Assembly (NCBI RefSeq): GCF_014905135.1
Contig: NZ_CP041406.1
Coordinates: 1,612,001-1,676,000, forward strand
Length of the DNA stretch: 64,000 nucleotides
Source of the DNA: Sulfurimonas paralvinellae
GTDB lineage: Bacteria; Campylobacterota; Campylobacteria; Campylobacterales; Sulfurimonadaceae
Direction: 5' to 3'
The stretch's first letter is position 1. Every line of letters starts with the position of its first letter. The notes under the pieces were generated by a model. The model was not told where the DNA came from, did no database searches, and saw only the letters and a list, made by a program, of their open reading frames with translations. This document shows positions 1 through 64,000 of this stretch, one piece after another. The translations under genes and the position numbers were made by a program.

Positions 1-177
1 AAGATAAACACCTTCACAATGCTCAAGTTCTGCTTTTATCTTGAGCAGACGGGGGATTATCATCTCACGTGTAATCGACGGCAGCCTGTTTGGTATATTT
101 TTAGAAAACAGGTAGCAAAAATAAGCTCTTGCTTTCGTTCTGCCTTCAGCATAGAGTTGTATATCGTGTGCAACCAT
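1..177 (-). CDS. Partial hypothetical protein (N-terminal 59 codons)
   Basis: The frame is open from an ATG at 177 to the window edge. It begins MVAHDIQLYAEGRTKAR and is basic, with no signal peptide. A strong Shine-Dalgarno (GAGGAGG on the minus strand, plus positions 185-191) sits 7 nt before the ATG, which supports both gene and start. It is divergent from waaC. I do not recognise the family from this fragment, and the C-terminus lies outside the window. Confidence 0.6.
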   Translation of the reverse strand, partial: MVAHDIQLYAEGRTKARAYFCYLFSKNIPNRLPSITREMIIPRLLKIKAELEHCEGVYL

Positions 178-231
178 TACCAAACCTCCTCATGATTTAG
201 TCGAATTATATCAAAGATTTACTATTATTGG

Positions 232-237
232 TATAAT
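232..237 (+). promoter_or_regulatory. Consensus -10 box of waaC
   Basis: TATAAT lies at 232-237 in an AT-rich stretch without a clear -35, as usual for Campylobacterota promoters. It covers the upstream ATG at 236, so that codon cannot be the start of a transcript made from here. Transcription should begin near 244-245, essentially at the second in-frame ATG, suggesting a leaderless mRNA. Confidence 0.55.
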
Positions 238-244
238 GTCATCA

Positions 245-1246
245 ATGAATAAAGATATTAAAAAGATTGCCATTGTCAGGCTTTCAGCCCTCGGTGATAT
301 TGTCAACAGCAGTATTGTTTTACAATTTATAAAAGAGTTCTATCCTCACGCAGAGATTTCATGGATAGTGGAAAATGCTTTTGCAGATATACTCAAAAAC
401 GCAAAACATCTCGACCATATTCATCGCGTCGATCTCAAAAGATTTAAAAAAGAAAAAAAATTTAGCTTACTGAGCGAAGAGTACAAAAAACTAAAAAGCA
501 TCGCTGAGTTTGACATTATCATAGACATGCAGGGACTTATTAAATCGGCCATAGTTTCTAGAATACTTGGAAAGAATACGCATGGCTTTGACAAACACTC
601 AACGCGTGAGTCTTTAGCTGCTCTGTTTTACAATACAGCTTCAAACATCGCATATGAGACAAACGTAATTACCCGTAATGCAAAAGTCGTCTCCGATGCT
701 TTAGGTATAAATATTACAGATACTATGATAGAAAATAAAGAGCCCGTTTTTAAAATAACAAAAGAGTTCGAGCTCAGAAGTGACATGAAAAATATTGCCT
801 TTGTCATCGGAGCATCCTGGGAATCTAAACGCTACCCAAAAGAGAAGGTCGCTGAAGTTTGTGACGAGCTTGGGGAACAGTGCTACATAATCTGGGGAAA
901 TGACAAAGAATTTGAAGATGCAGAGTGGATATGTAAGCACTCAGAGTATGCTACACTTGCACCGAAACTCACCTTAGATGAACTCATCTCTTTTATCTCC
1001 CATATGGATCTGCTTATGGGCAACGACACAGGACCGACACATATAGCATGGGCACAAAACATTCCATCTATCACGCTCTTAGGACCAACTACACTGCGAA
1101 TGATTGGACAAACACCTCAAAACATCAGTATAAAATCACCTTCCCATGTCAATATTTTAAAAATCGATAAAGATGATTTTTCGATCAAAGAGATCAAACC
1201 AGAGCAGATAATCTCTCATGCCAAGGAAATATTATGCAGCGTATAG
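245..1246 (+). CDS. waaC: Lipopolysaccharide heptosyltransferase I
   Basis: GT9-family enzyme that adds the first heptose to Kdo of the LPS inner core, at the cytoplasmic face of the inner membrane. Near the N-terminus is the family signature RLSALGDIVNS. The C-terminal half has the nucleotide-sugar binding part GASWESKRYPKEK and MGNDTGPTHIAWA, typical of WaaC/WaaF. Length is about 333 residues, usual for the family. I place the start at ATG 245 and not ATG 236, because a TATAAT overlaps the latter. The 3' end overlaps the following acyltransferase by 13 nt, so the two LPS genes form an operon. Confidence 0.9.
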   Translation: MNKDIKKIAIVRLSALGDIVNSSIVLQFIKEFYPHAEISWIVENAFADILKNAKHLDHIHRVDLKRFKKEKKFSLLSEEYKKLKSIAEFDIIIDMQGLIKSAIVSRILGKNTHGFDKHSTRESLAALFYNTASNIAYETNVITRNAKVVSDALGINITDTMIENKEPVFKITKEFELRSDMKNIAFVIGASWESKRYPKEKVAEVCDELGEQCYIIWGNDKEFEDAEWICKHSEYATLAPKLTLDELISFISHMDLLMGNDTGPTHIAWAQNIPSITLLGPTTLRMIGQTPQNISIKSPSHVNILKIDKDDFSIKEIKPEQIISHAKEILCSV

Positions 1247-2130
1247 GTTTTTACCTTTTTCTATCTCTTGAAAAGTTTTTAATGTTTTTACCAAAAAAAA
1301 CAAGGCGCTCTTTCTTTGAATCACTTGGAGTCTTGGCTTATTATATTAGTACTCGTTACGGAAAGGTAGTAGAACAAAATCTTCGTTTTGTATTTGAGGA
1401 CTCAATCACTCCTGAACAAATAGATGAGATCAAACGCTATTCTTTCAAACAGATGTTGATCAATTTTCTACACACTATGGAAAGCCGCTACTATACTCCT
1501 GATGAGATCACCCAAAACATCACCTTTGAAAACCTAGAAATCGTACAAAAAGCACAACAGGAAAAAAGGCCCATCATATTTGTAACCGCCCACTACGGAG
1601 CATGGGAATTAGCAGGTCGTGCACTAAGCTATAAAATCGAACCTATCCTCATCATCTATAAAAAAATGAAAAACAAGTTCTTTGAAAACTATCTTCTATC
1701 ATCGCGTGAAAAATGGAAAATGACCTATGCAGAGCGCCATGGAGCAACAAGAGCAATGATGAAAACATTACGAAAAGGCGGGGCTATGGCAATTTTAATA
1801 GATACCAATGTCAACAAGAACGAAGCTGTCAAAGTTAAGTTTTTAGGTCACGAAATCTCTCAAATCAAGACAACTGCCTATTTTGCAAGAAAATACAATG
1901 CTGCCCTTATTCCGGCACTGATTCATACAGAAGATGATGAGAACTACACTATACGATTTGACAGTGAAATTGTTCCGCCAAAAACCGACAATGAAGAAAG
2001 AGACATTCAAGTCTCCATGCAGATGCAAACTGACTGGCTGAGTAAAGAGATACTCAAAGAGCCAAAACCATGGTTTTGGCTTCACAGAAGATTTAAAGAG
2101 GATTATCCAGAAATATACAAACGAAACTAA
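1234..2130 (+). CDS. lpxL: Lipid A late acyltransferase (LpxL/HtrB/WaaM type)
   Basis: Transfers a secondary acyl chain to Kdo-lipid A at the inner membrane. The 298 residues show an N-terminal hydrophobic anchor (about residues 3-20) and the lysophospholipid-acyltransferase catalytic motif H-X4-E at His120-Glu125 (TAHYGAWELAG). The C-terminal PKPWFWLHRRF is typical of the family. Its ATG lies inside the end of waaC (13-nt overlap), indicating translational coupling. It meets the minus-strand permease tail to tail with a 4-nt overlap. Which acyl position it uses cannot be read from sequence, so the symbol names the family only. Confidence 0.87.
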   Translation: MQRIGFYLFLSLEKFLMFLPKKTRRSFFESLGVLAYYISTRYGKVVEQNLRFVFEDSITPEQIDEIKRYSFKQMLINFLHTMESRYYTPDEITQNITFENLEIVQKAQQEKRPIIFVTAHYGAWELAGRALSYKIEPILIIYKKMKNKFFENYLLSSREKWKMTYAERHGATRAMMKTLRKGGAMAILIDTNVNKNEAVKVKFLGHEISQIKTTAYFARKYNAALIPALIHTEDDENYTIRFDSEIVPPKTDNEERDIQVSMQMQTDWLSKEILKEPKPWFWLHRRFKEDYPEIYKRN

Positions 2131-3182
2131 TCGTCATTTGACTTTCCTTCACACTCCCTGGTCTGTGCTTCAAAAAGTTTTAAAACAGTAAGAAAAAAGG
2201 CTGTTATTGCAGGGCCTAAAATCATGCCCCAAAAACCAAACGTTGTCAATCCTGCGATAATTGCAAAGAAAATAACCATCTCATTCATCTTTGTATCGTC
2301 ATCATTGAGCAGTTTTTTATTGATCCATTTGATAATGAGCGGTTTTACAAAAGTATCTGCAACTATAGAGATGACAACTATAGAATAAAGTGCAATAAAA
2401 ATCGCACTACCGGAGTTGCCTATGGCAAATTCATAAATCATAAACGGCAGCCACATCAAAGCTCCGCCAACTACCGGAATCAAAGAGGCAAAACCATACA
2501 TGATGCCAAAAAGAAGTCCATTATAACCCATAAAAGAGACGGCAATGCCAAAAAGCGCCCCCTCGAACATCGCTGTAGTAATAATGGAGTAAAAGACAAC
2601 ACTCATCACGGCAGAAAGCTCCCGCGTGAGCAATGAACTCTCTTCTACGGACATCTGCAACACACGCTTTAAAAATCCCATAATGGCAGCACCGTTATAC
2701 AAAGCGAAAAAGTAAAAGACAATAACAAGAAATGCATTTTTTAAAAACCCTGCACTAAAAGCTCCTATTTTTGCCGCGATGCTCAATGCATACGCCGTAA
2801 TTGTATTAATATTCACTTCAGCAAAAGAGTCTTTGATATATGGTTTTATAAAAAGTAAAAACTCCGGTGGATTTGTAATGAAACCATTGATGTAAAGTTC
2901 GACTTTCTGCAGTGTATCCGGCTGTAAATGCTTAAGCCAAATTGTCAAATTTCCCAAAAAGTACCCAAGCGGTGCAAAAAACAAAAGTGCTAACAACAGA
3001 CTTGAAACAGAAGCAGCCAAAAGCTTGGAATGAAGTTTTTCTTCAAAATAATCTTGAATGGTAGAAGTCGAGACAGCAAGCAAAGCTGCAATCGTAATGA
3101 CCATCAAAAAGGGTGCGTACAGCAGATACATCCAATAGAGTGATGTTGCAAAGAGTATGGCTATAAAATACTGCGGTTTCAA
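2127..3182 (-). CDS. AI-2E/PerM family membrane protein
   Basis: A polytopic inner-membrane protein of 351 residues with about seven or eight hydrophobic segments. One pair sits at the N-terminus (residues 5-40) and a cluster lies in the C-terminal half ([46 protein letters not shown]). The GGALMWLP and GFWGMILGP segments are hallmarks of the AI-2E transporter/PerM/YdiK family (PF01594), whose substrates vary and are often unknown. It overlaps ruvB by 4 nt (ATGA), so it belongs to the panB-ruvB transcript. The C-terminus is charged and cytoplasmic-looking. Confidence 0.82.
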
Positions 3183-4207
3183 AAGAGTGTCCCATCCTCA
3201 TTTATATTGTTCATATTTAATACATCATACGTTGCTCGAGTAGCCCTGCGCCCTTTTGCCGTTCTCTCCAAGTAGCCGTTTGCGATGAGATACGGCTCAA
3301 GAACATCTTCAACCGTACCTTCATCTTCGCTTAGGGCGGCAGCAATGGTACTTAGACCCATCGGACGACCATTCGAACTTGCCAACAGTTTTAAAAGCCG
3401 CAAATCCATTTCATCAAACCCATGTGAATTGATGCCAAGTTCATCCAAAGCGTATTGTGTCCGCTGATGATGAATATGCTCTTCATCTGCCACCTCAGCA
3501 AAATCCCTCACACGGCGTAACAGACGTAGAGCGATACGCGGTGTCCCTCGACTTCGTTTTGCAATTTCAAGTGCTGCTTCATGAACAATTTCACGTTCAA
3601 GTTTTGCAGATGCCTGTTTAATAATCTCTGCCAACTCATCATGAGAGTAGAAGTTCATACGAAAGCTCATGCCAAAGCGGTCACGCAACGGATTTGAAAG
3701 CATACCCGCACGTGTCGTAGCACCGATGAGCGTAAAACGCGGCAGATCGATTTTTACTGTCTGTGCAGCCGGACCGCTTCCTATGATAATGTCTATGCGG
3801 TAATCTTCCATAGAAGAGTAGAGTATCTCTTCTACTGCAGGAGAGAGCCTGTGTATCTCATCTATAAAAAGAATATCACCCTCTTCCAGATTTGTAAGAA
3901 TCGCAGCCAGATCTCCACTTTTTTCTATCATCGGTGCAGCCGTAACTTTAATATTTGAGTTCATTTCATTGGCAATGATCAGAGCAAGCGTTGTCTTTCC
4001 GAGTCCCGGAGGTCCATAAAAAAGAACATGGTCAAGAGCTTCATCTCTTTTCTTGCTTGCTTCTATAAAAACAGAAAGATTCTTTTTAATCTGCTCCTGA
4101 CCTATATACTCACTCCATGCATCAGGGCGCAGTGTCTGTTCACTGCTGGCATCTTCCAATGAAAAAGTTTCTATATCCACAACTCTATCCATAGACATAT
4201 CACCCAT
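3179..4207 (-). CDS. ruvB: Holliday junction branch migration ATPase RuvB
   Basis: Hexameric AAA+ motor that drives branch migration with RuvA during recombinational repair. Walker A is GPPGLGKT at about 65-72. Walker B is [10 protein letters not shown], sensor 1 is LIGATTRAG, and the arginine finger region is NPLRDRFGM. The winged-helix C-terminus ends with [12 protein letters not shown]. At 342 residues it has the usual length. It starts in a TAATG overlap with the panB stop. Three in-frame Met codons lie close together (residues 1, 4, 6), so the exact start is uncertain by a few residues. ruvA and ruvC are not in the window. Confidence 0.95.
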
Positions 4208-4998
4208 TAGTATGTATGTTCCTCAGCAGGAAATGTTCTTGCCGTCACCTCTTTTGCATATGTCGCAACAGCACCTTTTACCAAAGCAGCACCGTCAAGA
4301 TACTTTTTTACAAACTTTGGTGTAAATGCTTCAAAAAGTCCCAGCATATCAGAAAACACAAGCACCTGCCCATCCACATCTTTTCCCGCACCGATTCCAA
4401 TCACAGGAATACTCACTGCCTCTGCCACCACTTTGGCGACATCAGCTTTTGTTCCCTCGATAACCATACAAAAAGCACCCGCCGCCTCAACAGCCTTTGC
4501 ATCGGCTATCAAAGATCTTTTATCCTCTTCATTTTTGCCTTTGATCTTGTAACCGCCTTCACTGCGGACAGATTGCGGTAACAGTCCTATGTGACCGCAA
4601 ACTGCAATACCGTTATCGGTCAAATGTTTGATGATCTCCGCTTTATCCGCACCTCCTTCTATCTTCACACAATCCGCTTGTGAGGATTGAAAAACTTTAA
4701 TGGCATTCTCAAGTGCTTTTTCTTTTGTGCTGTATGTTCCAAAAGGCATATCACACACAACAAAACTCTCCGGTGCACCTGCACAAACGGCATTCGTGTG
4801 GTAGATCATCTGATCGAGTGTCGCTGAGATGGTATCACTCTTTCCGGCGAAACTCATATTGAGACTGTCCCCCACCAAGATCATGTCGACACTCTCTTGA
4901 AACAGTTTTGCAAAAAGTGCATCATAGGCTGTAATCATCACTAAAGGCTTCACGCCCTTGCTCTTTTTTATCGAAGATATCGTTGCTTTTTTACTCAT
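4207..4998 (-). CDS. panB: 3-methyl-2-oxobutanoate hydroxymethyltransferase
   Basis: First committed step of pantothenate synthesis: it transfers a hydroxymethyl group from methylene-tetrahydrofolate to 2-oxoisovalerate to make ketopantoate. Visible signatures are [27 protein letters not shown] (metal-binding Asp), [29 protein letters not shown] and [18 protein letters not shown]. The 263 residues are complete for this TIM-barrel enzyme. It is first in a panB-ruvB-permease run with 1-nt and 4-nt junctions. The 76-bp gap to the divergent HPt gene holds promoters for both directions. Confidence 0.96.
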
Positions 4999-5045
4999 TG
5001 AAAAACTCTTTTTAAATTTGTAGATATATTTTAACCAAATATTGC

Positions 5046-5068
5046 TATAATTTAAACAACAATTGGAG
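5046..5068 (+). promoter_or_regulatory. -10 box and RBS of the HPt gene
   Basis: TATAAT at 5046-5051 is followed by the Shine-Dalgarno GGAG at 5065-5068, six nt before ATG 5075. This spacing decides the start: an upstream in-frame TTG at 5063 overlaps the RBS and is rejected. Confidence 0.6.
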
Positions 5069-5074
5069 TATTTG

Positions 5075-5476
5075 ATGGGTATACGAAGTGATTTAGATGC
5101 TAATTTTGATTTTGAAATTGTGGATGAGTTTCTAGACCACTACGCAATGATGGTTGACAGCATGGAAGTAATGATAGTAGATCTATCAAAGCCGAACATG
5201 TATGAACGAAGTGTCAACGAACTTTTTCGTGTCTTTCACAACATTAAATCCGCTTCGGCATACCTCAAAATTGTACCTATGAACAAACTTGCCGAATTTG
5301 TAGAAAATGAGCTCGAAGAACTCCGCAATAAAAAGCCGCCGGTATCTTCAGAGACAGTGGACTGGCTGCTAAATATTAGCGATATGTTCGCAACATGGCA
5401 AGATGACTTTAAAATGGACAATGAACTCAGCAAGATCAAATACTCTCTGCTAAAAATACCTGACTTGGAAAAATAA
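5075..5476 (+). CDS. HPt-like histidine phosphotransfer protein
   Basis: A small acidic, all-helical protein of 133 residues. The segment FRVFHNIKSASAYL matches the HPt phosphorylation-site pattern (F-H-x-hydrophobic-K-[GS]), placing the candidate phospho-His at about residue 55. The rest is helical, with a PPVSSETVDWLL linker to the last helices. No kinase or receiver domain is attached, so it would act as a free shuttle in a two-component relay or chemotaxis. It lies 5 nt before trpA and may share its transcript, but no partner kinase is nearby. Function beyond HPt is not known. Confidence 0.72.
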   Translation: MGIRSDLDANFDFEIVDEFLDHYAMMVDSMEVMIVDLSKPNMYERSVNELFRVFHNIKSASAYLKIVPMNKLAEFVENELEELRNKKPPVSSETVDWLLNISDMFATWQDDFKMDNELSKIKYSLLKIPDLEK

Positions 5477-5481
5477 CATTT

Positions 5482-6222
5482 ATGAAAAACTTAGTAGCTT
5501 ACATAACTTCAGGCTATCCTGATAAAAATTTCTCAATTGACTTGGCACTCTCACTTGGTCAAAACGGTGTAGACACCCTTGAACTCGGAGTACCATTTTC
5601 AGACCCTGTTGCCGATGGCCCTGCCATTGAAAATGCAAACCATAAAGCATTGGAGCTTGGATTTAAGTTTAAAGACCTTCTTGCAATCTCTAAAGAGGTC
5701 GCACCAAAAGTAGATACACTCTGGATGGGCTATTTCAATAGTTTTTATCAGCAAAATATGGAAACACTCATACCTCACGCAAAAGAACTCGGCGTGAACG
5801 GTTTGATAATTCCGGATGTTCCTCATGAAGAGGCGCTTGCTTATAAAAAACTCTTTGATGATAACGAGATGGCGAACATCTCTTTTGTCGCACCGACAGA
5901 TTCAGAGCAACGCATCCAAGAGATCGTAAAAGATGCAAAAAAATTTATTTACATGGTAGCGTATACAGGCATTACGGGTGCAGGAACAGCAGAAGATTTG
6001 CAGCCTTTTTTAGCAGATATCAAAAAATATACGCAAACACCGGTCTATGTCGGTTTTGGTGTGAATGAGAAAACAGCGAAAGAGAAGGTAAAAGGAGCAG
6101 ACGGTGTTATTGTCGGAAGTGCCTTTATCAACATTCTTCTCGACGATTCCCTTTCAAAAAATCAACAAATAGACAAATGCAGCAGTTTGGCAAAAGAGAT
6201 CAAAGAAAAGATCAATTCATAA
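5482..6222 (+). CDS. trpA: Tryptophan synthase alpha subunit
   Basis: Cleaves indole-3-glycerol phosphate to indole and glyceraldehyde 3-phosphate, passing indole to TrpB. The TIM-barrel motifs are clear: LELGVPFSDPVADGP carries the catalytic Glu34 and Asp45, followed by GLIIPDVPHEEA, YTGITGAG and VYVGFGVNEKTA. The 246 residues are slightly shorter than enterobacterial TrpA but complete. No other trp gene is adjacent; its neighbours are an HPt gene and, on the other strand, a phytase-like gene that it overlaps tail to tail by 11 nt. The trp pathway is therefore dispersed at this locus. Confidence 0.95.
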   Translation: MKNLVAYITSGYPDKNFSIDLALSLGQNGVDTLELGVPFSDPVADGPAIENANHKALELGFKFKDLLAISKEVAPKVDTLWMGYFNSFYQQNMETLIPHAKELGVNGLIIPDVPHEEALAYKKLFDDNEMANISFVAPTDSEQRIQEIVKDAKKFIYMVAYTGITGAGTAEDLQPFLADIKKYTQTPVYVGFGVNEKTAKEKVKGADGVIVGSAFINILLDDSLSKNQQIDKCSSLAKEIKEKINS

Positions 6223-7117
6223 TTTCAAAAAGCACTAAGAGTGTTTTTTGAAACATCGAGTCATTATCATCACTGACCATCAAAAATCTATTTTTCCCCA
6301 CTTTCGTAACTCCTTCAAAATTATCAATATGCCATCCGGCATCAGAATCAAGTTTTGCAATCAACTCACGCTGACAGACTCTTTTTTCATTGCAATTCGC
6401 CAAATTGACCTTCACTAAAGATGTAATGTGACGATTGGTGAGATAACTATACTCACGCAAGAGTATTAGCAAATTGTCCGAATCTATGAACGCAATATCC
6501 GTTACTGCGCCTTGAGCGTGAAATTTCCAAAGTTCATCTTTGGCATAGAGTGTATGGTATTTGCTGTTTTTGTCTTTTAACGGTAGTTCCGGAATGGTTA
6601 TAATTCCATATTTTTGAGAATAGGCGACACTCTCCAATCCTTTATTTGGACTCTGATACTTTTCATTATCTTCCAAAAGAGCATTAAGTTTCATTTTTTT
6701 TATTTTTTTACCCCTGCGTGAGCAAAAAAGCACTCTATTTTTACGTTCAAAAGAGATTAAAAAGCCATCTTTATAGAAAGTTATTCCCTCTGAATCCCTC
6801 TTCTTTTTCTTGAACGGCTCTGATTTTTTATTTCTCAAAAGATAATGCTCACGCAGCGTGAGTTTTTGGATTCTATCATTTTGTACAATGATGTCAAAAA
6901 GGTACAAACTGCCCTGATCACTCAAAGCGTATAACATATTATCTTTATAAACCAAACCTGAAAACTCATGAACATTTGGAAATTGCAGCTCTTTTGCATC
7001 TAAAATTTTTATACTATTCTGTGTAGCTTGTTGTTTGGCAGGAGTGATTGTATATGCAGTCATATCTGCGTGAAGCATATGTTGTAATGCAAAAATTAAA
7101 ATGATACTTTTAAACAT
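6212..7117 (-). CDS. Secreted esterase-like/phytase-like beta-propeller protein
   Basis: The 301 residues begin with a short signal peptide (MFKSIILIFALQHMLHAD). Beta-rich repeats follow, with FPNVHEFSGLVYKDNMLYALSDQG, RDSEGITFYKDGFLISFER, KGLESVAYSQKYG and WHIDNFEGVTKVGKNRFLMVSDDN. The repeated S/E-G-hydrophobic and SD(D/Q)N/G motifs match the esterase-like activity of phytase domain (PF13449). The mature protein would be periplasmic. The family name reflects similarity, and substrate is generally unproven. It is monocistronic, between trpA (convergent) and tRNA-Arg(CCU). Confidence 0.75.
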   Translation of the reverse strand: MFKSIILIFALQHMLHADMTAYTITPAKQQATQNSIKILDAKELQFPNVHEFSGLVYKDNMLYALSDQGSLYLFDIIVQNDRIQKLTLREHYLLRNKKSEPFKKKKRDSEGITFYKDGFLISFERKNRVLFCSRRGKKIKKMKLNALLEDNEKYQSPNKGLESVAYSQKYGIITIPELPLKDKNSKYHTLYAKDELWKFHAQGAVTDIAFIDSDNLLILLREYSYLTNRHITSLVKVNLANCNEKRVCQRELIAKLDSDAGWHIDNFEGVTKVGKNRFLMVSDDNDSMFQKTLLVLFEIMN

Positions 7118-7134
7118 TGTTTCGTTCTTTCACT

Positions 7135-7210
7135 TGGTCTCCCTACGTGGACTCGAACCACGAGCTATCCCTTAGGAGGGGACTGCTTTATCCAGTTAAG
7201 CGATAAGGAG
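7135..7210 (-). tRNA. tRNA-Arg (anticodon CCU)
   Basis: A full cloverleaf folds on the minus strand: acceptor CTCCTTA/TAGGGAG, D-arm GCTT/AAGC, anticodon stem GTCCC/GGGAT around loop CTCCTAA (anticodon CCU, reads AGG), T-stem CGTGG/CCACG, discriminator A and an encoded CCA at 7135-7137. It lies 71 bp from the left attachment repeat of the integrated element. It was probably the second gene of a tRNA-Arg pair before insertion. Confidence 0.95.
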
Positions 7211-7644
7211 AAATACATTGTGCTAGATAAGAAAATATTTTGTTTTATAAAAGTTAAAAATTTGGAAGTTAATGAAGTAAGTATGGTGCGCCCGAAAATA
7301 TAGCGTTTTCTCTCTAACTCCGTCAGTGCAGTCCATACAGCCATTTTGAAATTTTCCTTTTAAGTTGTTATAAAGTTGTCATCTCTGTGAAAGTATATCT
7401 GCACCATTCTGATTCTACTATTAAATCTATATTTTATCTTTTGAATTTATTTCATTTCATTTAATGAAATGAGATGAGATAAAATATGAACTGAATTCTG
7501 CTAAAAAATTATATAAATTGCTATATAGTAATTATGAGTGAAAAGAGATTTTCAGCTATATACAAAAAAGATACTTTTAGAAAAAACAATTTCCCCTTTT
7601 TAGATTTTTGATATATTTTTTAAGTATTAATTTTCTTCATTTTA
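7211..7644. other. Non-coding left end of the integrated element
   Basis: Besides the attachment repeat at 7282-7295 there is no credible gene. A large imperfect palindrome spans 7430-7487: outer arms TATTTTATCT and AGATAAAATA enclose an inner CATTTCATT/AATGAAATG inverted repeat. The stretch then becomes extremely AT-rich up to the iterons, as expected beside a plasmid-type replication origin. Confidence 0.5.
7282..7295. repeat. Left attachment site (attL), 14-bp direct repeat
   Basis: TATGGTGCGCCCGA here is identical to 15760-15773, where it is the 3' terminus (including CCA) of tRNA-Arg(GCG). Only the tRNA end is copied here, with no cloverleaf. This is the classical footprint of a tyrosine recombinase inserting at a tRNA 3' end and leaving the tRNA intact at the integrase side. 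Confidence 0.88.
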
Positions 7645-7740
7645 CTATAGTATAAAAGGATAAAAACTATAGTATAAAAGGATAATTTTTAATTTTTAGC
7701 TATAGTATAAAAGGATAAAAACTATAGTATAAAAGGATAA
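7645..7740. repeat. Four iterons, candidate replication origin
   Basis: The 19-bp unit CTATAGTATAAAAGGATAA occurs exactly at 7645-7663, 7667-7685, 7700-7718 and 7722-7740. Starts are spaced 22, 33 and 22 bp, multiples of 11, so all copies face the same side of the helix. The block is a 55-bp tandem duplication of a two-iteron unit. Phased iterons upstream of a Rep_3-type gene (starts at 8214) are the expected binding sites of that initiator. Confidence 0.85.
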
Positions 7741-8008
7741 TTTTTAATTTTTAAAATCTTTTAGAATATCATATTCTAGGTAGTTTCAAGGAATTTGTAA
7801 AAAATTCCATCATGTTATTATATTAAAGAGCATGAGTGCTGTATATTTCTATAAGGTTTTCTAAACCTTAGAAATTGTTCCAGATACTTTTGTGAAAAAA
7901 TATCCTCATAATTTTCATAAATGAAAATTATTCTACCCTCCGATTATTTCTCTTTTCAAAAATTAAAAATTTTTTCATTGAGAAATATATCGTTCCTCCT
8001 ATTGAAAC

Positions 8009-8094
8009 ACATAATGTCCTGCAACAATAATATTTTAAAATATTCCCCTTCCTCCTCAATCGTGAGGAGTTTTTCCCCAAAGGGGAAAAGAGAT
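8009..8094. repeat. 86-bp inverted repeat, left copy, with two hairpins
   Basis: Nearly identical, in inverted orientation, to 11671-11755, with only a few mismatches. Inside are two tandem hairpins: CTCCTCA-ATCG-TGAGGAG (8052-8069) and TTTTCCCC-AAA-GGGGAAAA (8071-8089). The pair flanks the rep, small-gene and chemoreceptor block. A possible 64-codon frame across it (7921-8115) is not supported by an RBS or promoter. Confidence 0.8.
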
Positions 8095-8134
8095 TCAGGG
8101 GTAAAATTGAAATGAAATAGTCTTCATTTTAATA

Positions 8135-8203
8135 TTTTATATAAATTATCTTTTTTATTTGACAAGGTTATTTTTTTTCTTATAATAGTTATATAACAAA
8201 AAA
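8135..8203 (+). promoter_or_regulatory. rep promoter with palindromic operator
   Basis: TTGACA (8159-8164), 16-bp spacer and TATAAT (8181-8186) make a near-consensus sigma-70 promoter. The perfect palindrome GTTATATAAC (8188-8197) sits on the expected start of transcription. The whole 69-bp block is repeated almost exactly at 9231-9300. The RBS AAAGGA is at 8201-8206. Confidence 0.78.
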
Positions 8204-8213
8204 GGAAATAAAA

Positions 8214-9209
8214 ATGAATATAAATAATGGAGACTATAAAAAAAATAATCAACTAATTAACAGGCTATCATATATAGATGATAAAAAAAATTTAGTATCA
8301 ATAACACTAAATGAAGAAAAACTATTAGAATACTTCTTTTTTTCATTACAAAAAAGACATATTATTAGAAAAGATATTAAAAAAGAAAGTTTTTATTGGG
8401 AGAAAAATGAATGGGGAGAATTTTTAAAATTTAAAACAGATACAAAAGAATTTGAAAGCGTTCAGTTTGAAATAGAATTATATGGCTTAAAAACATTTAT
8501 GAAAGTTGAAGAACAAAACTATATTGAACACATTAGAGAAATATTATCTAGGTTTTCAAAAAGACAAATAAATTATATTAGAAATCTAGAAAATGGAACA
8601 CAAGAAAGAACGATAATGCCTGTTAAGGATTTTATAGTAGATAAAATTAATGGAGAAAAAAATTATAGAGTTTTGGTTCATTTAAATATTGAGTTTTTAT
8701 ATCTATCTTTATTTAAAGATGGACAATATACTCCTCTTAATATAAATACAGTTAAAAATATTCGTTCTAAATACTCATTGCGTATGTATTCCGAAATAGA
8801 AAAAGCATTAAATTTAAAATATGATAAATTGCCGTTAAGAAGCTTAAAAAGTATGAATGAGTTTTTTGGAACAAATCTATCCAAGCAAAAAATGGAACAA
8901 AATATTTATAGAGTTAAACAAGAATTTTTATTAAATCGAATGTATTCGTTTAAATATGAAGTTTATAAAAATGAAAATAAAGAGTGGATTTTTAGCATTA
9001 CAGATATAAAAAAACTTACTGAAAATGACATTATTCTTGATTACGTTGATAGTTATTTGGATTATAGGCTACTTACACCAGAATTAAAACAACAGTTTCA
9101 AAAGAACTATATTTCAAAACTTGAAGAAATTGAACCAGATTCTAAAACTTTAAAATCTGTAAATGCACAAACTAAACACTTACAAAGAAAACAAAAAGAA
9201 AAATTTTAA
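8214..9209 (+). CDS. Rep_3-type plasmid replication initiator
   Basis: A 331-residue basic protein that would bind the upstream iterons and open the origin. It has the two winged-helix layout of the Rep_3/RepB family: an N-terminal domain (about 20-160) and a second domain with NTVKNIRSKYSLRMYSEIEKAL followed by LPLRSLKSMNEFFG, the typical initiator pattern in which a strand-helix segment precedes a recognition helix. A Lys/Gln-rich tail ends the protein. RBS and start are clear. Codon use is extremely AT-rich, like the rest of the element and unlike the host genes. Family assignment is by pattern, not by search. Confidence 0.75.
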   Translation: MNINNGDYKKNNQLINRLSYIDDKKNLVSITLNEEKLLEYFFFSLQKRHIIRKDIKKESFYWEKNEWGEFLKFKTDTKEFESVQFEIELYGLKTFMKVEEQNYIEHIREILSRFSKRQINYIRNLENGTQERTIMPVKDFIVDKINGEKNYRVLVHLNIEFLYLSLFKDGQYTPLNINTVKNIRSKYSLRMYSEIEKALNLKYDKLPLRSLKSMNEFFGTNLSKQKMEQNIYRVKQEFLLNRMYSFKYEVYKNENKEWIFSITDIKKLTENDIILDYVDSYLDYRLLTPELKQQFQKNYISKLEEIEPDSKTLKSVNAQTKHLQRKQKEKF

Positions 9210-9230
9210 TTTTTTAAAACTATAAATAAA

Positions 9231-9300
9231 TTTTATATAAATTATCTTTTTTATTTGACAAGGTTATTTTTTTTCTTATAATAGTTATATAACAAAAAAA
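9231..9300 (+). promoter_or_regulatory. Second copy of the promoter/operator module
   Basis: TTGACA (9255-9260), 16-bp spacer, TATAAT (9277-9282), palindrome GTTATATAAC (9284-9293) and an A-run before GGAAAT. It is the same as the rep promoter apart from one extra A. It drives the three small genes at 9311-10051. Confidence 0.78.
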
Positions 9301-9310
9301 GGAAATGAAA

Positions 9311-9478
9311 ATGGAAAAATTAACAAAAAAATTTGGTAAAAATCTAGGAAGTTTTAATTCTCAATATATGAAAGAAAAGTTCAATATTGAGATTAATGCT
9401 AATCATTTTGTTATGAGATTTGAGAGTAATAAATATGTTGTATGTGATAAAAATTATAACATAGTAAAGGAGTTGTAA
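9311..9478 (+). CDS. Small unknown protein (55 aa)
   Basis: ATG at 9311 follows the RBS AAAGGAAATG and the duplicated promoter. The product starts MEKLTKKFGKNLGSF and ends KNYNIVKEL. It is basic at the N-terminus, with a possible beta-rich middle (HFVMRFESNKYVVCD) and no membrane segment. The next gene starts 2 nt after the stop, and this gene's end holds that gene's RBS (AAAGGAG at 9466-9472). Family unknown. Being first behind a duplicated operator, it might be a regulator, but no DNA-binding motif is obvious. Confidence 0.6.
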   Translation: MEKLTKKFGKNLGSFNSQYMKEKFNIEINANHFVMRFESNKYVVCDKNYNIVKEL

Positions 9479-9479
9479 A

Positions 9480-9719
9480 ATGATTAAAATAACACTTTTA
9501 AGTATGATATTAGCAACAGTTTTACTTTCTAATATAGTTTATATTAAAGATATGAATAAAAACCATAATTCAAGTGAATATAAGGATAATTCTAACGAAA
9601 ATAAAACACCTACAAAAGTAGAATTACAATATACACCTACAAAAATAAATCTATTAACTCACAAGTTTAAATCAGAACAACACAAAAAAATAAATTACGA
9701 ACAAGGAACTATAAAATGA
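9480..9719 (+). CDS. Small membrane-anchored or secreted protein (79 aa)
   Basis: One hydrophobic N-terminal segment (MIKITLLSMILATVLLSNIVYI) is followed by a hydrophilic, Asn/Lys/Thr-rich tail with a short repeat (TPTKVELQY, TPTKINLLT). This suggests a single-pass anchor with a disordered tail outside the cytoplasm. A clear AAAGGAG RBS precedes it, and it overlaps the next gene by 4 nt (ATGA). Family not recognised. The operon position suggests it works with the neighbouring membrane protein. Confidence 0.6.
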   Translation: MIKITLLSMILATVLLSNIVYIKDMNKNHNSSEYKDNSNENKTPTKVELQYTPTKINLLTHKFKSEQHKKINYEQGTIK

Positions 9720-10051
9720 CTTTAAATAAATATAAGAAAAGAGGTTTTATAGATACAGAATTAATGAATTTCATAGGAGCGACTAATCCACCACCGATGG
9801 ACAAAGAAACTTCTGATATGATAGTGAAGACAGCTAAAATGATTTTAGATGGACTTTCCTTATTTCTTCCAGATTTTATTATTGAATGGATTAAAAATTT
9901 TATTTCAGCAATAGGAATAGTAATAATTGCTTCTTTAACAATCATAACTTTTCCATTAGCATTATTCTATGCGATAGTTAAAATAGCTTACAAACTATTC
10001 AAAAAAATAAATGATGAGATAGATAACATATTCAACACTCTTTCTAGGTAA
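9716..10051 (+). CDS. Small membrane protein with one or two TM segments (111 aa)
   Basis: A soluble N-terminal part contains ATNPPPMDKETSDMIVKTAKMILDG. Two hydrophobic stretches follow, GLSLFLPDFIIEWIKNFI and the stronger AIGIVIIASLTIITFPLALFYAIV, and then a charged C-terminus (KKINDEIDNIF). Its start overlaps the preceding stop (ATGA), so translation is coupled. I do not recognise the family. Amphipathic-plus-hydrophobic small proteins on plasmids include holin-like, exclusion and toxin proteins, but nothing here decides between these. Confidence 0.6.
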   Translation: MTLNKYKKRGFIDTELMNFIGATNPPPMDKETSDMIVKTAKMILDGLSLFLPDFIIEWIKNFISAIGIVIIASLTIITFPLALFYAIVKIAYKLFKKINDEIDNIFNTLSR

Positions 10052-10115
10052 TATTAACTCTTATTTTTATACCTAAAACAATATCATGGATTTACATAAC
10101 ATTACTTCTTAATAT

Positions 10116-11207
10116 CTATTTTCTATGTTTTAAAAAACTTGCATATAACTCTTCAAAACCGACTTCACTTGAATGTTCAACATCTTTCATTATTTCTAAA
10201 GCTTGCTCATACTGACCTTTATCCCAGGCTTCAACAGCTCTTCTGACACCCTGGTGCACTTTTGCGTGATGATTTGACAAATCAGTAATAACTTTTTGAT
10301 CATCTTTGATTTTATGCTTATTCTCTTCAAACCATTTTCCAAAACGGCAGCCATTTTCATCAATGATATTTACATTCTTTTCACCGTTTACGATATGATT
10401 ATAAGCTATAAGCTTAAAGAGGATATGGTCTAATTTTCCAACGCCGACACCTACTTCATTTGTTATATTTTCCGTAATATCTGAGATTCTTGCTGCATTG
10501 GATATAATGTATCCCTGTTCTTCAAAAAATGCGTCTAACGCAGCATTTACCTCTTCGCTTTTTGTTCTGAATATTTCAGATGATTCCTGAATCTCCGATG
10601 AGCTCTGTTTTAACTGTCCGATGTTTATTTCAACTTCACTTGTTGCTTTTTGGGTACGTTCTGCAAGTTTTCGAACTTCATCGGCAACAACGGCAAACCC
10701 ACGTCCATGCTCACCCGCACGAGCCGCTTCTATGGCAGCATTTAATGCAAGCAGATTTGTTTGGTCAGAGATATCTTTTATAAGTGTAATCACTTCACTG
10801 ATTCCGACAACATTTTCATTAAGTACATTCACACCATCATTCAATCCTATCGCCTCTTGTGCAATGTTAGCTATAGAGTCAGATATATTTGCTGATTGTG
10901 AAGAAATTGTTTCAATGCGTGCAGCTGACTTTTTATTTAAATCGCCCGCTTCTTCAAGCTGTTCTATTGTAGACTCCATTATTTCTCTAGAGAAAGAAAC
11001 ACCGCTGCTATAGGATTTTATCAATATTTCAACTGCTGTATTAAGTGCATTTTGTTCAACACTATCAGTCTCTATGCCTGTTGATTGATTTTGTTCTATC
11101 TTGTAAATATGCTGCTGTAACTCTTCATTTTTACTCTTCAGAGTTCTCACTTCCTCTTCCAGTTCTTCAATACGTTCTTTATCCTGACTATTAGAAAATA
11201 ATCCCAT
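10116..11207 (-). CDS. Soluble chemoreceptor with C-terminal CZB zinc-binding domain
   Basis: A 363-residue methyl-accepting chemotaxis protein with no membrane segment, so cytoplasmic. Residues 10-42 form a coiled coil. The signalling hairpin tip is at about 140-185 ([35 protein letters not shown]). The CZB domain covers about 255-363 with the expected zinc ligands: His261, Cys287 in GCRFGKW, His314 and His318 (HHAKVHQ). CZB receptors are linked to zinc and to hypochlorous-acid or redox sensing in Helicobacter and Salmonella relatives. A minus-strand TATAAT near 11236-11241 and an AGGGA RBS precede it. It is cargo inside the mobile element and less AT-rich than its neighbours, suggesting capture from a chromosome. 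Confidence 0.88.
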
Positions 11208-11883
11208 AATTAAAATCCCTTTTTTTGTATTTTCAAAAATTATACTCCTTGAAATTCAAAAATAAACTTAAATTGTTTTTTTAAGGTTTAGTTGTGATAA
11301 TATAATGCAGATTCTATTGATTCTTTGCTTAAAGTAACGTATTATAGGGAATTATATGGGTTACGAAGTCATTTAATACTACTTATTTAAGCTCTAGGGG
11401 TCTTACATAAGTTCATTTTTTACGATTTGACTTAAGAAAAGTGGTTGCCTTAGAGCTATTTGACCTAAAACTTAATTAAGTTTCACAAAAAATAAATTTC
11501 TTAATTATTACAATAAGTAACAAAAATTCGTATAGACCTGGACTTTTCATAGTTAAGTTGACATTTTCATAGTTAATTTCGTAATCGTTACTTAGAAAAA
11601 TTACTTGAACAACAAATTTCAAAATAACTTTTAATCTTCAAAAAGTCCTTTTTCAACATTATTACCCTATATCTCTTTTCCCTTTTGGGGAAAAACTCCT
11701 CACGATTGAGGAGGAAGGGGAATATTTTAAAATACTATTGTTGAAGGACATTATGTTTTTTGTATATAGTTTTTATTAGATAGGGAGAGCAATAAGAGCA
11801 TCAAGCAGGAAAAGGTGCGTCTTAGTTATCCTACGGAAAACACGACTACACACAAGGGGGAACTACTCTCCGAGGGTCATTTT
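11208..11883. other. Long intergenic region of the element, with candidate oriT
   Basis: No convincing gene is present. It holds the chemoreceptor promoter, a direct repeat TTTTCATAGTTAA near 11546 and 11564, and the right 86-bp inverted repeat. At 11781-11871 lies a less AT-rich block, bounded by GGAGAG (11784-11789) and CTCTCC (11866-11871), just before the mobilization genes. Within it GTGCGTCTTA (11815-11824) loosely resembles the nick region of RSF1010/pSC101-type oriT. This is a candidate only. Confidence 0.4.
11671..11755. repeat. 86-bp inverted repeat, right copy
   Basis: Reverse complement of 8009-8094 with a few changes: the second hairpin arm has AAAAGGG in place of AAAGGGG, and there are two substitutions near the ATAATGTCCT end. 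It keeps both hairpins. The copies face each other across 3.6 kb, so recombination between them would invert the rep-to-chemoreceptor block. Confidence 0.8.
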
Positions 11884-11926
11884 TTGACAAATTTTTTCAT
11901 TAATTATTTTTATTTTGTTTATTTCT

Positions 11927-11951
11927 TATAATAGTTATATAACGAGTAAGG
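11927..11951 (+). promoter_or_regulatory. Promoter/operator of the mobilization operon
   Basis: TTCTTATAATAGTTATATAAC is identical to the core of the two other promoter modules: -10 TATAAT (11927-11932) plus palindrome GTTATATAAC (11934-11943). A TTGACA at 11884-11889 is too far away to be its -35. The RBS AAGGA at 11947-11951 fits ATG 11961 and excludes the in-frame TTG at 11955. Confidence 0.7.
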
Positions 11952-11960
11952 AATTTGAAA

Positions 11961-12425
11961 ATGAAATTTGAAACAGTTCGCAAAAGATACACATTTAAAA
12001 AAGAAATAGTTGAACTTTTAGAAAAAGAATCTAAAAAAGTGAAAAAGACTGAAAGTGAATTTTTAGAAGATTTAATTTATAAAAACTCACACGAAAGAGA
12101 TAACAGGTTAAGTAATCATATTGCAAGAGATTCTGAAAATTTAATCTTACTTCAAATATTGAATAAAGGAAAACAATATTCAAGTATTGAAGAAATTTAT
12201 AAAGATGTAAATGTTATCAATAATGATAAAAAAATTTATTTATCTGAAAAGAGAAATAAAGAAGTTGGTTTTTTTAAAGAGGTAAAATCCATTTTTAATT
12301 TTGATAATTTTAAAAACATTCATAATGATTACAATCAAGCAAAAGACGATAAATCTAAAAAAATAGTTTTAGAAAAAGCGTTCAATAAATTTTTATCAAT
12401 AGTGAAAAAGTATGAGAACAAATAA
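11961..12425 (+). CDS. Relaxosome accessory protein candidate (MobC-like)
   Basis: A 154-residue, Lys/Glu-rich protein directly before the relaxase, overlapping it by 14 nt. The N-terminus RKRYTFKKEIVELLEKESKKVKKTESEFLEDLI has the strand-helix-helix spacing of ribbon-helix-helix DNA-binding proteins, as found in many oriT accessory proteins. The rest is helical. Position and fold suggest it binds the adjacent oriT and perhaps represses the operon through the GTTATATAAC operator. Similarity is by pattern only. Confidence 0.55.
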   Translation: MKFETVRKRYTFKKEIVELLEKESKKVKKTESEFLEDLIYKNSHERDNRLSNHIARDSENLILLQILNKGKQYSSIEEIYKDVNVINNDKKIYLSEKRNKEVGFFKEVKSIFNFDNFKNIHNDYNQAKDDKSKKIVLEKAFNKFLSIVKKYENK

Positions 12426-14235
12426 AAAAAAGGTTTGGAACTTTGGAAAAGAAAGTTTAAATCTAAAAAATATAGGTGTTGTTTTCAAAGACGTTAAAAA
12501 AGGCGGTATCTATCAAGGTTCTTCAAAAGAAAAACTTGAAAAATATGTTGAAAAACAAGGGAATAATTTTCAATCTACTAAATCCATTGAGAAAATGAAT
12601 TTAAAACACTTTATAGTTTCTCCGATAAATCCAGAACTTTACAAGAATTTAACAGAGAAAGAGAAAAAATTAATTCAAGAAGAAAGTAAAGCATGGACAC
12701 ATAAAACTTTTAATAAATGGGGTTATAAAGCCGGCATTGAAGAAAATTCCGATAAAGGTATAAAGGGTGGAGTTAGAGATGGTTTTCATATTCACATTGC
12801 AGTTAATGAAAAATATCAAATAAAAGGTTCTGTTGATATGTTGAGATTAAGAGAATCTATGACAAGAGATTTTGCTGAAAATTTACCTAAATCACTAAGA
12901 GATAAATTAGGTTTGAAAAATAAAGAAGAACAAAAAGAAGCTATAAATAAAAGTCGAAGTGAAAAACAAAAACGTAATCATTTAAACAAAGTTAAAAATT
13001 CTCCAGAGTATCAAGCTAACAACGAAACTATTTTAAATTTGACTAGTCAAATGTCAAATATTTTTAAATCTATGAATTTTCAAAATGAGAAAAGACAAGA
13101 GTTATCAGAGATAAGTAAAATAGATAGAAGTTTAATTTTAAAGAGAAAAGATGGTTTAAAAGAACAGATGGAAGATTATAATAAATCTATCAAACGAAAA
13201 GACGAAGATATTGAGATTCTTGATAATAATATCAATCAAAAAGAAGAATCTATTAGTGAAGTTGAGAGAGTTTTTAATAAAGAAATGGAAGAGTTTAAAT
13301 ATTTTATAGAGAGTGAAGAAAGTAGCTTTAATTACTTTGCCGACAATGAACATAGATTTTTTAAAAAACTTATGAGAGATAAGAAGAAAAATGGAACAAT
13401 TTCTTCTGCTGAATTTTTGAGACAAGTATCAAATAATAAAGCATATTGGAAAATGATTAAAGACGATAAAAAAAGAGAAAATAAAATATTTCTTGAAGAG
13501 AAACAAGAAAGGTTTAAAAACACTATAAAATCTATCAAAGAAGATATTAAACTACTTGAAAATAACAAAAGTTTAATAAATAGACTTAAAAGAACTGATA
13601 TGAACTCTTTAAATATTGTAAGGACTGATTATAAAGCAACATCAAAAGAATTAACTAGTCATTATGAAATATTTGATAAGAATATGAAAAATATTAAAAA
13701 AACTCTTGAAGATTTATCAAATCAAAAAGAAGAAATCTCACAAGAGAGAAAAGAGGCAATCACTTATAAAAATAATATGATAAAAAGTGCATTAAACTAT
13801 GAAGATTCACTTCCTAACACAAGCAATAAAATATCTAATGAAATGATTAAAACAATTCACAAAAAAGAGAAAATTAATTTTGAAGCAAGTCATACTACTG
13901 TTGATTCTGTTGATAAATCAAATAGACAAGTATTTCTTAATTCTGATTGCTCAACAACTGAATTTTTTAATAAGATAATTAAATCAACAATGAAAATAAC
14001 AAATTACCCAAAATATAAAATTATTGAAATGTATGAAAATAGAACTTTATTAGATACTTTGAAAACAATAATGGATGAAGATAGAAAAATTGATAGATTT
14101 GAAATGTTATCAGTTAAAACAGTAGAAGAAGCACTTAAATTGATAGAAGAAAAAAGAAATGGAAAGAAAAGAAGAATAAATACACCTGTTCTTAACTATG
14201 CGACTAGTCAAGAAGAAGTTATTTGTGGAATGTAA
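12412..14235 (+). CDS. Relaxase/mobilization nickase
   Basis: A 607-residue protein expected to nick oriT and pilot the strand during conjugative mobilization. The N-terminal ~200 residues hold the HUH-type metal motif (GFHIHIAVN) after a KHFIVSPINPELY strand that resembles relaxase motif I/II regions. The catalytic Tyr is probably in the first 100 residues but I cannot single it out. Residues about 200-480 are long Lys/Glu-rich coiled coils, and the C-terminus is shorter and mixed. No primase or helicase domain is evident. Family within MobP/MobQ is not certain. Confidence 0.72.
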   Translation: MRTNKKKVWNFGKESLNLKNIGVVFKDVKKGGIYQGSSKEKLEKYVEKQGNNFQSTKSIEKMNLKHFIVSPINPELYKNLTEKEKKLIQEESKAWTHKTFNKWGYKAGIEENSDKGIKGGVRDGFHIHIAVNEKYQIKGSVDMLRLRESMTRDFAENLPKSLRDKLGLKNKEEQKEAINKSRSEKQKRNHLNKVKNSPEYQANNETILNLTSQMSNIFKSMNFQNEKRQELSEISKIDRSLILKRKDGLKEQMEDYNKSIKRKDEDIEILDNNINQKEESISEVERVFNKEMEEFKYFIESEESSFNYFADNEHRFFKKLMRDKKKNGTISSAEFLRQVSNNKAYWKMIKDDKKRENKIFLEEKQERFKNTIKSIKEDIKLLENNKSLINRLKRTDMNSLNIVRTDYKATSKELTSHYEIFDKNMKNIKKTLEDLSNQKEEISQERKEAITYKNNMIKSALNYEDSLPNTSNKISNEMIKTIHKKEKINFEASHTTVDSVDKSNRQVFLNSDCSTTEFFNKIIKSTMKITNYPKYKIIEMYENRTLLDTLKTIMDEDRKIDRFEMLSVKTVEEALKLIEEKRNGKKRRINTPVLNYATSQEEVICGM

Positions 14236-14253
14236 GTGAAATTATTTCACTTT

Positions 14254-15714
14254 TTAGCATAATTCAATTCCCTCACTAAATGAATCTTGATTTTTTTGAA
14301 CTACTAAAAATGGTGTAAAGTCAACTTTGTCCATCTTCTCTTTTAAAGATTTAAAATCTCTTTTACCACGCAAATAGTGTCTATCAGTCGTATCTTTTTT
14401 TGTGGAGTGCCCGACAAGTGTTTTTATTTCTAAATCATTGAAAACATTAGCTAAATATAATATTTGAGAGAAGTTTTTTCGCAATGAATGAATGTCTAAA
14501 AATTTTTTGTTTTCTTCTCCAATAACAGTTTTAATATATCTGTTTATCAGAATTCCAACTTTTGACTCCCTAGGTTTTTCACCTAATCTTGTAAATTTTT
14601 TTTCATTGAAGAATATAAAATCTGATTTTTCTTTACCTTGAATCTGTTCTTTAAGAGTAGAAATCAAATCTTTATGAATAACCATAATTCTTACAGCATT
14701 TTCTGTTTTAGTTCCACCAACATAAATAAGTTCTTTTTCATAGTCTATATTTTCAAGTTTTAAATTTACTGCTTCCGCTCTTCTTAATCCTGTCATTAGC
14801 AAAAATTTAAAGAAATTATATTCTTGCGTTAAATTTTCATTTTTTAAATACTCTAAAATATAAGCACTTTCACTTTCTGTAAATTCTCTTTTATCAGAAT
14901 AGGTTTTTTTATTCATAGCTTTTAGTTTTATAAATGGATTCTTATAAATAAAATTATTATCTACAAAATGCTCAAATATCTCTTTTGTTCTTTTAACGAC
15001 TTCATCTATCGTTCTAGTTGATTGTTTAGGGTATTTGTCTAATAGCTTGCTTTTTTTCTCTATAAGTAGCTTTAAGTTCTTATCTCTTATATCTTTTTTG
15101 CGTTTCCAATTGCTAGGAATAGATAATAAAAAAGTTCTAAAATTAGTAGCATCAAGATTAGTAATGTCTTTTACATTTTTACTTGCTTTAAAATAGATAT
15201 ATAGATATTCAACAGTTAGATTATATTTATACATTATTTTCGTATTGCCTCTTTTCTCAGCAGACTTTACTTTTAAGAAATGTTCGCAAGACTTCTTTAA
15301 TGTTTGAGAATTTCTGGTTTCTTTATTTTCAATAGATACATTGTTCTCTTTTTCTAAAAGTTTGATTTTTTTGATAATGGTTTTTTCAATTTCAGCAATT
15401 AGTTTGCGTTCATCTTCATTTTCAGCAGTGAGAACTAGTCCTGCACCGCCCATATTATTAATTTGATAGTGAGTGTTAATCATATCATTTAAAGAAAAAT
15501 CATTTTTGATTTTCTTGATAACTTCTAAAATCTTATATTTTAAAAGGTTTGCGTAAATGAAATTATCTGTTTTAAGTGATTTTTTATAGGTGTAATTTTT
15601 AATTTTAATAACAAAATAATATTTATCATTCTTAAAAGTCAAATATTTATTATTTAATAAACCAAGATTCTCTAAAAGTTGTCCTATTTTATTAAGTTGT
15701 TTTAAAGTTGTCAT
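14254..15714 (-). CDS. Tyrosine recombinase (integrase) of the element
   Basis: A 486-residue phage/plasmid-type integrase. The C-terminal catalytic domain has all key residues: Arg311 (MTGLRRAEAV), His409-x-x-Arg412 (DIHSLRKNF), His436 (LVGHSTKK) and Tyr447 (RHYLRG). The middle (about 135-255) resembles a SAM-like core-binding domain, and the N-terminal 120 residues probably bind arm sites. It reads away from tRNA-Arg(GCG), whose end lies 48 bp upstream of the start codon. This is the usual arrangement for an enzyme that uses that tRNA as attB. The RBS is weak. It appears intact. Confidence 0.92.
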   Translation of the reverse strand: MTTLKQLNKIGQLLENLGLLNNKYLTFKNDKYYFVIKIKNYTYKKSLKTDNFIYANLLKYKILEVIKKIKNDFSLNDMINTHYQINNMGGAGLVLTAENEDERKLIAEIEKTIIKKIKLLEKENNVSIENKETRNSQTLKKSCEHFLKVKSAEKRGNTKIMYKYNLTVEYLYIYFKASKNVKDITNLDATNFRTFLLSIPSNWKRKKDIRDKNLKLLIEKKSKLLDKYPKQSTRTIDEVVKRTKEIFEHFVDNNFIYKNPFIKLKAMNKKTYSDKREFTESESAYILEYLKNENLTQEYNFFKFLLMTGLRRAEAVNLKLENIDYEKELIYVGGTKTENAVRIMVIHKDLISTLKEQIQGKEKSDFIFFNEKKFTRLGEKPRESKVGILINRYIKTVIGEENKKFLDIHSLRKNFSQILYLANVFNDLEIKTLVGHSTKKDTTDRHYLRGKRDFKSLKEKMDKVDFTPFLVVQKNQDSFSEGIELC

Positions 15715-15759
15715 GATGTTTGATAAGTCCCTGTTTTCGGGGGTTTCGAGGGGTAAAGT

Positions 15760-15773
15760 TATGGTGCGCCCGA
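15760..15773. repeat. Right attachment site (attR) at the tRNA-Arg 3' end
   Basis: TATGGTGCGCCCGA, identical to 7282-7295. It covers the encoded CCA and the 3' acceptor strand of tRNA-Arg(GCG). The crossover must lie within these 14 bp. Confidence 0.88.
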
Positions 15774-15838
15774 CATGATTCGAACATGTGACCGCTGGTA
15801 CCGCAAACCAGTGCTCTATCCAGCTGAGCTACGAGCGC
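15762..15838 (-). tRNA. tRNA-Arg (anticodon GCG)
   Basis: Acceptor GCGCTCG/CGGGCGC, D-arm GCTC/GAGC, anticodon stem CTGGT/ACCAG with loop TTGCGGT, T-stem ACATG/CATGT, discriminator A and encoded CCA. The anticodon is GCG (reads CGC, CGU by wobble), not the usual bacterial ACG that is edited to ICG. Its 3' end is the integration site of the element. Confidence 0.95.
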
Positions 15839-15891
15839 ACACCGTTTCTCTATTTAAGAGGCTGAAATTATAGCACTATTAACTTATATTA

Positions 15892-16125
15892 TTATAAAAT
15901 TACATCCTCATTATCTAACTTTTTCAAAATTTCCTCTACCTGTTGATTTTGCACATAGAGTTCATGATTTTTTCTTACATAGGCTTGCAACAGTGCTTTG
16001 AGATCATTATTACCATCCATATTGAAATCTTTTGCCATTTGTTGTTCTAAGAATTTTGCAAATTTCTTTTCAACATCGACATCAAATCTGCGACCTCCAA
16101 TATGTAAACCTATTTTTGTACTCAT
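15892..16125 (-). CDS. ZapA-like cell division protein candidate
   Basis: A 77-residue protein. The start KIGLHIGGRRFDVDVEKKFAKFL fits the ZapA beta-hairpin-helix pattern (strand, G-x-x-hydrophobic, D-hydrophobic, helix). A long helix follows (DLKALLQAYVRKNHELYVQ). ZapA binds and bundles FtsZ at midcell. The next gene upstream, 6 nt away, is a small coiled-coil protein, which mirrors a ZapA-ZapB partnership. I rate the family assignment as probable, not certain, because the protein is shorter than E. coli ZapA. Confidence 0.55.
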   Translation of the reverse strand: MSTKIGLHIGGRRFDVDVEKKFAKFLEQQMAKDFNMDGNNDLKALLQAYVRKNHELYVQNQQVEEILKKLDNEDVIL

Positions 16126-16131
16126 AAATAT

Positions 16132-16359
16132 TTAACCCAGTATGCTTTCGATTTTATTAACGATCTCTTCTATTTCAAGATCTTTTTTACTGTTTTGTTC
16201 AAGGAGTTTTTCTATCTCGGCATCTTTAATCTCACACTCTGCTTTTACTGTTACAAGTTCATTTCGTAATGTTTCATTTTCTTGCGTGAAGTCCTCACAT
16301 TTTTGTACTATCTGTGTGATTCTCTCATCCAATCGTTCCAAAGCAGTTCTGTTTTCCAT
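16132..16359 (-). CDS. Small coiled-coil protein (ZapB-like)
   Basis: 75 residues that are almost wholly an uninterrupted coiled coil with heptad repeats (LERLDERITQIVQKCEDF, ENETLRNELVTVK, EIEKLLEQNSKKDLEIEEIV). Size and nature match ZapB, which bridges ZapA-FtsZ and the MatP-Ter complex. It sits directly upstream of the ZapA-like gene in the same operon. Coiled coils carry little family signal, so function rests on context. Confidence 0.55.
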   Translation of the reverse strand: MENRTALERLDERITQIVQKCEDFTQENETLRNELVTVKAECEIKDAEIEKLLEQNSKKDLEIEEIVNKIESILG

Positions 16360-16450
16360 AAAATATACACCCTCATATTAATTAATAAATTTATTTCTTA
16401 CAATTCTAGCATAATTAATCGACATAGAAAAATTATTATCTCAAATTTGC

Positions 16451-16475
16451 TATAATTAAAACACTATGAATAAGG
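16451..16475 (+). promoter_or_regulatory. Promoter of the PLP enzyme-clpS-clpA-aat run
   Basis: TATAAT at 16451-16456, and AAGG at 16472-16475, eleven nt before ATG 16487. The following genes overlap or nearly touch, so this may drive the whole group. Confidence 0.5.
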
Positions 16476-16486
16476 TAATACTATAA

Positions 16487-17722
16487 ATGAATAAATTTGA
16501 AAACTATTGTACAGACTTTGTACAGAGAGTTGGCGCTAAAGAAGGTGCCATCTCTCCTGCAATCACATCATCAGCATCTTTTGCCTATGGCTCACCTGAA
16601 ACGGCAGAAGGGATATTTAACGGCAGTGTAAAAAAACCTCTCTACTCACGCATGGGAAATCCGACGACAGCAAAACTCGAATCCATCATGGCTAAAATGG
16701 ACGGCGGAATCGGTGCTGTTGCAACAAGTTCAGGAATGGGTGCAACAACTCTTGCCTGTATGTCTCTTCTTGCTTCCGGTGATGAGATCATCAGTGTCGG
16801 CGGGCTTTTTGGAGGCACATATTCACTTTTTAACGAAACACTTTCACGCTTTGGTATTAACACATCTTTTTTCGATGTAGATGAATTTGAAGCTATAGAA
16901 AATACCATTACCGATAATACAAAAATAATCTTTTTAGAGAGTGTCGGCAATCCAAACATGTGCCTGCCTGATATCAAACGCATTGCAAATATAGCGAATA
17001 AACATGGCGTCGCGCTTATCATTGACAATACCATAACGCCTTTAAGTATCACTCCTTTGGAACTTGGCGCTGATATTGTTGTTTATTCAACAACAAAAAT
17101 CATTGCAGGAAATTCATCTGCACTTGGTGGCTGCGCCGTCTTTCGAGCCATAAATGATGATGCTGACAAATTTAAAACACAGCGTTATGCTTTTTTAGAG
17201 AAATTTATAAAAAATGCAGGCAGCATGGCCCTCATTCCAAATGCAAAAAAACGCGCATTGCGTGACTTTGGTATGAGTGCAAATGCTCACGCAAGCTACC
17301 AGACAATGCTTGGACTCGAAACACTGCCGTTGCGTCTGCCGAGAATCGTTCAAAGTGTTGAGACGATCGTAAAGGCTTTAGATGCACAAGGGTTACATAT
17401 CAATCATCCTGTGCTTGCTTCACACCCACACCATGCACGATACAATGAGAGTTTTCCAAACGGATGCGGAACACTCTTTACAGTCGATATGGGTTCACAA
17501 GCCAGAGCGTATGACTTTTTAAGAAAAACCAAACTTGCAACCATAACAGCAAACATCGGTGATTCTCGCACGCTGGCACTCCATATGGCTTCCACTATTT
17601 ACAGTGATTTCGATCAGGAAACACGAAAGTTTCTCGGCATTACAGACGGACTTATCCGTGTCTCTGTAGGGCTGGAAAATCCTCAGGACATCATAGATGA
17701 TTTTATAAAGGCGGCAGAGTAA
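16487..17722 (+). CDS. Cys/Met metabolism PLP-dependent enzyme (O-acetylhomoserine sulfhydrylase-like)
   Basis: A 411-residue trans-sulfuration family enzyme. Motifs are PLYSRMGNPTTAKLE, SSGMGATTLA (phosphate-binding loop), ESVGNPNMCLPDI, IIDNTITPLS (Asp contacting PLP nitrogen), the PLP-lysine in YSTTKIIAGNSSALGG, and the C-terminal ISVGLENPQDIIDDF. Members make homocysteine from O-acetylhomoserine and sulfide, or act as cystathionine or methionine lyases. Length and the SAGNSSALGG-like loop favour the O-acetylhomoserine group, but specificity is not decided. It overlaps the clpS start by one nt (TAATG). Confidence 0.78.
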   Translation: MNKFENYCTDFVQRVGAKEGAISPAITSSASFAYGSPETAEGIFNGSVKKPLYSRMGNPTTAKLESIMAKMDGGIGAVATSSGMGATTLACMSLLASGDEIISVGGLFGGTYSLFNETLSRFGINTSFFDVDEFEAIENTITDNTKIIFLESVGNPNMCLPDIKRIANIANKHGVALIIDNTITPLSITPLELGADIVVYSTTKIIAGNSSALGGCAVFRAINDDADKFKTQRYAFLEKFIKNAGSMALIPNAKKRALRDFGMSANAHASYQTMLGLETLPLRLPRIVQSVETIVKALDAQGLHINHPVLASHPHHARYNESFPNGCGTLFTVDMGSQARAYDFLRKTKLATITANIGDSRTLALHMASTIYSDFDQETRKFLGITDGLIRVSVGLENPQDIIDDFIKAAE

Positions 17723-18021
17723 TGGCTACAAAAACAGATTATGAACTCCATGAAGAGACCTCTTTAAAACATCCAAAAAAGTACAAAGTCTATCTTCTCA
17801 ATGACGACTATACTTCTATGGAATTCGTTGTGGACATCTTAATGAGTATCTTTCACAAAAGTTATGAAGAGGCGGAAGCTATCATGCTTGCTGTTCACAA
17901 ACATGAACGAGGTCTTTGTGGTGTATATACGCATGAAATAGCCGAAACAAAAGTGATGCAGGTAAGCAGACGTGCCAAAGAGAGCGGTTTTCCTTTAAAA
18001 GCCACAATGGAAGAGGAGTAG
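17722..18021 (+). CDS. clpS: ClpS, N-degron adaptor of ClpAP
   Basis: Recognises proteins with N-terminal Leu, Phe, Trp or Tyr and delivers them to ClpA. The 99 residues contain the conserved core KYKVYLLNDDYTSMEFVVDIL and the HKHERGLCGVYTHEIAETKV segment. The Asn-Asp pair in LLNDDYT and the His of the second segment shape the N-end pocket. It is followed three nt later by clpA and then by aat, so adaptor, unfoldase and the enzyme that makes its degrons lie together. Confidence 0.96.
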   Translation: MATKTDYELHEETSLKHPKKYKVYLLNDDYTSMEFVVDILMSIFHKSYEEAEAIMLAVHKHERGLCGVYTHEIAETKVMQVSRRAKESGFPLKATMEEE

Positions 18022-18024
18022 CAG

Positions 18025-20226
18025 ATGATTAGTCCCACACTCAATGACATTTTTCAAAAATCGATTCTTTTTGCAAAACAGTTACACCACGAATATCTCA
18101 CAATAGAACATGTCTTTTATCTTTTACTCAGTTCAAGCGAAGGTGCAGCTATCATTGAAGCCTGTGGCGGCGATACACAAAAGATGAAAGATGAACTGGC
18201 GAATTATATTAAAGAAAATATAGAAACACTCCCTCAAAATATTGAGCAAGATCCCTATGAAAGTGTTGCACTTTCTCGCCTCATTGACAATATGGTACGT
18301 CATATTCAATCCGCGGGACAGACGAGTGCCGATGTAGGCGATCTGCTTGCAGCGCTCTATGAAGAAGAGCACACCTTTGCCTATATGCTGCTCAACGAGT
18401 ACCACATCTCACGTCTTGATATCTTGGAGATCATATCACATTCCGACATCAAAACTACTGCCAATGACAAAGAAAGCAATCTAGACAAATATGCCGTAAA
18501 TCTTTTAGAAAAAGCACGAGAAGGCAAAATCGACCCTGTTATCGGCAGAGATAAAGAGATAAAACGTGTCACACAGATACTCTGCAGACGTAAGAAAAAC
18601 AATCCTATCTTGGTTGGAGAACCGGGCGTAGGAAAAACTGCTATTGCAGAAGGCTTGGCGTTGCGTATAGTCGCACAGGATGTTCCTGATATTATTCAAG
18701 ATTCAGAGCTTTATGCGCTCGATCTTGGAGCAATGCTTGCAGGCACCAAGTACAGAGGCGATTTTGAAAAAAGATTAAAAGGCGTTATGGATGAGATAAA
18801 ACTCATTCCTAATGCTATTTTATTCATTGATGAAATCCACACACTCATCGGTGCAGGCAGTACAAGCGGCTCTATGGATGCAGCGAACCAGCTTAAACCC
18901 GCTCTTGCCTCTGGTGAGATAAAATGCATGGGAGCAACAACTTTTTCTGAGTACCGCAACAGTTTTGAAAAAGACAAAGCTTTGAGCAGAAGATTTTCAA
19001 AAGTGGATATCAATGAACCTTCCAATGAAGTCAGTTATAAGATTCTCAAAGGTCTGCAAAACAAATATGAAAAGCACCATAGCGTAAAATATACCAACAA
19101 AGCCCTCAAATCTGCCGTTGATCTCTCAAAACGCTATATTACAGATAGATTTCTTCCCGATAAAGCCATAGATCTCATCGATGAAACAGCAGCTTCTTTT
19201 CATCTTAAAAAGAATAAACGCGTCAAAGTCAGTGCAGCTGATATTCAAAAAACGATCGCATCTATTGTCGGCATATCCAACAGAAAAATGAACAATGACG
19301 AGACAGAAGCACTTAAAAATCTTGAAAGTGATCTCAAATCCCGTGTAATAGGTCAAGATCAGGCAGTTCAAGCCGTTGCTCAGGCCATAAAAATATCAAA
19401 AGCCGGACTTACACCACAAAACAAACCAATTGCATCCTTTCTTTTTTCAGGGCCAACCGGTGCTGGAAAGACTGAACTTGCCATTGCACTCAGTGATACA
19501 CTTGGCATTCATTTTGAGAAATTTGACATGAGTGAATACATGGAGAAACATGCACTCTCACGTCTTGTAGGAGCACCTCCCGGTTATGTCGGTTTTGAAC
19601 AGGGTGGGCTGTTGACAGAAGCCATTAAAAAACATCCTTATACGGTTCTCTTACTCGATGAAATCGAAAAAGCCCATCCAGATCTTGTCAATATTCTTCT
19701 TCAGATTATGGACAGTGCAACACTCACGGACAACAATGGATACAAAGCTGATTTTCAAAATGTTATCCTTATCTTGACATCCAATATTGGAGCAACAGCG
19801 CGTAATGTTATGGGCTTCAATAAAGATGATTCACTCTCTTCTAACGAAGAACTCAAAGCATTCTTCACGCCGGAATTTAGAAACAGACTTGATGCCATCG
19901 TTGACTTTCAACAGTTAAGTCATGATACAGTCAAAGGAATCGTTTATAAATTCATCAATGAACTAAATGCAGAACTAAAAGCGAAAAAGATAAATGTATA
20001 CCTTAATGATGAAAGTGCTGAATTTATAGCCAATAAAGCCTATTCAAAAGAGATGGGAGCGCGGCCTATAAAACGCTATATTCAAGACAATATTACCAAT
20101 AAACTGAGTGATGAAATTCTTTTTGGCAAGCTCAAAGATGGCGGTAGCGTAGAAGTCAATATCATTGATAATAAACTTGAACTAGATTTTCAAGAGCACC
20201 AACGTGTACCTACCACAACTGAATAA
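18025..20226 (+). CDS. clpA: ATP-dependent Clp protease ATP-binding subunit ClpA
   Basis: AAA+ unfoldase that feeds substrates to ClpP. At 733 residues it has the N-domain (about 1-145), D1 with Walker A GEPGVGKT and Walker [10 protein letters not shown], and D2 with Walker A GPTGAGKT and Walker [11 protein letters not shown]. The [16 protein letters not shown] pore-region segment is typical of ClpA. A ClpP-binding loop is expected in D2; the exact triplet is not obvious to me. RBS GAGGAG precedes ATG 18025. The 3' end overlaps aat by 23 nt. clpP is not in the window. Confidence 0.96.
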
Positions 20227-20896
20227 ACACTCCCTGACCTTTCCAGATCCAAGAGATGCTAATGAAGACGGCATTGTAGCTTGGGGAGGAGATCTCAATC
20301 CTTCAAGACTGATCCGTGCCTATCAAAACGGTATCTTCCCCTGGTACTCCCATCAAGACCCTATTCTATGGTGGTCAACAGACCCAAGACTTATCATGGA
20401 ACTTGATGATTTTAAACTCTCTAAATCACTTAGAAAAAGCATGAAAAAGTTCAGCTATGCTTTTGATAAGAATTTTACTCAAGTCATGCAAAATTGTGCC
20501 ACAACACCAAGAAAAGGACAGCAGGGCTCTTGGATAAACGATGAACTCATAGAATCATTTGAAATACTCCATGGGATGGGAATAGCTCATAGTGTTGAAA
20601 CGTATAATAAAGAAGGAGAATTGGTAGGCGGACTTTATGGTTTGGTAATTGGCAGAGTATTTTGCGGAGAATCAATGTTTGCTCATCAAAGTGATGCATC
20701 AAAAGCTGCTTATGCTGTTCTTGTCAGACATTTAAAAGATTGGGGATATGATTTTATAGATTGTCAAGTACCTACAGAGCATCTCTTAAGTTTAGGTGCA
20801 AAAGAGGTGGCAAGAGAATATTTTTTAATGCGTTTGGAAAAAGTCAATATGGATATAATTAAAAATAGTTGGGAAATTAATAGTTTATTGATATAA
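20204..20896 (+). CDS. aat: Leucyl/phenylalanyl-tRNA-protein transferase
   Basis: Adds Leu or Phe from aminoacyl-tRNA to proteins with N-terminal Arg or Lys, creating the degron read by ClpS. The start is a GTG inside clpA (23-nt overlap). Motifs are VAWGGDLNPSRLIRAYQNGIFPWYS, WWSTDPRLIMEL, GQQGSWINDELIESFEILHGMGIAHSVE, GGLYGLVIGRVFCGESMF and FIDCQVPTEHL. The 230 residues are full length. It is last in the run; the 5S rRNA 3' end converges 25 bp downstream. Confidence 0.95.
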   Translation: MYLPQLNKHSLTFPDPRDANEDGIVAWGGDLNPSRLIRAYQNGIFPWYSHQDPILWWSTDPRLIMELDDFKLSKSLRKSMKKFSYAFDKNFTQVMQNCATTPRKGQQGSWINDELIESFEILHGMGIAHSVETYNKEGELVGGLYGLVIGRVFCGESMFAHQSDASKAAYAVLVRHLKDWGYDFIDCQVPTEHLLSLGAKEVAREYFLMRLEKVNMDIIKNSWEINSLLI

Positions 20897-20921
20897 ATAA
20901 AAGCAGAAAGAAATTGATCAA

Positions 20922-21036
20922 CTAGGCAGCGACCTACATTCCCACACCTGAAAGATGCAGTATTATCAGCGATGAGAGGCTTAGCTTCTGGGTTCGGAAT
21001 GGGACCAGGCGTTTCCCTCTCTCTATAGCCACCTAG
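20922..21036 (-). rRNA. rrf: 5S ribosomal RNA
   Basis: Closing stem CTAGGTGGC at the 5' side pairs with GTCGCTGCCTAG at the 3' side, and the conserved CCCATTCCGAACCCAGAAG core lies between. It is last in the rRNA operon. Ends are estimated to within a few nt. Confidence 0.95.
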
Positions 21037-21284
21037 ACAAGATCAAGTATAAATTCATTGGAGTAATGAACTTATATTTGACCTTGAAGGATCATAAGAG
21101 TTGAAGTAACTCATTAAATATCAATCGTTCTGCGGCTAAACCGCGATACCCCCGTTGCTAAAGCATAAGTGGGGTAAAAGTCAACATACTAAAGAACTTG
21201 TTTCAAGATTCTTCTTATTTGTGTAATCTATTCGTACACTAAATAAGGTAGTGAAGCAACAGCGTTCGTAAGAACATAAAAAAA
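21037..21284. other. 23S-5S spacer
   Basis: No tRNA or gene. It holds inverted repeats such as TACCCCC/GGGGTA around 21148-21177, consistent with rRNA processing stems. Confidence 0.5.
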
Positions 21285-24180
<2,896 letters not shown>

Positions 24181-24332
24181 ACCTTATTTAATGTACTATC
24201 TCTAATACAACAAACAAGATTGAATGAATCCATTTTTTTGTAGTTATTTAGTTTATAATTAAATCTCTTTAATTATATGTTGTTGACTTTAACAATTGTA
24301 ATTTAATGAACATAAAAAGTTTAATTTTTATA

Positions 24333-24408
24333 TGGTGGAGAATAGCGGGATCGAACCGCTGACCTCCTGCGTGCAAGGCAGGCGCTCTCCCAGCTGAGCT
24401 AATTCCCC
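24333..24408 (-). tRNA. tRNA-Ala (anticodon UGC) in the 16S-23S spacer
   Basis: Acceptor GGGGAAT/ATTCTCC, anticodon loop TTGCACG (UGC), T-arm GGTTCGATCC and encoded CCA. It is the only tRNA of the spacer: the 152 bp between it and the 23S gene contain no tRNA-Ile. Confidence 0.96.
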
Positions 24409-24451
24409 ATAACTGTAAAACTTTTTGTAGTGATTATGTCAAATGAACACA

Positions 24452-24492
24452 GATCACTGAAAACTAAGCAAGCAAGCAGACTGAAGTAACTA
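24452..24492 (-). other. 16S processing stem, 3' arm
   Basis: GATCACTGAAAACTAAGCAA (24452-24471) and AGACTGAAGTAACT nearby are complementary, with single changes, to 26283-26322. This pairs the flanks of the 16S gene, as in RNase III processing stems. Confidence 0.7.
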
Positions 24493-24553
24493 ATATCTCT
24501 GTGAGATTCTTTTGTGTTGAGCCGATCAAACGAATGATCGCTCTTTACTCTAG

Positions 24554-26075
<1,522 letters not shown>

Positions 26076-26433
26076 TTTATGAAAAGATAAATAAATTTAA
26101 TTACTGATCTTTGCCCAAGATTTAAAAATCATTGGCTTTGTTAAGACATTAAGAGTGCTTAAGCTCTTAATGAATATAGTTATCTATTACTATAGGGAAA
26201 CTAACTATATCAATAGCTAGAATTCAAATAGAATAGACGGTTGTTGTTTTATTAGTTATTTCTAAATAAGATTTAACTGATAGTTACATCAGTCTCTCTT
26301 ACTTGCTTAGTTTTCAATGATCTCAAACTGATTCAAGCGGCTTCAACTCGAAGTCTCTCTAGGCCTTTAAACAAGGTCTCTCTGTTTGTGGATGGGAATT
26401 ATAGGGAAAAACAACTTAATATTTTATTAATTT
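26076..26433 (-). promoter_or_regulatory. rRNA operon leader and promoter
   Basis: No gene. A minus-strand -10 TATAAT lies at 26403-26398 in TTCCCTATAATTCCC. The leader has three AGAGAGAC repeats and the 5' arm of the 16S processing stem (26283-26322). The promoter sits only 31 bp past the stop of the upstream co-directional peptidase gene. Confidence 0.6.
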
Positions 26434-29022
26434 CTAGACATTAATTTCAATAATAGTCGGTTCTGAAAAATTCGGTACATCATCATAAGAGAAAACAGCA
26501 TAATACTTGTGTACTTCTCTATCACCGAAGCTGTCATAAGTATAATTATCTTTACCTCCATAGAGTTTTTGTCCATCATATGGAGAACATGGAACCTTAA
26601 AAGGATTCTTCACGACAATTACACCTTGAAAACCTTCATCTTCAGGGTTATCCCACTCTAACTTCACAACACCGTTTTCGAAACTTGTTCGAAGATTCTC
26701 TACCTGCTTTGGAGGATTTTTACGTTTCTTTATATAGTGTAGCGCCAATTGAGGTCTGTTTTCACGTTTTGAATCCAGCCAGCTTACGTATTCGGAATTG
26801 ACACTCTCTTTATGTGTCGAAGCTGAGATAACGAACAGAACTTTTTTCATTATTTTATGGATCTCTATCATCTCATTGATCGCAAACCTGTCAAAAACAA
26901 AGCGCTGCTGCCTCGAATCTTCTAAATCTGACAGACTAACATCATAGCCTATACGTTCAATTACATTTCGATTTTTAATTTTATCATAGGTTATGTCACC
27001 ATCTATCGGTTCAACCATCTCAATATGAAAACGTAAACTTTTACTTGTTGAAACAATCTTTTGTGCTTCAAGTTCTATGTATGCTTTAGAGACGACAATA
27101 TTATCTGTATCTGGTAAATTTGTAAGATCAAACTCCATACAGGCGTATTTTTGTAAAGAGTTTTTATCGTAGCCTGCATTGAGTGCCGTATCTTTTAAAT
27201 TATCTTCATTAATTGTGAATTCAGAACTCGAAAGCAAGTCAAGTTTTGCTTCATCTATAGTATAAGAGATATCGAGCTTAGGTCTGTATGTAAGACCACC
27301 GCTGAATTTTCCATAACCGATATCCCACTGCATCAGTTGCGATGAACGATCAAGAGGCAATGATGTCGGTCCCTGCATTTTAAAGTAAGCTTCTCTGCGT
27401 TTGAGTGATTTTTGCAAAACTGCTATCTCCTGTGCAGCGAATTTATACGTTCTCCAAATCCCCTGTGAGAGTTGTGAAGAGGCTGTCGGTCTATCAATGA
27501 ATGAGAGCATTTTTGCATTTTTTATATCTTCAAAACGATCTATCTTCTCAATCGTGCGCTCATCCATCTGTCCGACTCGCCACTCTCCATAGCGTTCAAC
27601 CTGAACTGCTACACGGTTCATCGGATAAAAAGAGATCTTTGCTTCTGTAATAATTGCATTTTCAGGAATTGTCTGTAATGAAAATCCTGCAACTCCGAGA
27701 CATTCCCCTTTTTTCTCCGAAATTCCGACAAACAGAGAGTTATTACCAAAATGCTCTGCATTCTTCTTTGTTTTTTCGCCTACATAACCTATTTTTGAAG
27801 CAACCGGATAGAGGATTTTTGAGAACATGCTTTCTGCAGGCTTTGTGCGCACACCTACCATCTGTCCAAATGGTGACTTAATAGATCTATCTTTACATAC
27901 TGCGCGAATGTAATAATAGTAGTTCGTTGCTGATTTTAGATTTCTATCAGTGAAAGTTTTTAACTTTGTCATTCCTATTCTATTGGAAGCCTGTGCAAAA
28001 CCTTTTTTCTTTGTTGAGCGATAAATTTCAAAAAATATTGTTTCATCATCAATATAATCCCATTCCAGAGTAATCTCTTTTGATGCTATTGTCGTTGCAC
28101 AGAAATCTTCTACTCGTGGAAGGACATTGACTTTATTGTAATTTTTCACTTCAGAGAGCGCCATCATAAGTGCAGGAATATTTTCATCGATATGTTCACT
28201 CATGTGCTCAAGATAATCACTGATATTTCTAGTTCCGACTTCCGCAACAAGAGCAAGGGCTCCACGTGAATAGTAAAATTCTCTTCCACTTCCTGAAATA
28301 AGATGTACAGGAGGTTTTCCCATATGAACACCATATTCACGACCAGATTCTTTGCGAATCTCTTCAGCCATATTCGAAGCCAGGATATTCAGGTCAATAG
28401 CATCTTCGGCATCTTCATGAATAAAATTGTGAGCGGGAAAGAAAACATTTCCCTGTGAGTGATAATCGAGGGCTATAGTGATATTTTCATGTGAGACAAA
28501 AAAATCTCTCAGTGCTCGCGTTTCAGGCTCAGAAAAAGGTTCCGGTCCAGAATAGACATTTGATGTATAATTTTTATTTGGAGCATAACCGATACTAAAG
28601 TTTCTGTTCAAATCTACACCATAGCTTCCATCAGGGTTTTTACGACGATTCTTTCTCCAAAATGAGAAGTGATTGCGTGAGTATTCAAAACCATCAGGAT
28701 TCGCACACGGCACCATATAGAGTGTTGTGCTGTCTAAAATTGCATTGAGTTGCGGATCATAATCAATATGATCTATAATGTATTGCGCAAAGGAGAGCGA
28801 AAGTTCTATACCTATCCATTCTCTAGCGTGAATTGTTCCGGTATAAAAAAGTGCCGGCTTCTCTTGATGCGTAGCAATCTCTTTTGTAATGGTAACAGCG
28901 ATAATGTCTCTTTCTTCCCATGTCTTTCCAATGGTTTGTACTTTAAAAAGATCCGGGTTTGATTTTTGTGCTGCTTTAAAAAAGTCTACACACTCATCAT
29001 AAGAGCTATATTGTTGTCTCAA
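26434..29022 (-). CDS. Large M14 zinc carboxypeptidase with FN3 and beta-sandwich C-terminal domains
   Basis: 862 residues. The N-terminal ~300 form an M14 carboxypeptidase: zinc ligands His65, Glu68 (TIHAREW) and His188 (LDYHSQG), substrate-binding Arg140 in DLNRN and catalytic Glu261 in VAEVGTRN. A fibronectin type III domain follows (about 305-395, TTIASKEITLEWDYIDDETIFFEIYRS). Two DNRLRE-like beta domains come next (IITEAKISFY and VVSKAYIELEA are typical strands), and a second FN3-like end (GVVKLEWDNPEDEGFQGV). No signal peptide is visible, which is odd for this domain mix. It is the last gene of an M20, ATP-grasp, M14 operon. Substrate unknown. Confidence 0.85.
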   Translation of the reverse strand: MRQQYSSYDECVDFFKAAQKSNPDLFKVQTIGKTWEERDIIAVTITKEIATHQEKPALFYTGTIHAREWIGIELSLSFAQYIIDHIDYDPQLNAILDSTTLYMVPCANPDGFEYSRNHFSFWRKNRRKNPDGSYGVDLNRNFSIGYAPNKNYTSNVYSGPEPFSEPETRALRDFFVSHENITIALDYHSQGNVFFPAHNFIHEDAEDAIDLNILASNMAEEIRKESGREYGVHMGKPPVHLISGSGREFYYSRGALALVAEVGTRNISDYLEHMSEHIDENIPALMMALSEVKNYNKVNVLPRVEDFCATTIASKEITLEWDYIDDETIFFEIYRSTKKKGFAQASNRIGMTKLKTFTDRNLKSATNYYYYIRAVCKDRSIKSPFGQMVGVRTKPAESMFSKILYPVASKIGYVGEKTKKNAEHFGNNSLFVGISEKKGECLGVAGFSLQTIPENAIITEAKISFYPMNRVAVQVERYGEWRVGQMDERTIEKIDRFEDIKNAKMLSFIDRPTASSQLSQGIWRTYKFAAQEIAVLQKSLKRREAYFKMQGPTSLPLDRSSQLMQWDIGYGKFSGGLTYRPKLDISYTIDEAKLDLLSSSEFTINEDNLKDTALNAGYDKNSLQKYACMEFDLTNLPDTDNIVVSKAYIELEAQKIVSTSKSLRFHIEMVEPIDGDITYDKIKNRNVIERIGYDVSLSDLEDSRQQRFVFDRFAINEMIEIHKIMKKVLFVISASTHKESVNSEYVSWLDSKRENRPQLALHYIKKRKNPPKQVENLRTSFENGVVKLEWDNPEDEGFQGVIVVKNPFKVPCSPYDGQKLYGGKDNYTYDSFGDREVHKYYAVFSYDDVPNFSEPTIIEINV

Positions 29023-29056
29023 TGTTTTACCTTAAAATTTTTTTGAAATAATACTC

Positions 29057-29977
29057 TTACTTCGTTTTTCTGTCAATTAAATCCACAATTAAATCGATTT
29101 TTTTACTGTTGAAGTTTAATCCCATTTTTTCCTGTTCAGGTGTAGCAAAAGCTGGTATGCCGTTTACTTCCAAAACAACATACTCCTCTTTTTCTCGGTC
29201 ATAGATAATATCTACACCGCCGATATCCACTCCGGTAGCTTTACAGGCACGCATTGCTACATCAATGATTTCATCATTGGCCTCACGCATAAAGACAGAA
29301 CCGCCGCTTGTAACATTTGTGCGCCAATCAGTTCCACTCGCTTTTCTGCCATAGCAAGATACAAATTCACCATCCACAATGTCTACACGAAAATCGGTAT
29401 TGTCATAATCAATAAACTTCTCAACATAGAAAAATCGTAAATCCATTTGATTTAAAAACGGCATCAGCATATCAAGATTGGCTTCATTTTCGATTTTTGT
29501 CAATCCGACACCACCCCAGCCATCAGTTGGTTTATAAACCATTTTATCCCATTTTTTGATGATCTTTTTAAGTTCATGACCATCATCACGGTGACACAGT
29601 TTATAATCAGGTGTTTTTATTCCATTATTTCTCAAAACAAAAGATGTATGAAATTTATCTTCCGTCAAAGCAAAAGCATCATATGAGTTTATCATCGGGA
29701 TGATACGGTTAAGAGCTTGATAGAGATACATTTGATACTGTGTCTGTTCTCCCGCATTATAAGAGAAAAAGAGATCAAGTTTATCAAGTTTAATGCCACT
29801 GTTTTCTTTACCATGGTAAATAATATGGCCATTTTTCGCTATTGCATGGCGTAAGTTTAAATCATTCACCACATCAATATCTCTCTCTTTGAGCTGTTTT
29901 ATGATTTTTTTTCCTATCTTATCACCGCCGCCATTTCTATAAAGCCACATCCCGATCGTTCTTTTATCCATTTTCAT
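29057..29977 (-). CDS. RimK-like ATP-grasp ligase
   Basis: 306 residues with the ATP-grasp plan. An N-terminal pre-ATP domain is followed by KMVYKPTDGWGGVGLTKIE (ATP-binding loop), FYVEKFIDYDNTDFRVDIVDGEFV, the AT-grasp glycine loop NVTSGGSVFM and the metal-binding end GVDIIYDREKEEYVVLEVNGIPAF. RimK-type enzymes join an amino acid to a carboxylate through an acyl phosphate (glutamylation, lysine or peptide ligation). It lies between two carboxypeptidase-type genes with 5 and 34 nt spacing, implying that one pathway builds and trims an amide or isopeptide bond. Substrates cannot be read from sequence. Confidence 0.8.
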   Translation of the reverse strand: MKMDKRTIGMWLYRNGGGDKIGKKIIKQLKERDIDVVNDLNLRHAIAKNGHIIYHGKENSGIKLDKLDLFFSYNAGEQTQYQMYLYQALNRIIPMINSYDAFALTEDKFHTSFVLRNNGIKTPDYKLCHRDDGHELKKIIKKWDKMVYKPTDGWGGVGLTKIENEANLDMLMPFLNQMDLRFFYVEKFIDYDNTDFRVDIVDGEFVSCYGRKASGTDWRTNVTSGGSVFMREANDEIIDVAMRACKATGVDIGGVDIIYDREKEEYVVLEVNGIPAFATPEQEKMGLNFNSKKIDLIVDLIDRKTK

Positions 29978-29982
29978 TTCTC

Positions 29983-31086
29983 CTAAAAATTTGAATTTTT
30001 TATAAAGTGTTCAAAAAGCTTTCTACTCATCTCTATGCGTGAGGCGAAACTGTTTTTAAGTGCCCTCTCTTTAACTGTATGATCGCCATCCCCATAAGGA
30101 CCAAAGCCATCTAGTGTCACCACTCCACAGGAACTGACAATATTTGCATCACTCACGCCACCGCGTTCTTCTGAAATAATTTGCTGTTGTGTAATCATTT
30201 CTATCTTATTTAGCAGTTCTAAGGACTTCTCAGATGTTTGCATTACATCTCGTTGTATCCCGCCGCTTAGTGTCGATGATGTTCCCTGTACATAGGAACG
30301 ATTGACTATTGCTTCAATTGTCTGCAATACCCTGTCTCGCTCTCCAGCACTTTTATATCGCAGCTCAAAGGTCATCCTTGCGTGAGGTGAAATTGTATTT
30401 GCACCTATGCCGCCTTCAATCTTTCCTACATTGACCGTTGTTCCCTTATCGAGATCCGTCAATGCAACAAGTTCCTGCAGTTTATAAGAGAGTTCCAAAT
30501 TTGCATCATGCCCGTCACTGTAATGATTACCTGCATGAGCGGCTTTGCCTTCAATATCAATGAAAAAAGTACCGACACCCTTACGCCCGGTGACAAGTTC
30601 CATGTTTCTGCCTGCCGCTTCATAAACGAAACAATAATCATATGCCGATGCCAATTCCTGCGTGAGGTATTTTGAATCATCACTGCCTGTCTCTTCATCG
30701 CTGACTAATAAGACATCTATATTTTCAATCTCAATATCACTGTTCTTTAGCTCACGCAAAGCCTCGATCAGGACAATATTGCCGCCCTTCATATCACAAA
30801 CACCCGGTCCATACACCCATTCTTCATCTTCAGTAAAGTATTCAAACTTACCGGGAGGAAAGACCGTATCTATATGGCCTAAAAGCAGTAATTTTGGATG
30901 ATTTTCTGTATGGGAGGAGGCATAATGACGATGATTCCCTATCGTTTCTCTTTGATATTGTGTAGTTCTAAAACCCAAAGATTCAAACCAGCCATCAAAA
31001 ATATTACCGACTGCGTCAACGCCTTCTTTGTTGTTTGTATATGAGTTGATTTCTATGACTTTTTTCAGGTCATCAAGGTAGTGCAT
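29983..31086 (-). CDS. M20 family metallopeptidase (glutamate carboxypeptidase-like)
   Basis: 367 residues. Dinuclear zinc ligands are visible: His in LLLGHIDTVFP, Asp in GPGVCDMKGG, the Glu-Glu of SDEETGSDDS (general base plus ligand), and a late His in GPYGDGDHTVKE. The lid domain carries GKAAHAGNHYSDGHDANLEL. The M20A pattern is close to carboxypeptidase G2, which removes C-terminal glutamate. It is first in the operon, followed by the ATP-grasp gene after 5 nt. Cytoplasmic, no signal peptide. Confidence 0.85.
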   Translation of the reverse strand: MHYLDDLKKVIEINSYTNNKEGVDAVGNIFDGWFESLGFRTTQYQRETIGNHRHYASSHTENHPKLLLLGHIDTVFPPGKFEYFTEDEEWVYGPGVCDMKGGNIVLIEALRELKNSDIEIENIDVLLVSDEETGSDDSKYLTQELASAYDYCFVYEAAGRNMELVTGRKGVGTFFIDIEGKAAHAGNHYSDGHDANLELSYKLQELVALTDLDKGTTVNVGKIEGGIGANTISPHARMTFELRYKSAGERDRVLQTIEAIVNRSYVQGTSSTLSGGIQRDVMQTSEKSLELLNKIEMITQQQIISEERGGVSDANIVSSCGVVTLDGFGPYGDGDHTVKERALKNSFASRIEMSRKLFEHFIKNSNF

Positions 31087-31212
31087 TTAGTATCCAAATT
31101 AGTATCTATTTTGGACAATTATACATGAATTAGATTTAAAGTTTATAAATGAAAGATATTTGTGAATTTAAAAAAGAGAAGGAGGTTTAGAAAAGTAAGA
31201 GACTTAGAAGAA

Positions 31213-31572
31213 TTATTTTCTTCTAAGTTCTTTAATACGAGCTTTTTTACCTGCAAGTGAACGTAGGTAGAATAGTTTCGCACGACGAACACGACCGCGA
31301 CGAATTACTTTAATCTCGTTGATTGAGTCAGAGTAAATTGGGAAAATTCTTTCAATACCAACACCGTTGGCTCCAATTTTACGTACTGTAATAGTTTGAC
31401 CAGTACCTTGACCACGTTTAGCAATACAAACACCCTCGTAATTTTGTACACGAGTTTTGTCGCCTTCTTTAATTGTTACTGCAAGATTTACAGTATCACC
31501 AGCACGAAAATCTGGAATGTTTTTCTCAGCGATTTGTGCTTTTTCAAAGTTTTCAATATACTTATTTCTCAT
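31213..31572 (-). CDS. rplS: Ribosomal protein L19
   Basis: Large-subunit protein at the 30S-50S interface. The 119 residues include [55 protein letters not shown] and the basic tail [15 protein letters not shown]. It ends the classical rpsP-khpA-rimM-trmD-rplS operon, 30 nt after trmD. Confidence 0.97.
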
Positions 31573-31602
31573 GAGAGTAAGTCCTTAATTTTATTTTATC
31601 TC

Positions 31603-32304
31603 TTACGATAAATGTTGTTCAGCTTTATGCTTTTTTAGCTCATTTGGTCTGAAATATTTTGTTTTACATTCAGACAAGGCTAATTTTAGTGAGCGAATTT
31701 TACTATGATTTCCCTTTAAGTATTCTGATGGAACACTTAAAGAGTCATATATTTTCGGTTTTGAAAAGCTTGGTGCTTCCAGAAGTGGCGTTTCAAAACT
31801 CTCAGTCTCCAAAGACTCAGCATTTCCAAGAACACCTTCTATATTTCTACTTGTTGCATCACAGATAACCAAGGAAGCAAGTTCACCTCCAGTTAAAATG
31901 TAATCACCAATAGAAAAAACTTCATCCGCATACTTTTCAATGACTCTCTCATCTATTCCCTCATAGCGTCCACTCACAAACGCTACATGAGATTTCTTTG
32001 CCAAACGTTTTGCATCATTTTGTACAAACGCTTTGGCAACCGGAGTCATAAAGACGATATGCACGTCTTCATCTCTGTTTTTCAAGTCATCCAGTGCATC
32101 AAACAGCGGTTGGGGATTCATAACCATCCCGGCCCCTCCGCCTACTGCAGTGTCATCGACTTTAAAATGTTTGTTTTTCGAGTAATCTCTCGGATTGCAA
32201 TAATCAATCTTCAAGATCCCTTTCTCTATTGCCCTTTTTAATATAGAGTCTTTAAAATAACCCTCTATCAAATTAGGAAAGAGTGTGACAAATGTGAACT
32301 GCAT
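31603..32304 (-). CDS. trmD: tRNA (guanine-N1)-methyltransferase
   Basis: Methylates G37 of tRNAs reading CNN codons, using SAM, which prevents frameshifting. The 233 residues have the SPOUT-knot motifs: PRDYSKNKHFKVDDTAVGGGAGMVM, YEGIDERVIEKYADEVFSIGDYILTGGELA (trefoil knot, SAM pocket). It abuts rimM without a gap. Confidence 0.97.
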   Translation of the reverse strand: MQFTFVTLFPNLIEGYFKDSILKRAIEKGILKIDYCNPRDYSKNKHFKVDDTAVGGGAGMVMNPQPLFDALDDLKNRDEDVHIVFMTPVAKAFVQNDAKRLAKKSHVAFVSGRYEGIDERVIEKYADEVFSIGDYILTGGELASLVICDATSRNIEGVLGNAESLETESFETPLLEAPSFSKPKIYDSLSVPSEYLKGNHSKIRSLKLALSECKTKYFRPNELKKHKAEQHLS

Positions 32305-32847
32305 TTAAGAAGCTTCGAGTATATCCATCGCACCACGCAACTCAATGCGTTTTGCGTCAATGTCTACGGCAACTTTAAACGGTTCATGAAAAGGAACCAA
32401 AAAACTCTTTGGCAATCCCTTGGCAACTAAAGAAGCATCGGTTACGATACTCAGATAGTTGCTGATGTTGATTCTCTCAACCTCTTTTACACGGCCGAGC
32501 AACTTACCATCTTCATACACATCACAATCTTCTAGATCAAAAAAGAAATATTCACCCTCATCAAGATGACAATTCTTCCTTGTCTCTTCATAGGTTGTGA
32601 ACAGCTTTGCATTCGTATATCTCTTTGCATCTTCCGGATTTGAGATATCGTTTATCTTTACCAGTCCACGCTCAAGATTAACATCACGCAGCGTCACTCT
32701 CTCTTTTTTGTTTATCAAAAATGATGCTCCAGATCGAAACTGCTCCGGAAAATCAGATTTGATATGCAGCTTCATATCGCCTTTTATCCCGACAGTTTTG
32801 CCGAGAGTTGCGATGTGAAGCAGCGGTTTTTTAGATTGGTTCGACAT
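32305..32847 (-). CDS. rimM: Ribosome maturation factor RimM
   Basis: Assists 30S head assembly by binding S19. The 180 residues have an N-terminal beta barrel (HIATLGKTVGIKGDMKLHI) and a C-terminal PRC-barrel (EYFFFDLEDCDVYEDGKLLGRVKEV, SFLVPFHEPFKVAVDIDAK). Its start overlaps khpA by 17 nt. Confidence 0.94.
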   Translation of the reverse strand: MSNQSKKPLLHIATLGKTVGIKGDMKLHIKSDFPEQFRSGASFLINKKERVTLRDVNLERGLVKINDISNPEDAKRYTNAKLFTTYEETRKNCHLDEGEYFFFDLEDCDVYEDGKLLGRVKEVERINISNYLSIVTDASLVAKGLPKSFLVPFHEPFKVAVDIDAKRIELRGAMDILEAS

Positions 32848-33067
32848 TGATTCTATAACTCACACCATCTTTAGCTTTACAGCCTGAGATGACAGTTTTT
32901 ATAGCACCTATCATCTTCCCGCTCTTACCGATCAGTTTGCCGATATCCGCCTGATTGGCATAGAGAACTATCTCTGTTATTTCGTCGCCCTCTTGAACTT
33001 CAACTCTAATATCATCAGGGTTCGATGCTATCAGTCTTGCAAATTGTGCGACAAAATCAGCAATCAT
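32831..33067 (-). CDS. khpA: KH-domain RNA-binding protein
   Basis: A 78-residue single KH domain with the GxxG loop IGKSGKMIGAIKTVI. Members (KhpA/YlqC) bind RNA, usually with KhpB/Jag, and sit between rpsP and rimM in many bacteria, as here. It overlaps rimM by 17 nt and starts 2 nt after the rpsP stop. Confidence 0.9.
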   Translation of the reverse strand: MIADFVAQFARLIASNPDDIRVEVQEGDEITEIVLYANQADIGKLIGKSGKMIGAIKTVISGCKAKDGVSYRINVEPI

Positions 33068-33069
33068 GA

Positions 33070-33291
33070 TTAGCGACCAGTAATCTTTTTAACACGGTCA
33101 CTCATTTGAGCACCGACACCTAGCCAATAATCAACTCTTTCATTATCAACTTGAAGTTCTTTTGTCATCGGGTTGTAGTAACCGATAAGTTCAATCCAAC
33201 CACCATCTCTACGTTTACGGCTGTCTGTTACCGCGATACGGTAAAATGGACGTTTTTTTCTTCCCATACGAGTAAGTCTAATTACTGTCAT
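33070..33291 (-). CDS. rpsP: Ribosomal protein S16
   Basis: A 73-residue small-subunit protein: [39 protein letters not shown] is the family signature. First gene of the ribosomal/tRNA-modification operon. It is preceded by a structured 260-bp spacer after ffh that may act as leader. Confidence 0.97.
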
Positions 33292-33318
33292 TTAATTTCC
33301 TGTTTTTAATTTTACCTA

Positions 33319-33507
33319 TTACTGGTTAAATCTGTGCAGTTGCTATAAAGTTTGTAAGAACATTGTGGGAAGAATAGAATGCAGTATAAATAGATATTTA
33401 TAAATTTTAAGCTTCCCTCTTACCATCTCTATAGTTGGATGTACACATTTAACCAGTAAACAGGCTAAGAATCTTCTTATCACAGAGGTATTGTTTAAGA
33501 AGATTTT
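33319..33507. ncRNA. Structured RNA or leader candidate between ffh and rpsP
   Basis: Arms of five helices nest in order: TTACTGGTTAAAT/ATTTAACCAGTAA (33319-33331 with 33447-33459), CTATA/TATAG (33343-33347, 33430-33434), GTAAGA/TCTTAC (33354-33359, 33418-33423), GGGAAG/CTTCCC (33367-33372, 33412-33417) and TATAAAT/ATTTATA (33385-33391, 33396-33402). A further hairpin AATCTTCTTA/TAAGAAGATT lies at about 33470-33505. I do not recognise it, and it lacks the SRP RNA apical motif. It could be an S16-operon leader, an ffh 3' element or a separate RNA. Strand is not certain; minus fits the neighbours. Confidence 0.5.
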
Positions 33508-33551
33508 AATTTCGTCGGAATTATATCCAAATAATTCTTAAATTACAAAGA

Positions 33552-34907
33552 TTATCTAGGTAATCCGCCAAGTCCTCCAGGACCACCGGCTTGTCCCATC
33601 ATAGATTGCAGCTGTTTCATGCCATTTTTACCAGAGAATTTTTTCGCCATTTTTCCGGCATTTTTGAACTGTTTTATCATACGGTTGATATCAACAATAT
33701 CGAGTCCACACCCTTTTGCGATTCTCTGTTTGCGTGAGTTATTTAAAAGATCCGGGTCTTCTCGCTCTTTTGGCGTCATTGAACTGACCATTGCTTTGAT
33801 GTTCTTAAGCTCACCCGAATTCTCAAAATCAAAATCTTTGATAGCTTTGGACATATTTCCCATACCTGGGATCATTCCCATGATTGAGCTCATAGAACCC
33901 ATCTTTTTCATCTGTTCCATCTGTTCCAAAAAGTCATTGAAATTGAATTTCCCTTTTTGGATCTTTTTCGTCAGTTTCTTCGCCTGCTTTTCATCGATGA
34001 CATTGGTAACTTTTTCGGCCAGCCCTTCGACATCACCAAACCCCATCAAACGATTGACAATACGCTCAGGTAAGAAGACCTCGAGATCTTCCATCTTTTC
34101 ACCCAGACCTATAAAACGCAGTGGTACCTGAACTTGTGATGAAAGACCAAGTGCAACACCGCCTTTGGCATCACCGTCATATTTTGAAAGAATCACACCA
34201 TCAATGCCGATTTTTTCTTTAAAGGTAGTTGCCGTTCGAACAGCATCCTGACCCGTCAAAGAATCTGCTACATAAAATATCTCATCGGGATTTGCCGCTT
34301 TTTTAACATTTTCAAGCTCTTGCATCAACTCATCATCGATTGCCAAACGTCCTGCCGTATCTATCAGAACAACATCGAATATTTTAGAGTTTGCATATTC
34401 AAGAGCGGATTTAACGACATCCACAGGGTTTTTGGTAGCTTCATCTTCGTAAAGTTCAACTTCTATCTGTTGTGTAATCTGGCGCAATTGTTCTACCGCT
34501 GCAAGACGCTGCAGGTCAGCTGCGACAATAAGCACTTTCTTGCCTTTATTTTTCAGATATGTCGCCAGTTTTCCTGTAGTGGTCGTTTTACCCGAACCCT
34601 GCAGACCTGTCATCAAAATAACGGTCGGAGGATTTGGAGCGAAGACGAAACCTTTATTTCCACCAACATCCAAAAGTTCGTTCAATGTCTCACGCAGAGC
34701 ATTTAAAAATTGGTCTTTCCCTATTCCGGCCGCTTTTGTTTTAAGCTCGACCTGTTGAATAAGTTCTTTAACGACCTTATGATTTACATCCGCTTTGAGC
34801 AAATTCTTTTTAAGTTCCGTCAATGCTTTTGAAAGTGCTTTTGCATCATCATGAAAGCGAATCTTCTTTATTGCATTTGTAAACGAGTCTGTTAAAGTGC
34901 CAAACAT
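33552..34907 (-). CDS. ffh: Signal recognition particle protein Ffh
   Basis: GTPase that binds signal peptides with SRP RNA and targets ribosomes to the membrane. The 451 residues show the N domain, G domain (GLQGSGKTTTTGKLA, VLIDTAGRLAIDDELM, SKYDGDAKGG) and the Met-rich M domain (QMKKMGSMSSIMGMIPGMGNM; SRKQRIAKGCGLDIVDINRMIKQF for RNA binding). Complete. It precedes the rpsP group on the same strand. Confidence 0.97.
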   Translation of the reverse strand: MFGTLTDSFTNAIKKIRFHDDAKALSKALTELKKNLLKADVNHKVVKELIQQVELKTKAAGIGKDQFLNALRETLNELLDVGGNKGFVFAPNPPTVILMTGLQGSGKTTTTGKLATYLKNKGKKVLIVAADLQRLAAVEQLRQITQQIEVELYEDEATKNPVDVVKSALEYANSKIFDVVLIDTAGRLAIDDELMQELENVKKAANPDEIFYVADSLTGQDAVRTATTFKEKIGIDGVILSKYDGDAKGGVALGLSSQVQVPLRFIGLGEKMEDLEVFLPERIVNRLMGFGDVEGLAEKVTNVIDEKQAKKLTKKIQKGKFNFNDFLEQMEQMKKMGSMSSIMGMIPGMGNMSKAIKDFDFENSGELKNIKAMVSSMTPKEREDPDLLNNSRKQRIAKGCGLDIVDINRMIKQFKNAGKMAKKFSGKNGMKQLQSMMGQAGGPGGLGGLPR

Positions 34908-34957
34908 TCACATACCTTTTTAATTATATAAATTTTCTCGAATTGTAACGAAGTTTT

Positions 34958-35692
34958 TTATTCAAACGTCTTAAACGCTTTTGGTTCAGGCGCTACAAAC
35001 TCCATACCAAGAAGTCTCACTTTATGTGCATGCAGCATTACCCGCTTGGCACGACGTCCTCCATACTGTTCATCCCCTATGATAGGATGTTCAATATATC
35101 TTGCATGTACACGGATCTGGTGTGTTCTTCCGTGATGAATAATAACTTTTACCTTTGTCTTTTTCGCACTGACGATATCCGGAAAGAATTCCGTTCTTGC
35201 CGGTTTTCCTTTTGGAGAGACATTCGAGGTGGCACGATTGTTTCTCTTCTGCGTGAGAATTGGTTTATCCACTTCTATCGGCTCAGTCATAATCCCCTCA
35301 ACCCATGCAATATACTCTTTGTAAACCTTATCCTGTGCAAACTCTTTAATGGCTTTTTCACGGAATTCTTCATTTTTTACAAGCATAAGCACACCGCTAG
35401 TCTCACGGTCAAGTCTGTGCAAAAGTCTTGCACCTTTAAATTGACGTTCGATCTCATCGGAATTCACATAAGCCGGTTTATCGATGACAATAATGTCATC
35501 ATTTTCAAAGATAGGTTTTGCCTTCTCGACTTTCTCTACTCGAAAGATCGTGCGTTCATCAATCTCGCCACGGGCGATCATCACTTTCTTGTTCCCTACA
35601 TAGACAAGTCCTCTGTCTATCATAGATTTTGCAGCAGAGTTTGAAATCCCCTCTTGTGCTGCCAATAATTTATATGCTTTTTCTGTTGCCAT
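34958..35692 (-). CDS. RluA-family pseudouridine synthase with S4 domain
   Basis: 244 residues: N-terminal S4-like RNA-binding domain (SNSAAKSMIDRGLVYVGNKKV), then the RluA catalytic core with ARLLHRLDRETSGVLML holding the catalytic Asp, and HHGRTHQIRVHARYIEHPIIGDEQYGG. Members modify uridines in 23S rRNA or tRNA; the site cannot be told. It is 13 nt downstream of waaA, matching Helicobacter gene order. Confidence 0.85.
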   Translation of the reverse strand: MATEKAYKLLAAQEGISNSAAKSMIDRGLVYVGNKKVMIARGEIDERTIFRVEKVEKAKPIFENDDIIVIDKPAYVNSDEIERQFKGARLLHRLDRETSGVLMLVKNEEFREKAIKEFAQDKVYKEYIAWVEGIMTEPIEVDKPILTQKRNNRATSNVSPKGKPARTEFFPDIVSAKKTKVKVIIHHGRTHQIRVHARYIEHPIIGDEQYGGRRAKRVMLHAHKVRLLGMEFVAPEPKAFKTFE

Positions 35693-35704
35693 AAAATTCT
35701 TCCT

Positions 35705-36883
35705 TTATTTCATATATTCTTTTATTTTTTGAACCACCGGTTCTAGATCTATCGTCTCTTCCACCATCGAAGGCGGCAGTTCTTTTGTTTGTTTCAGTGC
35801 TGCTGCAATCTCATCAGGCTCTACATACTGCACATGATGCACATACTTAAAAAGCTCTTTTTGGTGAAAAAAATGTTTTCCCGTAATGATTTTACAACCA
35901 AAATATGCCGGTTCAAGCGGATTGTGTCCGCCCACATCCTCTCGAAAAGCACCGCCTAATATAGCCACATCGCTCACAGCATAAATGTTATTCAGCTCGC
36001 CCATCATGTCAACAAGTATCAGATCACTTCCAAAATCCTGCGTGAGAGAGAATTTCTCTAATGTTAACGAATGTTCACCTGCATATTTCTGCATTACTTC
36101 ATAAACACTCGCAAAACGTTCCGGATGCCGCGGTACAACAACAAGCTTTGCGTGAGGCATATGCTTTTTATATGCAATAAATGCTTTTAATACGGCATCT
36201 TCTTCATCCGGATGCGTCGAACCGGCGACAATGAGTTCACTCTTTTGAGGTTTTACATAACTTTTCGTCTTTTTTATCTCACCGGCAAGTTTTATATTGC
36301 CGATGACTTCAATATTTTTCGCACCAAGTGCTAAAAATCTGTTCTTATCCACTTCGCTCTGCACATAGATGATCTCCACTTTTTCAAGCAGTTTTTTATA
36401 AAACCATGCAAATTTCAGATATTTATCGACACTTTTATCAGATATGCGGGCATTGAGTAAAATGACCTTTGCACCTCTGGCATTAGCTACACGAAAAAGC
36501 AAATACCAAAACTCAGCCTCCAAAACGACAAGTACCTTCTCCCGATGTATCCAAAAAGGCAGATGCATCTCATACGGCAGATAGCGCACCTCGGCATCAT
36601 ACTTCTTTGCTTCGGCATGTCCTGTATGCGTAATGGTAGATATACAGACCTCTTGCGATGAGAACTTTTGAAGTAGTGGTTTTAATGCTCTTGCTTCACC
36701 AAGTGAGCAGACATGAAACCATAAAGCATCCAGATGTTGAAAAGGAGGATTTCTAAAAAGAAAAAATCTTGCAGGAATCGACTCTCGATACTTTTTCTTA
36801 AAAGATAAAAGTATCAAAAGCGGAAGCGCTATGATAAAAAGCGCGATACTTAAAAGAAAGTAGAAAACACTAAAGAGGCTCAA
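35705..36883 (-). CDS. waaA: 3-deoxy-D-manno-octulosonic acid (Kdo) transferase
   Basis: Transfers Kdo from CMP-Kdo to lipid A precursor at the inner membrane; essential for LPS. The 392 residues have an N-terminal membrane segment (FYFLLSIALFIIALPLLILLSF), DALWFHVCSLGEARA, the GT-B C-terminal domain with VIGNIKLA, IVAGSTHPDEEDAVL, VVVPRHPERF and LGGAFREDVGGHNPLEPAYFG. All are family signatures. It adjoins the zinc-ribbon gene by 3 nt. Confidence 0.95.
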   Translation of the reverse strand: MSLFSVFYFLLSIALFIIALPLLILLSFKKKYRESIPARFFLFRNPPFQHLDALWFHVCSLGEARALKPLLQKFSSQEVCISTITHTGHAEAKKYDAEVRYLPYEMHLPFWIHREKVLVVLEAEFWYLLFRVANARGAKVILLNARISDKSVDKYLKFAWFYKKLLEKVEIIYVQSEVDKNRFLALGAKNIEVIGNIKLAGEIKKTKSYVKPQKSELIVAGSTHPDEEDAVLKAFIAYKKHMPHAKLVVVPRHPERFASVYEVMQKYAGEHSLTLEKFSLTQDFGSDLILVDMMGELNNIYAVSDVAILGGAFREDVGGHNPLEPAYFGCKIITGKHFFHQKELFKYVHHVQYVEPDEIAAALKQTKELPPSMVEETIDLEPVVQKIKEYMK

Positions 36884-36886
36884 AGC

Positions 36887-37600
36887 CTACTCTTCGCTGG
36901 CTTTCACGTACAAAATACGTCCACAATGAGGACATGTAGTTATATCTTCACCTTTAATGACATCAGCATACACTTTATCGCCGATAACCATATGGCAACC
37001 CATACATGCTTGATCCTCTACAGGAACTACCGTTGTATTTTTTGCCCATCTACGGATCTTTTGATAGAACGCCAAACCTTTTTGGTTGATGTCAGCCAAA
37101 AGTTTCTCTTTTTTCTTGAAAACTTCCTGACGCTCTTTGTTAATCTCTTCAAGTTTTGCATCAACCTCAGCTTTTACGCTTTCTAGGCTTGACTGCAGTT
37201 CTTCAAGTTTAGCACTTGCCGCTTCAATCTGCTCTTTTTTTGCTTCGATGATCTTCTCAAGTCTTTCGATCTCTTCATTTGCAAATGTGATCTGCTCTTT
37301 TGCAATTTCTTCTTCGAGTTGCAGAGATTTCATCTCACGTTCAGTCTTAACTTCTGAAGATTTTTTAGCGTTTTCTTCTAATTTTGCAGAGAGTTCTGCA
37401 AGGTGAAGTTCATTTTTCGCTTTTTTTACTTCTTCTTCTTTAATTTCATTTGTTAAATTTTCAATATCTGACTCAATACTCTTCGTTTTTGCAAGGGCTG
37501 CTTCATATTTTGAGTTTGCTTCTTCTATCTGAGGCTCAAACGCATCTATCTCTTTATCTACGATAGAGAGATCAATTAGTTGCTTTAAGTGCTTGTTCAT
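36887..37600 (-). CDS. Coiled-coil zinc-ribbon protein (FlgZ/HP0958-like)
   Basis: 237 residues: a long antiparallel coiled coil (about 10-175) and a C4 zinc ribbon with CMGCHMVIGDKVYADV and TTCPHCGRILYV. H. pylori HP0958 has this plan and stabilises RpoN and binds flagellin mRNA, linking it to flagellar assembly. The order waaA, this gene and nif3-like is the same as in Helicobacter. Flagellar role here is inferred from orthology. Confidence 0.85.
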   Translation of the reverse strand: MNKHLKQLIDLSIVDKEIDAFEPQIEEANSKYEAALAKTKSIESDIENLTNEIKEEEVKKAKNELHLAELSAKLEENAKKSSEVKTEREMKSLQLEEEIAKEQITFANEEIERLEKIIEAKKEQIEAASAKLEELQSSLESVKAEVDAKLEEINKERQEVFKKKEKLLADINQKGLAFYQKIRRWAKNTTVVPVEDQACMGCHMVIGDKVYADVIKGEDITTCPHCGRILYVKASEE

Positions 37601-37648
37601 TGGAGTCCTTTGGGGTTTTACTGTGATCCATTATGCTCATACATATGA

Positions 37649-38371
37649 TTAAATATAGGTGAATGGATTTTCTGATGACGCAATTATAACTTTTAAACCT
37701 AAATTTTTCAAATACTTTTGTAAAATTTGGGCAAAAAAGCGTTCACTTTCATAATGTCCGATGTCAATTACAGAAAGATTTATACTTTTTGCTTCCATTG
37801 CATCATGATATTTTACATCCCCTGTCAAAAAACAATCAGCACTCAGACTGCGCATTAAAGAACAGCCACTTCCGGTAGTGAGTGCTGCTCTTTTTACAAA
37901 CGAGTTCGCTTTAACACATCTTGCGTGAGGCAGACCAAAAGCCGCAGCAACTTTTTTTGCAAAGCTGTCAAAATCTTCATTCACATCAAGGTAAGCCACA
38001 AAACCATCTTTTTCGGCAATCTCATAACCTAAGATTTCCATTGCGACATAATCGTTAAGATGCGTCTGGTCAAAGTTCGTATGCATTGCGATATTTGAGA
38101 TGTTTTTCTTTATCATCTTATGCAGTAGATTTGCCGGGTATTTTGAAAATTCCAACTGCTTGAGACCGCCAAAGATAATGGGATGATGTGTAATCAGCAA
38201 CGTCCCCTCTTCCAAAGAGTCTATCAACTCTTCATCCACATCGATACTCAAAGCCACGGTCGTAATGTCTGTTTTAAAGTCCCCGACCAAGAGTCCTGAA
38301 TTATCCCAAGACTCTTGCATCTCAAAAGGAGAGAGTTCGTTCAGGTACTCATATATCTCTAAGATTTTCAT
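37649..38371 (-). CDS. Nif3-like dinuclear metal-centre protein
   Basis: 240 residues of the Nif3/YbgI family. Metal ligands are visible in LITHHPIIFGG, AMHTNFDQTH and VIDIGHYESERF; the N-terminus QESWDNSGLLVGD is characteristic. The family is widespread, sometimes labelled GTP cyclohydrolase type 2, but its cellular role is unsettled. It overlaps the TPR gene by 4 nt. Confidence 0.88.
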   Translation of the reverse strand: MKILEIYEYLNELSPFEMQESWDNSGLLVGDFKTDITTVALSIDVDEELIDSLEEGTLLITHHPIIFGGLKQLEFSKYPANLLHKMIKKNISNIAMHTNFDQTHLNDYVAMEILGYEIAEKDGFVAYLDVNEDFDSFAKKVAAAFGLPHARCVKANSFVKRAALTTGSGCSLMRSLSADCFLTGDVKYHDAMEAKSINLSVIDIGHYESERFFAQILQKYLKNLGLKVIIASSENPFTYI

Positions 38372-38955
38372 TGTTGCTCCTCTAATTTTTCAAGTTCTTC
38401 TTTGGCCTCTGTAAAATCAGCATCAAGTTCAAGCGCTTTTTTATACATCTCTTTTGCTTCATCGAAATGTTTCATATCGACAAGTAAATTACCATAGTTA
38501 TAATAGGTTATCGGATTTTTATCATCGAGTTCAAGTGATGCATTGAGATGATTTTTCGCACTCGCAAACTCACCCATTTTTCGATAAAGTGACGCCATAG
38601 CCTGATGAATGGCAGTGGAGTTCGGGTCAAGTTCAAGTGCCTCTTTATAGTATTCTATTGCTTCATCATTACGTTCTTGCTGCATTAAAGCATATCCCAT
38701 TTTAAAAAGAGTATCTGCATCTTTTGGCGATTTTATATTGACTTCAGAGTAGATAGCGAGTGCTTTTTGGTAGTCACCCTTTTGCATCGCTTCATCACCG
38801 CTTTGGATAAGCGCAGAAGCATCAAAAGTAGAAAAAGCATCAGCACTTCTATCACCTTGATTTTCTGTTGGATCCTGTAATGTTTGAATGTGTTCATAAA
38901 TTTTATAGGCAAAAAATGCCGATGCGCCAAGCATCAAAAGTTGAAAAAGTGTCAC
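38368..38955 (-). CDS. TPR-repeat membrane-anchored protein
   Basis: 195 residues: an N-terminal hydrophobic anchor (MTLFQLLMLGASAFFAYKIY), a short linker, then at least three TPR units (GDYQKALAIYSEVNIKSPKDADTLFKMG, NDEAIEYYKEALELDPNSTAIHQAM, FDEAKEMYKKALELDADFTEAKEEL). TPRs mediate protein contacts; partner unknown. It is linked to the nif3-like gene by a 4-nt overlap. Confidence 0.8.
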   Translation of the reverse strand: MTLFQLLMLGASAFFAYKIYEHIQTLQDPTENQGDRSADAFSTFDASALIQSGDEAMQKGDYQKALAIYSEVNIKSPKDADTLFKMGYALMQQERNDEAIEYYKEALELDPNSTAIHQAMASLYRKMGEFASAKNHLNASLELDDKNPITYYNYGNLLVDMKHFDEAKEMYKKALELDADFTEAKEELEKLEEQQ

Positions 38956-38983
38956 TAATTATTCTCCTGTCTATAGTTACTAA

Positions 38984-39060
38984 GACTTTCCAAAAGATGC
39001 TTTTACGAGGACAAATCCTCCCGATGGTCTGAGCCTCTACAAAGTATCTTTTGGAAAGTC
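38984..39060 (-). terminator. Perfect 15-bp inverted repeat at the end of the M23 gene
   Basis: GACTTTCCAAAAGAT (38984-38998) and ATCTTTTGGAAAGTC (39046-39060) pair exactly. The inner GAGGA/TCCTC hairpin lies at about 39006-39019. The right arm is inside the last codons (DFPKDTL) of the peptidase gene. There is no U-run on either side, so it is not a standard terminator. An attenuator, mRNA-stability or processing element are alternatives. Confidence 0.45.
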
Positions 39061-39918
39061 AAGCACGTTATTATTCATTAATTTTATAAGTTGCAAAGGA
39101 TCGACTTGTACGCCATTAATTCTAGCAGAAAAGTGCAAATGGGGACCTGTTACACGTCCGCTTTTGCCTGAAAGACCTAATATCTCACCGCGTTTGACAA
39201 TCTCTCCCTTTTTCACATGGAACTTACTCATATGAAAGTAACAGGTGTAAATCCCCTTACCATGATCAAGAACAACTGTTCCACCGGAATAAAATCGTTT
39301 TTTAACCAAAACAACTTTTCCGTCATTTGCCGCATGGATCGGTGTTCCTATTTTCGCACGAAAGTCTGTACCGCTGTGATACCCCTTTAGCGAGCCATTA
39401 TAGACTCTTGCTTTTCCAAAATCACTTGTAATTTTACTCTCGATCGGCAAAATAAACGGCTCACGCAGATAATTTTCTCTGCTGACATGATTATAGACTT
39501 TCATCGCCTCAGCATACTCTTTTGCAATTCTTTTTTTTACCGCTGGGGCTTTTGGATTGACTTTCGATGGATCGACCTTGATCGTCTCTTTTTCATACGC
39601 TCCTGCGTGAAGATGCAAAAAGAGCAATTTTTTTTCTCTTTTTTTATGCTTCTCATACTCCACGTAAAGCTCTTTGGTTGCAGGCTTTTCATAGTAGGAA
39701 AATCCAACAAGTGCACAGTACTCATCCTCACGCAGAGGGTTTTGAAAAACAGGGAACCTCTTTTTGCCGACAAGAACATCTTTATAGGTAACACCCTTCT
39801 CTTTTTTAAATTTTATCAGCGTCGTTTTACCGTTGGCGACATCAGGATTGACTATCTCAAAATTGAGTGCAAAAAGAGAAGTATATACTACAAAGAGGAG
39901 AAGATATCGTAGCATCAA
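39037..39918 (-). CDS. M23 family peptidoglycan endopeptidase
   Basis: 293 residues with a signal peptide ([19 protein letters not shown]). The C-terminal LytM domain has zinc ligands in [21 protein letters not shown] and [10 protein letters not shown], and the catalytic His in [13 protein letters not shown]. The N-terminal half is beta-rich. Such periplasmic endopeptidases trim crosslinks and set cell shape (Csd1-3 and Pgp3 group in Campylobacterota). It overlaps smpB by 4 nt. Confidence 0.88.
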
Positions 39919-40367
39919 TAATCCTTCATCGCCCTTGCTATATCGCGTTTTTGATCTTTTTCTTTCAGGTCATGGCGCTTGTCATGCAGCTGTTTTCCTT
40001 TGGCGATGGCTATTTGCAGTTTTGCGATGTTTCTGTCGTTAAAATATATCTGCAGCGGCACAATCGTATAACCGTCACGATCGACCGCTTTTTGCAGTTT
40101 TGCTATCTGTTTTTTATGCAGCAGCAATTTCCGGCTGCCTCGCTCTTCATGTCCGTAAAAACGGTGTGTCGTCTCAAGTCGCCCAATATGTGCATTGAAA
40201 AGATACGGCTCACCTTTTACAAAACGGATAAAGCTGTCTTTGAGGTTTGCACGGTGTGCACGCAGCCCTTTGACTTCGCTTCCCGTAAGCACCAGACCCG
40301 CTTCAAACTTCTCTTCTATAAAATAATCATGATAGGCTTTTTTATTCTTTGCTATTGTTTCACCCAT
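39915..40367 (-). CDS. smpB: SsrA-binding protein SmpB
   Basis: Binds tmRNA and brings it to stalled ribosomes. The 150 residues have [46 protein letters not shown] and the basic tail [28 protein letters not shown]. Complete. tmRNA itself is not found in this window. Confidence 0.97.
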
Positions 40368-40370
40368 AAT

Positions 40371-41183
40371 TTACGCTTCTTTTTCCTTTACTTTAAAAAA
40401 ACTGCTGCCGCTCCCACTGAAGAAGTAGCCTTGTCTATAATGCTCTTTGAGTTCTTTATACTCTTGCAGTGCCGGTGCGAAGAGGTCATTTGCCTCTTTG
40501 GCACTCATACTCTGGAGTATCTCTTTTGAAGGTGTTTCCTTGAGCTTTTGTGTTGCAAAACCATCGATAGGTTCATAAAAATTTTCTCTGTAGGCACTGT
40601 ATACTTTTGGTGTTGCTATCTTGACATCGGGAGTGAATACTTCAAAATCAAGCAGCTCTTCATCATACGCTTCTACAACTTCGCCGATACCGCTTACATT
40701 GGCACTTGCATACCCATAGATAAAAAACGGTACATCGGCACCCACTTGCAGGCCAATCGCAGCCAGTTCATTAAGGCTTAAACCCAAATGCAGTACTTCG
40801 TTGCACATTTTGAGATACGTTGCCGCATCACTGCTGCCGCCGCCTAGTCCTGCAAAAGCAGGAATATTTTTTTCAACCATAACGGCATGTGTCTGCATCA
40901 GTTTTTCCAGAGCTTCTGAATTTGTTGCAGATTTGAGTGCCTTGTAAGCTTTATAGATAGTATTCTCTTCTGTTTTACAGGCAAAATCACCAATAATGCC
41001 AAATTCATTGCTGTTTGTCCCTACCTTTTCCTTGGAGACAAAAGAAAGCTCATCAAAGAGATCGTTCACGCGCATAAAACGAGAAACTATTTCATGATAA
41101 TTCCCACGCTTGCCGCTTATCTTCAAAAAGACATTTACTTTGGAAAAGGCTTTATATTTCTTCATTACTTTCTTATTTCCCAA
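40371..41183 (-). CDS. ispE: 4-diphosphocytidyl-2-C-methyl-D-erythritol kinase
   Basis: GHMP kinase of the MEP isoprenoid pathway. Motif 1 is KAFSKVNVFLKISGKRGNYHEI, and the ATP loop is IPAFAGLGGGSSDAATYL. A C-terminal glycine motif YFFSGSGSSFFKV is present. The 270 residues are typical. It overlaps csrA by 11 nt; smpB begins 4 nt after its stop. Confidence 0.94.
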   Translation of the reverse strand: MGNKKVMKKYKAFSKVNVFLKISGKRGNYHEIVSRFMRVNDLFDELSFVSKEKVGTNSNEFGIIGDFACKTEENTIYKAYKALKSATNSEALEKLMQTHAVMVEKNIPAFAGLGGGSSDAATYLKMCNEVLHLGLSLNELAAIGLQVGADVPFFIYGYASANVSGIGEVVEAYDEELLDFEVFTPDVKIATPKVYSAYRENFYEPIDGFATQKLKETPSKEILQSMSAKEANDLFAPALQEYKELKEHYRQGYFFSGSGSSFFKVKEKEA

Positions 41184-41409
41184 GTAATTTACTAAGTGAA
41201 TCTATATCTTCTTTATTGACACCGTGATGTAAAACAGCCGCCTGATTACTTTTGGTCACCTCTTCTATCAATTCACTGCGAATTATCGAGATCTCACGCG
41301 GCGCATCAATACCGAGTTTTACAACACCGTTCTCTACTGCAACGACTTTGACCGTGATATTATCTCCAATAACTATAGACTCACCTAGTTTTCTTGCAAG
41401 TACTAACAT
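41173..41409 (-). CDS. csrA: Carbon storage regulator CsrA
   Basis: RNA-binding translational regulator; in Campylobacterota it affects flagellin and metabolism. The 78 residues start MLVLARKLGESIVIGDNITVKVV and contain VKLGIDAPREISIIRSEL, both invariant. Slightly long at the C-terminus, as in other Campylobacterota. Overlaps truB by 7 nt and ispE by 11 nt. Confidence 0.96.
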   Translation of the reverse strand: MLVLARKLGESIVIGDNITVKVVAVENGVVKLGIDAPREISIIRSELIEEVTKSNQAAVLHHGVNKEDIDSLSKLLGK

Positions 41410-42224
41410 TCTATTCTTCCTAATTCGTATTTTACACTCTTTTGACTGACAGTGATTATAGAGATATTCTCACCGTTATCAAGCCAGTATGTTCCCTCAT
41501 CTTGAATCTTTAGATCTTCTAAAGCAAGAACTCTTCCATATCTGACATTGTCATAATCCCCAAGATAATAGTTTTGAGGAATGTTCAGAGATTTTTTGAT
41601 ATCAAGCGCCTTTTCATTTTCATAGACAAACTGCCCTTCACAAAGCCTCTCAAGCATTGAGAGACTTCCCTCTTGCACTCCAAGCCGCTGCGCTATTATT
41701 CTCCCGAGTGAGCGGATATATGTTCCTTCACTCACCGTTGCTTCAAAAGTAACAAAAGGGTGGCAGTAGTGCAGCAGTTCTGTCTCATAGATTGTCGAAG
41801 TGATTTTATTTAGTTCAACTTTTTTTCCGGCGCGCGCAAGATCATAAGCACGCTGGCCGTTGATGCGTTTTGCCGAAAAGATAGGCGGTTCATACTCCAA
41901 AGTGCCCTCAAGTGATTTCACAATTTCTTCTACTTTGGAAATCGGTAACTTGGGAACCTCATCAACAGACTCTATCATCTCAATATCCAAAGAGTCGCTC
42001 TTTGCACCGAGCCACAGTGTCGCTCTGTATCTTTTTGGGGTTTTGTTCAAAAAACGAAACAGCTTTGTATGCGAGCCAAATCCGACAAGTAAAACACCTT
42101 TTGCAAAAGGGTCAAGCGTTCCTGCAAAACCTGCCTTTTTATCATTATATTTTCTCTTTAAACTATAAAGAAATTTATTTGAGCCGATTCCACTCGGTTT
42201 ATAGGCAACAAAAAGACGATTCAT
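41403..42224 (-). CDS. truB: tRNA pseudouridine-55 synthase
   Basis: Makes pseudouridine 55 in the T-loop of tRNAs. The 273 residues include KPSGIGSNKFLYSLKR, GFAGTLDPFAKGVLLVGFG (catalytic Asp), KRYRATLWLGAKSDSLD and SEGTYIRSLGRIIA. It overlaps uvrD by 4 nt upstream and csrA downstream. Confidence 0.95.
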   Translation of the reverse strand: MNRLFVAYKPSGIGSNKFLYSLKRKYNDKKAGFAGTLDPFAKGVLLVGFGSHTKLFRFLNKTPKRYRATLWLGAKSDSLDIEMIESVDEVPKLPISKVEEIVKSLEGTLEYEPPIFSAKRINGQRAYDLARAGKKVELNKITSTIYETELLHYCHPFVTFEATVSEGTYIRSLGRIIAQRLGVQEGSLSMLERLCEGQFVYENEKALDIKKSLNIPQNYYLGDYDNVRYGRVLALEDLKIQDEGTYWLDNGENISIITVSQKSVKYELGRIEC

Positions 42225-44272
42225 AATCTTTCTACAAAAGATGCAAGAATATCTCTTTTTGTTCCTGCAAAATTGATCTGCAGTTTAAACTCTCGTCCCG
42301 ATTTACTCACACCTGTTACACGACCTGTTCCAAAAATCTTATGGCGAACGAGGTCACCTTTTTTATAGGCAGTCTTTTTCTCGACTATCAGTGAACCGTC
42401 ACAGAGTCCCGCTTCATTGAAAAAACGGCTTTTTGCCAAATCACTTCTGCGCCCTTTGTAAAAACGGCTGCCTGCGTGAGAGAGTGTCAACGACTCTTTT
42501 GCACGGGTAAATGAGACATAACCAAGACGACGCTCCTCTTCAAGGTCACTGCCGTCACCTACCAATGGCAGAAAGCCCTCTTCCATTCCAATGACAAACA
42601 CATGCTCAAACTCCAGACCTTTGGAAGCGTGTATGCTCATCATATAGATAGATTCTCCCTCGACCTGATCCTGCTCACTCTGCAGTGTCAGTTCATTTAA
42701 AAACTCATCCAATGAAGCTTCGGGATGATTTTTAATGAAGTCACGGAAAAGTCCGTAGAATTCATCCATATTGAGGATGCGTTCCTGCCCGTCTTGCATA
42801 TTGACATAAATATCTTTGAGATGGAATGTATCTTCGAGTACGTCGATAAATTCATAAGTCGACTCTTTCGCCACCCGAGCTACATCGTCGATATCTGCAA
42901 TGAATTTTTTCAGCGTCGTTGCGTTTTTCTTTTTCACAAGTGCTTCAAGCTCTGCAAAATCAACTGTTTTTATATACTCAAAGATAGAGCTTCCCTTTGC
43001 GTGAGCAGCCAGTTCTATCTTGTCAACACTCGCTTTTCCAAGTCCGCGTTTTGGCTTGTTTACGATACGCTTGAGTGAAAAATCATCGTGATTGTTTGTA
43101 ATAACTCGTATGTAAGAGATAAGGTCTTTGACTTCCGCCCTCTCAAGGAAGCGAACACCACCGACAAGTTTATAACCGATGCCTGCACGGTTAAGCCCCT
43201 CTTCTATAGAACGAGAAAGCACATTGACACGATACAAAATCGCTATCTCACTTGCTTCAACGCCCGAATCCAAAAGTTTTTGAATCTTCAGTGCGATTTT
43301 TCTTGCCTCTTCATTCTCATCGTTGGAATTAAGGATGGCAACATCTTCACCCTCCCCGCGAGTTGCGATAAGACTCTTGCCAAGACGGGAACGGTTGTGT
43401 TCAATGAGTGCATTGGCAGTCTTTAAGATAGGTGCACGTGAGCGGTAGTTCTCTTCGAGTTTAAAAACACTCGCTCCCTCAAAATCTTCATCGAACTCCA
43501 TAATATTTCGAATATGTGCGCCACGCCAGCCGTAAATACTCTGATCGTCATCACCAACCACACAGATATTGTTATGGGAAGTGCAGAGTTTTTGAATGAG
43601 CTTTAACTGCAGTTCATTGGTATCTTGATATTCATCGATCATAATATACTGATACTTCTGCGATGTTTCCTGAGCCAGCTCCGGATTTTCATCAAGCAGC
43701 TTATATGTCAATGCGATCAGGTCATCAAAATCGACAAGATTATTCTCCTTAAGATGATTTTCATACTCACGGTAAACCTCTGCGATCTGTTTATAGTTAA
43801 AGAGTTCCGCCTGCTTATAGGCATCATCAGGAGACATCAAAGAGTTTTTGTAACGGGAAATCTCACTTGCTATGAGCGGTGTAGGCAGTTCTGAGTTTAT
43901 CTTCTTTATGATTCTTTTTTTATCATCCGTATCAATAACGACAAAATTGTTTTGGCGTCCTAAACGGTGAATGTTAAATTTTAAAAAGAGCAAACCAAAT
44001 TTATGAAATGTACAAAGAAGCGGCGGATAGGCACCGTTTTTCTCCATCATCGCCATAGAACGCTCTTTCATCTCACGCGCTGCTTTATTTGTAAAAGTAA
44101 GCGTCAAAGTATTTGCAGGCGGTATACCGACAACCTCAATGAGGTATGCTAAACGGGAAATAATAGTCGTTGTCTTCCCGCTTCCTGCACCTGCCAAGAT
44201 AAGTACAGGGCCTTCTGTTTGTTTTACTGCAGCTGATTGAGAATCATTTAAATTTTTAAATATTTTTTCCAT
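42221..44272 (-). CDS. uvrD: UvrD/PcrA-type DNA helicase
   Basis: SF1A 3'-5' helicase for excision and mismatch-type repair. The 683 residues show Walker A ILAGAGSGKTTTI, TLTFTNKAAREMKERS, Walker B YIMIDEYQDTNELQ, VVGDDDQSIYGWRGA, LEENYRS, SIHASKGLEFEHVFVIGMEEG and VSFTRAKESLTLS. Complete. PcrA, UvrD and Rep are not separable with confidence here. Confidence 0.92.
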   Translation of the reverse strand: MEKIFKNLNDSQSAAVKQTEGPVLILAGAGSGKTTTIISRLAYLIEVVGIPPANTLTLTFTNKAAREMKERSMAMMEKNGAYPPLLCTFHKFGLLFLKFNIHRLGRQNNFVVIDTDDKKRIIKKINSELPTPLIASEISRYKNSLMSPDDAYKQAELFNYKQIAEVYREYENHLKENNLVDFDDLIALTYKLLDENPELAQETSQKYQYIMIDEYQDTNELQLKLIQKLCTSHNNICVVGDDDQSIYGWRGAHIRNIMEFDEDFEGASVFKLEENYRSRAPILKTANALIEHNRSRLGKSLIATRGEGEDVAILNSNDENEEARKIALKIQKLLDSGVEASEIAILYRVNVLSRSIEEGLNRAGIGYKLVGGVRFLERAEVKDLISYIRVITNNHDDFSLKRIVNKPKRGLGKASVDKIELAAHAKGSSIFEYIKTVDFAELEALVKKKNATTLKKFIADIDDVARVAKESTYEFIDVLEDTFHLKDIYVNMQDGQERILNMDEFYGLFRDFIKNHPEASLDEFLNELTLQSEQDQVEGESIYMMSIHASKGLEFEHVFVIGMEEGFLPLVGDGSDLEEERRLGYVSFTRAKESLTLSHAGSRFYKGRRSDLAKSRFFNEAGLCDGSLIVEKKTAYKKGDLVRHKIFGTGRVTGVSKSGREFKLQINFAGTKRDILASFVERL

Positions 44273-44398
44273 AAAGGTCCATATTTTTCTAAAGTAATAA
44301 TATTATAACAAAAAAAACTGAAAATTATTACAAAACTATTGCAATAATTATAATTATGAGTTATAATTTTGTCATTATTATTACTTATAGGAATTATT

Positions 44399-45301
44399 AT
44401 GTTAAAAGATTTTGCCAAATTACAAACATTTTTAATGGTCATAAAAGAGAAGAGTTTCTCTAAAGCATCCGCTAAATTAGGCATATCACAGCCTGCAGTC
44501 ACACAGCAGATAAAATTTATCGAAGACTATCTTGATACAAAAATAGTTGAGCGTAAAAAGAACGGTATTGTTCTCACCAAAGAGGGTGAAGATCTGTATC
44601 GTATTGCAACAAGACTTGAAAAAGCGATCCAGAACTCAGAAAAAGAGCTTCTTAAAATCATGAACAAAGAGTTCACTTTTGTTATGGGCTCTTCGTTTGC
44701 TATTGGAAACTATGTCCTGCCAAACTATCTCGGTGAGATTAAAAAACGTATTGACAATGAAGTGTTTATGAACGTCGATGTCTCTTCAAATATCATCGAT
44801 CAACTCGAAGATAAAAAAATAGATGTCGCACTGATTGAATCGCCTATATTTAAAGACGGCATCATCTATAGAGAATGGGTTGAAGATGAACTTGTTGTCT
44901 TTGCAAACCAACCGATCAAAAAACACCTCAGCGCAGATGATCTGCTTGATTTTGACTGGGTATGTAGAAATGAAGAGTCACATACAAGAAAGCTAACAGC
45001 TGAAACATTTGACGAGATTGGTGTAAATTGCAACAGCTTCAATGTTATTGGTGTTCTAGCATCCCAAACTGCTATCAAAGAGACTGTGCTTCATGCAGAT
45101 AAAAATGCAGAAAGACCGCTTGTATCTATAATGTCACGCCACGTTATCAAAGCGGAAATTGAAAACGGTACACTCTATGAAGCAAGACTTAAAAACCACA
45201 AGATAACAAGACACTTCTACATTGCTTACCTTAAAGAGAGAAAGCATGATGCCTTTGTAGACAATGTCGTCAACTACCTGCTCTCTTTGAACAGAGTCTA
45301 A
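44399..45301 (+). CDS. LysR-family transcriptional regulator
   Basis: 300 residues: N-terminal winged helix-turn-helix (FAKLQTFLMVIKEKSFSKASAKLGISQPAVTQQIKFIEDYL), then the periplasmic-binding-protein-like effector domain from about residue 90. The start is ATG 44399 with an AGGAATT RBS; an in-frame TTG at 44369 is two nt from the -10 TATAAT (44362-44367) and impossible. It is divergent from uvrD and convergent with the next gene, so its target is not indicated by context. Confidence 0.92.
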   Translation: MLKDFAKLQTFLMVIKEKSFSKASAKLGISQPAVTQQIKFIEDYLDTKIVERKKNGIVLTKEGEDLYRIATRLEKAIQNSEKELLKIMNKEFTFVMGSSFAIGNYVLPNYLGEIKKRIDNEVFMNVDVSSNIIDQLEDKKIDVALIESPIFKDGIIYREWVEDELVVFANQPIKKHLSADDLLDFDWVCRNEESHTRKLTAETFDEIGVNCNSFNVIGVLASQTAIKETVLHADKNAERPLVSIMSRHVIKAEIENGTLYEARLKNHKITRHFYIAYLKERKHDAFVDNVVNYLLSLNRV

Positions 45302-45307
45302 AACTTT

Positions 45308-45775
45308 TTACTTCTTTTTCAAAAACTTTGAGTTTTCAGGGTTTGAGAGAAAAGAAGCCATGGAGTTCTTCACTCCATTTTCATCAACTTCACTCTTCTC
45401 TTTTTCTTTTACATCTTCTTTTTCAACGGCAATATTGATAAATATCGGCGTTTCATCTACAATAATCTGTAAAATGCTCAATAATGGTACAGCAACGACA
45501 CTGCCAAAATTGTCACTCCCAAATCCCGCCTCAAAGATAAGCATATCATCTTCGATCTGAGCAGTTTCAAAGGTATAGCCTGCAAGAAAAAAGAGTGTTA
45601 AAGGACGAAATTCCGCATTCATGTCATCAGGGAGTTCCGGATTAAATGTAACATCTTCAATCTTACATAAGATCCCGAAGTTCTGATCTTTTTGAAAAAG
45701 TATACTCATAAGTTCCTGCATATGCTTTTTCATCATTTTTGCAAAATCTCTATCTTCTATTAAACTCTCTAACAA
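45308..45775 (-). CDS. Conserved-looking hypothetical, possible SspB-like adaptor
   Basis: 155 acidic residues. A compact beta-rich core is visible (FRPLTLFFLAGYTFETAQIEDDMLIFEAGFGSDNFGSVVAVPLLSILQIIVDETPIFINI), then a charged linker (EKEDVKEKEKSEVDENG), then a short end NPENSKFLKKK. Core, flexible linker and terminal peptide is the layout of the ClpXP adaptor SspB, and the strand order resembles the alphaproteobacterial form. This is a weak, pattern-based guess. It overlaps the PabC-like gene by 7 nt. Confidence 0.55.
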   Translation of the reverse strand: MLESLIEDRDFAKMMKKHMQELMSILFQKDQNFGILCKIEDVTFNPELPDDMNAEFRPLTLFFLAGYTFETAQIEDDMLIFEAGFGSDNFGSVVAVPLLSILQIIVDETPIFINIAVEKEDVKEKEKSEVDENGVKNSMASFLSNPENSKFLKKK

Positions 45776-46362
45776 ATTATTTCCTCTATTGTTTTATCTG
45801 CAATTATATCAAAATCTATCATCGCATTCATCAGGGCGATTTTTGAGAAGTTTTTCAGTTCATATACACTGATATCCCGTGCAACCAAAAACCCTTTTTC
45901 TAAAAGTCTTGCTCGTGTTGTTCCCTCTAAAAGAGGCTGTTTTGGTGTCACCCATTGTCTGCCGTCAAAAAATGCAATATTCGCGATGCTTGTATCAGTC
46001 ATAAGAGCATTTTTTACTATCAGAATATCATCACAGTCACCTTTTTTTGTAAAAAGAGTATCGAGTGCTGTTCTGTCGGCATATTTTTTCTCGTACTCCA
46101 TGGTGTCATCATAGACAAGCTTCAAAGAGTTGATGGCTCTTTTTTTATAGTTGTAATAAGAACATTCAATATTCCCCTGCAAATCATACAAAAGCCTGCA
46201 TCTGTAAAGCCCCTCTGCAGGCACTTCTATAAAATCTTCTAAATGCTTGTATGATGTAATGCCATAAGAGTGCAGTACACTTTCATAGCGTTTTTGATGA
46301 TACTCCATATGAAAAAGAGTACCGTTTTTAGCTTTTATGGTCTCTAAAAAATCAATCTTCAC
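45769..46362 (-). CDS. Class IV aminotransferase-fold enzyme (PabC-like)
   Basis: 197 residues from a GTG at 46362. Motifs are DFLETIKAKNGTLFHMEYHQKRYESVL, KKGDCDDILIVKNALMTDTSIANIAFFDGRQWVTPKQPLLEGTTRARLL (split here only by reading), matching aminodeoxychorismate lyase and branched-chain aminotransferase folds; small size favours a PabC role in folate synthesis. The start is chosen because GTG overlaps the cysK stop (AGTGAAGATTGA), giving coupling; a longer frame to 46401 would run into cysK. The PLP lysine is probably in the first 50-120 residues, not pinpointed. Confidence 0.72.
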   Translation of the reverse strand: MKIDFLETIKAKNGTLFHMEYHQKRYESVLHSYGITSYKHLEDFIEVPAEGLYRCRLLYDLQGNIECSYYNYKKRAINSLKLVYDDTMEYEKKYADRTALDTLFTKKGDCDDILIVKNALMTDTSIANIAFFDGRQWVTPKQPLLEGTTRARLLEKGFLVARDISVYELKNFSKIALMNAMIDFDIIADKTIEEIIC

Positions 46363-47278
46363 TGAAAAGTTCTGTAGAGAGATAACGCTCTCCCGTATCA
46401 CATAAAATAGTTACGATTGTCTTGCCTTGAAACTCAGTACGTGAGGCGATTTGCATAGCGGCATAGACATTGGCACCTGCTGATATTCCAACAAGCAGTC
46501 CCTCTTTTCGTGCAAGCATTTTTGCCGTTGCAATCGCATCTTCATTACTCACTTTTATGACTTCGCCGTACACAGACGTATCTAAAATGTCCGGCACGAA
46601 ACCGGCACCAATCCCTTGAATCTTATGCGGTGCAGGATCTTCTCCTGAAAGTATCGCCGAAGCCTCCGGCTCAACTGCAAAAATTGCGATATCTTTAACT
46701 TCTTCCCGCAACACTTTCGATGTTCCCGTAAGCGTACCGCCTGTTCCAACAGCTGCAACGAACACATCAAGATTTCCATCAGTGTCTCGCAGTATTTCAC
46801 GGGCCGTTGTCAATGTATGAATTTCCGGATTGGCAGGGTTTTGAAACTGCTGCAGTATCAATGAGTTTAGCGTAGCCTCACGCAACTCTTCTGCTTTGGC
46901 AATGGAACCTTTCATCCCTTTTGCAGCAGGCGTAAGTACAAGCTCTGCACCAAGTGCCTTGAGTAGATTTCTCCGTTCAATACTCATGGAATCAGGCATC
47001 GTCAAGATCAGTTTCAGACCTTTTGCTGCACAAATTGATGCAAGCGCAATGCCCGTATTACCGCTTGTCGGCTCAATAATGGTCGTATCTTTTGTAATTT
47101 TTCCTGACTCGATGCCTCGGCGTATCATATTAAATCCTATACGGTCTTTTACTGAAGATGTCGGGTTCATAAATTCACATTTACCGAGTATTACCGCCCC
47201 TGATAACTTCGAAGGAGTATTTAATCTGACCAATGGTGTATTGCCAACCAATTCACTTACGTCATTTGCTATATTCAT
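46352..47278 (-). CDS. cysK: Cysteine synthase (O-acetylserine sulfhydrylase)
   Basis: Makes cysteine from O-acetylserine and sulfide with PLP. Motifs are SELVGNTPLVRLN, CEFMNPTSSVKDRIG (PLP Lys), EPTSGNTGIALA, AAVGTGGTLTGTSKVL and QGIGAGFVP. I choose ATG 47278 (308 residues) because an AGAAGG RBS lies about 8 nt upstream; the frame extends 10 codons further without support. It is downstream of the tyrosine phosphatase gene. Confidence 0.94.
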   Translation of the reverse strand: MNIANDVSELVGNTPLVRLNTPSKLSGAVILGKCEFMNPTSSVKDRIGFNMIRRGIESGKITKDTTIIEPTSGNTGIALASICAAKGLKLILTMPDSMSIERRNLLKALGAELVLTPAAKGMKGSIAKAEELREATLNSLILQQFQNPANPEIHTLTTAREILRDTDGNLDVFVAAVGTGGTLTGTSKVLREEVKDIAIFAVEPEASAILSGEDPAPHKIQGIGAGFVPDILDTSVYGEVIKVSNEDAIATAKMLARKEGLLVGISAGANVYAAMQIASRTEFQGKTIVTILCDTGERYLSTELFSED

Positions 47279-47291
47279 TATTCTTACCTTC

Positions 47292-47744
47292 TTATTCTTT
47301 ATTTTCAAATTTTAGCTTAAAAAGATTATTAACACAAACTTCTATCATCTCATACACTTTGTCAAAGCCTTCAAAACCGTTAAAAAAGTACGGGTCCGGT
47401 ATGTCAGCTCCATCATATCCATAATTACCGAGTTTTACAATATTGTTCGCTCCCATAGCTTTGAGGTCTGCATAGTTTTTCTCATCAAGAGCGACCATAA
47501 GTTCAAAGATTTCCAAATCTTTTTTACTTACCTGTCTTGCACGTAAAGACGAAATGTCAACACCATGCATCTTGGCAACTTTTATGGAGTCTACACAAGG
47601 TGCTTCTCCAATATGCCAATCCCCCGTTCCTGCCGAGTCGATAAGAATATTCAGTCCTCTCTCTTGTGAGATCTTCTTTGCTATTGCCTCTGCTAAAGGT
47701 GAGCGACAGATATTACCAAGACATACAAATAGTACAGATTGCAT
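47292..47744 (-). CDS. Low-molecular-weight protein-tyrosine phosphatase
   Basis: 150 residues with the N-terminal P-loop CLGNICRSPLAEA (C-x5-R-S) and the general-acid Asp in IPDPYFFNGFEGFDKVYEMIE. Substrates in Campylobacterota are not established. It precedes cysK by 13 nt on the same strand. Confidence 0.92.
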   Translation of the reverse strand: MQSVLFVCLGNICRSPLAEAIAKKISQERGLNILIDSAGTGDWHIGEAPCVDSIKVAKMHGVDISSLRARQVSKKDLEIFELMVALDEKNYADLKAMGANNIVKLGNYGYDGADIPDPYFFNGFEGFDKVYEMIEVCVNNLFKLKFENKE

Positions 47745-47791
47745 AATTTTCTCTCTTTTTAGGTAGAATTATACTAAAAAAGGTTGATGCA

Positions 47792-48052
47792 GTGGCTATA
47801 TATCAGAGTGATGGAAAAAAACTTATAGATGTCGAGTACGATGTTGTACCGCAGATCAATGATATCATCGATGGGATGATGGTTTTATCTGTCGATATGA
47901 AAAGTATTGAAGAGTATGCTGTTTTTTTACTTGAACCCCTCAGTCGGCATATTATCTGCTATATCTTTGATGAAATATTTATCATCGGTAAATCAGATGA
48001 GTTTGAAACACTGAATGACGCTATCGAAGCGTGGAAGGCGGGAGAGATTTAA
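47792..48052 (+). CDS. Small acidic hypothetical protein (86 aa)
   Basis: The GTG at 47792 follows an AAGG RBS (about 47780-47783). Product begins MAIYQSDGKKLIDVEYDVV and ends DAIEAWKAGEI. Alternating strands and helices, no signal peptide. It lies between divergent phosphatase and convergent oxidoreductase genes. I do not recognise the family. Confidence 0.65.
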   Translation: MAIYQSDGKKLIDVEYDVVPQINDIIDGMMVLSVDMKSIEEYAVFLLEPLSRHIICYIFDEIFIIGKSDEFETLNDAIEAWKAGEI

Positions 48053-48056
48053 AGCA

Positions 48057-49076
48057 TTATCCCATAGGATATAAAATCTCTTCATGAACCTTGTCACAGG
48101 CATCGAGTATATCCTGCGAAAGTTCCAAATCCATGGCCGCAAGCGATGCATCGAGCTGTTCAGGCCGTGTCGCTCCAATGATGGTGGAAGCAACAAAGCC
48201 AAACTGCTTCGACCAGGCTGTCGCCATTGTTACAGGGTCCAATCCTGCGTCATGTGCTATTTTAAGATATTTCTGTGTCGATGCAAGTGTTTTGTCATTT
48301 ACAAAACGTGCTGCCATCAATCGTTGTCGTTTCTCTTTTGATCTCATATAGGCTGAAAAGCGGCCCTCATGAATCTCCGGTTGATTATACTTACCGCTGA
48401 GTACTCCTCCGCCAAGAGGAGAATAGGGCAGCAATGAAATCTGCTCTTTTTCACATAAAGTGGAGAGTTCATCCAAAAATCGACGGTTCAGCAGAGAAAA
48501 ATTGTTTTGAATCGACTCGAAACGGGCATAATTTTTAAACTCTGAAGTCATCAAAGCTTTTGTCGTTCCGTATGCCGTGTCATTCGATGTACCGAGATAA
48601 CGAACCTTACCACTTTGCACAAGTCTGTCAAAAGCTTTGAGACTCTCTTCAATCGGAACGATCGTATCTGGCCAGTGCATCTGATAAAGATCTATATAAT
48701 CTGTCTGTAAGCGCTTCAAACTTCCTTCAAGCGCTCTTTCTATATGAAAACTGTCAATAGCCGTTAAACCATGGCGAATAGGCGGTACAAACCACCCGTT
48801 TGCAGCTCCTGCCACCTTCGTTGCAAGAATGATGCTCTCACGTGGTTTTGTCTTTAACCAACGCCCGACTATCTCTTCGGTAAGTCCGGCAAGTTTTGCA
48901 CTTGGCGGAACAGGATAAAGCTCAGCAGTATCAAAAAAATTTACCCCTGCATCATAAGCTTTGTCCATTATCTCAAAAGCTGTTGTTTCATCAGGAGTCT
49001 GTGTACCAAAAGTCATAGTTCCCAAACAAATCGGGCTCACACGAAGTCCCGTCTTTCCTATATATCGATAGTGCAT
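48057..49076 (-). CDS. Aldo/keto reductase (Tas-like)
   Basis: NADPH-dependent oxidoreductase TIM barrel, 339 residues. Catalytic tetrad: Asp and Tyr in FFDTAELYP, Lys in ILATKVAG, His in YQMHWPD. The N-terminus RYIGKTGLRVSPICLGTMTFG and the C-terminal SKQFGFVASTIIGATRPEQLDA are typical of the Tas/AKR12-like group. Substrate unknown. Confidence 0.9.
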   Translation of the reverse strand: MHYRYIGKTGLRVSPICLGTMTFGTQTPDETTAFEIMDKAYDAGVNFFDTAELYPVPPSAKLAGLTEEIVGRWLKTKPRESIILATKVAGAANGWFVPPIRHGLTAIDSFHIERALEGSLKRLQTDYIDLYQMHWPDTIVPIEESLKAFDRLVQSGKVRYLGTSNDTAYGTTKALMTSEFKNYARFESIQNNFSLLNRRFLDELSTLCEKEQISLLPYSPLGGGVLSGKYNQPEIHEGRFSAYMRSKEKRQRLMAARFVNDKTLASTQKYLKIAHDAGLDPVTMATAWSKQFGFVASTIIGATRPEQLDASLAAMDLELSQDILDACDKVHEEILYPMG

Positions 49077-49148
49077 AGCTGTCTCTTTAATAAAAATTTA
49101 CTTGATTGTAACAAAGAAGTTTTAAAGTTGGATAATTATTTGAAAGTA

Positions 49149-49232
49149 TGGTGCGCAGAGGGGGAGTTGAACCCCCACACCCGAAGGCACAACGACCTCA
49201 ACGTTGCGTGTCTACCATTCCACCACCTGCGC
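49149..49232 (-). tRNA. tRNA-Leu (anticodon GAG)
   Basis: Acceptor GCGCAGG/TCTGCGC, anticodon stem CAACG/CGTTG with loop TTGAGGT (GAG), a long variable arm TGTGCCTTCGGGTGT, T-stem GGGGG/CCCCC and encoded CCA. The long variable arm is expected for a class II tRNA-Leu. Confidence 0.96.
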
Positions 49233-49253
49233 ATTTTGTGGTATATAAAAGTT

Positions 49254-49275
49254 GTTTGGCTCAGAAGAGCCAAAC
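49254..49275 (-). terminator. Rho-independent terminator of atpE
   Basis: GTTTGGCTC and GAGCCAAAC form a 9-bp stem with a 4-nt loop. On the minus strand the stem is followed by AACTTTTAT. It lies about 30 bp after the atpE stop. Confidence 0.7.
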
Positions 49276-49303
49276 TGAGGTTTACTTATTTTATCTTAAA
49301 AGA

Positions 49304-49618
49304 TTAACCTAAGTATGGGTTAGCGTAAAGTGCGATCAATGCAATTACTAGTGCATAGATAACTTGTGCTTCGATCATTGCAAGAGCGATGAACATTGTA
49401 GTCATAAGTTTAGCACCTAAACCTGGGTTACGAGCTGTACCAGCGATAGTTGCAGCAGCAGTGCTACCCATACCGATAGCTCCACCAAGTGCAGCTGTAC
49501 CGATCGCTAAACCAGCAGCTAACATAGAGTAAGCTTTAAGAGTTTGGTTTGCAACTTCACCGTCGTTAGCAAACGCTGCAGCAGATAATGCTACTAAAAG
49601 AAAAAGAATTTTTTTCAT
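49304..49618 (-). CDS. atpE: F-type ATP synthase subunit c
   Basis: Membrane rotor subunit of 104 residues, with an N-terminal signal-like segment (MKKILFLLVALSAAAFAND) typical of Campylobacterota. Two TM helices follow, AYSMLAAGLAIGTAALGGAIG and MTTMFIALAMIEAQVIYALV. The ion-binding Glu is in MIEAQ. Loop ARNPGL contacts the stalk. It stands alone, away from the other atp genes. Confidence 0.96.
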   Translation of the reverse strand: MKKILFLLVALSAAAFANDGEVANQTLKAYSMLAAGLAIGTAALGGAIGMGSTAAATIAGTARNPGLGAKLMTTMFIALAMIEAQVIYALVIALIALYANPYLG

Positions 49619-49760
49619 AATGTGTTCCTTAAATTTATTACAATCCGTTCGGATAGCGTAACCTCATTTTTAATCATGAAGCAACCGTAACATAAATGCA
49701 ACGATTTCCCTACTAGAAATTGATAGCCGAATTATACACAGGCTTTTCTAAAATCCTGCT

Positions 49761-51953
49761 TTACTCTGCCATGCCCAAAGAGATTTTATTGCCTTTGAAC
49801 TCTAAGATTTCAACTTTAACTTTTTGCCCTTCATGAAGCACATCTTTTACATCATTGACACGCTCTTTTGAAATTTTTGAGATGTGTAAAAGACCGTCAG
49901 TACCGTCCGAAAGTTCAACAAAAGCACCAAAATCCACAATGCGTTTGACAACGCCTTCATATACGCTGCCTACTTCATATTTTATCTTCTCTTTTTTAGG
50001 TGCATTTACTATACTGTGAATATGCTCTTTGGCACCTTTGACACCCTCTTTGTTTTTACCGGTAATTTTCACTTTACCGTCTTTTTTATCGATGTCAATG
50101 GCAACTTCGAATTTCTCAATGATCTCACGGATAGTTTTACCAGCCTGACCGATAATCTCACCGATAAATCCTGGATCTATATGGAAATGTTCCGTTGAAG
50201 GAAGAACACCGTCATTAAATTCTATCTTACTCTCAGCTTCAAGCATAATATCAATAATATGGCTTCTGCCCTCTTTTGCCTGATAGAGTGCCTCTTTTAA
50301 TATATTTAAAGAGATACCGCCGAGCTTGATATCCATCTGCATTGCCGTAATACCGTCTTTTGAACCTGTTACTTTAAAGTCCATATCACCGTCATGGTCT
50401 TCAAGTCCCATGATATCTGAGAGGATTGCATAGTTATCGCCTTCACTCACCATACCCATCGCAATTCCGGCAACGGTATCACTCGTCTCAATATCTGCTG
50501 CACGAAGCGCTAAATAACCGCCACATACAGTTGCCATTGAGGATGAACCATTTGATTCTAAAATCTCCGATACAAGACGAACAGTCTGCCCTTCAAGGTT
50601 TATGATCGGTTCTAACGCCCGTTTTGCCAAGTTTCCGTGGCCAAGCTCACGTCGTTTCGTTCCCATGATCGGACTTGCTTCACCGACTGAAAATCCAGGA
50701 AAGTTATAATGCACCATGAAATTTTCATTTTGCGTACCTTCATCTGTTAGACCCTCAAACATCTGTGCATCTTTTGGTCCACCCATTGTTAGGACTACAA
50801 GTGCCTGCGTCTGTCCACGTGTAAAGAGACATGATGCATGTGCTGCCGGTAAAATATTCGTATCGATGCTGATAGGTCGTACTTCATTTAAAGCACGACC
50901 GTCTGCACGCACTTTATCATTTAAAATCTGTGAACGGACATACTCTTTTTTAGCCGCTTCGATCGCATCTTTTAATTCAAGCTCAAGTTCGACATCAGCC
51001 CACTCTTCTTTAGCGGCAATAATCTTTTTTCGAAGCTCACGCAGGGCAGTAGAGCGTTCTGATTTTGCCATTTGAGAAAGCGCATCTTTGATATCTGCAA
51101 GATGATTTTCTTTGACATAAGTAAGCATATCAGCATTAAGCTGATGCGCTTTTAACTCCATAGGCTTGATATCTTTTTGATACGGTCCAAATGCCACTTC
51201 ATACTCTACATTGGCTTCAAAAAGAACTTTCTGTGTTTTGTCAAGCACTTCTATAAGTTCATCTTCTCCCATAGCATTGGAAACATGCGTATCGATGACC
51301 ACTGTGCCGATTGACGGGTCCATAATAGGATCAAGCACTGGTTCAGGAATCTCTTCTACATCTATTTTCTCACTTCCTATCGAACGCATCTCTATCATCA
51401 AAAGTTCCTCTTTTGTACCTGAAAGATAAAGGTCAAGCGTAGAGTTTTTCAGTTGCGTGAGGGTTGGATTGAGTACTAGTTCACCATCCACTTTTGCGGC
51501 ACGCACAGCAGAAACACTTCTGTTGATGTCAATGTCAGAGACATAGAGAGCTGCAGATGCGGCATTGAGTGCGAGTACCTGCATATCTGAATCTGCATCC
51601 GCTGAAAAGACCATAATAGTAATCTGTGTAGGATGGCCGAAACCTTTTGGAAAGAGCGGACGCAGACTTCTATCTACGATGCGTGAGGTCAATGTCTCAA
51701 AATCACTCGGTTTTGTTTCACGTTTGAAAAAGCCGCCAGGAATCTTTCCGGCTGCATATGTTTTTTCTATATACTGCACAGTAAGCGGCAAAAAATCATC
51801 TTTGACAATTTCTGTCTCATCAATCACTACCGTTGCGAGAATGACTGTTTTGCCGGACTTTACCCATGCACTCCCGTTTGCCTGTTTTGCCACATCACCA
51901 AAACTGTACTCTTCTACTCTGTTTTCTAAATCTAGTTTTACATCATATTTCAT
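49761..51953 (-). CDS. pnp: Polyribonucleotide nucleotidyltransferase (PNPase)
   Basis: 3'-5' phosphorolytic exoribonuclease of the RNA-decay machinery. 730 residues with two RNase PH domains (SRIVDRSLRPLFPKG; RRELGHGNLAKRALEP), a KH domain (IGEIIGQAGKTIREI) and an S1 domain (YEGVVKRIVDFGAFVELSDGTDGLLHISKIS). It overlaps the phosphoribosyltransferase gene by 4 nt. Complete. Confidence 0.97.
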   Translation of the reverse strand: MKYDVKLDLENRVEEYSFGDVAKQANGSAWVKSGKTVILATVVIDETEIVKDDFLPLTVQYIEKTYAAGKIPGGFFKRETKPSDFETLTSRIVDRSLRPLFPKGFGHPTQITIMVFSADADSDMQVLALNAASAALYVSDIDINRSVSAVRAAKVDGELVLNPTLTQLKNSTLDLYLSGTKEELLMIEMRSIGSEKIDVEEIPEPVLDPIMDPSIGTVVIDTHVSNAMGEDELIEVLDKTQKVLFEANVEYEVAFGPYQKDIKPMELKAHQLNADMLTYVKENHLADIKDALSQMAKSERSTALRELRKKIIAAKEEWADVELELELKDAIEAAKKEYVRSQILNDKVRADGRALNEVRPISIDTNILPAAHASCLFTRGQTQALVVLTMGGPKDAQMFEGLTDEGTQNENFMVHYNFPGFSVGEASPIMGTKRRELGHGNLAKRALEPIINLEGQTVRLVSEILESNGSSSMATVCGGYLALRAADIETSDTVAGIAMGMVSEGDNYAILSDIMGLEDHDGDMDFKVTGSKDGITAMQMDIKLGGISLNILKEALYQAKEGRSHIIDIMLEAESKIEFNDGVLPSTEHFHIDPGFIGEIIGQAGKTIREIIEKFEVAIDIDKKDGKVKITGKNKEGVKGAKEHIHSIVNAPKKEKIKYEVGSVYEGVVKRIVDFGAFVELSDGTDGLLHISKISKERVNDVKDVLHEGQKVKVEILEFKGNKISLGMAE

Positions 51954-52606
51954 CTGTTTTCCTCTAATATATTTTCTATTGCTTCATCATCAATTTTTTC
52001 TAAATTTTTGTAATACAAATCCGTCTCTACATAATCATCAATATCATATAGAAAAAAGATATCATCTACAAAAGTCTCCAACACTTCAAGCACATCTCTT
52101 GGCAGAACCGGGACAGCAATATAGACAGCTTTAGGTTTTTGATTTAAAACAGTCTTAAGCGCTGTCATGAATTTTGTGCCAGTCTCACTGCCTTCATCCA
52201 CCAATAAAATAACCCTGTTTTGCATCGAAGGGAAAGGCCGGCCTTTTCTGTATTGATATATTGAGCTAAGTATATCCTCTTCATGCTTTCTATGAGCTTC
52301 TCCATAGATATAATCATACTGAATTTCAAATGCATTTATAAGACTCTCATTCAAAACGATCTCTTCTGTTTCGCTCACTCGCGCCACTTCGCACTCATTA
52401 TTGTGTGGGGCCATGATCGCTTCAAGAAAAAGAATTTCCAAAGGGTTTTTGAGCTTTTGTTTGAGATGACGGCCCAACTCTAGACCGCCTTTGGATACTG
52501 CTACAATATGCCACTCTTCTTCTTTGAATTTCTGCATCGGCATAATATCGATCAACTTCTTCGCCGCATCTTCTCTATCTTGCAGCATATGTTTATATTT
52601 TTGCAT
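51950..52606 (-). CDS. Phosphoribosyltransferase-like protein
   Basis: 218 residues. The PRPP-binding pattern is in RVILLVDEGSETGTKFMTALKTV (acidic pair, then G-x-T-G), and HIVAVSKGGLELGRHLKQKL resembles the first PRT loop. No nucleobase specificity is evident, and related proteins are often of unknown function. It lies between lptD and pnp with a 4-nt overlap with pnp. Confidence 0.72.
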   Translation of the reverse strand: MQKYKHMLQDREDAAKKLIDIMPMQKFKEEEWHIVAVSKGGLELGRHLKQKLKNPLEILFLEAIMAPHNNECEVARVSETEEIVLNESLINAFEIQYDYIYGEAHRKHEEDILSSIYQYRKGRPFPSMQNRVILLVDEGSETGTKFMTALKTVLNQKPKAVYIAVPVLPRDVLEVLETFVDDIFFLYDIDDYVETDLYYKNLEKIDDEAIENILEENR

Positions 52607-52620
52607 AATACCGTCTCTCC

Positions 52621-54795
52621 CTAGTTCGTCTGACTGTTTGGCAGCTTGTATGTAATAAACGAACTGTTCTTACTAGACTGCATCAACGGTTTCAATACAA
52701 TCGTCACATAGATATACCTGTCATATATTGATGAAGATCCGCTGTTTTGTGTCAAGATCGGTCTGTTGTTCTCACTGTATTTTATACCAAAGTCCCAACA
52801 TCGTTTCTTATACATAAAACCGATAGAGGCACTTTTTTTCTCTTTATTTTCAATATCGTAGTTATAAAGCACTGAAAATGAGTAATGTCTATTGTAGGTG
52901 TACTCAACACTTGAGGTCAGATAATTTGTAAACCGCAGTGGATCGCCAGAGATAAAACTGTCTTTATAAAGATGAGAAAACTGTAAATTAACGCCATATT
53001 TGTTCAAAGAGAGCTTATTAAAAAGTTTTGAGAAGGCATTCCTGTCATAATTGTAAAACATATTATTATAAAACGAGAGGTATTTTGTTATTTTATAATC
53101 CAGCTCATTTTCAAGCTCTCCATAACGACTGCTTGTCGAAGAGTAAGAGATTCTTTGCGCCATTCTATGATAGAGTATCTGCTGTGCTTTATCATCATAA
53201 ATATATTGAGTAAACTGCAACTGAGCAGCATTATCAATTTCCGCTATATTATAAAACTCGCATCTGCTTGCATATTCAATATCACTTGCATTATCCAAAT
53301 TGGAACAATAATCAGTATTATCTGCATAAAATCCGGTATCCTGTTCCCACGCAGATTTATTATAGATCACACCAAAACCTATAATATGGCTAAAAGAGTC
53401 ATATCTCTTTGTCAACTGCGTATTTGCACTGAATGTATGATAATTTCTGGCATAATAGCCGTCTTTATACTCAAAATTCGGTGTATTGTCATTCTCACCG
53501 CTAAAAGCTGAATGCTGCAGATAAAGATTGGCAGTATATGAAAGATTGAGATACTCATCAAAAAGAGATGTCTGCAGTGTCACGGGCAAATTTACATCTG
53601 TTTGAATGACCTTATTGTTTATCTGTCGTCGGATATTGTTACTCTTGACATCTAAGGAGTAGAGCAGATGATCTTTTAGATAAGTATCAAGGTAATGGTG
53701 ATAGTGAAGTGTCGGCAGTTTTTGCAAAGTGTTGTCATTGTTCTCTGATCTTAAATCTTGATAATATTTAAAATAGGCACCCATATAGTTATCTGTCGTA
53801 TTATAAAAGGTATTAATACGTGAAAGTACCTGTCTGGCCGTTGATTGATCTATGATATTATTTGAAGCAAGATTGATATAATCAACGTCGTTCATATGAT
53901 TTATATCGATATAAAGACCGGACTGGCCGGCAAAATCATATCCGCTCCAAAGATTGAGAACATCTCTGTTATCATACTTAAAATTATATCCGTAATGAGA
54001 ATCATTTTGCAGATCATTTTTAAGGAAATAATCGCCTTTTTCCTTAAAATAACCCATCTTCAACTCCCCATGTGAGACTTTTGAGTCAACAAAACGAAAG
54101 TTCGTGTAAAGACCGGATCCTCTGCTTGTTCTAATTTGAGGCAACAGTTCCAGATCCCACCAATTCTGTTCTGCAATATAAATTGGCTGCTGATAATAAA
54201 ATCCTTCATCATTTGATAACCCGACAGAAGGTTTTAAAAGACCTGTTCTTCGTGTCGTATCAAGAGAATAGCCAAAATAAGGTGTATAGAGTACTGGGAT
54301 ATCGTAAATATACAGACGCATATTGTAAAGATTGATCCACTTTGACTCGGTATTGTAATCTGAAGAAGAAAATTCCATTGTCCAAAGCGGATCTATCGGA
54401 TTACAGCCACTGACCACACCTGAGGATATATCTATTTCAGCATTATCAGCTTTACCTTCATCACCACTCATCCAGACATCGGATTTGTTATCTATCATAT
54501 AAAAAGGTCGGAAAAGTTTCTCTTTCTTTGCAAGGTTGAGTCTGGCATATTTTCCCAGAACCTTATATTTACCTGCACTGTTGGCACGGATGTTTTCAAA
54601 AAGTTCAAGCTCTCCTGTTTTTTTATCATATCGCGCTCTGTCTGCTGTAATAACATAATCTTTATAGATTACCGAAACACCGCCGGCTGCACTGACAACT
54701 TCATCATGAGAAGTAAGTTTTGAAGCATAGATCTCTACTTTATCACCGGCATGCAAGGATACAAAAAGTAAAAAAAGAAGAAAAAAACTACGCAT
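52621..54795 (-). CDS. lptD: LPS-assembly outer membrane protein LptD
   Basis: Outer-membrane beta barrel that inserts LPS with LptE. 724 residues: signal peptide MRSFFLLFLLFVSLHA, OstA-like N-domain (EIYASKLTSHDEVVSAAGGVSVIYKDYVITADRARYD), then about 26 barrel strands (DRYIYVTIVLKPL near the end). Start ATG 54795 is chosen because it sits in AATGCGTAG, overlapping the RDD stop by 8 nt, and gives a proper signal peptide; a longer frame adds 10 unsupported residues. Confidence 0.92.
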   Translation of the reverse strand: MRSFFLLFLLFVSLHAGDKVEIYASKLTSHDEVVSAAGGVSVIYKDYVITADRARYDKKTGELELFENIRANSAGKYKVLGKYARLNLAKKEKLFRPFYMIDNKSDVWMSGDEGKADNAEIDISSGVVSGCNPIDPLWTMEFSSSDYNTESKWINLYNMRLYIYDIPVLYTPYFGYSLDTTRRTGLLKPSVGLSNDEGFYYQQPIYIAEQNWWDLELLPQIRTSRGSGLYTNFRFVDSKVSHGELKMGYFKEKGDYFLKNDLQNDSHYGYNFKYDNRDVLNLWSGYDFAGQSGLYIDINHMNDVDYINLASNNIIDQSTARQVLSRINTFYNTTDNYMGAYFKYYQDLRSENNDNTLQKLPTLHYHHYLDTYLKDHLLYSLDVKSNNIRRQINNKVIQTDVNLPVTLQTSLFDEYLNLSYTANLYLQHSAFSGENDNTPNFEYKDGYYARNYHTFSANTQLTKRYDSFSHIIGFGVIYNKSAWEQDTGFYADNTDYCSNLDNASDIEYASRCEFYNIAEIDNAAQLQFTQYIYDDKAQQILYHRMAQRISYSSTSSRYGELENELDYKITKYLSFYNNMFYNYDRNAFSKLFNKLSLNKYGVNLQFSHLYKDSFISGDPLRFTNYLTSSVEYTYNRHYSFSVLYNYDIENKEKKSASIGFMYKKRCWDFGIKYSENNRPILTQNSGSSSIYDRYIYVTIVLKPLMQSSKNSSFITYKLPNSQTN

Positions 54796-55243
54796 TGACC
54801 ACCAAAGTTCTCGCTGTTTTATCATGCCATGTCTGACGTGCAGGATCCATTACACCCCATAAAAATCCCAGATAAAAAAGCATTTCACTGATAATGCGAA
54901 AGACAGCACGGTTCAAAGCAACCGCAAACGTAGGATTTTGCAGTGTTGCTATCTCAATGACACGTATTTTCATGGCAATCTTACCAAGAGTTGCACCATA
55001 CTGCATGACAAAAAAAGTCTGATAGACGATTTTCATCAAAATATATTCCCATAAAAAACTGTTTGTAAGCATGATCATCTCTTCTACAGTTTTTGCATTG
55101 GAAAAAGAGTCAGACATTGCAATGATTAATAAAAAAGAGAGAAGCATCTCATCAATAAAAAAGGCTATAGCACGTTTTTTAATATCTGCTAATACAAACC
55201 CTTCACGATGGAGAACGTTTTCTATCTCTTCATTCAAAATCAA
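54788..55243 (-). CDS. RDD family membrane protein
   Basis: 151 residues with three hydrophobic segments (FFIDEMLLSFLLIIAMS, YILMKIVYQTFFVMQYG, ISEMLFYLGFLWGV). The motif KRAIAFFIDE corresponds to the Arg-Asp features of the RDD family, and GATLGKIAMKIRVIE is characteristic. Role in transport or stress is unproven. The gene lies between purD (6 nt) and lptD (8-nt overlap). Confidence 0.85.
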   Translation of the reverse strand: MILNEEIENVLHREGFVLADIKKRAIAFFIDEMLLSFLLIIAMSDSFSNAKTVEEMIMLTNSFLWEYILMKIVYQTFFVMQYGATLGKIAMKIRVIEIATLQNPTFAVALNRAVFRIISEMLFYLGFLWGVMDPARQTWHDKTARTLVVNA

Positions 55244-55248
55244 AAACC

Positions 55249-56514
55249 CTACAACGCTTGATAGGCTATGTCGCTACGAAATTTCTTCCCTGCAAAGTGT
55301 ACCTGACCACAACGAAGATAAGCTCTGTCGCGTGCTTCTTTGATACTATCACCCAGACCGACACAAACTAGCACACGTCCGCCTGTCGCATACAGTTTTC
55401 CATCTTCTTTGCTTACGCCTGCATAAGAGATATGCGTATATTTTTCAATCTCTTCGTGGTGAACATCGTCTAAAATTATTTCAGCTGGTGTTGAAGATCC
55501 ATACGGATAATTTTCACTGGCCATGACAACGCCGACGGCATACTGGTCTGAAAATTCCACTTTTATCTCGCCTAAACGATTTGTTGCCGCTTTATAAAAC
55601 ATATCTGAGACAGGTGAAGTCATCAGCGGCATCAGTATTTCACACTCAGGATCACCAAAACGTACATTGAATTCTAACGTAATAGGCTCACCGTTTACAA
55701 CCATGATGCCGATAAAAAGGACACCCTCAAACGGTGCACCCTCTTTTTGCATCCCATCCAATGTCGGACGGATAATTCTATCTTTGACTTTTTGATACAA
55801 TTCCTCATCGACAAGCGGTGTCGGAGCGTAAGCCCCCATTCCACCTGTATTTGGTCCGGTATCACCGTCACCAACACGTTTATGATCCTGTGCTGCAGGA
55901 AGCAAGATATAATCTTTTCCATCACATACTGCAAACATTGAAAGCTCATATCCGTCTAAGAACTCTTCGACAATCACTTTTTTTCCTGCATCACCGAAGC
56001 TTTTTCCACTCAGCATCTCAGAGATCGCTTTTTTTGCCTCATCATGACTCTGCGCGATGATAACACCTTTTCCGCCACAAAGCCCATCTGCTTTGACAAC
56101 GATCGGAGCCCTCAAAGAGTTTGTGAATTTGAAGAGATCCTCAATTGAATCACTCTCAATGTAACGTGCTGTAGGGATGTTGTACTTCGCCAAGAAGTTT
56201 TTCATATAGACTTTGGAACCTTCAAGCTGTGCCGCTTCCTTACTTGGTCCAAAAATAGTCAATTCGTTTGATTTAAAGATATCGACCACACCGTCAACCA
56301 AAGGTGCTTCAGGTCCGACTATCGTCAGATCTATTGCATTTTCTTTGGCAAAAGCAGCAAGTTCATTGTAATCTTTGATATCGATATTTGTTCCAAGTGC
56401 ATCTGTCGCACCATTTCCAGGTTGAAAAAAAAGTTCATGTCCGGCATTTTCATTTGCAATCGCAAGCCCGATCGAGTATTCACGGCCACCACTGCCAAGT
56501 ATCAATATCTTCAT
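55249..56514 (-). CDS. purD: Phosphoribosylamine-glycine ligase
   Basis: Second step of purine synthesis (GAR synthetase), an ATP-grasp enzyme. 421 residues: [74 protein letters not shown] and [17 protein letters not shown]. Complete. It is directly downstream of the 6S RNA, an arrangement known for Campylobacterota. Confidence 0.97.
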
Positions 56515-56533
56515 AAAATCTCCATATAAATAA

Positions 56534-56577
56534 AAAAAGTTTACTTAGCCCACCTCTGTGGAATAAGTAAACTTTTT
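56534..56577 (-). terminator. Terminator of the 6S RNA
   Basis: On the minus strand AAAAAGTTTACTTA pairs with TAAGTAAACTTTTTTT, ending in a U-run. It separates the small RNA from purD, 20 bp before the purD start. Confidence 0.75.
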
Positions 56578-56579
56578 AT

Positions 56580-56780
56580 GTAGCCTGAGAAGCCGTCACA
56601 CAATTGGCTTGGTTCTAAAAGCCGAATTTGGGTGAAGAGAGGACTATCTGACGGCGACAATCTCATCGGCAGAGTAAACATGCCTCAAGTGAGACCATCG
56701 ACACACGATAGTTCTACTAGTTCACAATATGAATATGTAGAACCCTCATATACGTGCTGACACGTACTTCTCAGACTAAC
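56580..56780 (-). ncRNA. ssrS: 6S RNA (epsilonproteobacterial purD motif)
   Basis: About 200 nt. 5' GTCTGAGAAG pairs with 3' CTTCTCAGGC as a 10-bp closing stem, and further helices flank a large central region, as in 6S RNA, which mimics an open promoter and binds sigma-70 RNA polymerase. A minus-strand TATAAT at 56792-56787 places the 5' end near 56780, and a terminator follows. The position directly upstream of purD matches the known purD-motif/6S location in epsilonproteobacteria (from memory). Confidence 0.8.
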
Positions 56781-56810
56781 AATATTATTATACTAAGTTT
56801 TTGCTTGAAA

Positions 56811-57452
56811 TTATTTTAGAAAGTGCTCTTTTGCTATTTCTATACAGCTCTCAATAGTTGTTTGCGGTGATAGAATGTAGTTACACTCTTGAGGCAGTGC
56901 TTTTGCCGTTGTTTTTCCAATGACTATCACACTCTGTTCCTGCGTGAGCTTATGCTTTTTCAAGAAACATTTTACACTTGAAGGCGACGTAAAAATGAGT
57001 ACCGCATCTTCTTCGACGGTGACATTTTGTATCGCTTTGGAGCAGCCACTCTCGTAGACCACTACTTCATCGATATGATATCCCTCATCTCTACACAACT
57101 TTGCAAAATCCGATGCCACCTCTTTTGCACGCAGATAGAGCCACTTTTTCTGTTTTGGATAGGCCTTTATTTTTTCAACAAGATTATCTCCGTAACCGCC
57201 GCCGATATCTAAAACCTCTCCTCCCAATGCCTCATAAGAAGCAGCACTCGCAACCGAGACACATAAAGCAGGCAAAGAAATATAACTCTCTTTGGCATAC
57301 TGCGTGAGTGCTTTGGAAGTCTGTTTGGATGTAATGATGAGCGCATCATATTTTGAAAAGTCGATATCAGGCTTGAAAAAAGTAATGTCTAAAGAGTTGA
57401 TGCTGATTGCATCGGAATGTGAAGAGATGGAAAAGAGATAAAGGGGACGCAT
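56811..57452 (-). CDS. hemD: Uroporphyrinogen-III synthase
   Basis: Closes and inverts hydroxymethylbilane to uroporphyrinogen III in tetrapyrrole synthesis. 213 residues; family conservation is low, but ALIITSKQTSKAL, EVVVYESGCSK and DAVLIFTSPSSVKCFL, VIGKTTAKAL are the characteristic two-domain motifs. It is 15 nt after guaA and upstream of the 6S promoter. Confidence 0.85.
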   Translation of the reverse strand: MRPLYLFSISSHSDAISINSLDITFFKPDIDFSKYDALIITSKQTSKALTQYAKESYISLPALCVSVASAASYEALGGEVLDIGGGYGDNLVEKIKAYPKQKKWLYLRAKEVASDFAKLCRDEGYHIDEVVVYESGCSKAIQNVTVEEDAVLIFTSPSSVKCFLKKHKLTQEQSVIVIGKTTAKALPQECNYILSPQTTIESCIEIAKEHFLK

Positions 57453-57467
57453 GGGATAAGCTCTCGC

Positions 57468-59018
57468 TTACTCCCACTCAATTGTAGCCGGCGGTTTACT
57501 TGAGATATCGTAAACAACACGATTGATGCCATCGACCTCATTGATGATTCTTCTTGAAATTCTTTCTAAAAGATCGTGCGGCAAATGTGCGAATGTTGCT
57601 GTCATACCGTCAACGGCTTCAACAACTCTCACGCAAACTGTATTGTCATATGTACGATTATCACCCATAACACCGACAGATTTTACATTGAGCAATACAG
57701 CAAATGCCTGCCATGTTTTTGCATAGTATCCGCTCGCTTTTAACTCATCAAGTAAAATAACATCTGCCTCACGCAACAGATCAAGATCAGCAGGATTAAC
57801 ATCACCCATGATGCGAATCGCAAGTCCCGGACCAGGGAATGGATGACGGTTTATCATAGATTCAGGAAGTCCAAGTTCAAGACCAATCTTGCGTACTTCA
57901 TCTTTAAAAAGCTCACGCAAAGGCTCGATCAGCTCAAAATCCATCCAGTCAGGAAGGCCGCCGACATTATGGTGTGATTTGATAACTTCACTTGGTCCAT
58001 TTACAGAGATAGACTCGATAACATCCGGATAGAGTGTTCCCTGTGCAAGAAACTTAATACCGTCGTGTTTCTTCGCCTCTTTTTCAAACTCTTCAATGAA
58101 CGTATGTCCGATAATCTGACGTTTTTTCTCTGGGTCACTAACACCCGCTAATTTTGAAAGAAAATTTTCACGTGCATCAACGACAACCAATGGAACTTTC
58201 AAGTTCACTTTAAAAACTTGTTCCACCTGCTCACGCTCACCTTTACGAAGAAGCCCGTTATCAACAAAAACCGGCACAAGCTGATCGCCAATCGCTTCAT
58301 AGAGCATCGCTGCAACAACAGAACTATCTACTCCACCGCTAAGACCGCAGAGGACTTTTGCATCACCGACCTGTTCGCGAATCTTCTCTATTTGCTCTTT
58401 TAAGAAGTGTTCCATTTTCCATTTTTCAGTCACGCCGCAGATATTTTTTGCGAAGTTACGAAGCATAAGATAACCCTCTTCTGAGTGTTGAACTTCAGGG
58501 TGAAACTGCATTGCATAAACACGTTTTTCATCATTTGCGATAGCTGCATATGGAGAGTTGTCCGATGTCGCAATGACTTTAAAACCCTCAGGAAGTGTCT
58601 CAACTCTGTCAGAGTGGCTCATCCAGACAATACGATTGTTTTCACACTCTGCAAACAGCGGGGAGACATTGTCAGGATAACCGACAATGTTTAGCTCCGC
58701 TTTTCCATACTCATGATGGTCAGAACGAATGACACTTCCACCGAAATCAACTGCAATTCTCTGCATGCCGTAACAGATACCAAGAACAGGAATCCCCATC
58801 TCATAGACACCTTGATCAACTTCATAGGCATCTTCACTGTAAACAGAAGAAGGTCCGCCTGAGAGGATGATACCTTTAGGGTTTTTAGCCTGAATATCCG
58901 CTACTTTTGTATGGTATGGAAGAATCTCACAATAGATCTTATCTTCACGTAAACGACGAGCGATAAGCTGTGTATATTGAGAACCGAAATCGAGAACGAT
59001 GATGCTAACATTTGTCAT
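57468..59018 (-). CDS. guaA: GMP synthase (glutamine-hydrolysing)
   Basis: Converts XMP to GMP. 516 residues: GATase domain with nucleophile in [10 protein letters not shown] and His-Glu in [12 protein letters not shown]-loop [17 protein letters not shown], and the dimerisation end [21 protein letters not shown]. Complete. It carries three copies of the TGCGTGAG octamer (57628, 57768 and 57912). Confidence 0.98.
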
Positions 59019-59096
59019 GTAAATGCCTTTAAAAATGTAGAGTAAATTATATTAGTGAAAGGATACTATAAATAAGATTAAGATTTAATTTGTTTG

Positions 59097-59127
59097 AAAG
59101 AAAAAAATCCGGAATGAAAATTCCGGA
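59097..59127 (-). terminator. Terminator of the nadB-nhaD operon
   Basis: TCCGGAAT (59108-59115), loop GAAA, ATTCCGGA (59120-59127). On the minus strand the stem is followed by a run of seven or more U, a classical intrinsic terminator 15 bp after the nhaD stop. Confidence 0.85.
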
Positions 59128-59141
59128 CTAAAAAGATATTT

Positions 59142-60491
59142 TTAGTAAAGTCCCATAATTTCGAACTGAACATACCAAATGGCGATAGAAAGGATGTAAC
59201 CTACCAAAATAGTCCAGGCATGTTTCATGTGTGAACCAAAAGTATAGATACCTCTTAAACGACCCATAACACCGACACCTGCAGCAGAACCAAAAGAGAT
59301 AAGGCTTCCACCGACACCAGCTGTCATTGTAACAAGCATCCATTGATCGATTCCCATTTCAGGAGAAGATTTTAAAATCGCACTCATAACCGGAACATTG
59401 TCGACGATCGCCGAAAGGAAACCAACACCAACATTGGCTGCCGTTGAACCTATCATACCGTAAAGCTCGTGAATATACTCCAAAAATCCTAAAAAGTGAA
59501 GTGCACCAACAGCTGATAAAATACCAAAGAAGAAGAGAAGCGTATCATTTTCAACTTTTTCCATATTCACATAGATATTAAAACTCTCTTTTCCGCCTTT
59601 TTCAAGCGTAACTGAGTAAAGTTTAAGCAGTGCGAGACCAAACATCATACCCCACATTGCCGGGAAATGGAAAAACTGATGTCCCAATACGGCGATAACG
59701 ATCGTACCCACACCAAGATAAACAACACCCATACCGCCATCTCTGACAACCGGTTTTTTCTCTGTTGCTGCATCGAAGGCAGGCTCACCAGAAGGAACAC
59801 TCATAGAAAGAAGAAATGCCGTAACACCCCAACCTAGAAATGCAGCTGGAAAAAGATAAAGAAAGTCTACAAATTCTCCCTTACCGGCAGTCCATGCCAT
59901 AAGCGTTGTGATATCACCAAACGGCGACCATGCACCACCAGCGTTGGCAGCGACAACGATGTTGATGGCACCGGGAACCAGGAAGTTAATATTTTTCTTA
60001 TCTATTGTAAAAAGTACCGTTGATAAAATTAATGCCGTTGTCAAGTTATCTGCAACAGGAGAGATGAAAAATGCCAAAAGACCGGTCAGCCAGAAAAGTT
60101 TTTTATAACTGTATCCTTTGGAAACAAGTTTGTACTTCATAAGGTCAAAAACACCACGTTCGATGAGTGTTTCAATGTATGTCATAGCGACAAGCAAGAA
60201 GAAGAAAATCTCTGCAATCTCAAGAATAAGATTCTCCAACTCATCATGCAGACCATCTGGACTCATGCCATTGATAGTGAAATAGATACCGATGAGCATA
60301 AACATAAATGTACCGGCAAAAAGTGCAGGTTTCGCTTTGTTTACCTCATATCTCTCTTCAGTAGCAATAAAATAATATGCTATGATAAAAACAGCTAAAC
60401 TCAGCCATCCCACCCATGTCGTAGCCAGATTTATATGTGTTGCAGCATGTTCTGCAGCCTGTGTAACACCTGCGATTGCACTATGTTCCAT
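59142..60491 (-). CDS. nhaD: Na+/H+ antiporter NhaD
   Basis: Sodium export coupled to proton entry across the inner membrane. 449 residues with about 11-12 TM helices. ISPVADNLTTALILS, NIVVAANAGGAWSPFGDITTLMAW and AGVGGSLISFGSAAGVGVMG are family signatures of the ion-transporter superfamily NhaD group, fitting a marine or saline habitat. Starts in a TAATG overlap with nadB. Confidence 0.92.
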   Translation of the reverse strand: MEHSAIAGVTQAAEHAATHINLATTWVGWLSLAVFIIAYYFIATEERYEVNKAKPALFAGTFMFMLIGIYFTINGMSPDGLHDELENLILEIAEIFFFLLVAMTYIETLIERGVFDLMKYKLVSKGYSYKKLFWLTGLLAFFISPVADNLTTALILSTVLFTIDKKNINFLVPGAINIVVAANAGGAWSPFGDITTLMAWTAGKGEFVDFLYLFPAAFLGWGVTAFLLSMSVPSGEPAFDAATEKKPVVRDGGMGVVYLGVGTIVIAVLGHQFFHFPAMWGMMFGLALLKLYSVTLEKGGKESFNIYVNMEKVENDTLLFFFGILSAVGALHFLGFLEYIHELYGMIGSTAANVGVGFLSAIVDNVPVMSAILKSSPEMGIDQWMLVTMTAGVGGSLISFGSAAGVGVMGRLRGIYTFGSHMKHAWTILVGYILSIAIWYVQFEIMGLY

Positions 60492-61939
60492 TAGTTCTCC
60501 TCTTGAATTGTGTGAACCCCTATCGATTCACTTCTGTTTAATGCCGAAAGTACGATCTCCCGTGCCGTTAATAAACGAAATTTCAATAGTTTACCAATTT
60601 TTTCATTTAAAAGAGCATTAATTGTATCTAAAGCATCATTTAATCCATTTTTTGTTCGAATAATGGACACATTTTCCCACATTATATGACGCAGTTGATT
60701 TTTTTTGGACTTATCGTCTTTGTAACTCATCACCGCTTCATCGACAGGAAATTCTCGAAACTTCTTTTCCTCTGCAGTGTGCAAAATATCATCAACAGCG
60801 ACCTTTGCAAACACCAGACCCTCAAGCAGTGAATTTGATGCAAGACGATTTGCGCCATGGACTCTTGTAGAAGCCACTTCCCCGATGGCATAAAGATGCT
60901 TTACATTCGGTACACGCGCATGCAGATCCGTTCGAATACCTCCAATTGCATAATGAAAAGCTGGCGATATCGGCACTCTGTCCTTTGGCACCTTATAGCC
61001 AAGTGCACGAAGATTTTTATATATATTTGGAAATCTGTGTTCGAAATACTCCTCTTCAAAATTTGCCATATTGAGATAAACATTAAGTCCGCTTTTCTTT
61101 TTGTATTTAAATATTGATTTACTGACAATATCACGTGAAGCAAGTTCTCCCCGCTTATCATACTCAAACAAAAATCGTTTTCCGTTCTCATCTTCGATTG
61201 TCGCGCCCTCACCTCTGAGTGCCTCTGTTAAAAGCATTTTTTGCGCACCCGTAGCATTGACAAAAACAGTCGGATGAAACTGCAACATCTCCATCCTGTC
61301 GAGTTCGATTCCCTTCATGACACAAAGTCCCTGCATATCCGCACTGATGCACGGAGCATTTGTATGGTATTCATAGAGTGAACCGACACCGCCGCTTGCG
61401 ATGATGACATCTTTGGCATAGAGATTATAACTCTGACGATGATCAAGAACGGTTACACCATAGCATTCTCCATCTTCAATCAACAAATCGACAACACGGG
61501 CATCACTGAGCATTGCGTGAGAATTATGAGAGAGCAGAAAATGGTGCAGGTAGCGTCCTGTCGCATCACCACCCGCATGTAGTATCCGCTCACAGGAGTG
61601 TGCTGCCTCTTTCGTATAAAGCAGATTGCCCTCATCATCTTTGTCAAATTCAAATCCGTTCATTATCAGATCATCAATCGCTTCACGTGAGTGTTCGCTT
61701 AGAAGTTCAACAGCCTCTTTGTCACACAGACCGTCACCTGCAGCAAGCGTATCTTTTATATGCAGTGGTATGTCAGCTTTATCCTTCGCAAGCGCTACAC
61801 CTCCCTGTGCATAGAAAGTGTTACATTTAAAAGTCTGCCGCTTATTGATCAGCAGTACTTTTTTCTCAGGCGGCAGTTTCATTGCAGCATAGAGTCCGGC
61901 GACACCTGCACCGACTATAATGACATCATATTGAAACAT
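60491..61939 (-). CDS. nadB: L-aspartate oxidase
   Basis: FAD enzyme that oxidises aspartate to iminoaspartate for NAD synthesis. 482 residues: DVIIVGAGVAGLYAAM (FAD), TFYAQGGVAL, EAAHSCERILHAGGDATG, HPTVFV, LLTEALRGEGA, AFHYAIGGIRTDLHARV and LYAIGEVASTRVHGANRLASNSLLEGLVF. Start and the lipoprotein stop share a TAATG. nadA and nadC are not adjacent. Confidence 0.95.
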   Translation of the reverse strand: MFQYDVIIVGAGVAGLYAAMKLPPEKKVLLINKRQTFKCNTFYAQGGVALAKDKADIPLHIKDTLAAGDGLCDKEAVELLSEHSREAIDDLIMNGFEFDKDDEGNLLYTKEAAHSCERILHAGGDATGRYLHHFLLSHNSHAMLSDARVVDLLIEDGECYGVTVLDHRQSYNLYAKDVIIASGGVGSLYEYHTNAPCISADMQGLCVMKGIELDRMEMLQFHPTVFVNATGAQKMLLTEALRGEGATIEDENGKRFLFEYDKRGELASRDIVSKSIFKYKKKSGLNVYLNMANFEEEYFEHRFPNIYKNLRALGYKVPKDRVPISPAFHYAIGGIRTDLHARVPNVKHLYAIGEVASTRVHGANRLASNSLLEGLVFAKVAVDDILHTAEEKKFREFPVDEAVMSYKDDKSKKNQLRHIMWENVSIIRTKNGLNDALDTINALLNEKIGKLLKFRLLTAREIVLSALNRSESIGVHTIQEEN

Positions 61940-62124
61940 TATCTGCAGCTCGCATTTGTTTCATTGTTCTCAAAATTCTTGTCTTTATAATAGAACTCCA
62001 CATTTTTATCACCTTTAGGCACTTCATCCTGATAATATGGCGGTGCCTTATAACCACAAGCACTTAAACTTAATAAAAAGCTTGTTATAATTGCCATATG
62101 AAAAACGCTTGTGATATTATTCAT
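61939..62124 (-). CDS. Small lipoprotein, LptM-like
   Basis: About 61 residues. [24 protein letters not shown] gives a signal peptide and lipobox LSAC, and the mature start CGYKAPPYYQDE resembles the CGxKGPLYxP motif of LptM (YifL), an outer-membrane lipoprotein that helps LptD mature. The start could be ATG 62124 or 62097; I take the former because the second leaves a very short signal peptide. It is divergent from and overlaps the dciA-like start region. lptD is also in the window, 7 kb away. Confidence 0.65.
   Translation of the reverse strand: MNNITSVFHMAIITSFLLSLSACGYKAPPYYQDEVPKGDKNVEFYYKDKNFENNETNASCR
62086..62091 (+). promoter_or_regulatory. -10 box giving a leaderless dciA-like mRNA
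   Basis: TATAAT at 62086-62091 stands 6 nt before ATG 62098, so transcription would start at about the A of the start codon. No RBS is present. This repeats the pattern at waaC. Confidence 0.5.
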
Positions 62125-62544
62125 TCTCTTCAAAACAGACCTCAGTTCTCGAAACTATCTCGTTTTACATGTATTGACAAGATTCGTTCCAGTTTTAGTT
62201 CGCCCCTGCAAAAGATGATAAAGTTCTCTTACATAAAAAACAATACGCTCTTTTTCGTTCTCAATCATCCGGGTGCCAAACAAGAGTTTGATAATAATAT
62301 ACAAAGTATTAAAAGCGCTTTAAAGTTCGTACAACCGCAGGAGTGCAAAGCACTCAATATTACAGATATAAAAGCATTTGTAACGCATACACCGACTGTG
62401 CGAACCGCTCCGGCTCAGATAAAAGAACCACAGACATACCCTGAACGTTCATCTGGAGAGTTCAAAATCACAACCGAAGATGAGAAGCTTCGAGGAGTTC
62501 TTGAATCAATACAGAATATTATTAAAGAGAAGCATGAATCTTAA
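62098..62544 (+). CDS. DciA-like (DUF721) protein
   Basis: 148 residues. The first ~90 match the DUF721/DciA pattern: a basic helix ([16 protein letters not shown]), then [39 protein letters not shown], where the strand-helix NHPGAKQEL-type motif is typical. DciA loads the replicative helicase DnaB in bacteria without DnaC. The C-terminal ~50 residues are a low-complexity linker plus a helix. The stop overlaps uvrC by 11 nt. Assignment is by pattern. Confidence 0.65.
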
Positions 62545-64000
62545 AAAAACCATCACGCAACTCCCTGCATCTCCCGGAATATATCAATATTTTGATGACA
62601 ACGGCAGACTGCTTTACATCGGAAAAGCGAAGAATCTTGCCAACAGAGTAAAAAGCTACTGGCTTTTCAACCCCCAACTGCGGCCAAATCCAAATCTCTC
62701 AAGCAGAATAATAAAGATGCTGCAGCAGACGACATCGCTTAACTATATCGTTGTCAATTCCGAACATGATGCTTTGATACTTGAAAACTCACTCATTAAA
62801 CAGTTGAATCCCAAGTACAACATCCTTTTGCGTGATGACAAGACATACCCTTACATATATATAGACAATTCTGAAAAATATCCACGATTTGACATTACCC
62901 GCAAAATCATCAAAAGTGATGACATTACTTACTATGGACCCTACAGCATCGGTGCACGCGACATTCTCAACTCTCTTTATGAAATTGCCAAACTCGTTCA
63001 AAAAAAGGGATGCCTCAAATCAAAAAAACTCTGCCTCTATCATCAGATTGACAAATGTCTCGGACCTTGTGAACTGCCTGTATCAAAAGAGCGTTACCAA
63101 AAAGAGGTCGATTTGGCCACACAGCTGATTAAAAATAAAAAACTTCTCCTTGAAAAACTGCAGAACAAAATGGAGTTCTACGCAGAGGAGCTGCGTTTTG
63201 AAGAGGCTGCCGAGTTGCGTGACAGAATGGATAAGATAAGCCGCTCCGAGATCAAGAGCGAAATTGATTTTGCATCCAATGAAAATTTTGATATTTTTGC
63301 AGTGGATCACACAGATGAACGAGCTGTGGTTGTGAGAATCTTTATGCGTCATGGTAAGATCATCTCTTCTTCTCATGATTATATAAACCTGCGTGAGGGC
63401 TTTGATGCCAACGAGCTCTACTCGCGTGCCCTTCTCGATTTTTATAAAGATGAAAGACCGCCGATTATCGCACCCATTCTTATTGCACATGCGTTTGAAG
63501 ACCTGCTTCTCATCCAAAAGCATTTAAGCCGTGTCTTTGAGAAAAAAGCGACCATAACCATGCCAAAACGCGGTAAGAAAAAAGACCTCACTGCGCTCGC
63601 ACTGCTCAATGCCCGTGAGCTTCTTAAAAAAGATACAAAAACAAAAGATCTGAAAACATTTCAGGATGTACAAGAGCTTTGTGCGCTTGAAAACACGCCA
63701 TACCGTGTCGAAGTCTTTGACAATTCTCATATGGCAGGTGTTGCCACTGTCGGTGCCATGATCGTTTATGACAACGGCAAGTTTGATAAGAAGTCTTACC
63801 GGACCTATCATCTTGACGCACAAGACGAATATGCACAGATGAGAGAAACCCTCTCACGCAGAGTAGAAAGCTTTTCAAAGAATCCGCCTCCTGATTTATG
63901 GATTCTTGACGGCGGTGCGACACTGCTCAAACTGGCTTTGGAAATTTTAGACTCAAATGGAGTGACACTCGATGTTATCGCCATTTCAAAAGAGAAAGTC
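62534..64000 (+). CDS. uvrC: Excinuclease ABC subunit C (partial, 489 codons)
   Basis: Makes the two incisions in nucleotide excision repair. Reading from ATG 62534 gives an N-terminal GIY-YIG domain ([23 protein letters not shown]), Cys residues in [14 protein letters not shown] (Fe-S ligand pattern known in UvrC), a UVR motif ([16 protein letters not shown]) and the start of the RNase H-like nuclease ([11 protein letters not shown] and [10 protein letters not shown], with catalytic Asp). The frame runs open to the window edge, so the C-terminal HhH domain is missing here. It carries two TGCGTGAG octamers. Confidence 0.95.

Follow-up and report, generated by a model that had tools for sequence, protein, structure and literature searches.

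A cassette of four genes, coding for a RimK/ArgX/MptN-type ATP-grasp amide ligase (hereafter LIG), a second and diverged ATP-grasp protein (LIG2), an M14 carboxypeptidase bearing accessory beta domains and an M20 peptidase, is kept together in Campylobacterota and marine Gammaproteobacteria, and we regard it as an evenly balanced proposition that it constitutes a self-contained cytoplasmic system writing and erasing acidic (glutamyl) amino-acid tails. Three of these genes lie side by side in the window, i.e. the whole stretch of 64,000 nucleotides of Sulfurimonas paralvinellae analysed here, and a preliminary description had taken them for the complete unit. The three genes are indeed real and linked, but the conserved unit is a quartet, of which LIG2 had been missed.

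The open reading frames of the trio were recovered at exactly the coordinates previously claimed for them, all on the minus strand (Table 1), forming a tight run with gaps of 5 nt between the M20 and LIG genes and of 34 nt between the LIG and M14 genes. According to the gene order in the window, rimM/trmD/rplS lie upstream of the trio and an rRNA operon lies downstream. Because an 11-pair terminator-like hairpin (31202-31228) overlaps the end of rplS, the trio is probably a transcription unit of its own, apart from rplS; the hairpin was located by a consensus scan which found 4 terminator-like sites versus 2.9 expected, and thus constitutes weak evidence.

Table 1. Features of the cassette in the genome of S. 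paralvinellae (positions refer to the window unless a contig is given).
Feature	Positions	Strand	Remarks
M20 metallopeptidase	29983-31086	minus	367 aa; first gene of the operon
LIG, RimK/ArgX/MptN-type ATP-grasp amide ligase	29057-29977	minus	306 aa
M14 zinc carboxypeptidase with FN3-like and DNRLRE-like beta domains	26434-29022	minus	862 aa; TTG start; cytoplasmic
Non-catalytic part of the M14 protein, residues about 299-862	26434-28128	minus	From the AlphaFold model and orthologue comparison
Stretch from rplS to the M20 gene	31087-31228	minus	Terminator-like hairpin inside
LIG2	797011-798411 (contig C1)		Adjacent to efp, roughly 0.84 Mb away from the trio

A genome scan identified 330 relatives of LIG, the best 80 of which were fetched, and 81 loci were examined. 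All four genes occurred together in 76 of these loci, the remaining five corresponding mostly to contig ends or broken frames. Since the set recurs in so many loci from two phyla, the association of the trio is not due to chance, and the possibility that its members are not conserved together can be set aside. Typically, the M20 gene is divergent from a LIG-LIG2-M14 series in which overlaps of a few nucleotides are frequent. No further gene family was found in more than 21 of the 81 loci, i.e. the cassette has no other conserved neighbour. Host bacteria include Photobacterium, Vibrio, Shewanella, Pseudoalteromonas, Alteromonas, Colwellia, Halomonas, Endozoicomonas, Cycloclasticus, Arcobacter, Sulfurovum and Sulfurimonadaceae, all of which we take to be marine or saline. 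One of the examined loci belongs to a metagenome-assembled genome of a Sulfurimonadaceae bacterium from the same genus as the genome of the window, and a plasmid search retrieved the whole set from Photobacterium sp. DA100.

In-depth sampling covered two phyla, Campylobacterota and Pseudomonadota, within which the cassette is rare overall and its occurrence patchy rather than general: among 299 Pseudomonadota genomes it was found in 4, and among 274 from the class surrounding Pseudoalteromonas in 1, both counts including the centre genomes. Among 99 relatives, 37 carried both LIG and M14, two LIG only and none M14 only (P = 3e-25), while LIG and LIG2 were found together in 34 and were discordant in eight, namely five with LIG and no LIG2 and three draft genomes with LIG2 and no LIG (P = 9e-18); these P values are upper claims, given that Fisher tests ignore kinship. 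Co-occurrence was perfect among the better genomes from the genus (11/11 versus 0/19), even though several of these carry LIG2 at a separate locus. Divergence was also correlated among the four proteins (r 0.84-0.89), a pattern that species history alone could produce. In one genome the two peptidases are fused in a single 1243-aa open reading frame (M14 in residues 1-855, M20 in residues 873-1231), followed by LIG and LIG2, and this fusion says that both act on one substrate or at one place.

A compact cassette with a patchy distribution could also be read as an anti-phage defence or conflict module. We consider such a role very improbable, as none of the four proteins matched a PADLOC family at E <= 0.01 and the trio keeps the same chromosomal site next to rplS in many species of the genus.

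LIG matches the RimK family of Pfam (6e-20) and, at the structural level, ArgX, RimK (5zct, 4iwx) and LysX. The two ATP-binding lysines and the Mg ligands D, E and N of the ATP-grasp superfamily are all present; the ATP-grasp residues K108, K149, E186, D195, R197, D256, E270 and N272 are invariant in 36 out of 36 sequences, as is the motif W-[KR]-T-N-x-x-S-G-G. It does not, however, correspond to a known glutathione or rimK pathway: LIG falls below every NCBIfam cut-off, including those of the S6 ligase (RimK) equivalog (52 bits versus 331) and of GshB (55 versus 272 and 50 versus 299), and its similarity to RimK, GshB, LysX and MptN is at the family level only. Its best NCBIfam profile is MptN, at 143 bits far below the cut-off of 350; the cassette thus shares with the tetrahydromethanopterin and F420 glutamate ligases MptN/CofF a related enzyme, but differs from those systems in that no cofactor gene is linked to it.

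The second ATP-grasp protein ranges from about 320 to 550 aa and in relatives is usually encoded between LIG and M14. The arrangement beside efp was observed in five genomes of the genus, that of the window included, while in four genomes the LIG2 gene of the cassette is accompanied by a second copy at another site. Its fold matches LysX, RimK and ArgX (Z about 19), and a helix-hairpin-helix tail is present in 17 of 38 sequences and DUF1643 in two, while some forms stop right after the ATP-grasp part. The ATP-binding lysines are kept, together with D183, R185, D244 and E257, but the Mg-ligand set is incomplete: D and E are represented by D244 and E257, whereas the Asn is replaced by Ala, all 38 sequences reading E257-C258-A259 and Ala259 aligning in hhalign with the ligand N272 of LIG. 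Because this canonical metal ligand is missing, LIG2 may be devoid of ligase activity altogether.

Since ArgX and LysX are the nearest solved structures of both ATP-grasp proteins, and LysK is itself an M20 hydrolase, a pathway of the LysW/ArgW carrier type must be weighed, in which LIG and LIG2 would load glutamate or aminoadipate on a carrier protein and the M20 enzyme would release the product, as in lysine and arginine synthesis by LysX/LysK. In LysX and ArgX the carrier is recognised through a GSWGR motif (PMC10433800), which is replaced by DGWGG in LIG and by SNYGG in LIG2. The kinase, reductase and aminotransferase of the pathway are also lacking from the cassette, the M14 protein would have no role in it, and the genome of the window encodes no LysW (best score 12.7 bits versus a cut-off of 53.2). 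This alternative is therefore largely refuted, and we retain for it only a very slight probability.

On the erasing side of the cassette stands the M14 protein, whose catalytic domain (residues 1-298) matches Peptidase_M14 in Pfam (1e-58, 199 bits) and the corresponding fold (Z 33). H65, E68, H188 and E261, i.e. the HxxE...H zinc ligands and the catalytic Glu of family M14, are invariant in 32/32 sequences, and so are R123, N139 and R140, equivalent to Arg127, Asn144 and Arg145; the position of Tyr248 is variable (N, K, Q, H or A). The nearest structures are CPA4, CPB, CPT and CPO. The S1' residue Arg247 aligns without gaps with Ile255 of CPA4, so that all 32 sequences carry an Arg at CPA position 255, the basic residue that distinguishes acidic-specific, CPO-like M14 enzymes. 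This position sets specificity in the family, an Arg conferring preference for acidic C-terminal residues, and Xenopus Cpo.1, which carries Arg255, cleaves FA-Glu-Glu and neither FA-Phe-Ala nor FA-Phe-Phe (PMC9925722); human CPO likewise removes Glu and Asp (PMC6214572). On the basis of this residue and the published rule, the M14 protein of the cassette is predicted to cut acidic C-terminal residues.

Four beta-rich blocks follow the catalytic domain in the AlphaFold model (mean pLDDT 84.9), from whose strands their bounds were read: an FN3-like domain at about 303-395, two domains of the DNRLRE type at about 399-590 and 592-767, and a second FN3-like domain at about 775-862. In the protein of the window, both families remained below threshold (FN3, 15.8 versus 25 bits; DNRLRE, slightly, 29.9 versus 34 bits). 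The Photobacterium orthologue, which aligns over its full length with 44% identity, passes for FN3 (26.1 bits), and 26 of 32 orthologues match DNRLRE at E <= 1e-3 (best 1.7e-14), so that orthologues and model together bear out the domains first proposed from the single sequence. The lack of a signal peptide was likewise confirmed, as the TTG start is preceded, four codons upstream, by an in-frame TAA, and the orthologues begin at the corresponding position with no hydrophobic N-terminus.

The M20 protein matches Peptidase_M20 (7e-18) and M20_dimer (PF07687, 6e-18). It displays the two-metal ligand set, the catalytic Glu and the dimerisation domain of family M20, with H71, D98, E131, E132, E156 and H336 invariant in 43/43 sequences. 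Carboxypeptidase G2 is its closest solved structure (E 6e-28 over 349 residues); that enzyme is secreted and acts on folates, whereas the M20 protein described here is a cytoplasmic member of the cassette. The residues that we take to bind the substrate in carboxypeptidase G2 do not align cleanly, which makes a Glu specificity of the M20 protein less sure than the acidic specificity of the M14 protein. The notion that both peptidases cut C-terminal residues can thus be narrowed to predicted acidic C-terminal residues, for the M14 enzyme above all.

Bacteria offer one precedent in which a ligase that adds glutamate has a protease that removes it as its partner, namely RimK/RimB (PMC11957791). 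The cassette resembles it in uniting a putative Glu-adding ATP-grasp ligase of the same superfamily with dedicated removing peptidases, but RimB is a retropepsin-like aspartic endopeptidase, whereas the erasers of the cassette are zinc carboxypeptidases, and the RimK system has one ATP-grasp protein instead of two. Modification of ribosomal protein S6 or of EF-P in a RimK-like manner would fit the family of the ligase, the genomic contexts of the genus, where the trio adjoins rplS and LIG2 adjoins efp, and the S6 tails of the genus, which end in acidic repeats and Glu. These tails, however, are alike with and without the cassette, S6 ends in A, G or Q in several cassette genomes, and outside the genus the cassette is not regularly flanked by rplS or efp. 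RimB is absent as well, no match to RimB-type proteases (PF05618) being found at E <= 1 in the genome of the window, and S6 or EF-P is accordingly an improbable target.

Eukaryotes provide a second point of comparison. TTLL and CCP enzymes combine, in the cytosol, amide ligases with M14 carboxypeptidases specific for C-terminal Glu, and the cassette would follow the same logic; acidic-specific cytosolic carboxypeptidases acting on tubulin are mentioned in PMC6214572. The differences are that the cassette M14 is nearest to CPA4, CPB, CPT and CPO, that the M20 enzyme has no counterpart in TTLL/CCP and that no tubulin-like target is known for the cassette. CCP structures did not appear among the matches listed for the M14 protein, which excludes nothing. 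The fold search with the whole protein was filled by matches to its catalytic domain. Judged by analogy, the cassette most likely works like RimK/RimB or TTLL/CCP and belongs to neither.

Under the proposed cycle, LIG would use ATP to activate the carboxylate of an acceptor (a C-terminal Glu or similar) and join to it an acidic amino acid through an amide bond, in the manner of RimK, ArgX and MptN, L-glutamate being the most likely residue. LIG2 would assist in one of two ways: the two proteins might form different bonds, one attaching the first residue and the other extending the tail, or LIG2 might serve in regulation or targeting. The M14 enzyme would strip C-terminal Glu or Asp stepwise while its beta domains hold the acceptor, leaving to the M20 enzyme whatever residue is left or is linked in another way. 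Since none of the cassette proteins seen has a signal peptide, the cycle would take place in the cytoplasm. The analysis directly shows the quartet, its joint inheritance, the peptidase fusion, the intact catalytic residues of LIG, M14 and M20, the acidic-type S1' Arg and the lack of secretion signals. Both the addition of glutamate by LIG and this division of labour among the four proteins are what we infer from the combined evidence. The cassette itself encodes neither an acceptor protein nor a carrier, and the acceptor would be a macromolecule or cofactor encoded or made elsewhere in the genome.

A different product is conceivable, namely a free small peptide or poly-amino acid serving as osmolyte, storage polymer or metal-binding peptide, which LIG and LIG2 would make by forming two successive amide bonds and the M14 and M20 enzymes would mature or degrade. 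The presence of a second ATP-grasp protein whose substrate-loop motif differs from that of the first (W-[KR]-T-N in LIG versus W-L-T-N in LIG2) speaks for it, as do the presumably marine or saline habitats of the hosts and the lack of a conserved protein substrate near the cassette in the 81 loci. RimK itself yields free poly-alpha-glutamate (PMC11957791). On the other hand, no transporter, tailoring enzyme, regulator or precursor-supply gene is conserved in the cassette, and a peptidase of 860 aa that carries four accessory beta domains would be unusual for a small substrate. We regard a free product as the main rival reading, possible if doubtful. The making and trimming of an amide-linked product, put forward in the preliminary description, therefore stands as the best-supported reading, in the form of an acidic tail or peptide; its attribution to a trio gives way to the quartet.

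All the catalytic folds of the cassette are known, but the four-gene cassette as a unit appears to be undescribed. We found no publication describing it in the open-access full-text literature searched, consistent with the earlier remark that no described pathway with this trio is known. A salinity transcriptome of Photobacterium damselae records strong salt regulation of an M20 peptidase and a RimK gene, whose locus tags could not be matched to the cassette.

What is known of reversible glutamylation in bacteria comes chiefly from the action of RimK/RimB on ribosomal protein S6, and there is a real chance that the cassette represents a new glutamylation system. In its fullest form, which we suggest tentatively, it would be a hitherto undescribed cycle of bacterial poly-glutamylation, acting on either a protein or a cofactor, with two writers and two dedicated metallocarboxypeptidase erasers of its own, and would represent in marine bacteria of two phyla an equivalent of the tubulin code set by TTLL/CCP. 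Four protein families that have so far carried only generic annotation thereby receive predictions of function. The maintenance of the cassette across two phyla points to a modified molecule in many marine bacteria, for the finding of which it supplies the exact genes, residues and species.

In one Pseudomonadota genome (locus L140, 559-4290), the M14 carboxypeptidase and the M20 peptidase are joined in a single protein of 1243 amino acids, which is followed by LIG, the RimK/ArgX-type ATP-grasp ligase, and then by a short form of LIG2, the second, diverged ATP-grasp protein. At its C-terminus, LIG2 carries DUF1643 in two proteins (loci L088 and L130, judging by their sequence probably the two Cycloclasticus loci) and a helix-hairpin-helix in others. 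In no fewer than five genomes of the genus, the window's own (G000) among them, LIG2 lies directly downstream of efp. A tandem pair of LIG genes was observed in the relative G052 (locus L054, 70-1922), the second copy sharing 59% identity with the LIG of the window.

Coordinates of LIG2 in G000 (contig C1) and of further features of the window
Feature	Position	Strand	Remarks
LIG2 after efp	G000:C1:797011-798411 (L058 8842-10257)		
purD RNA motif (RF01069)	window 56583-56717	minus	63.6 bits
Low-G+C block	window 7135-15838		G+C 25-27% vs ~40%; bounded by two tRNA-Arg genes
Replication-initiator-like protein	window 8214-9209		inside block; identity by eye
Relaxase-like protein	window 12412-14235		inside block; identity by eye
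Tyrosine-recombinase-like integrase	window 14254-15714		inside block, beside tRNA-Arg(gcg); identity by eye

Judged from gene identities assigned by eye, the low-G+C block looks like an integrated mobilisable plasmid.
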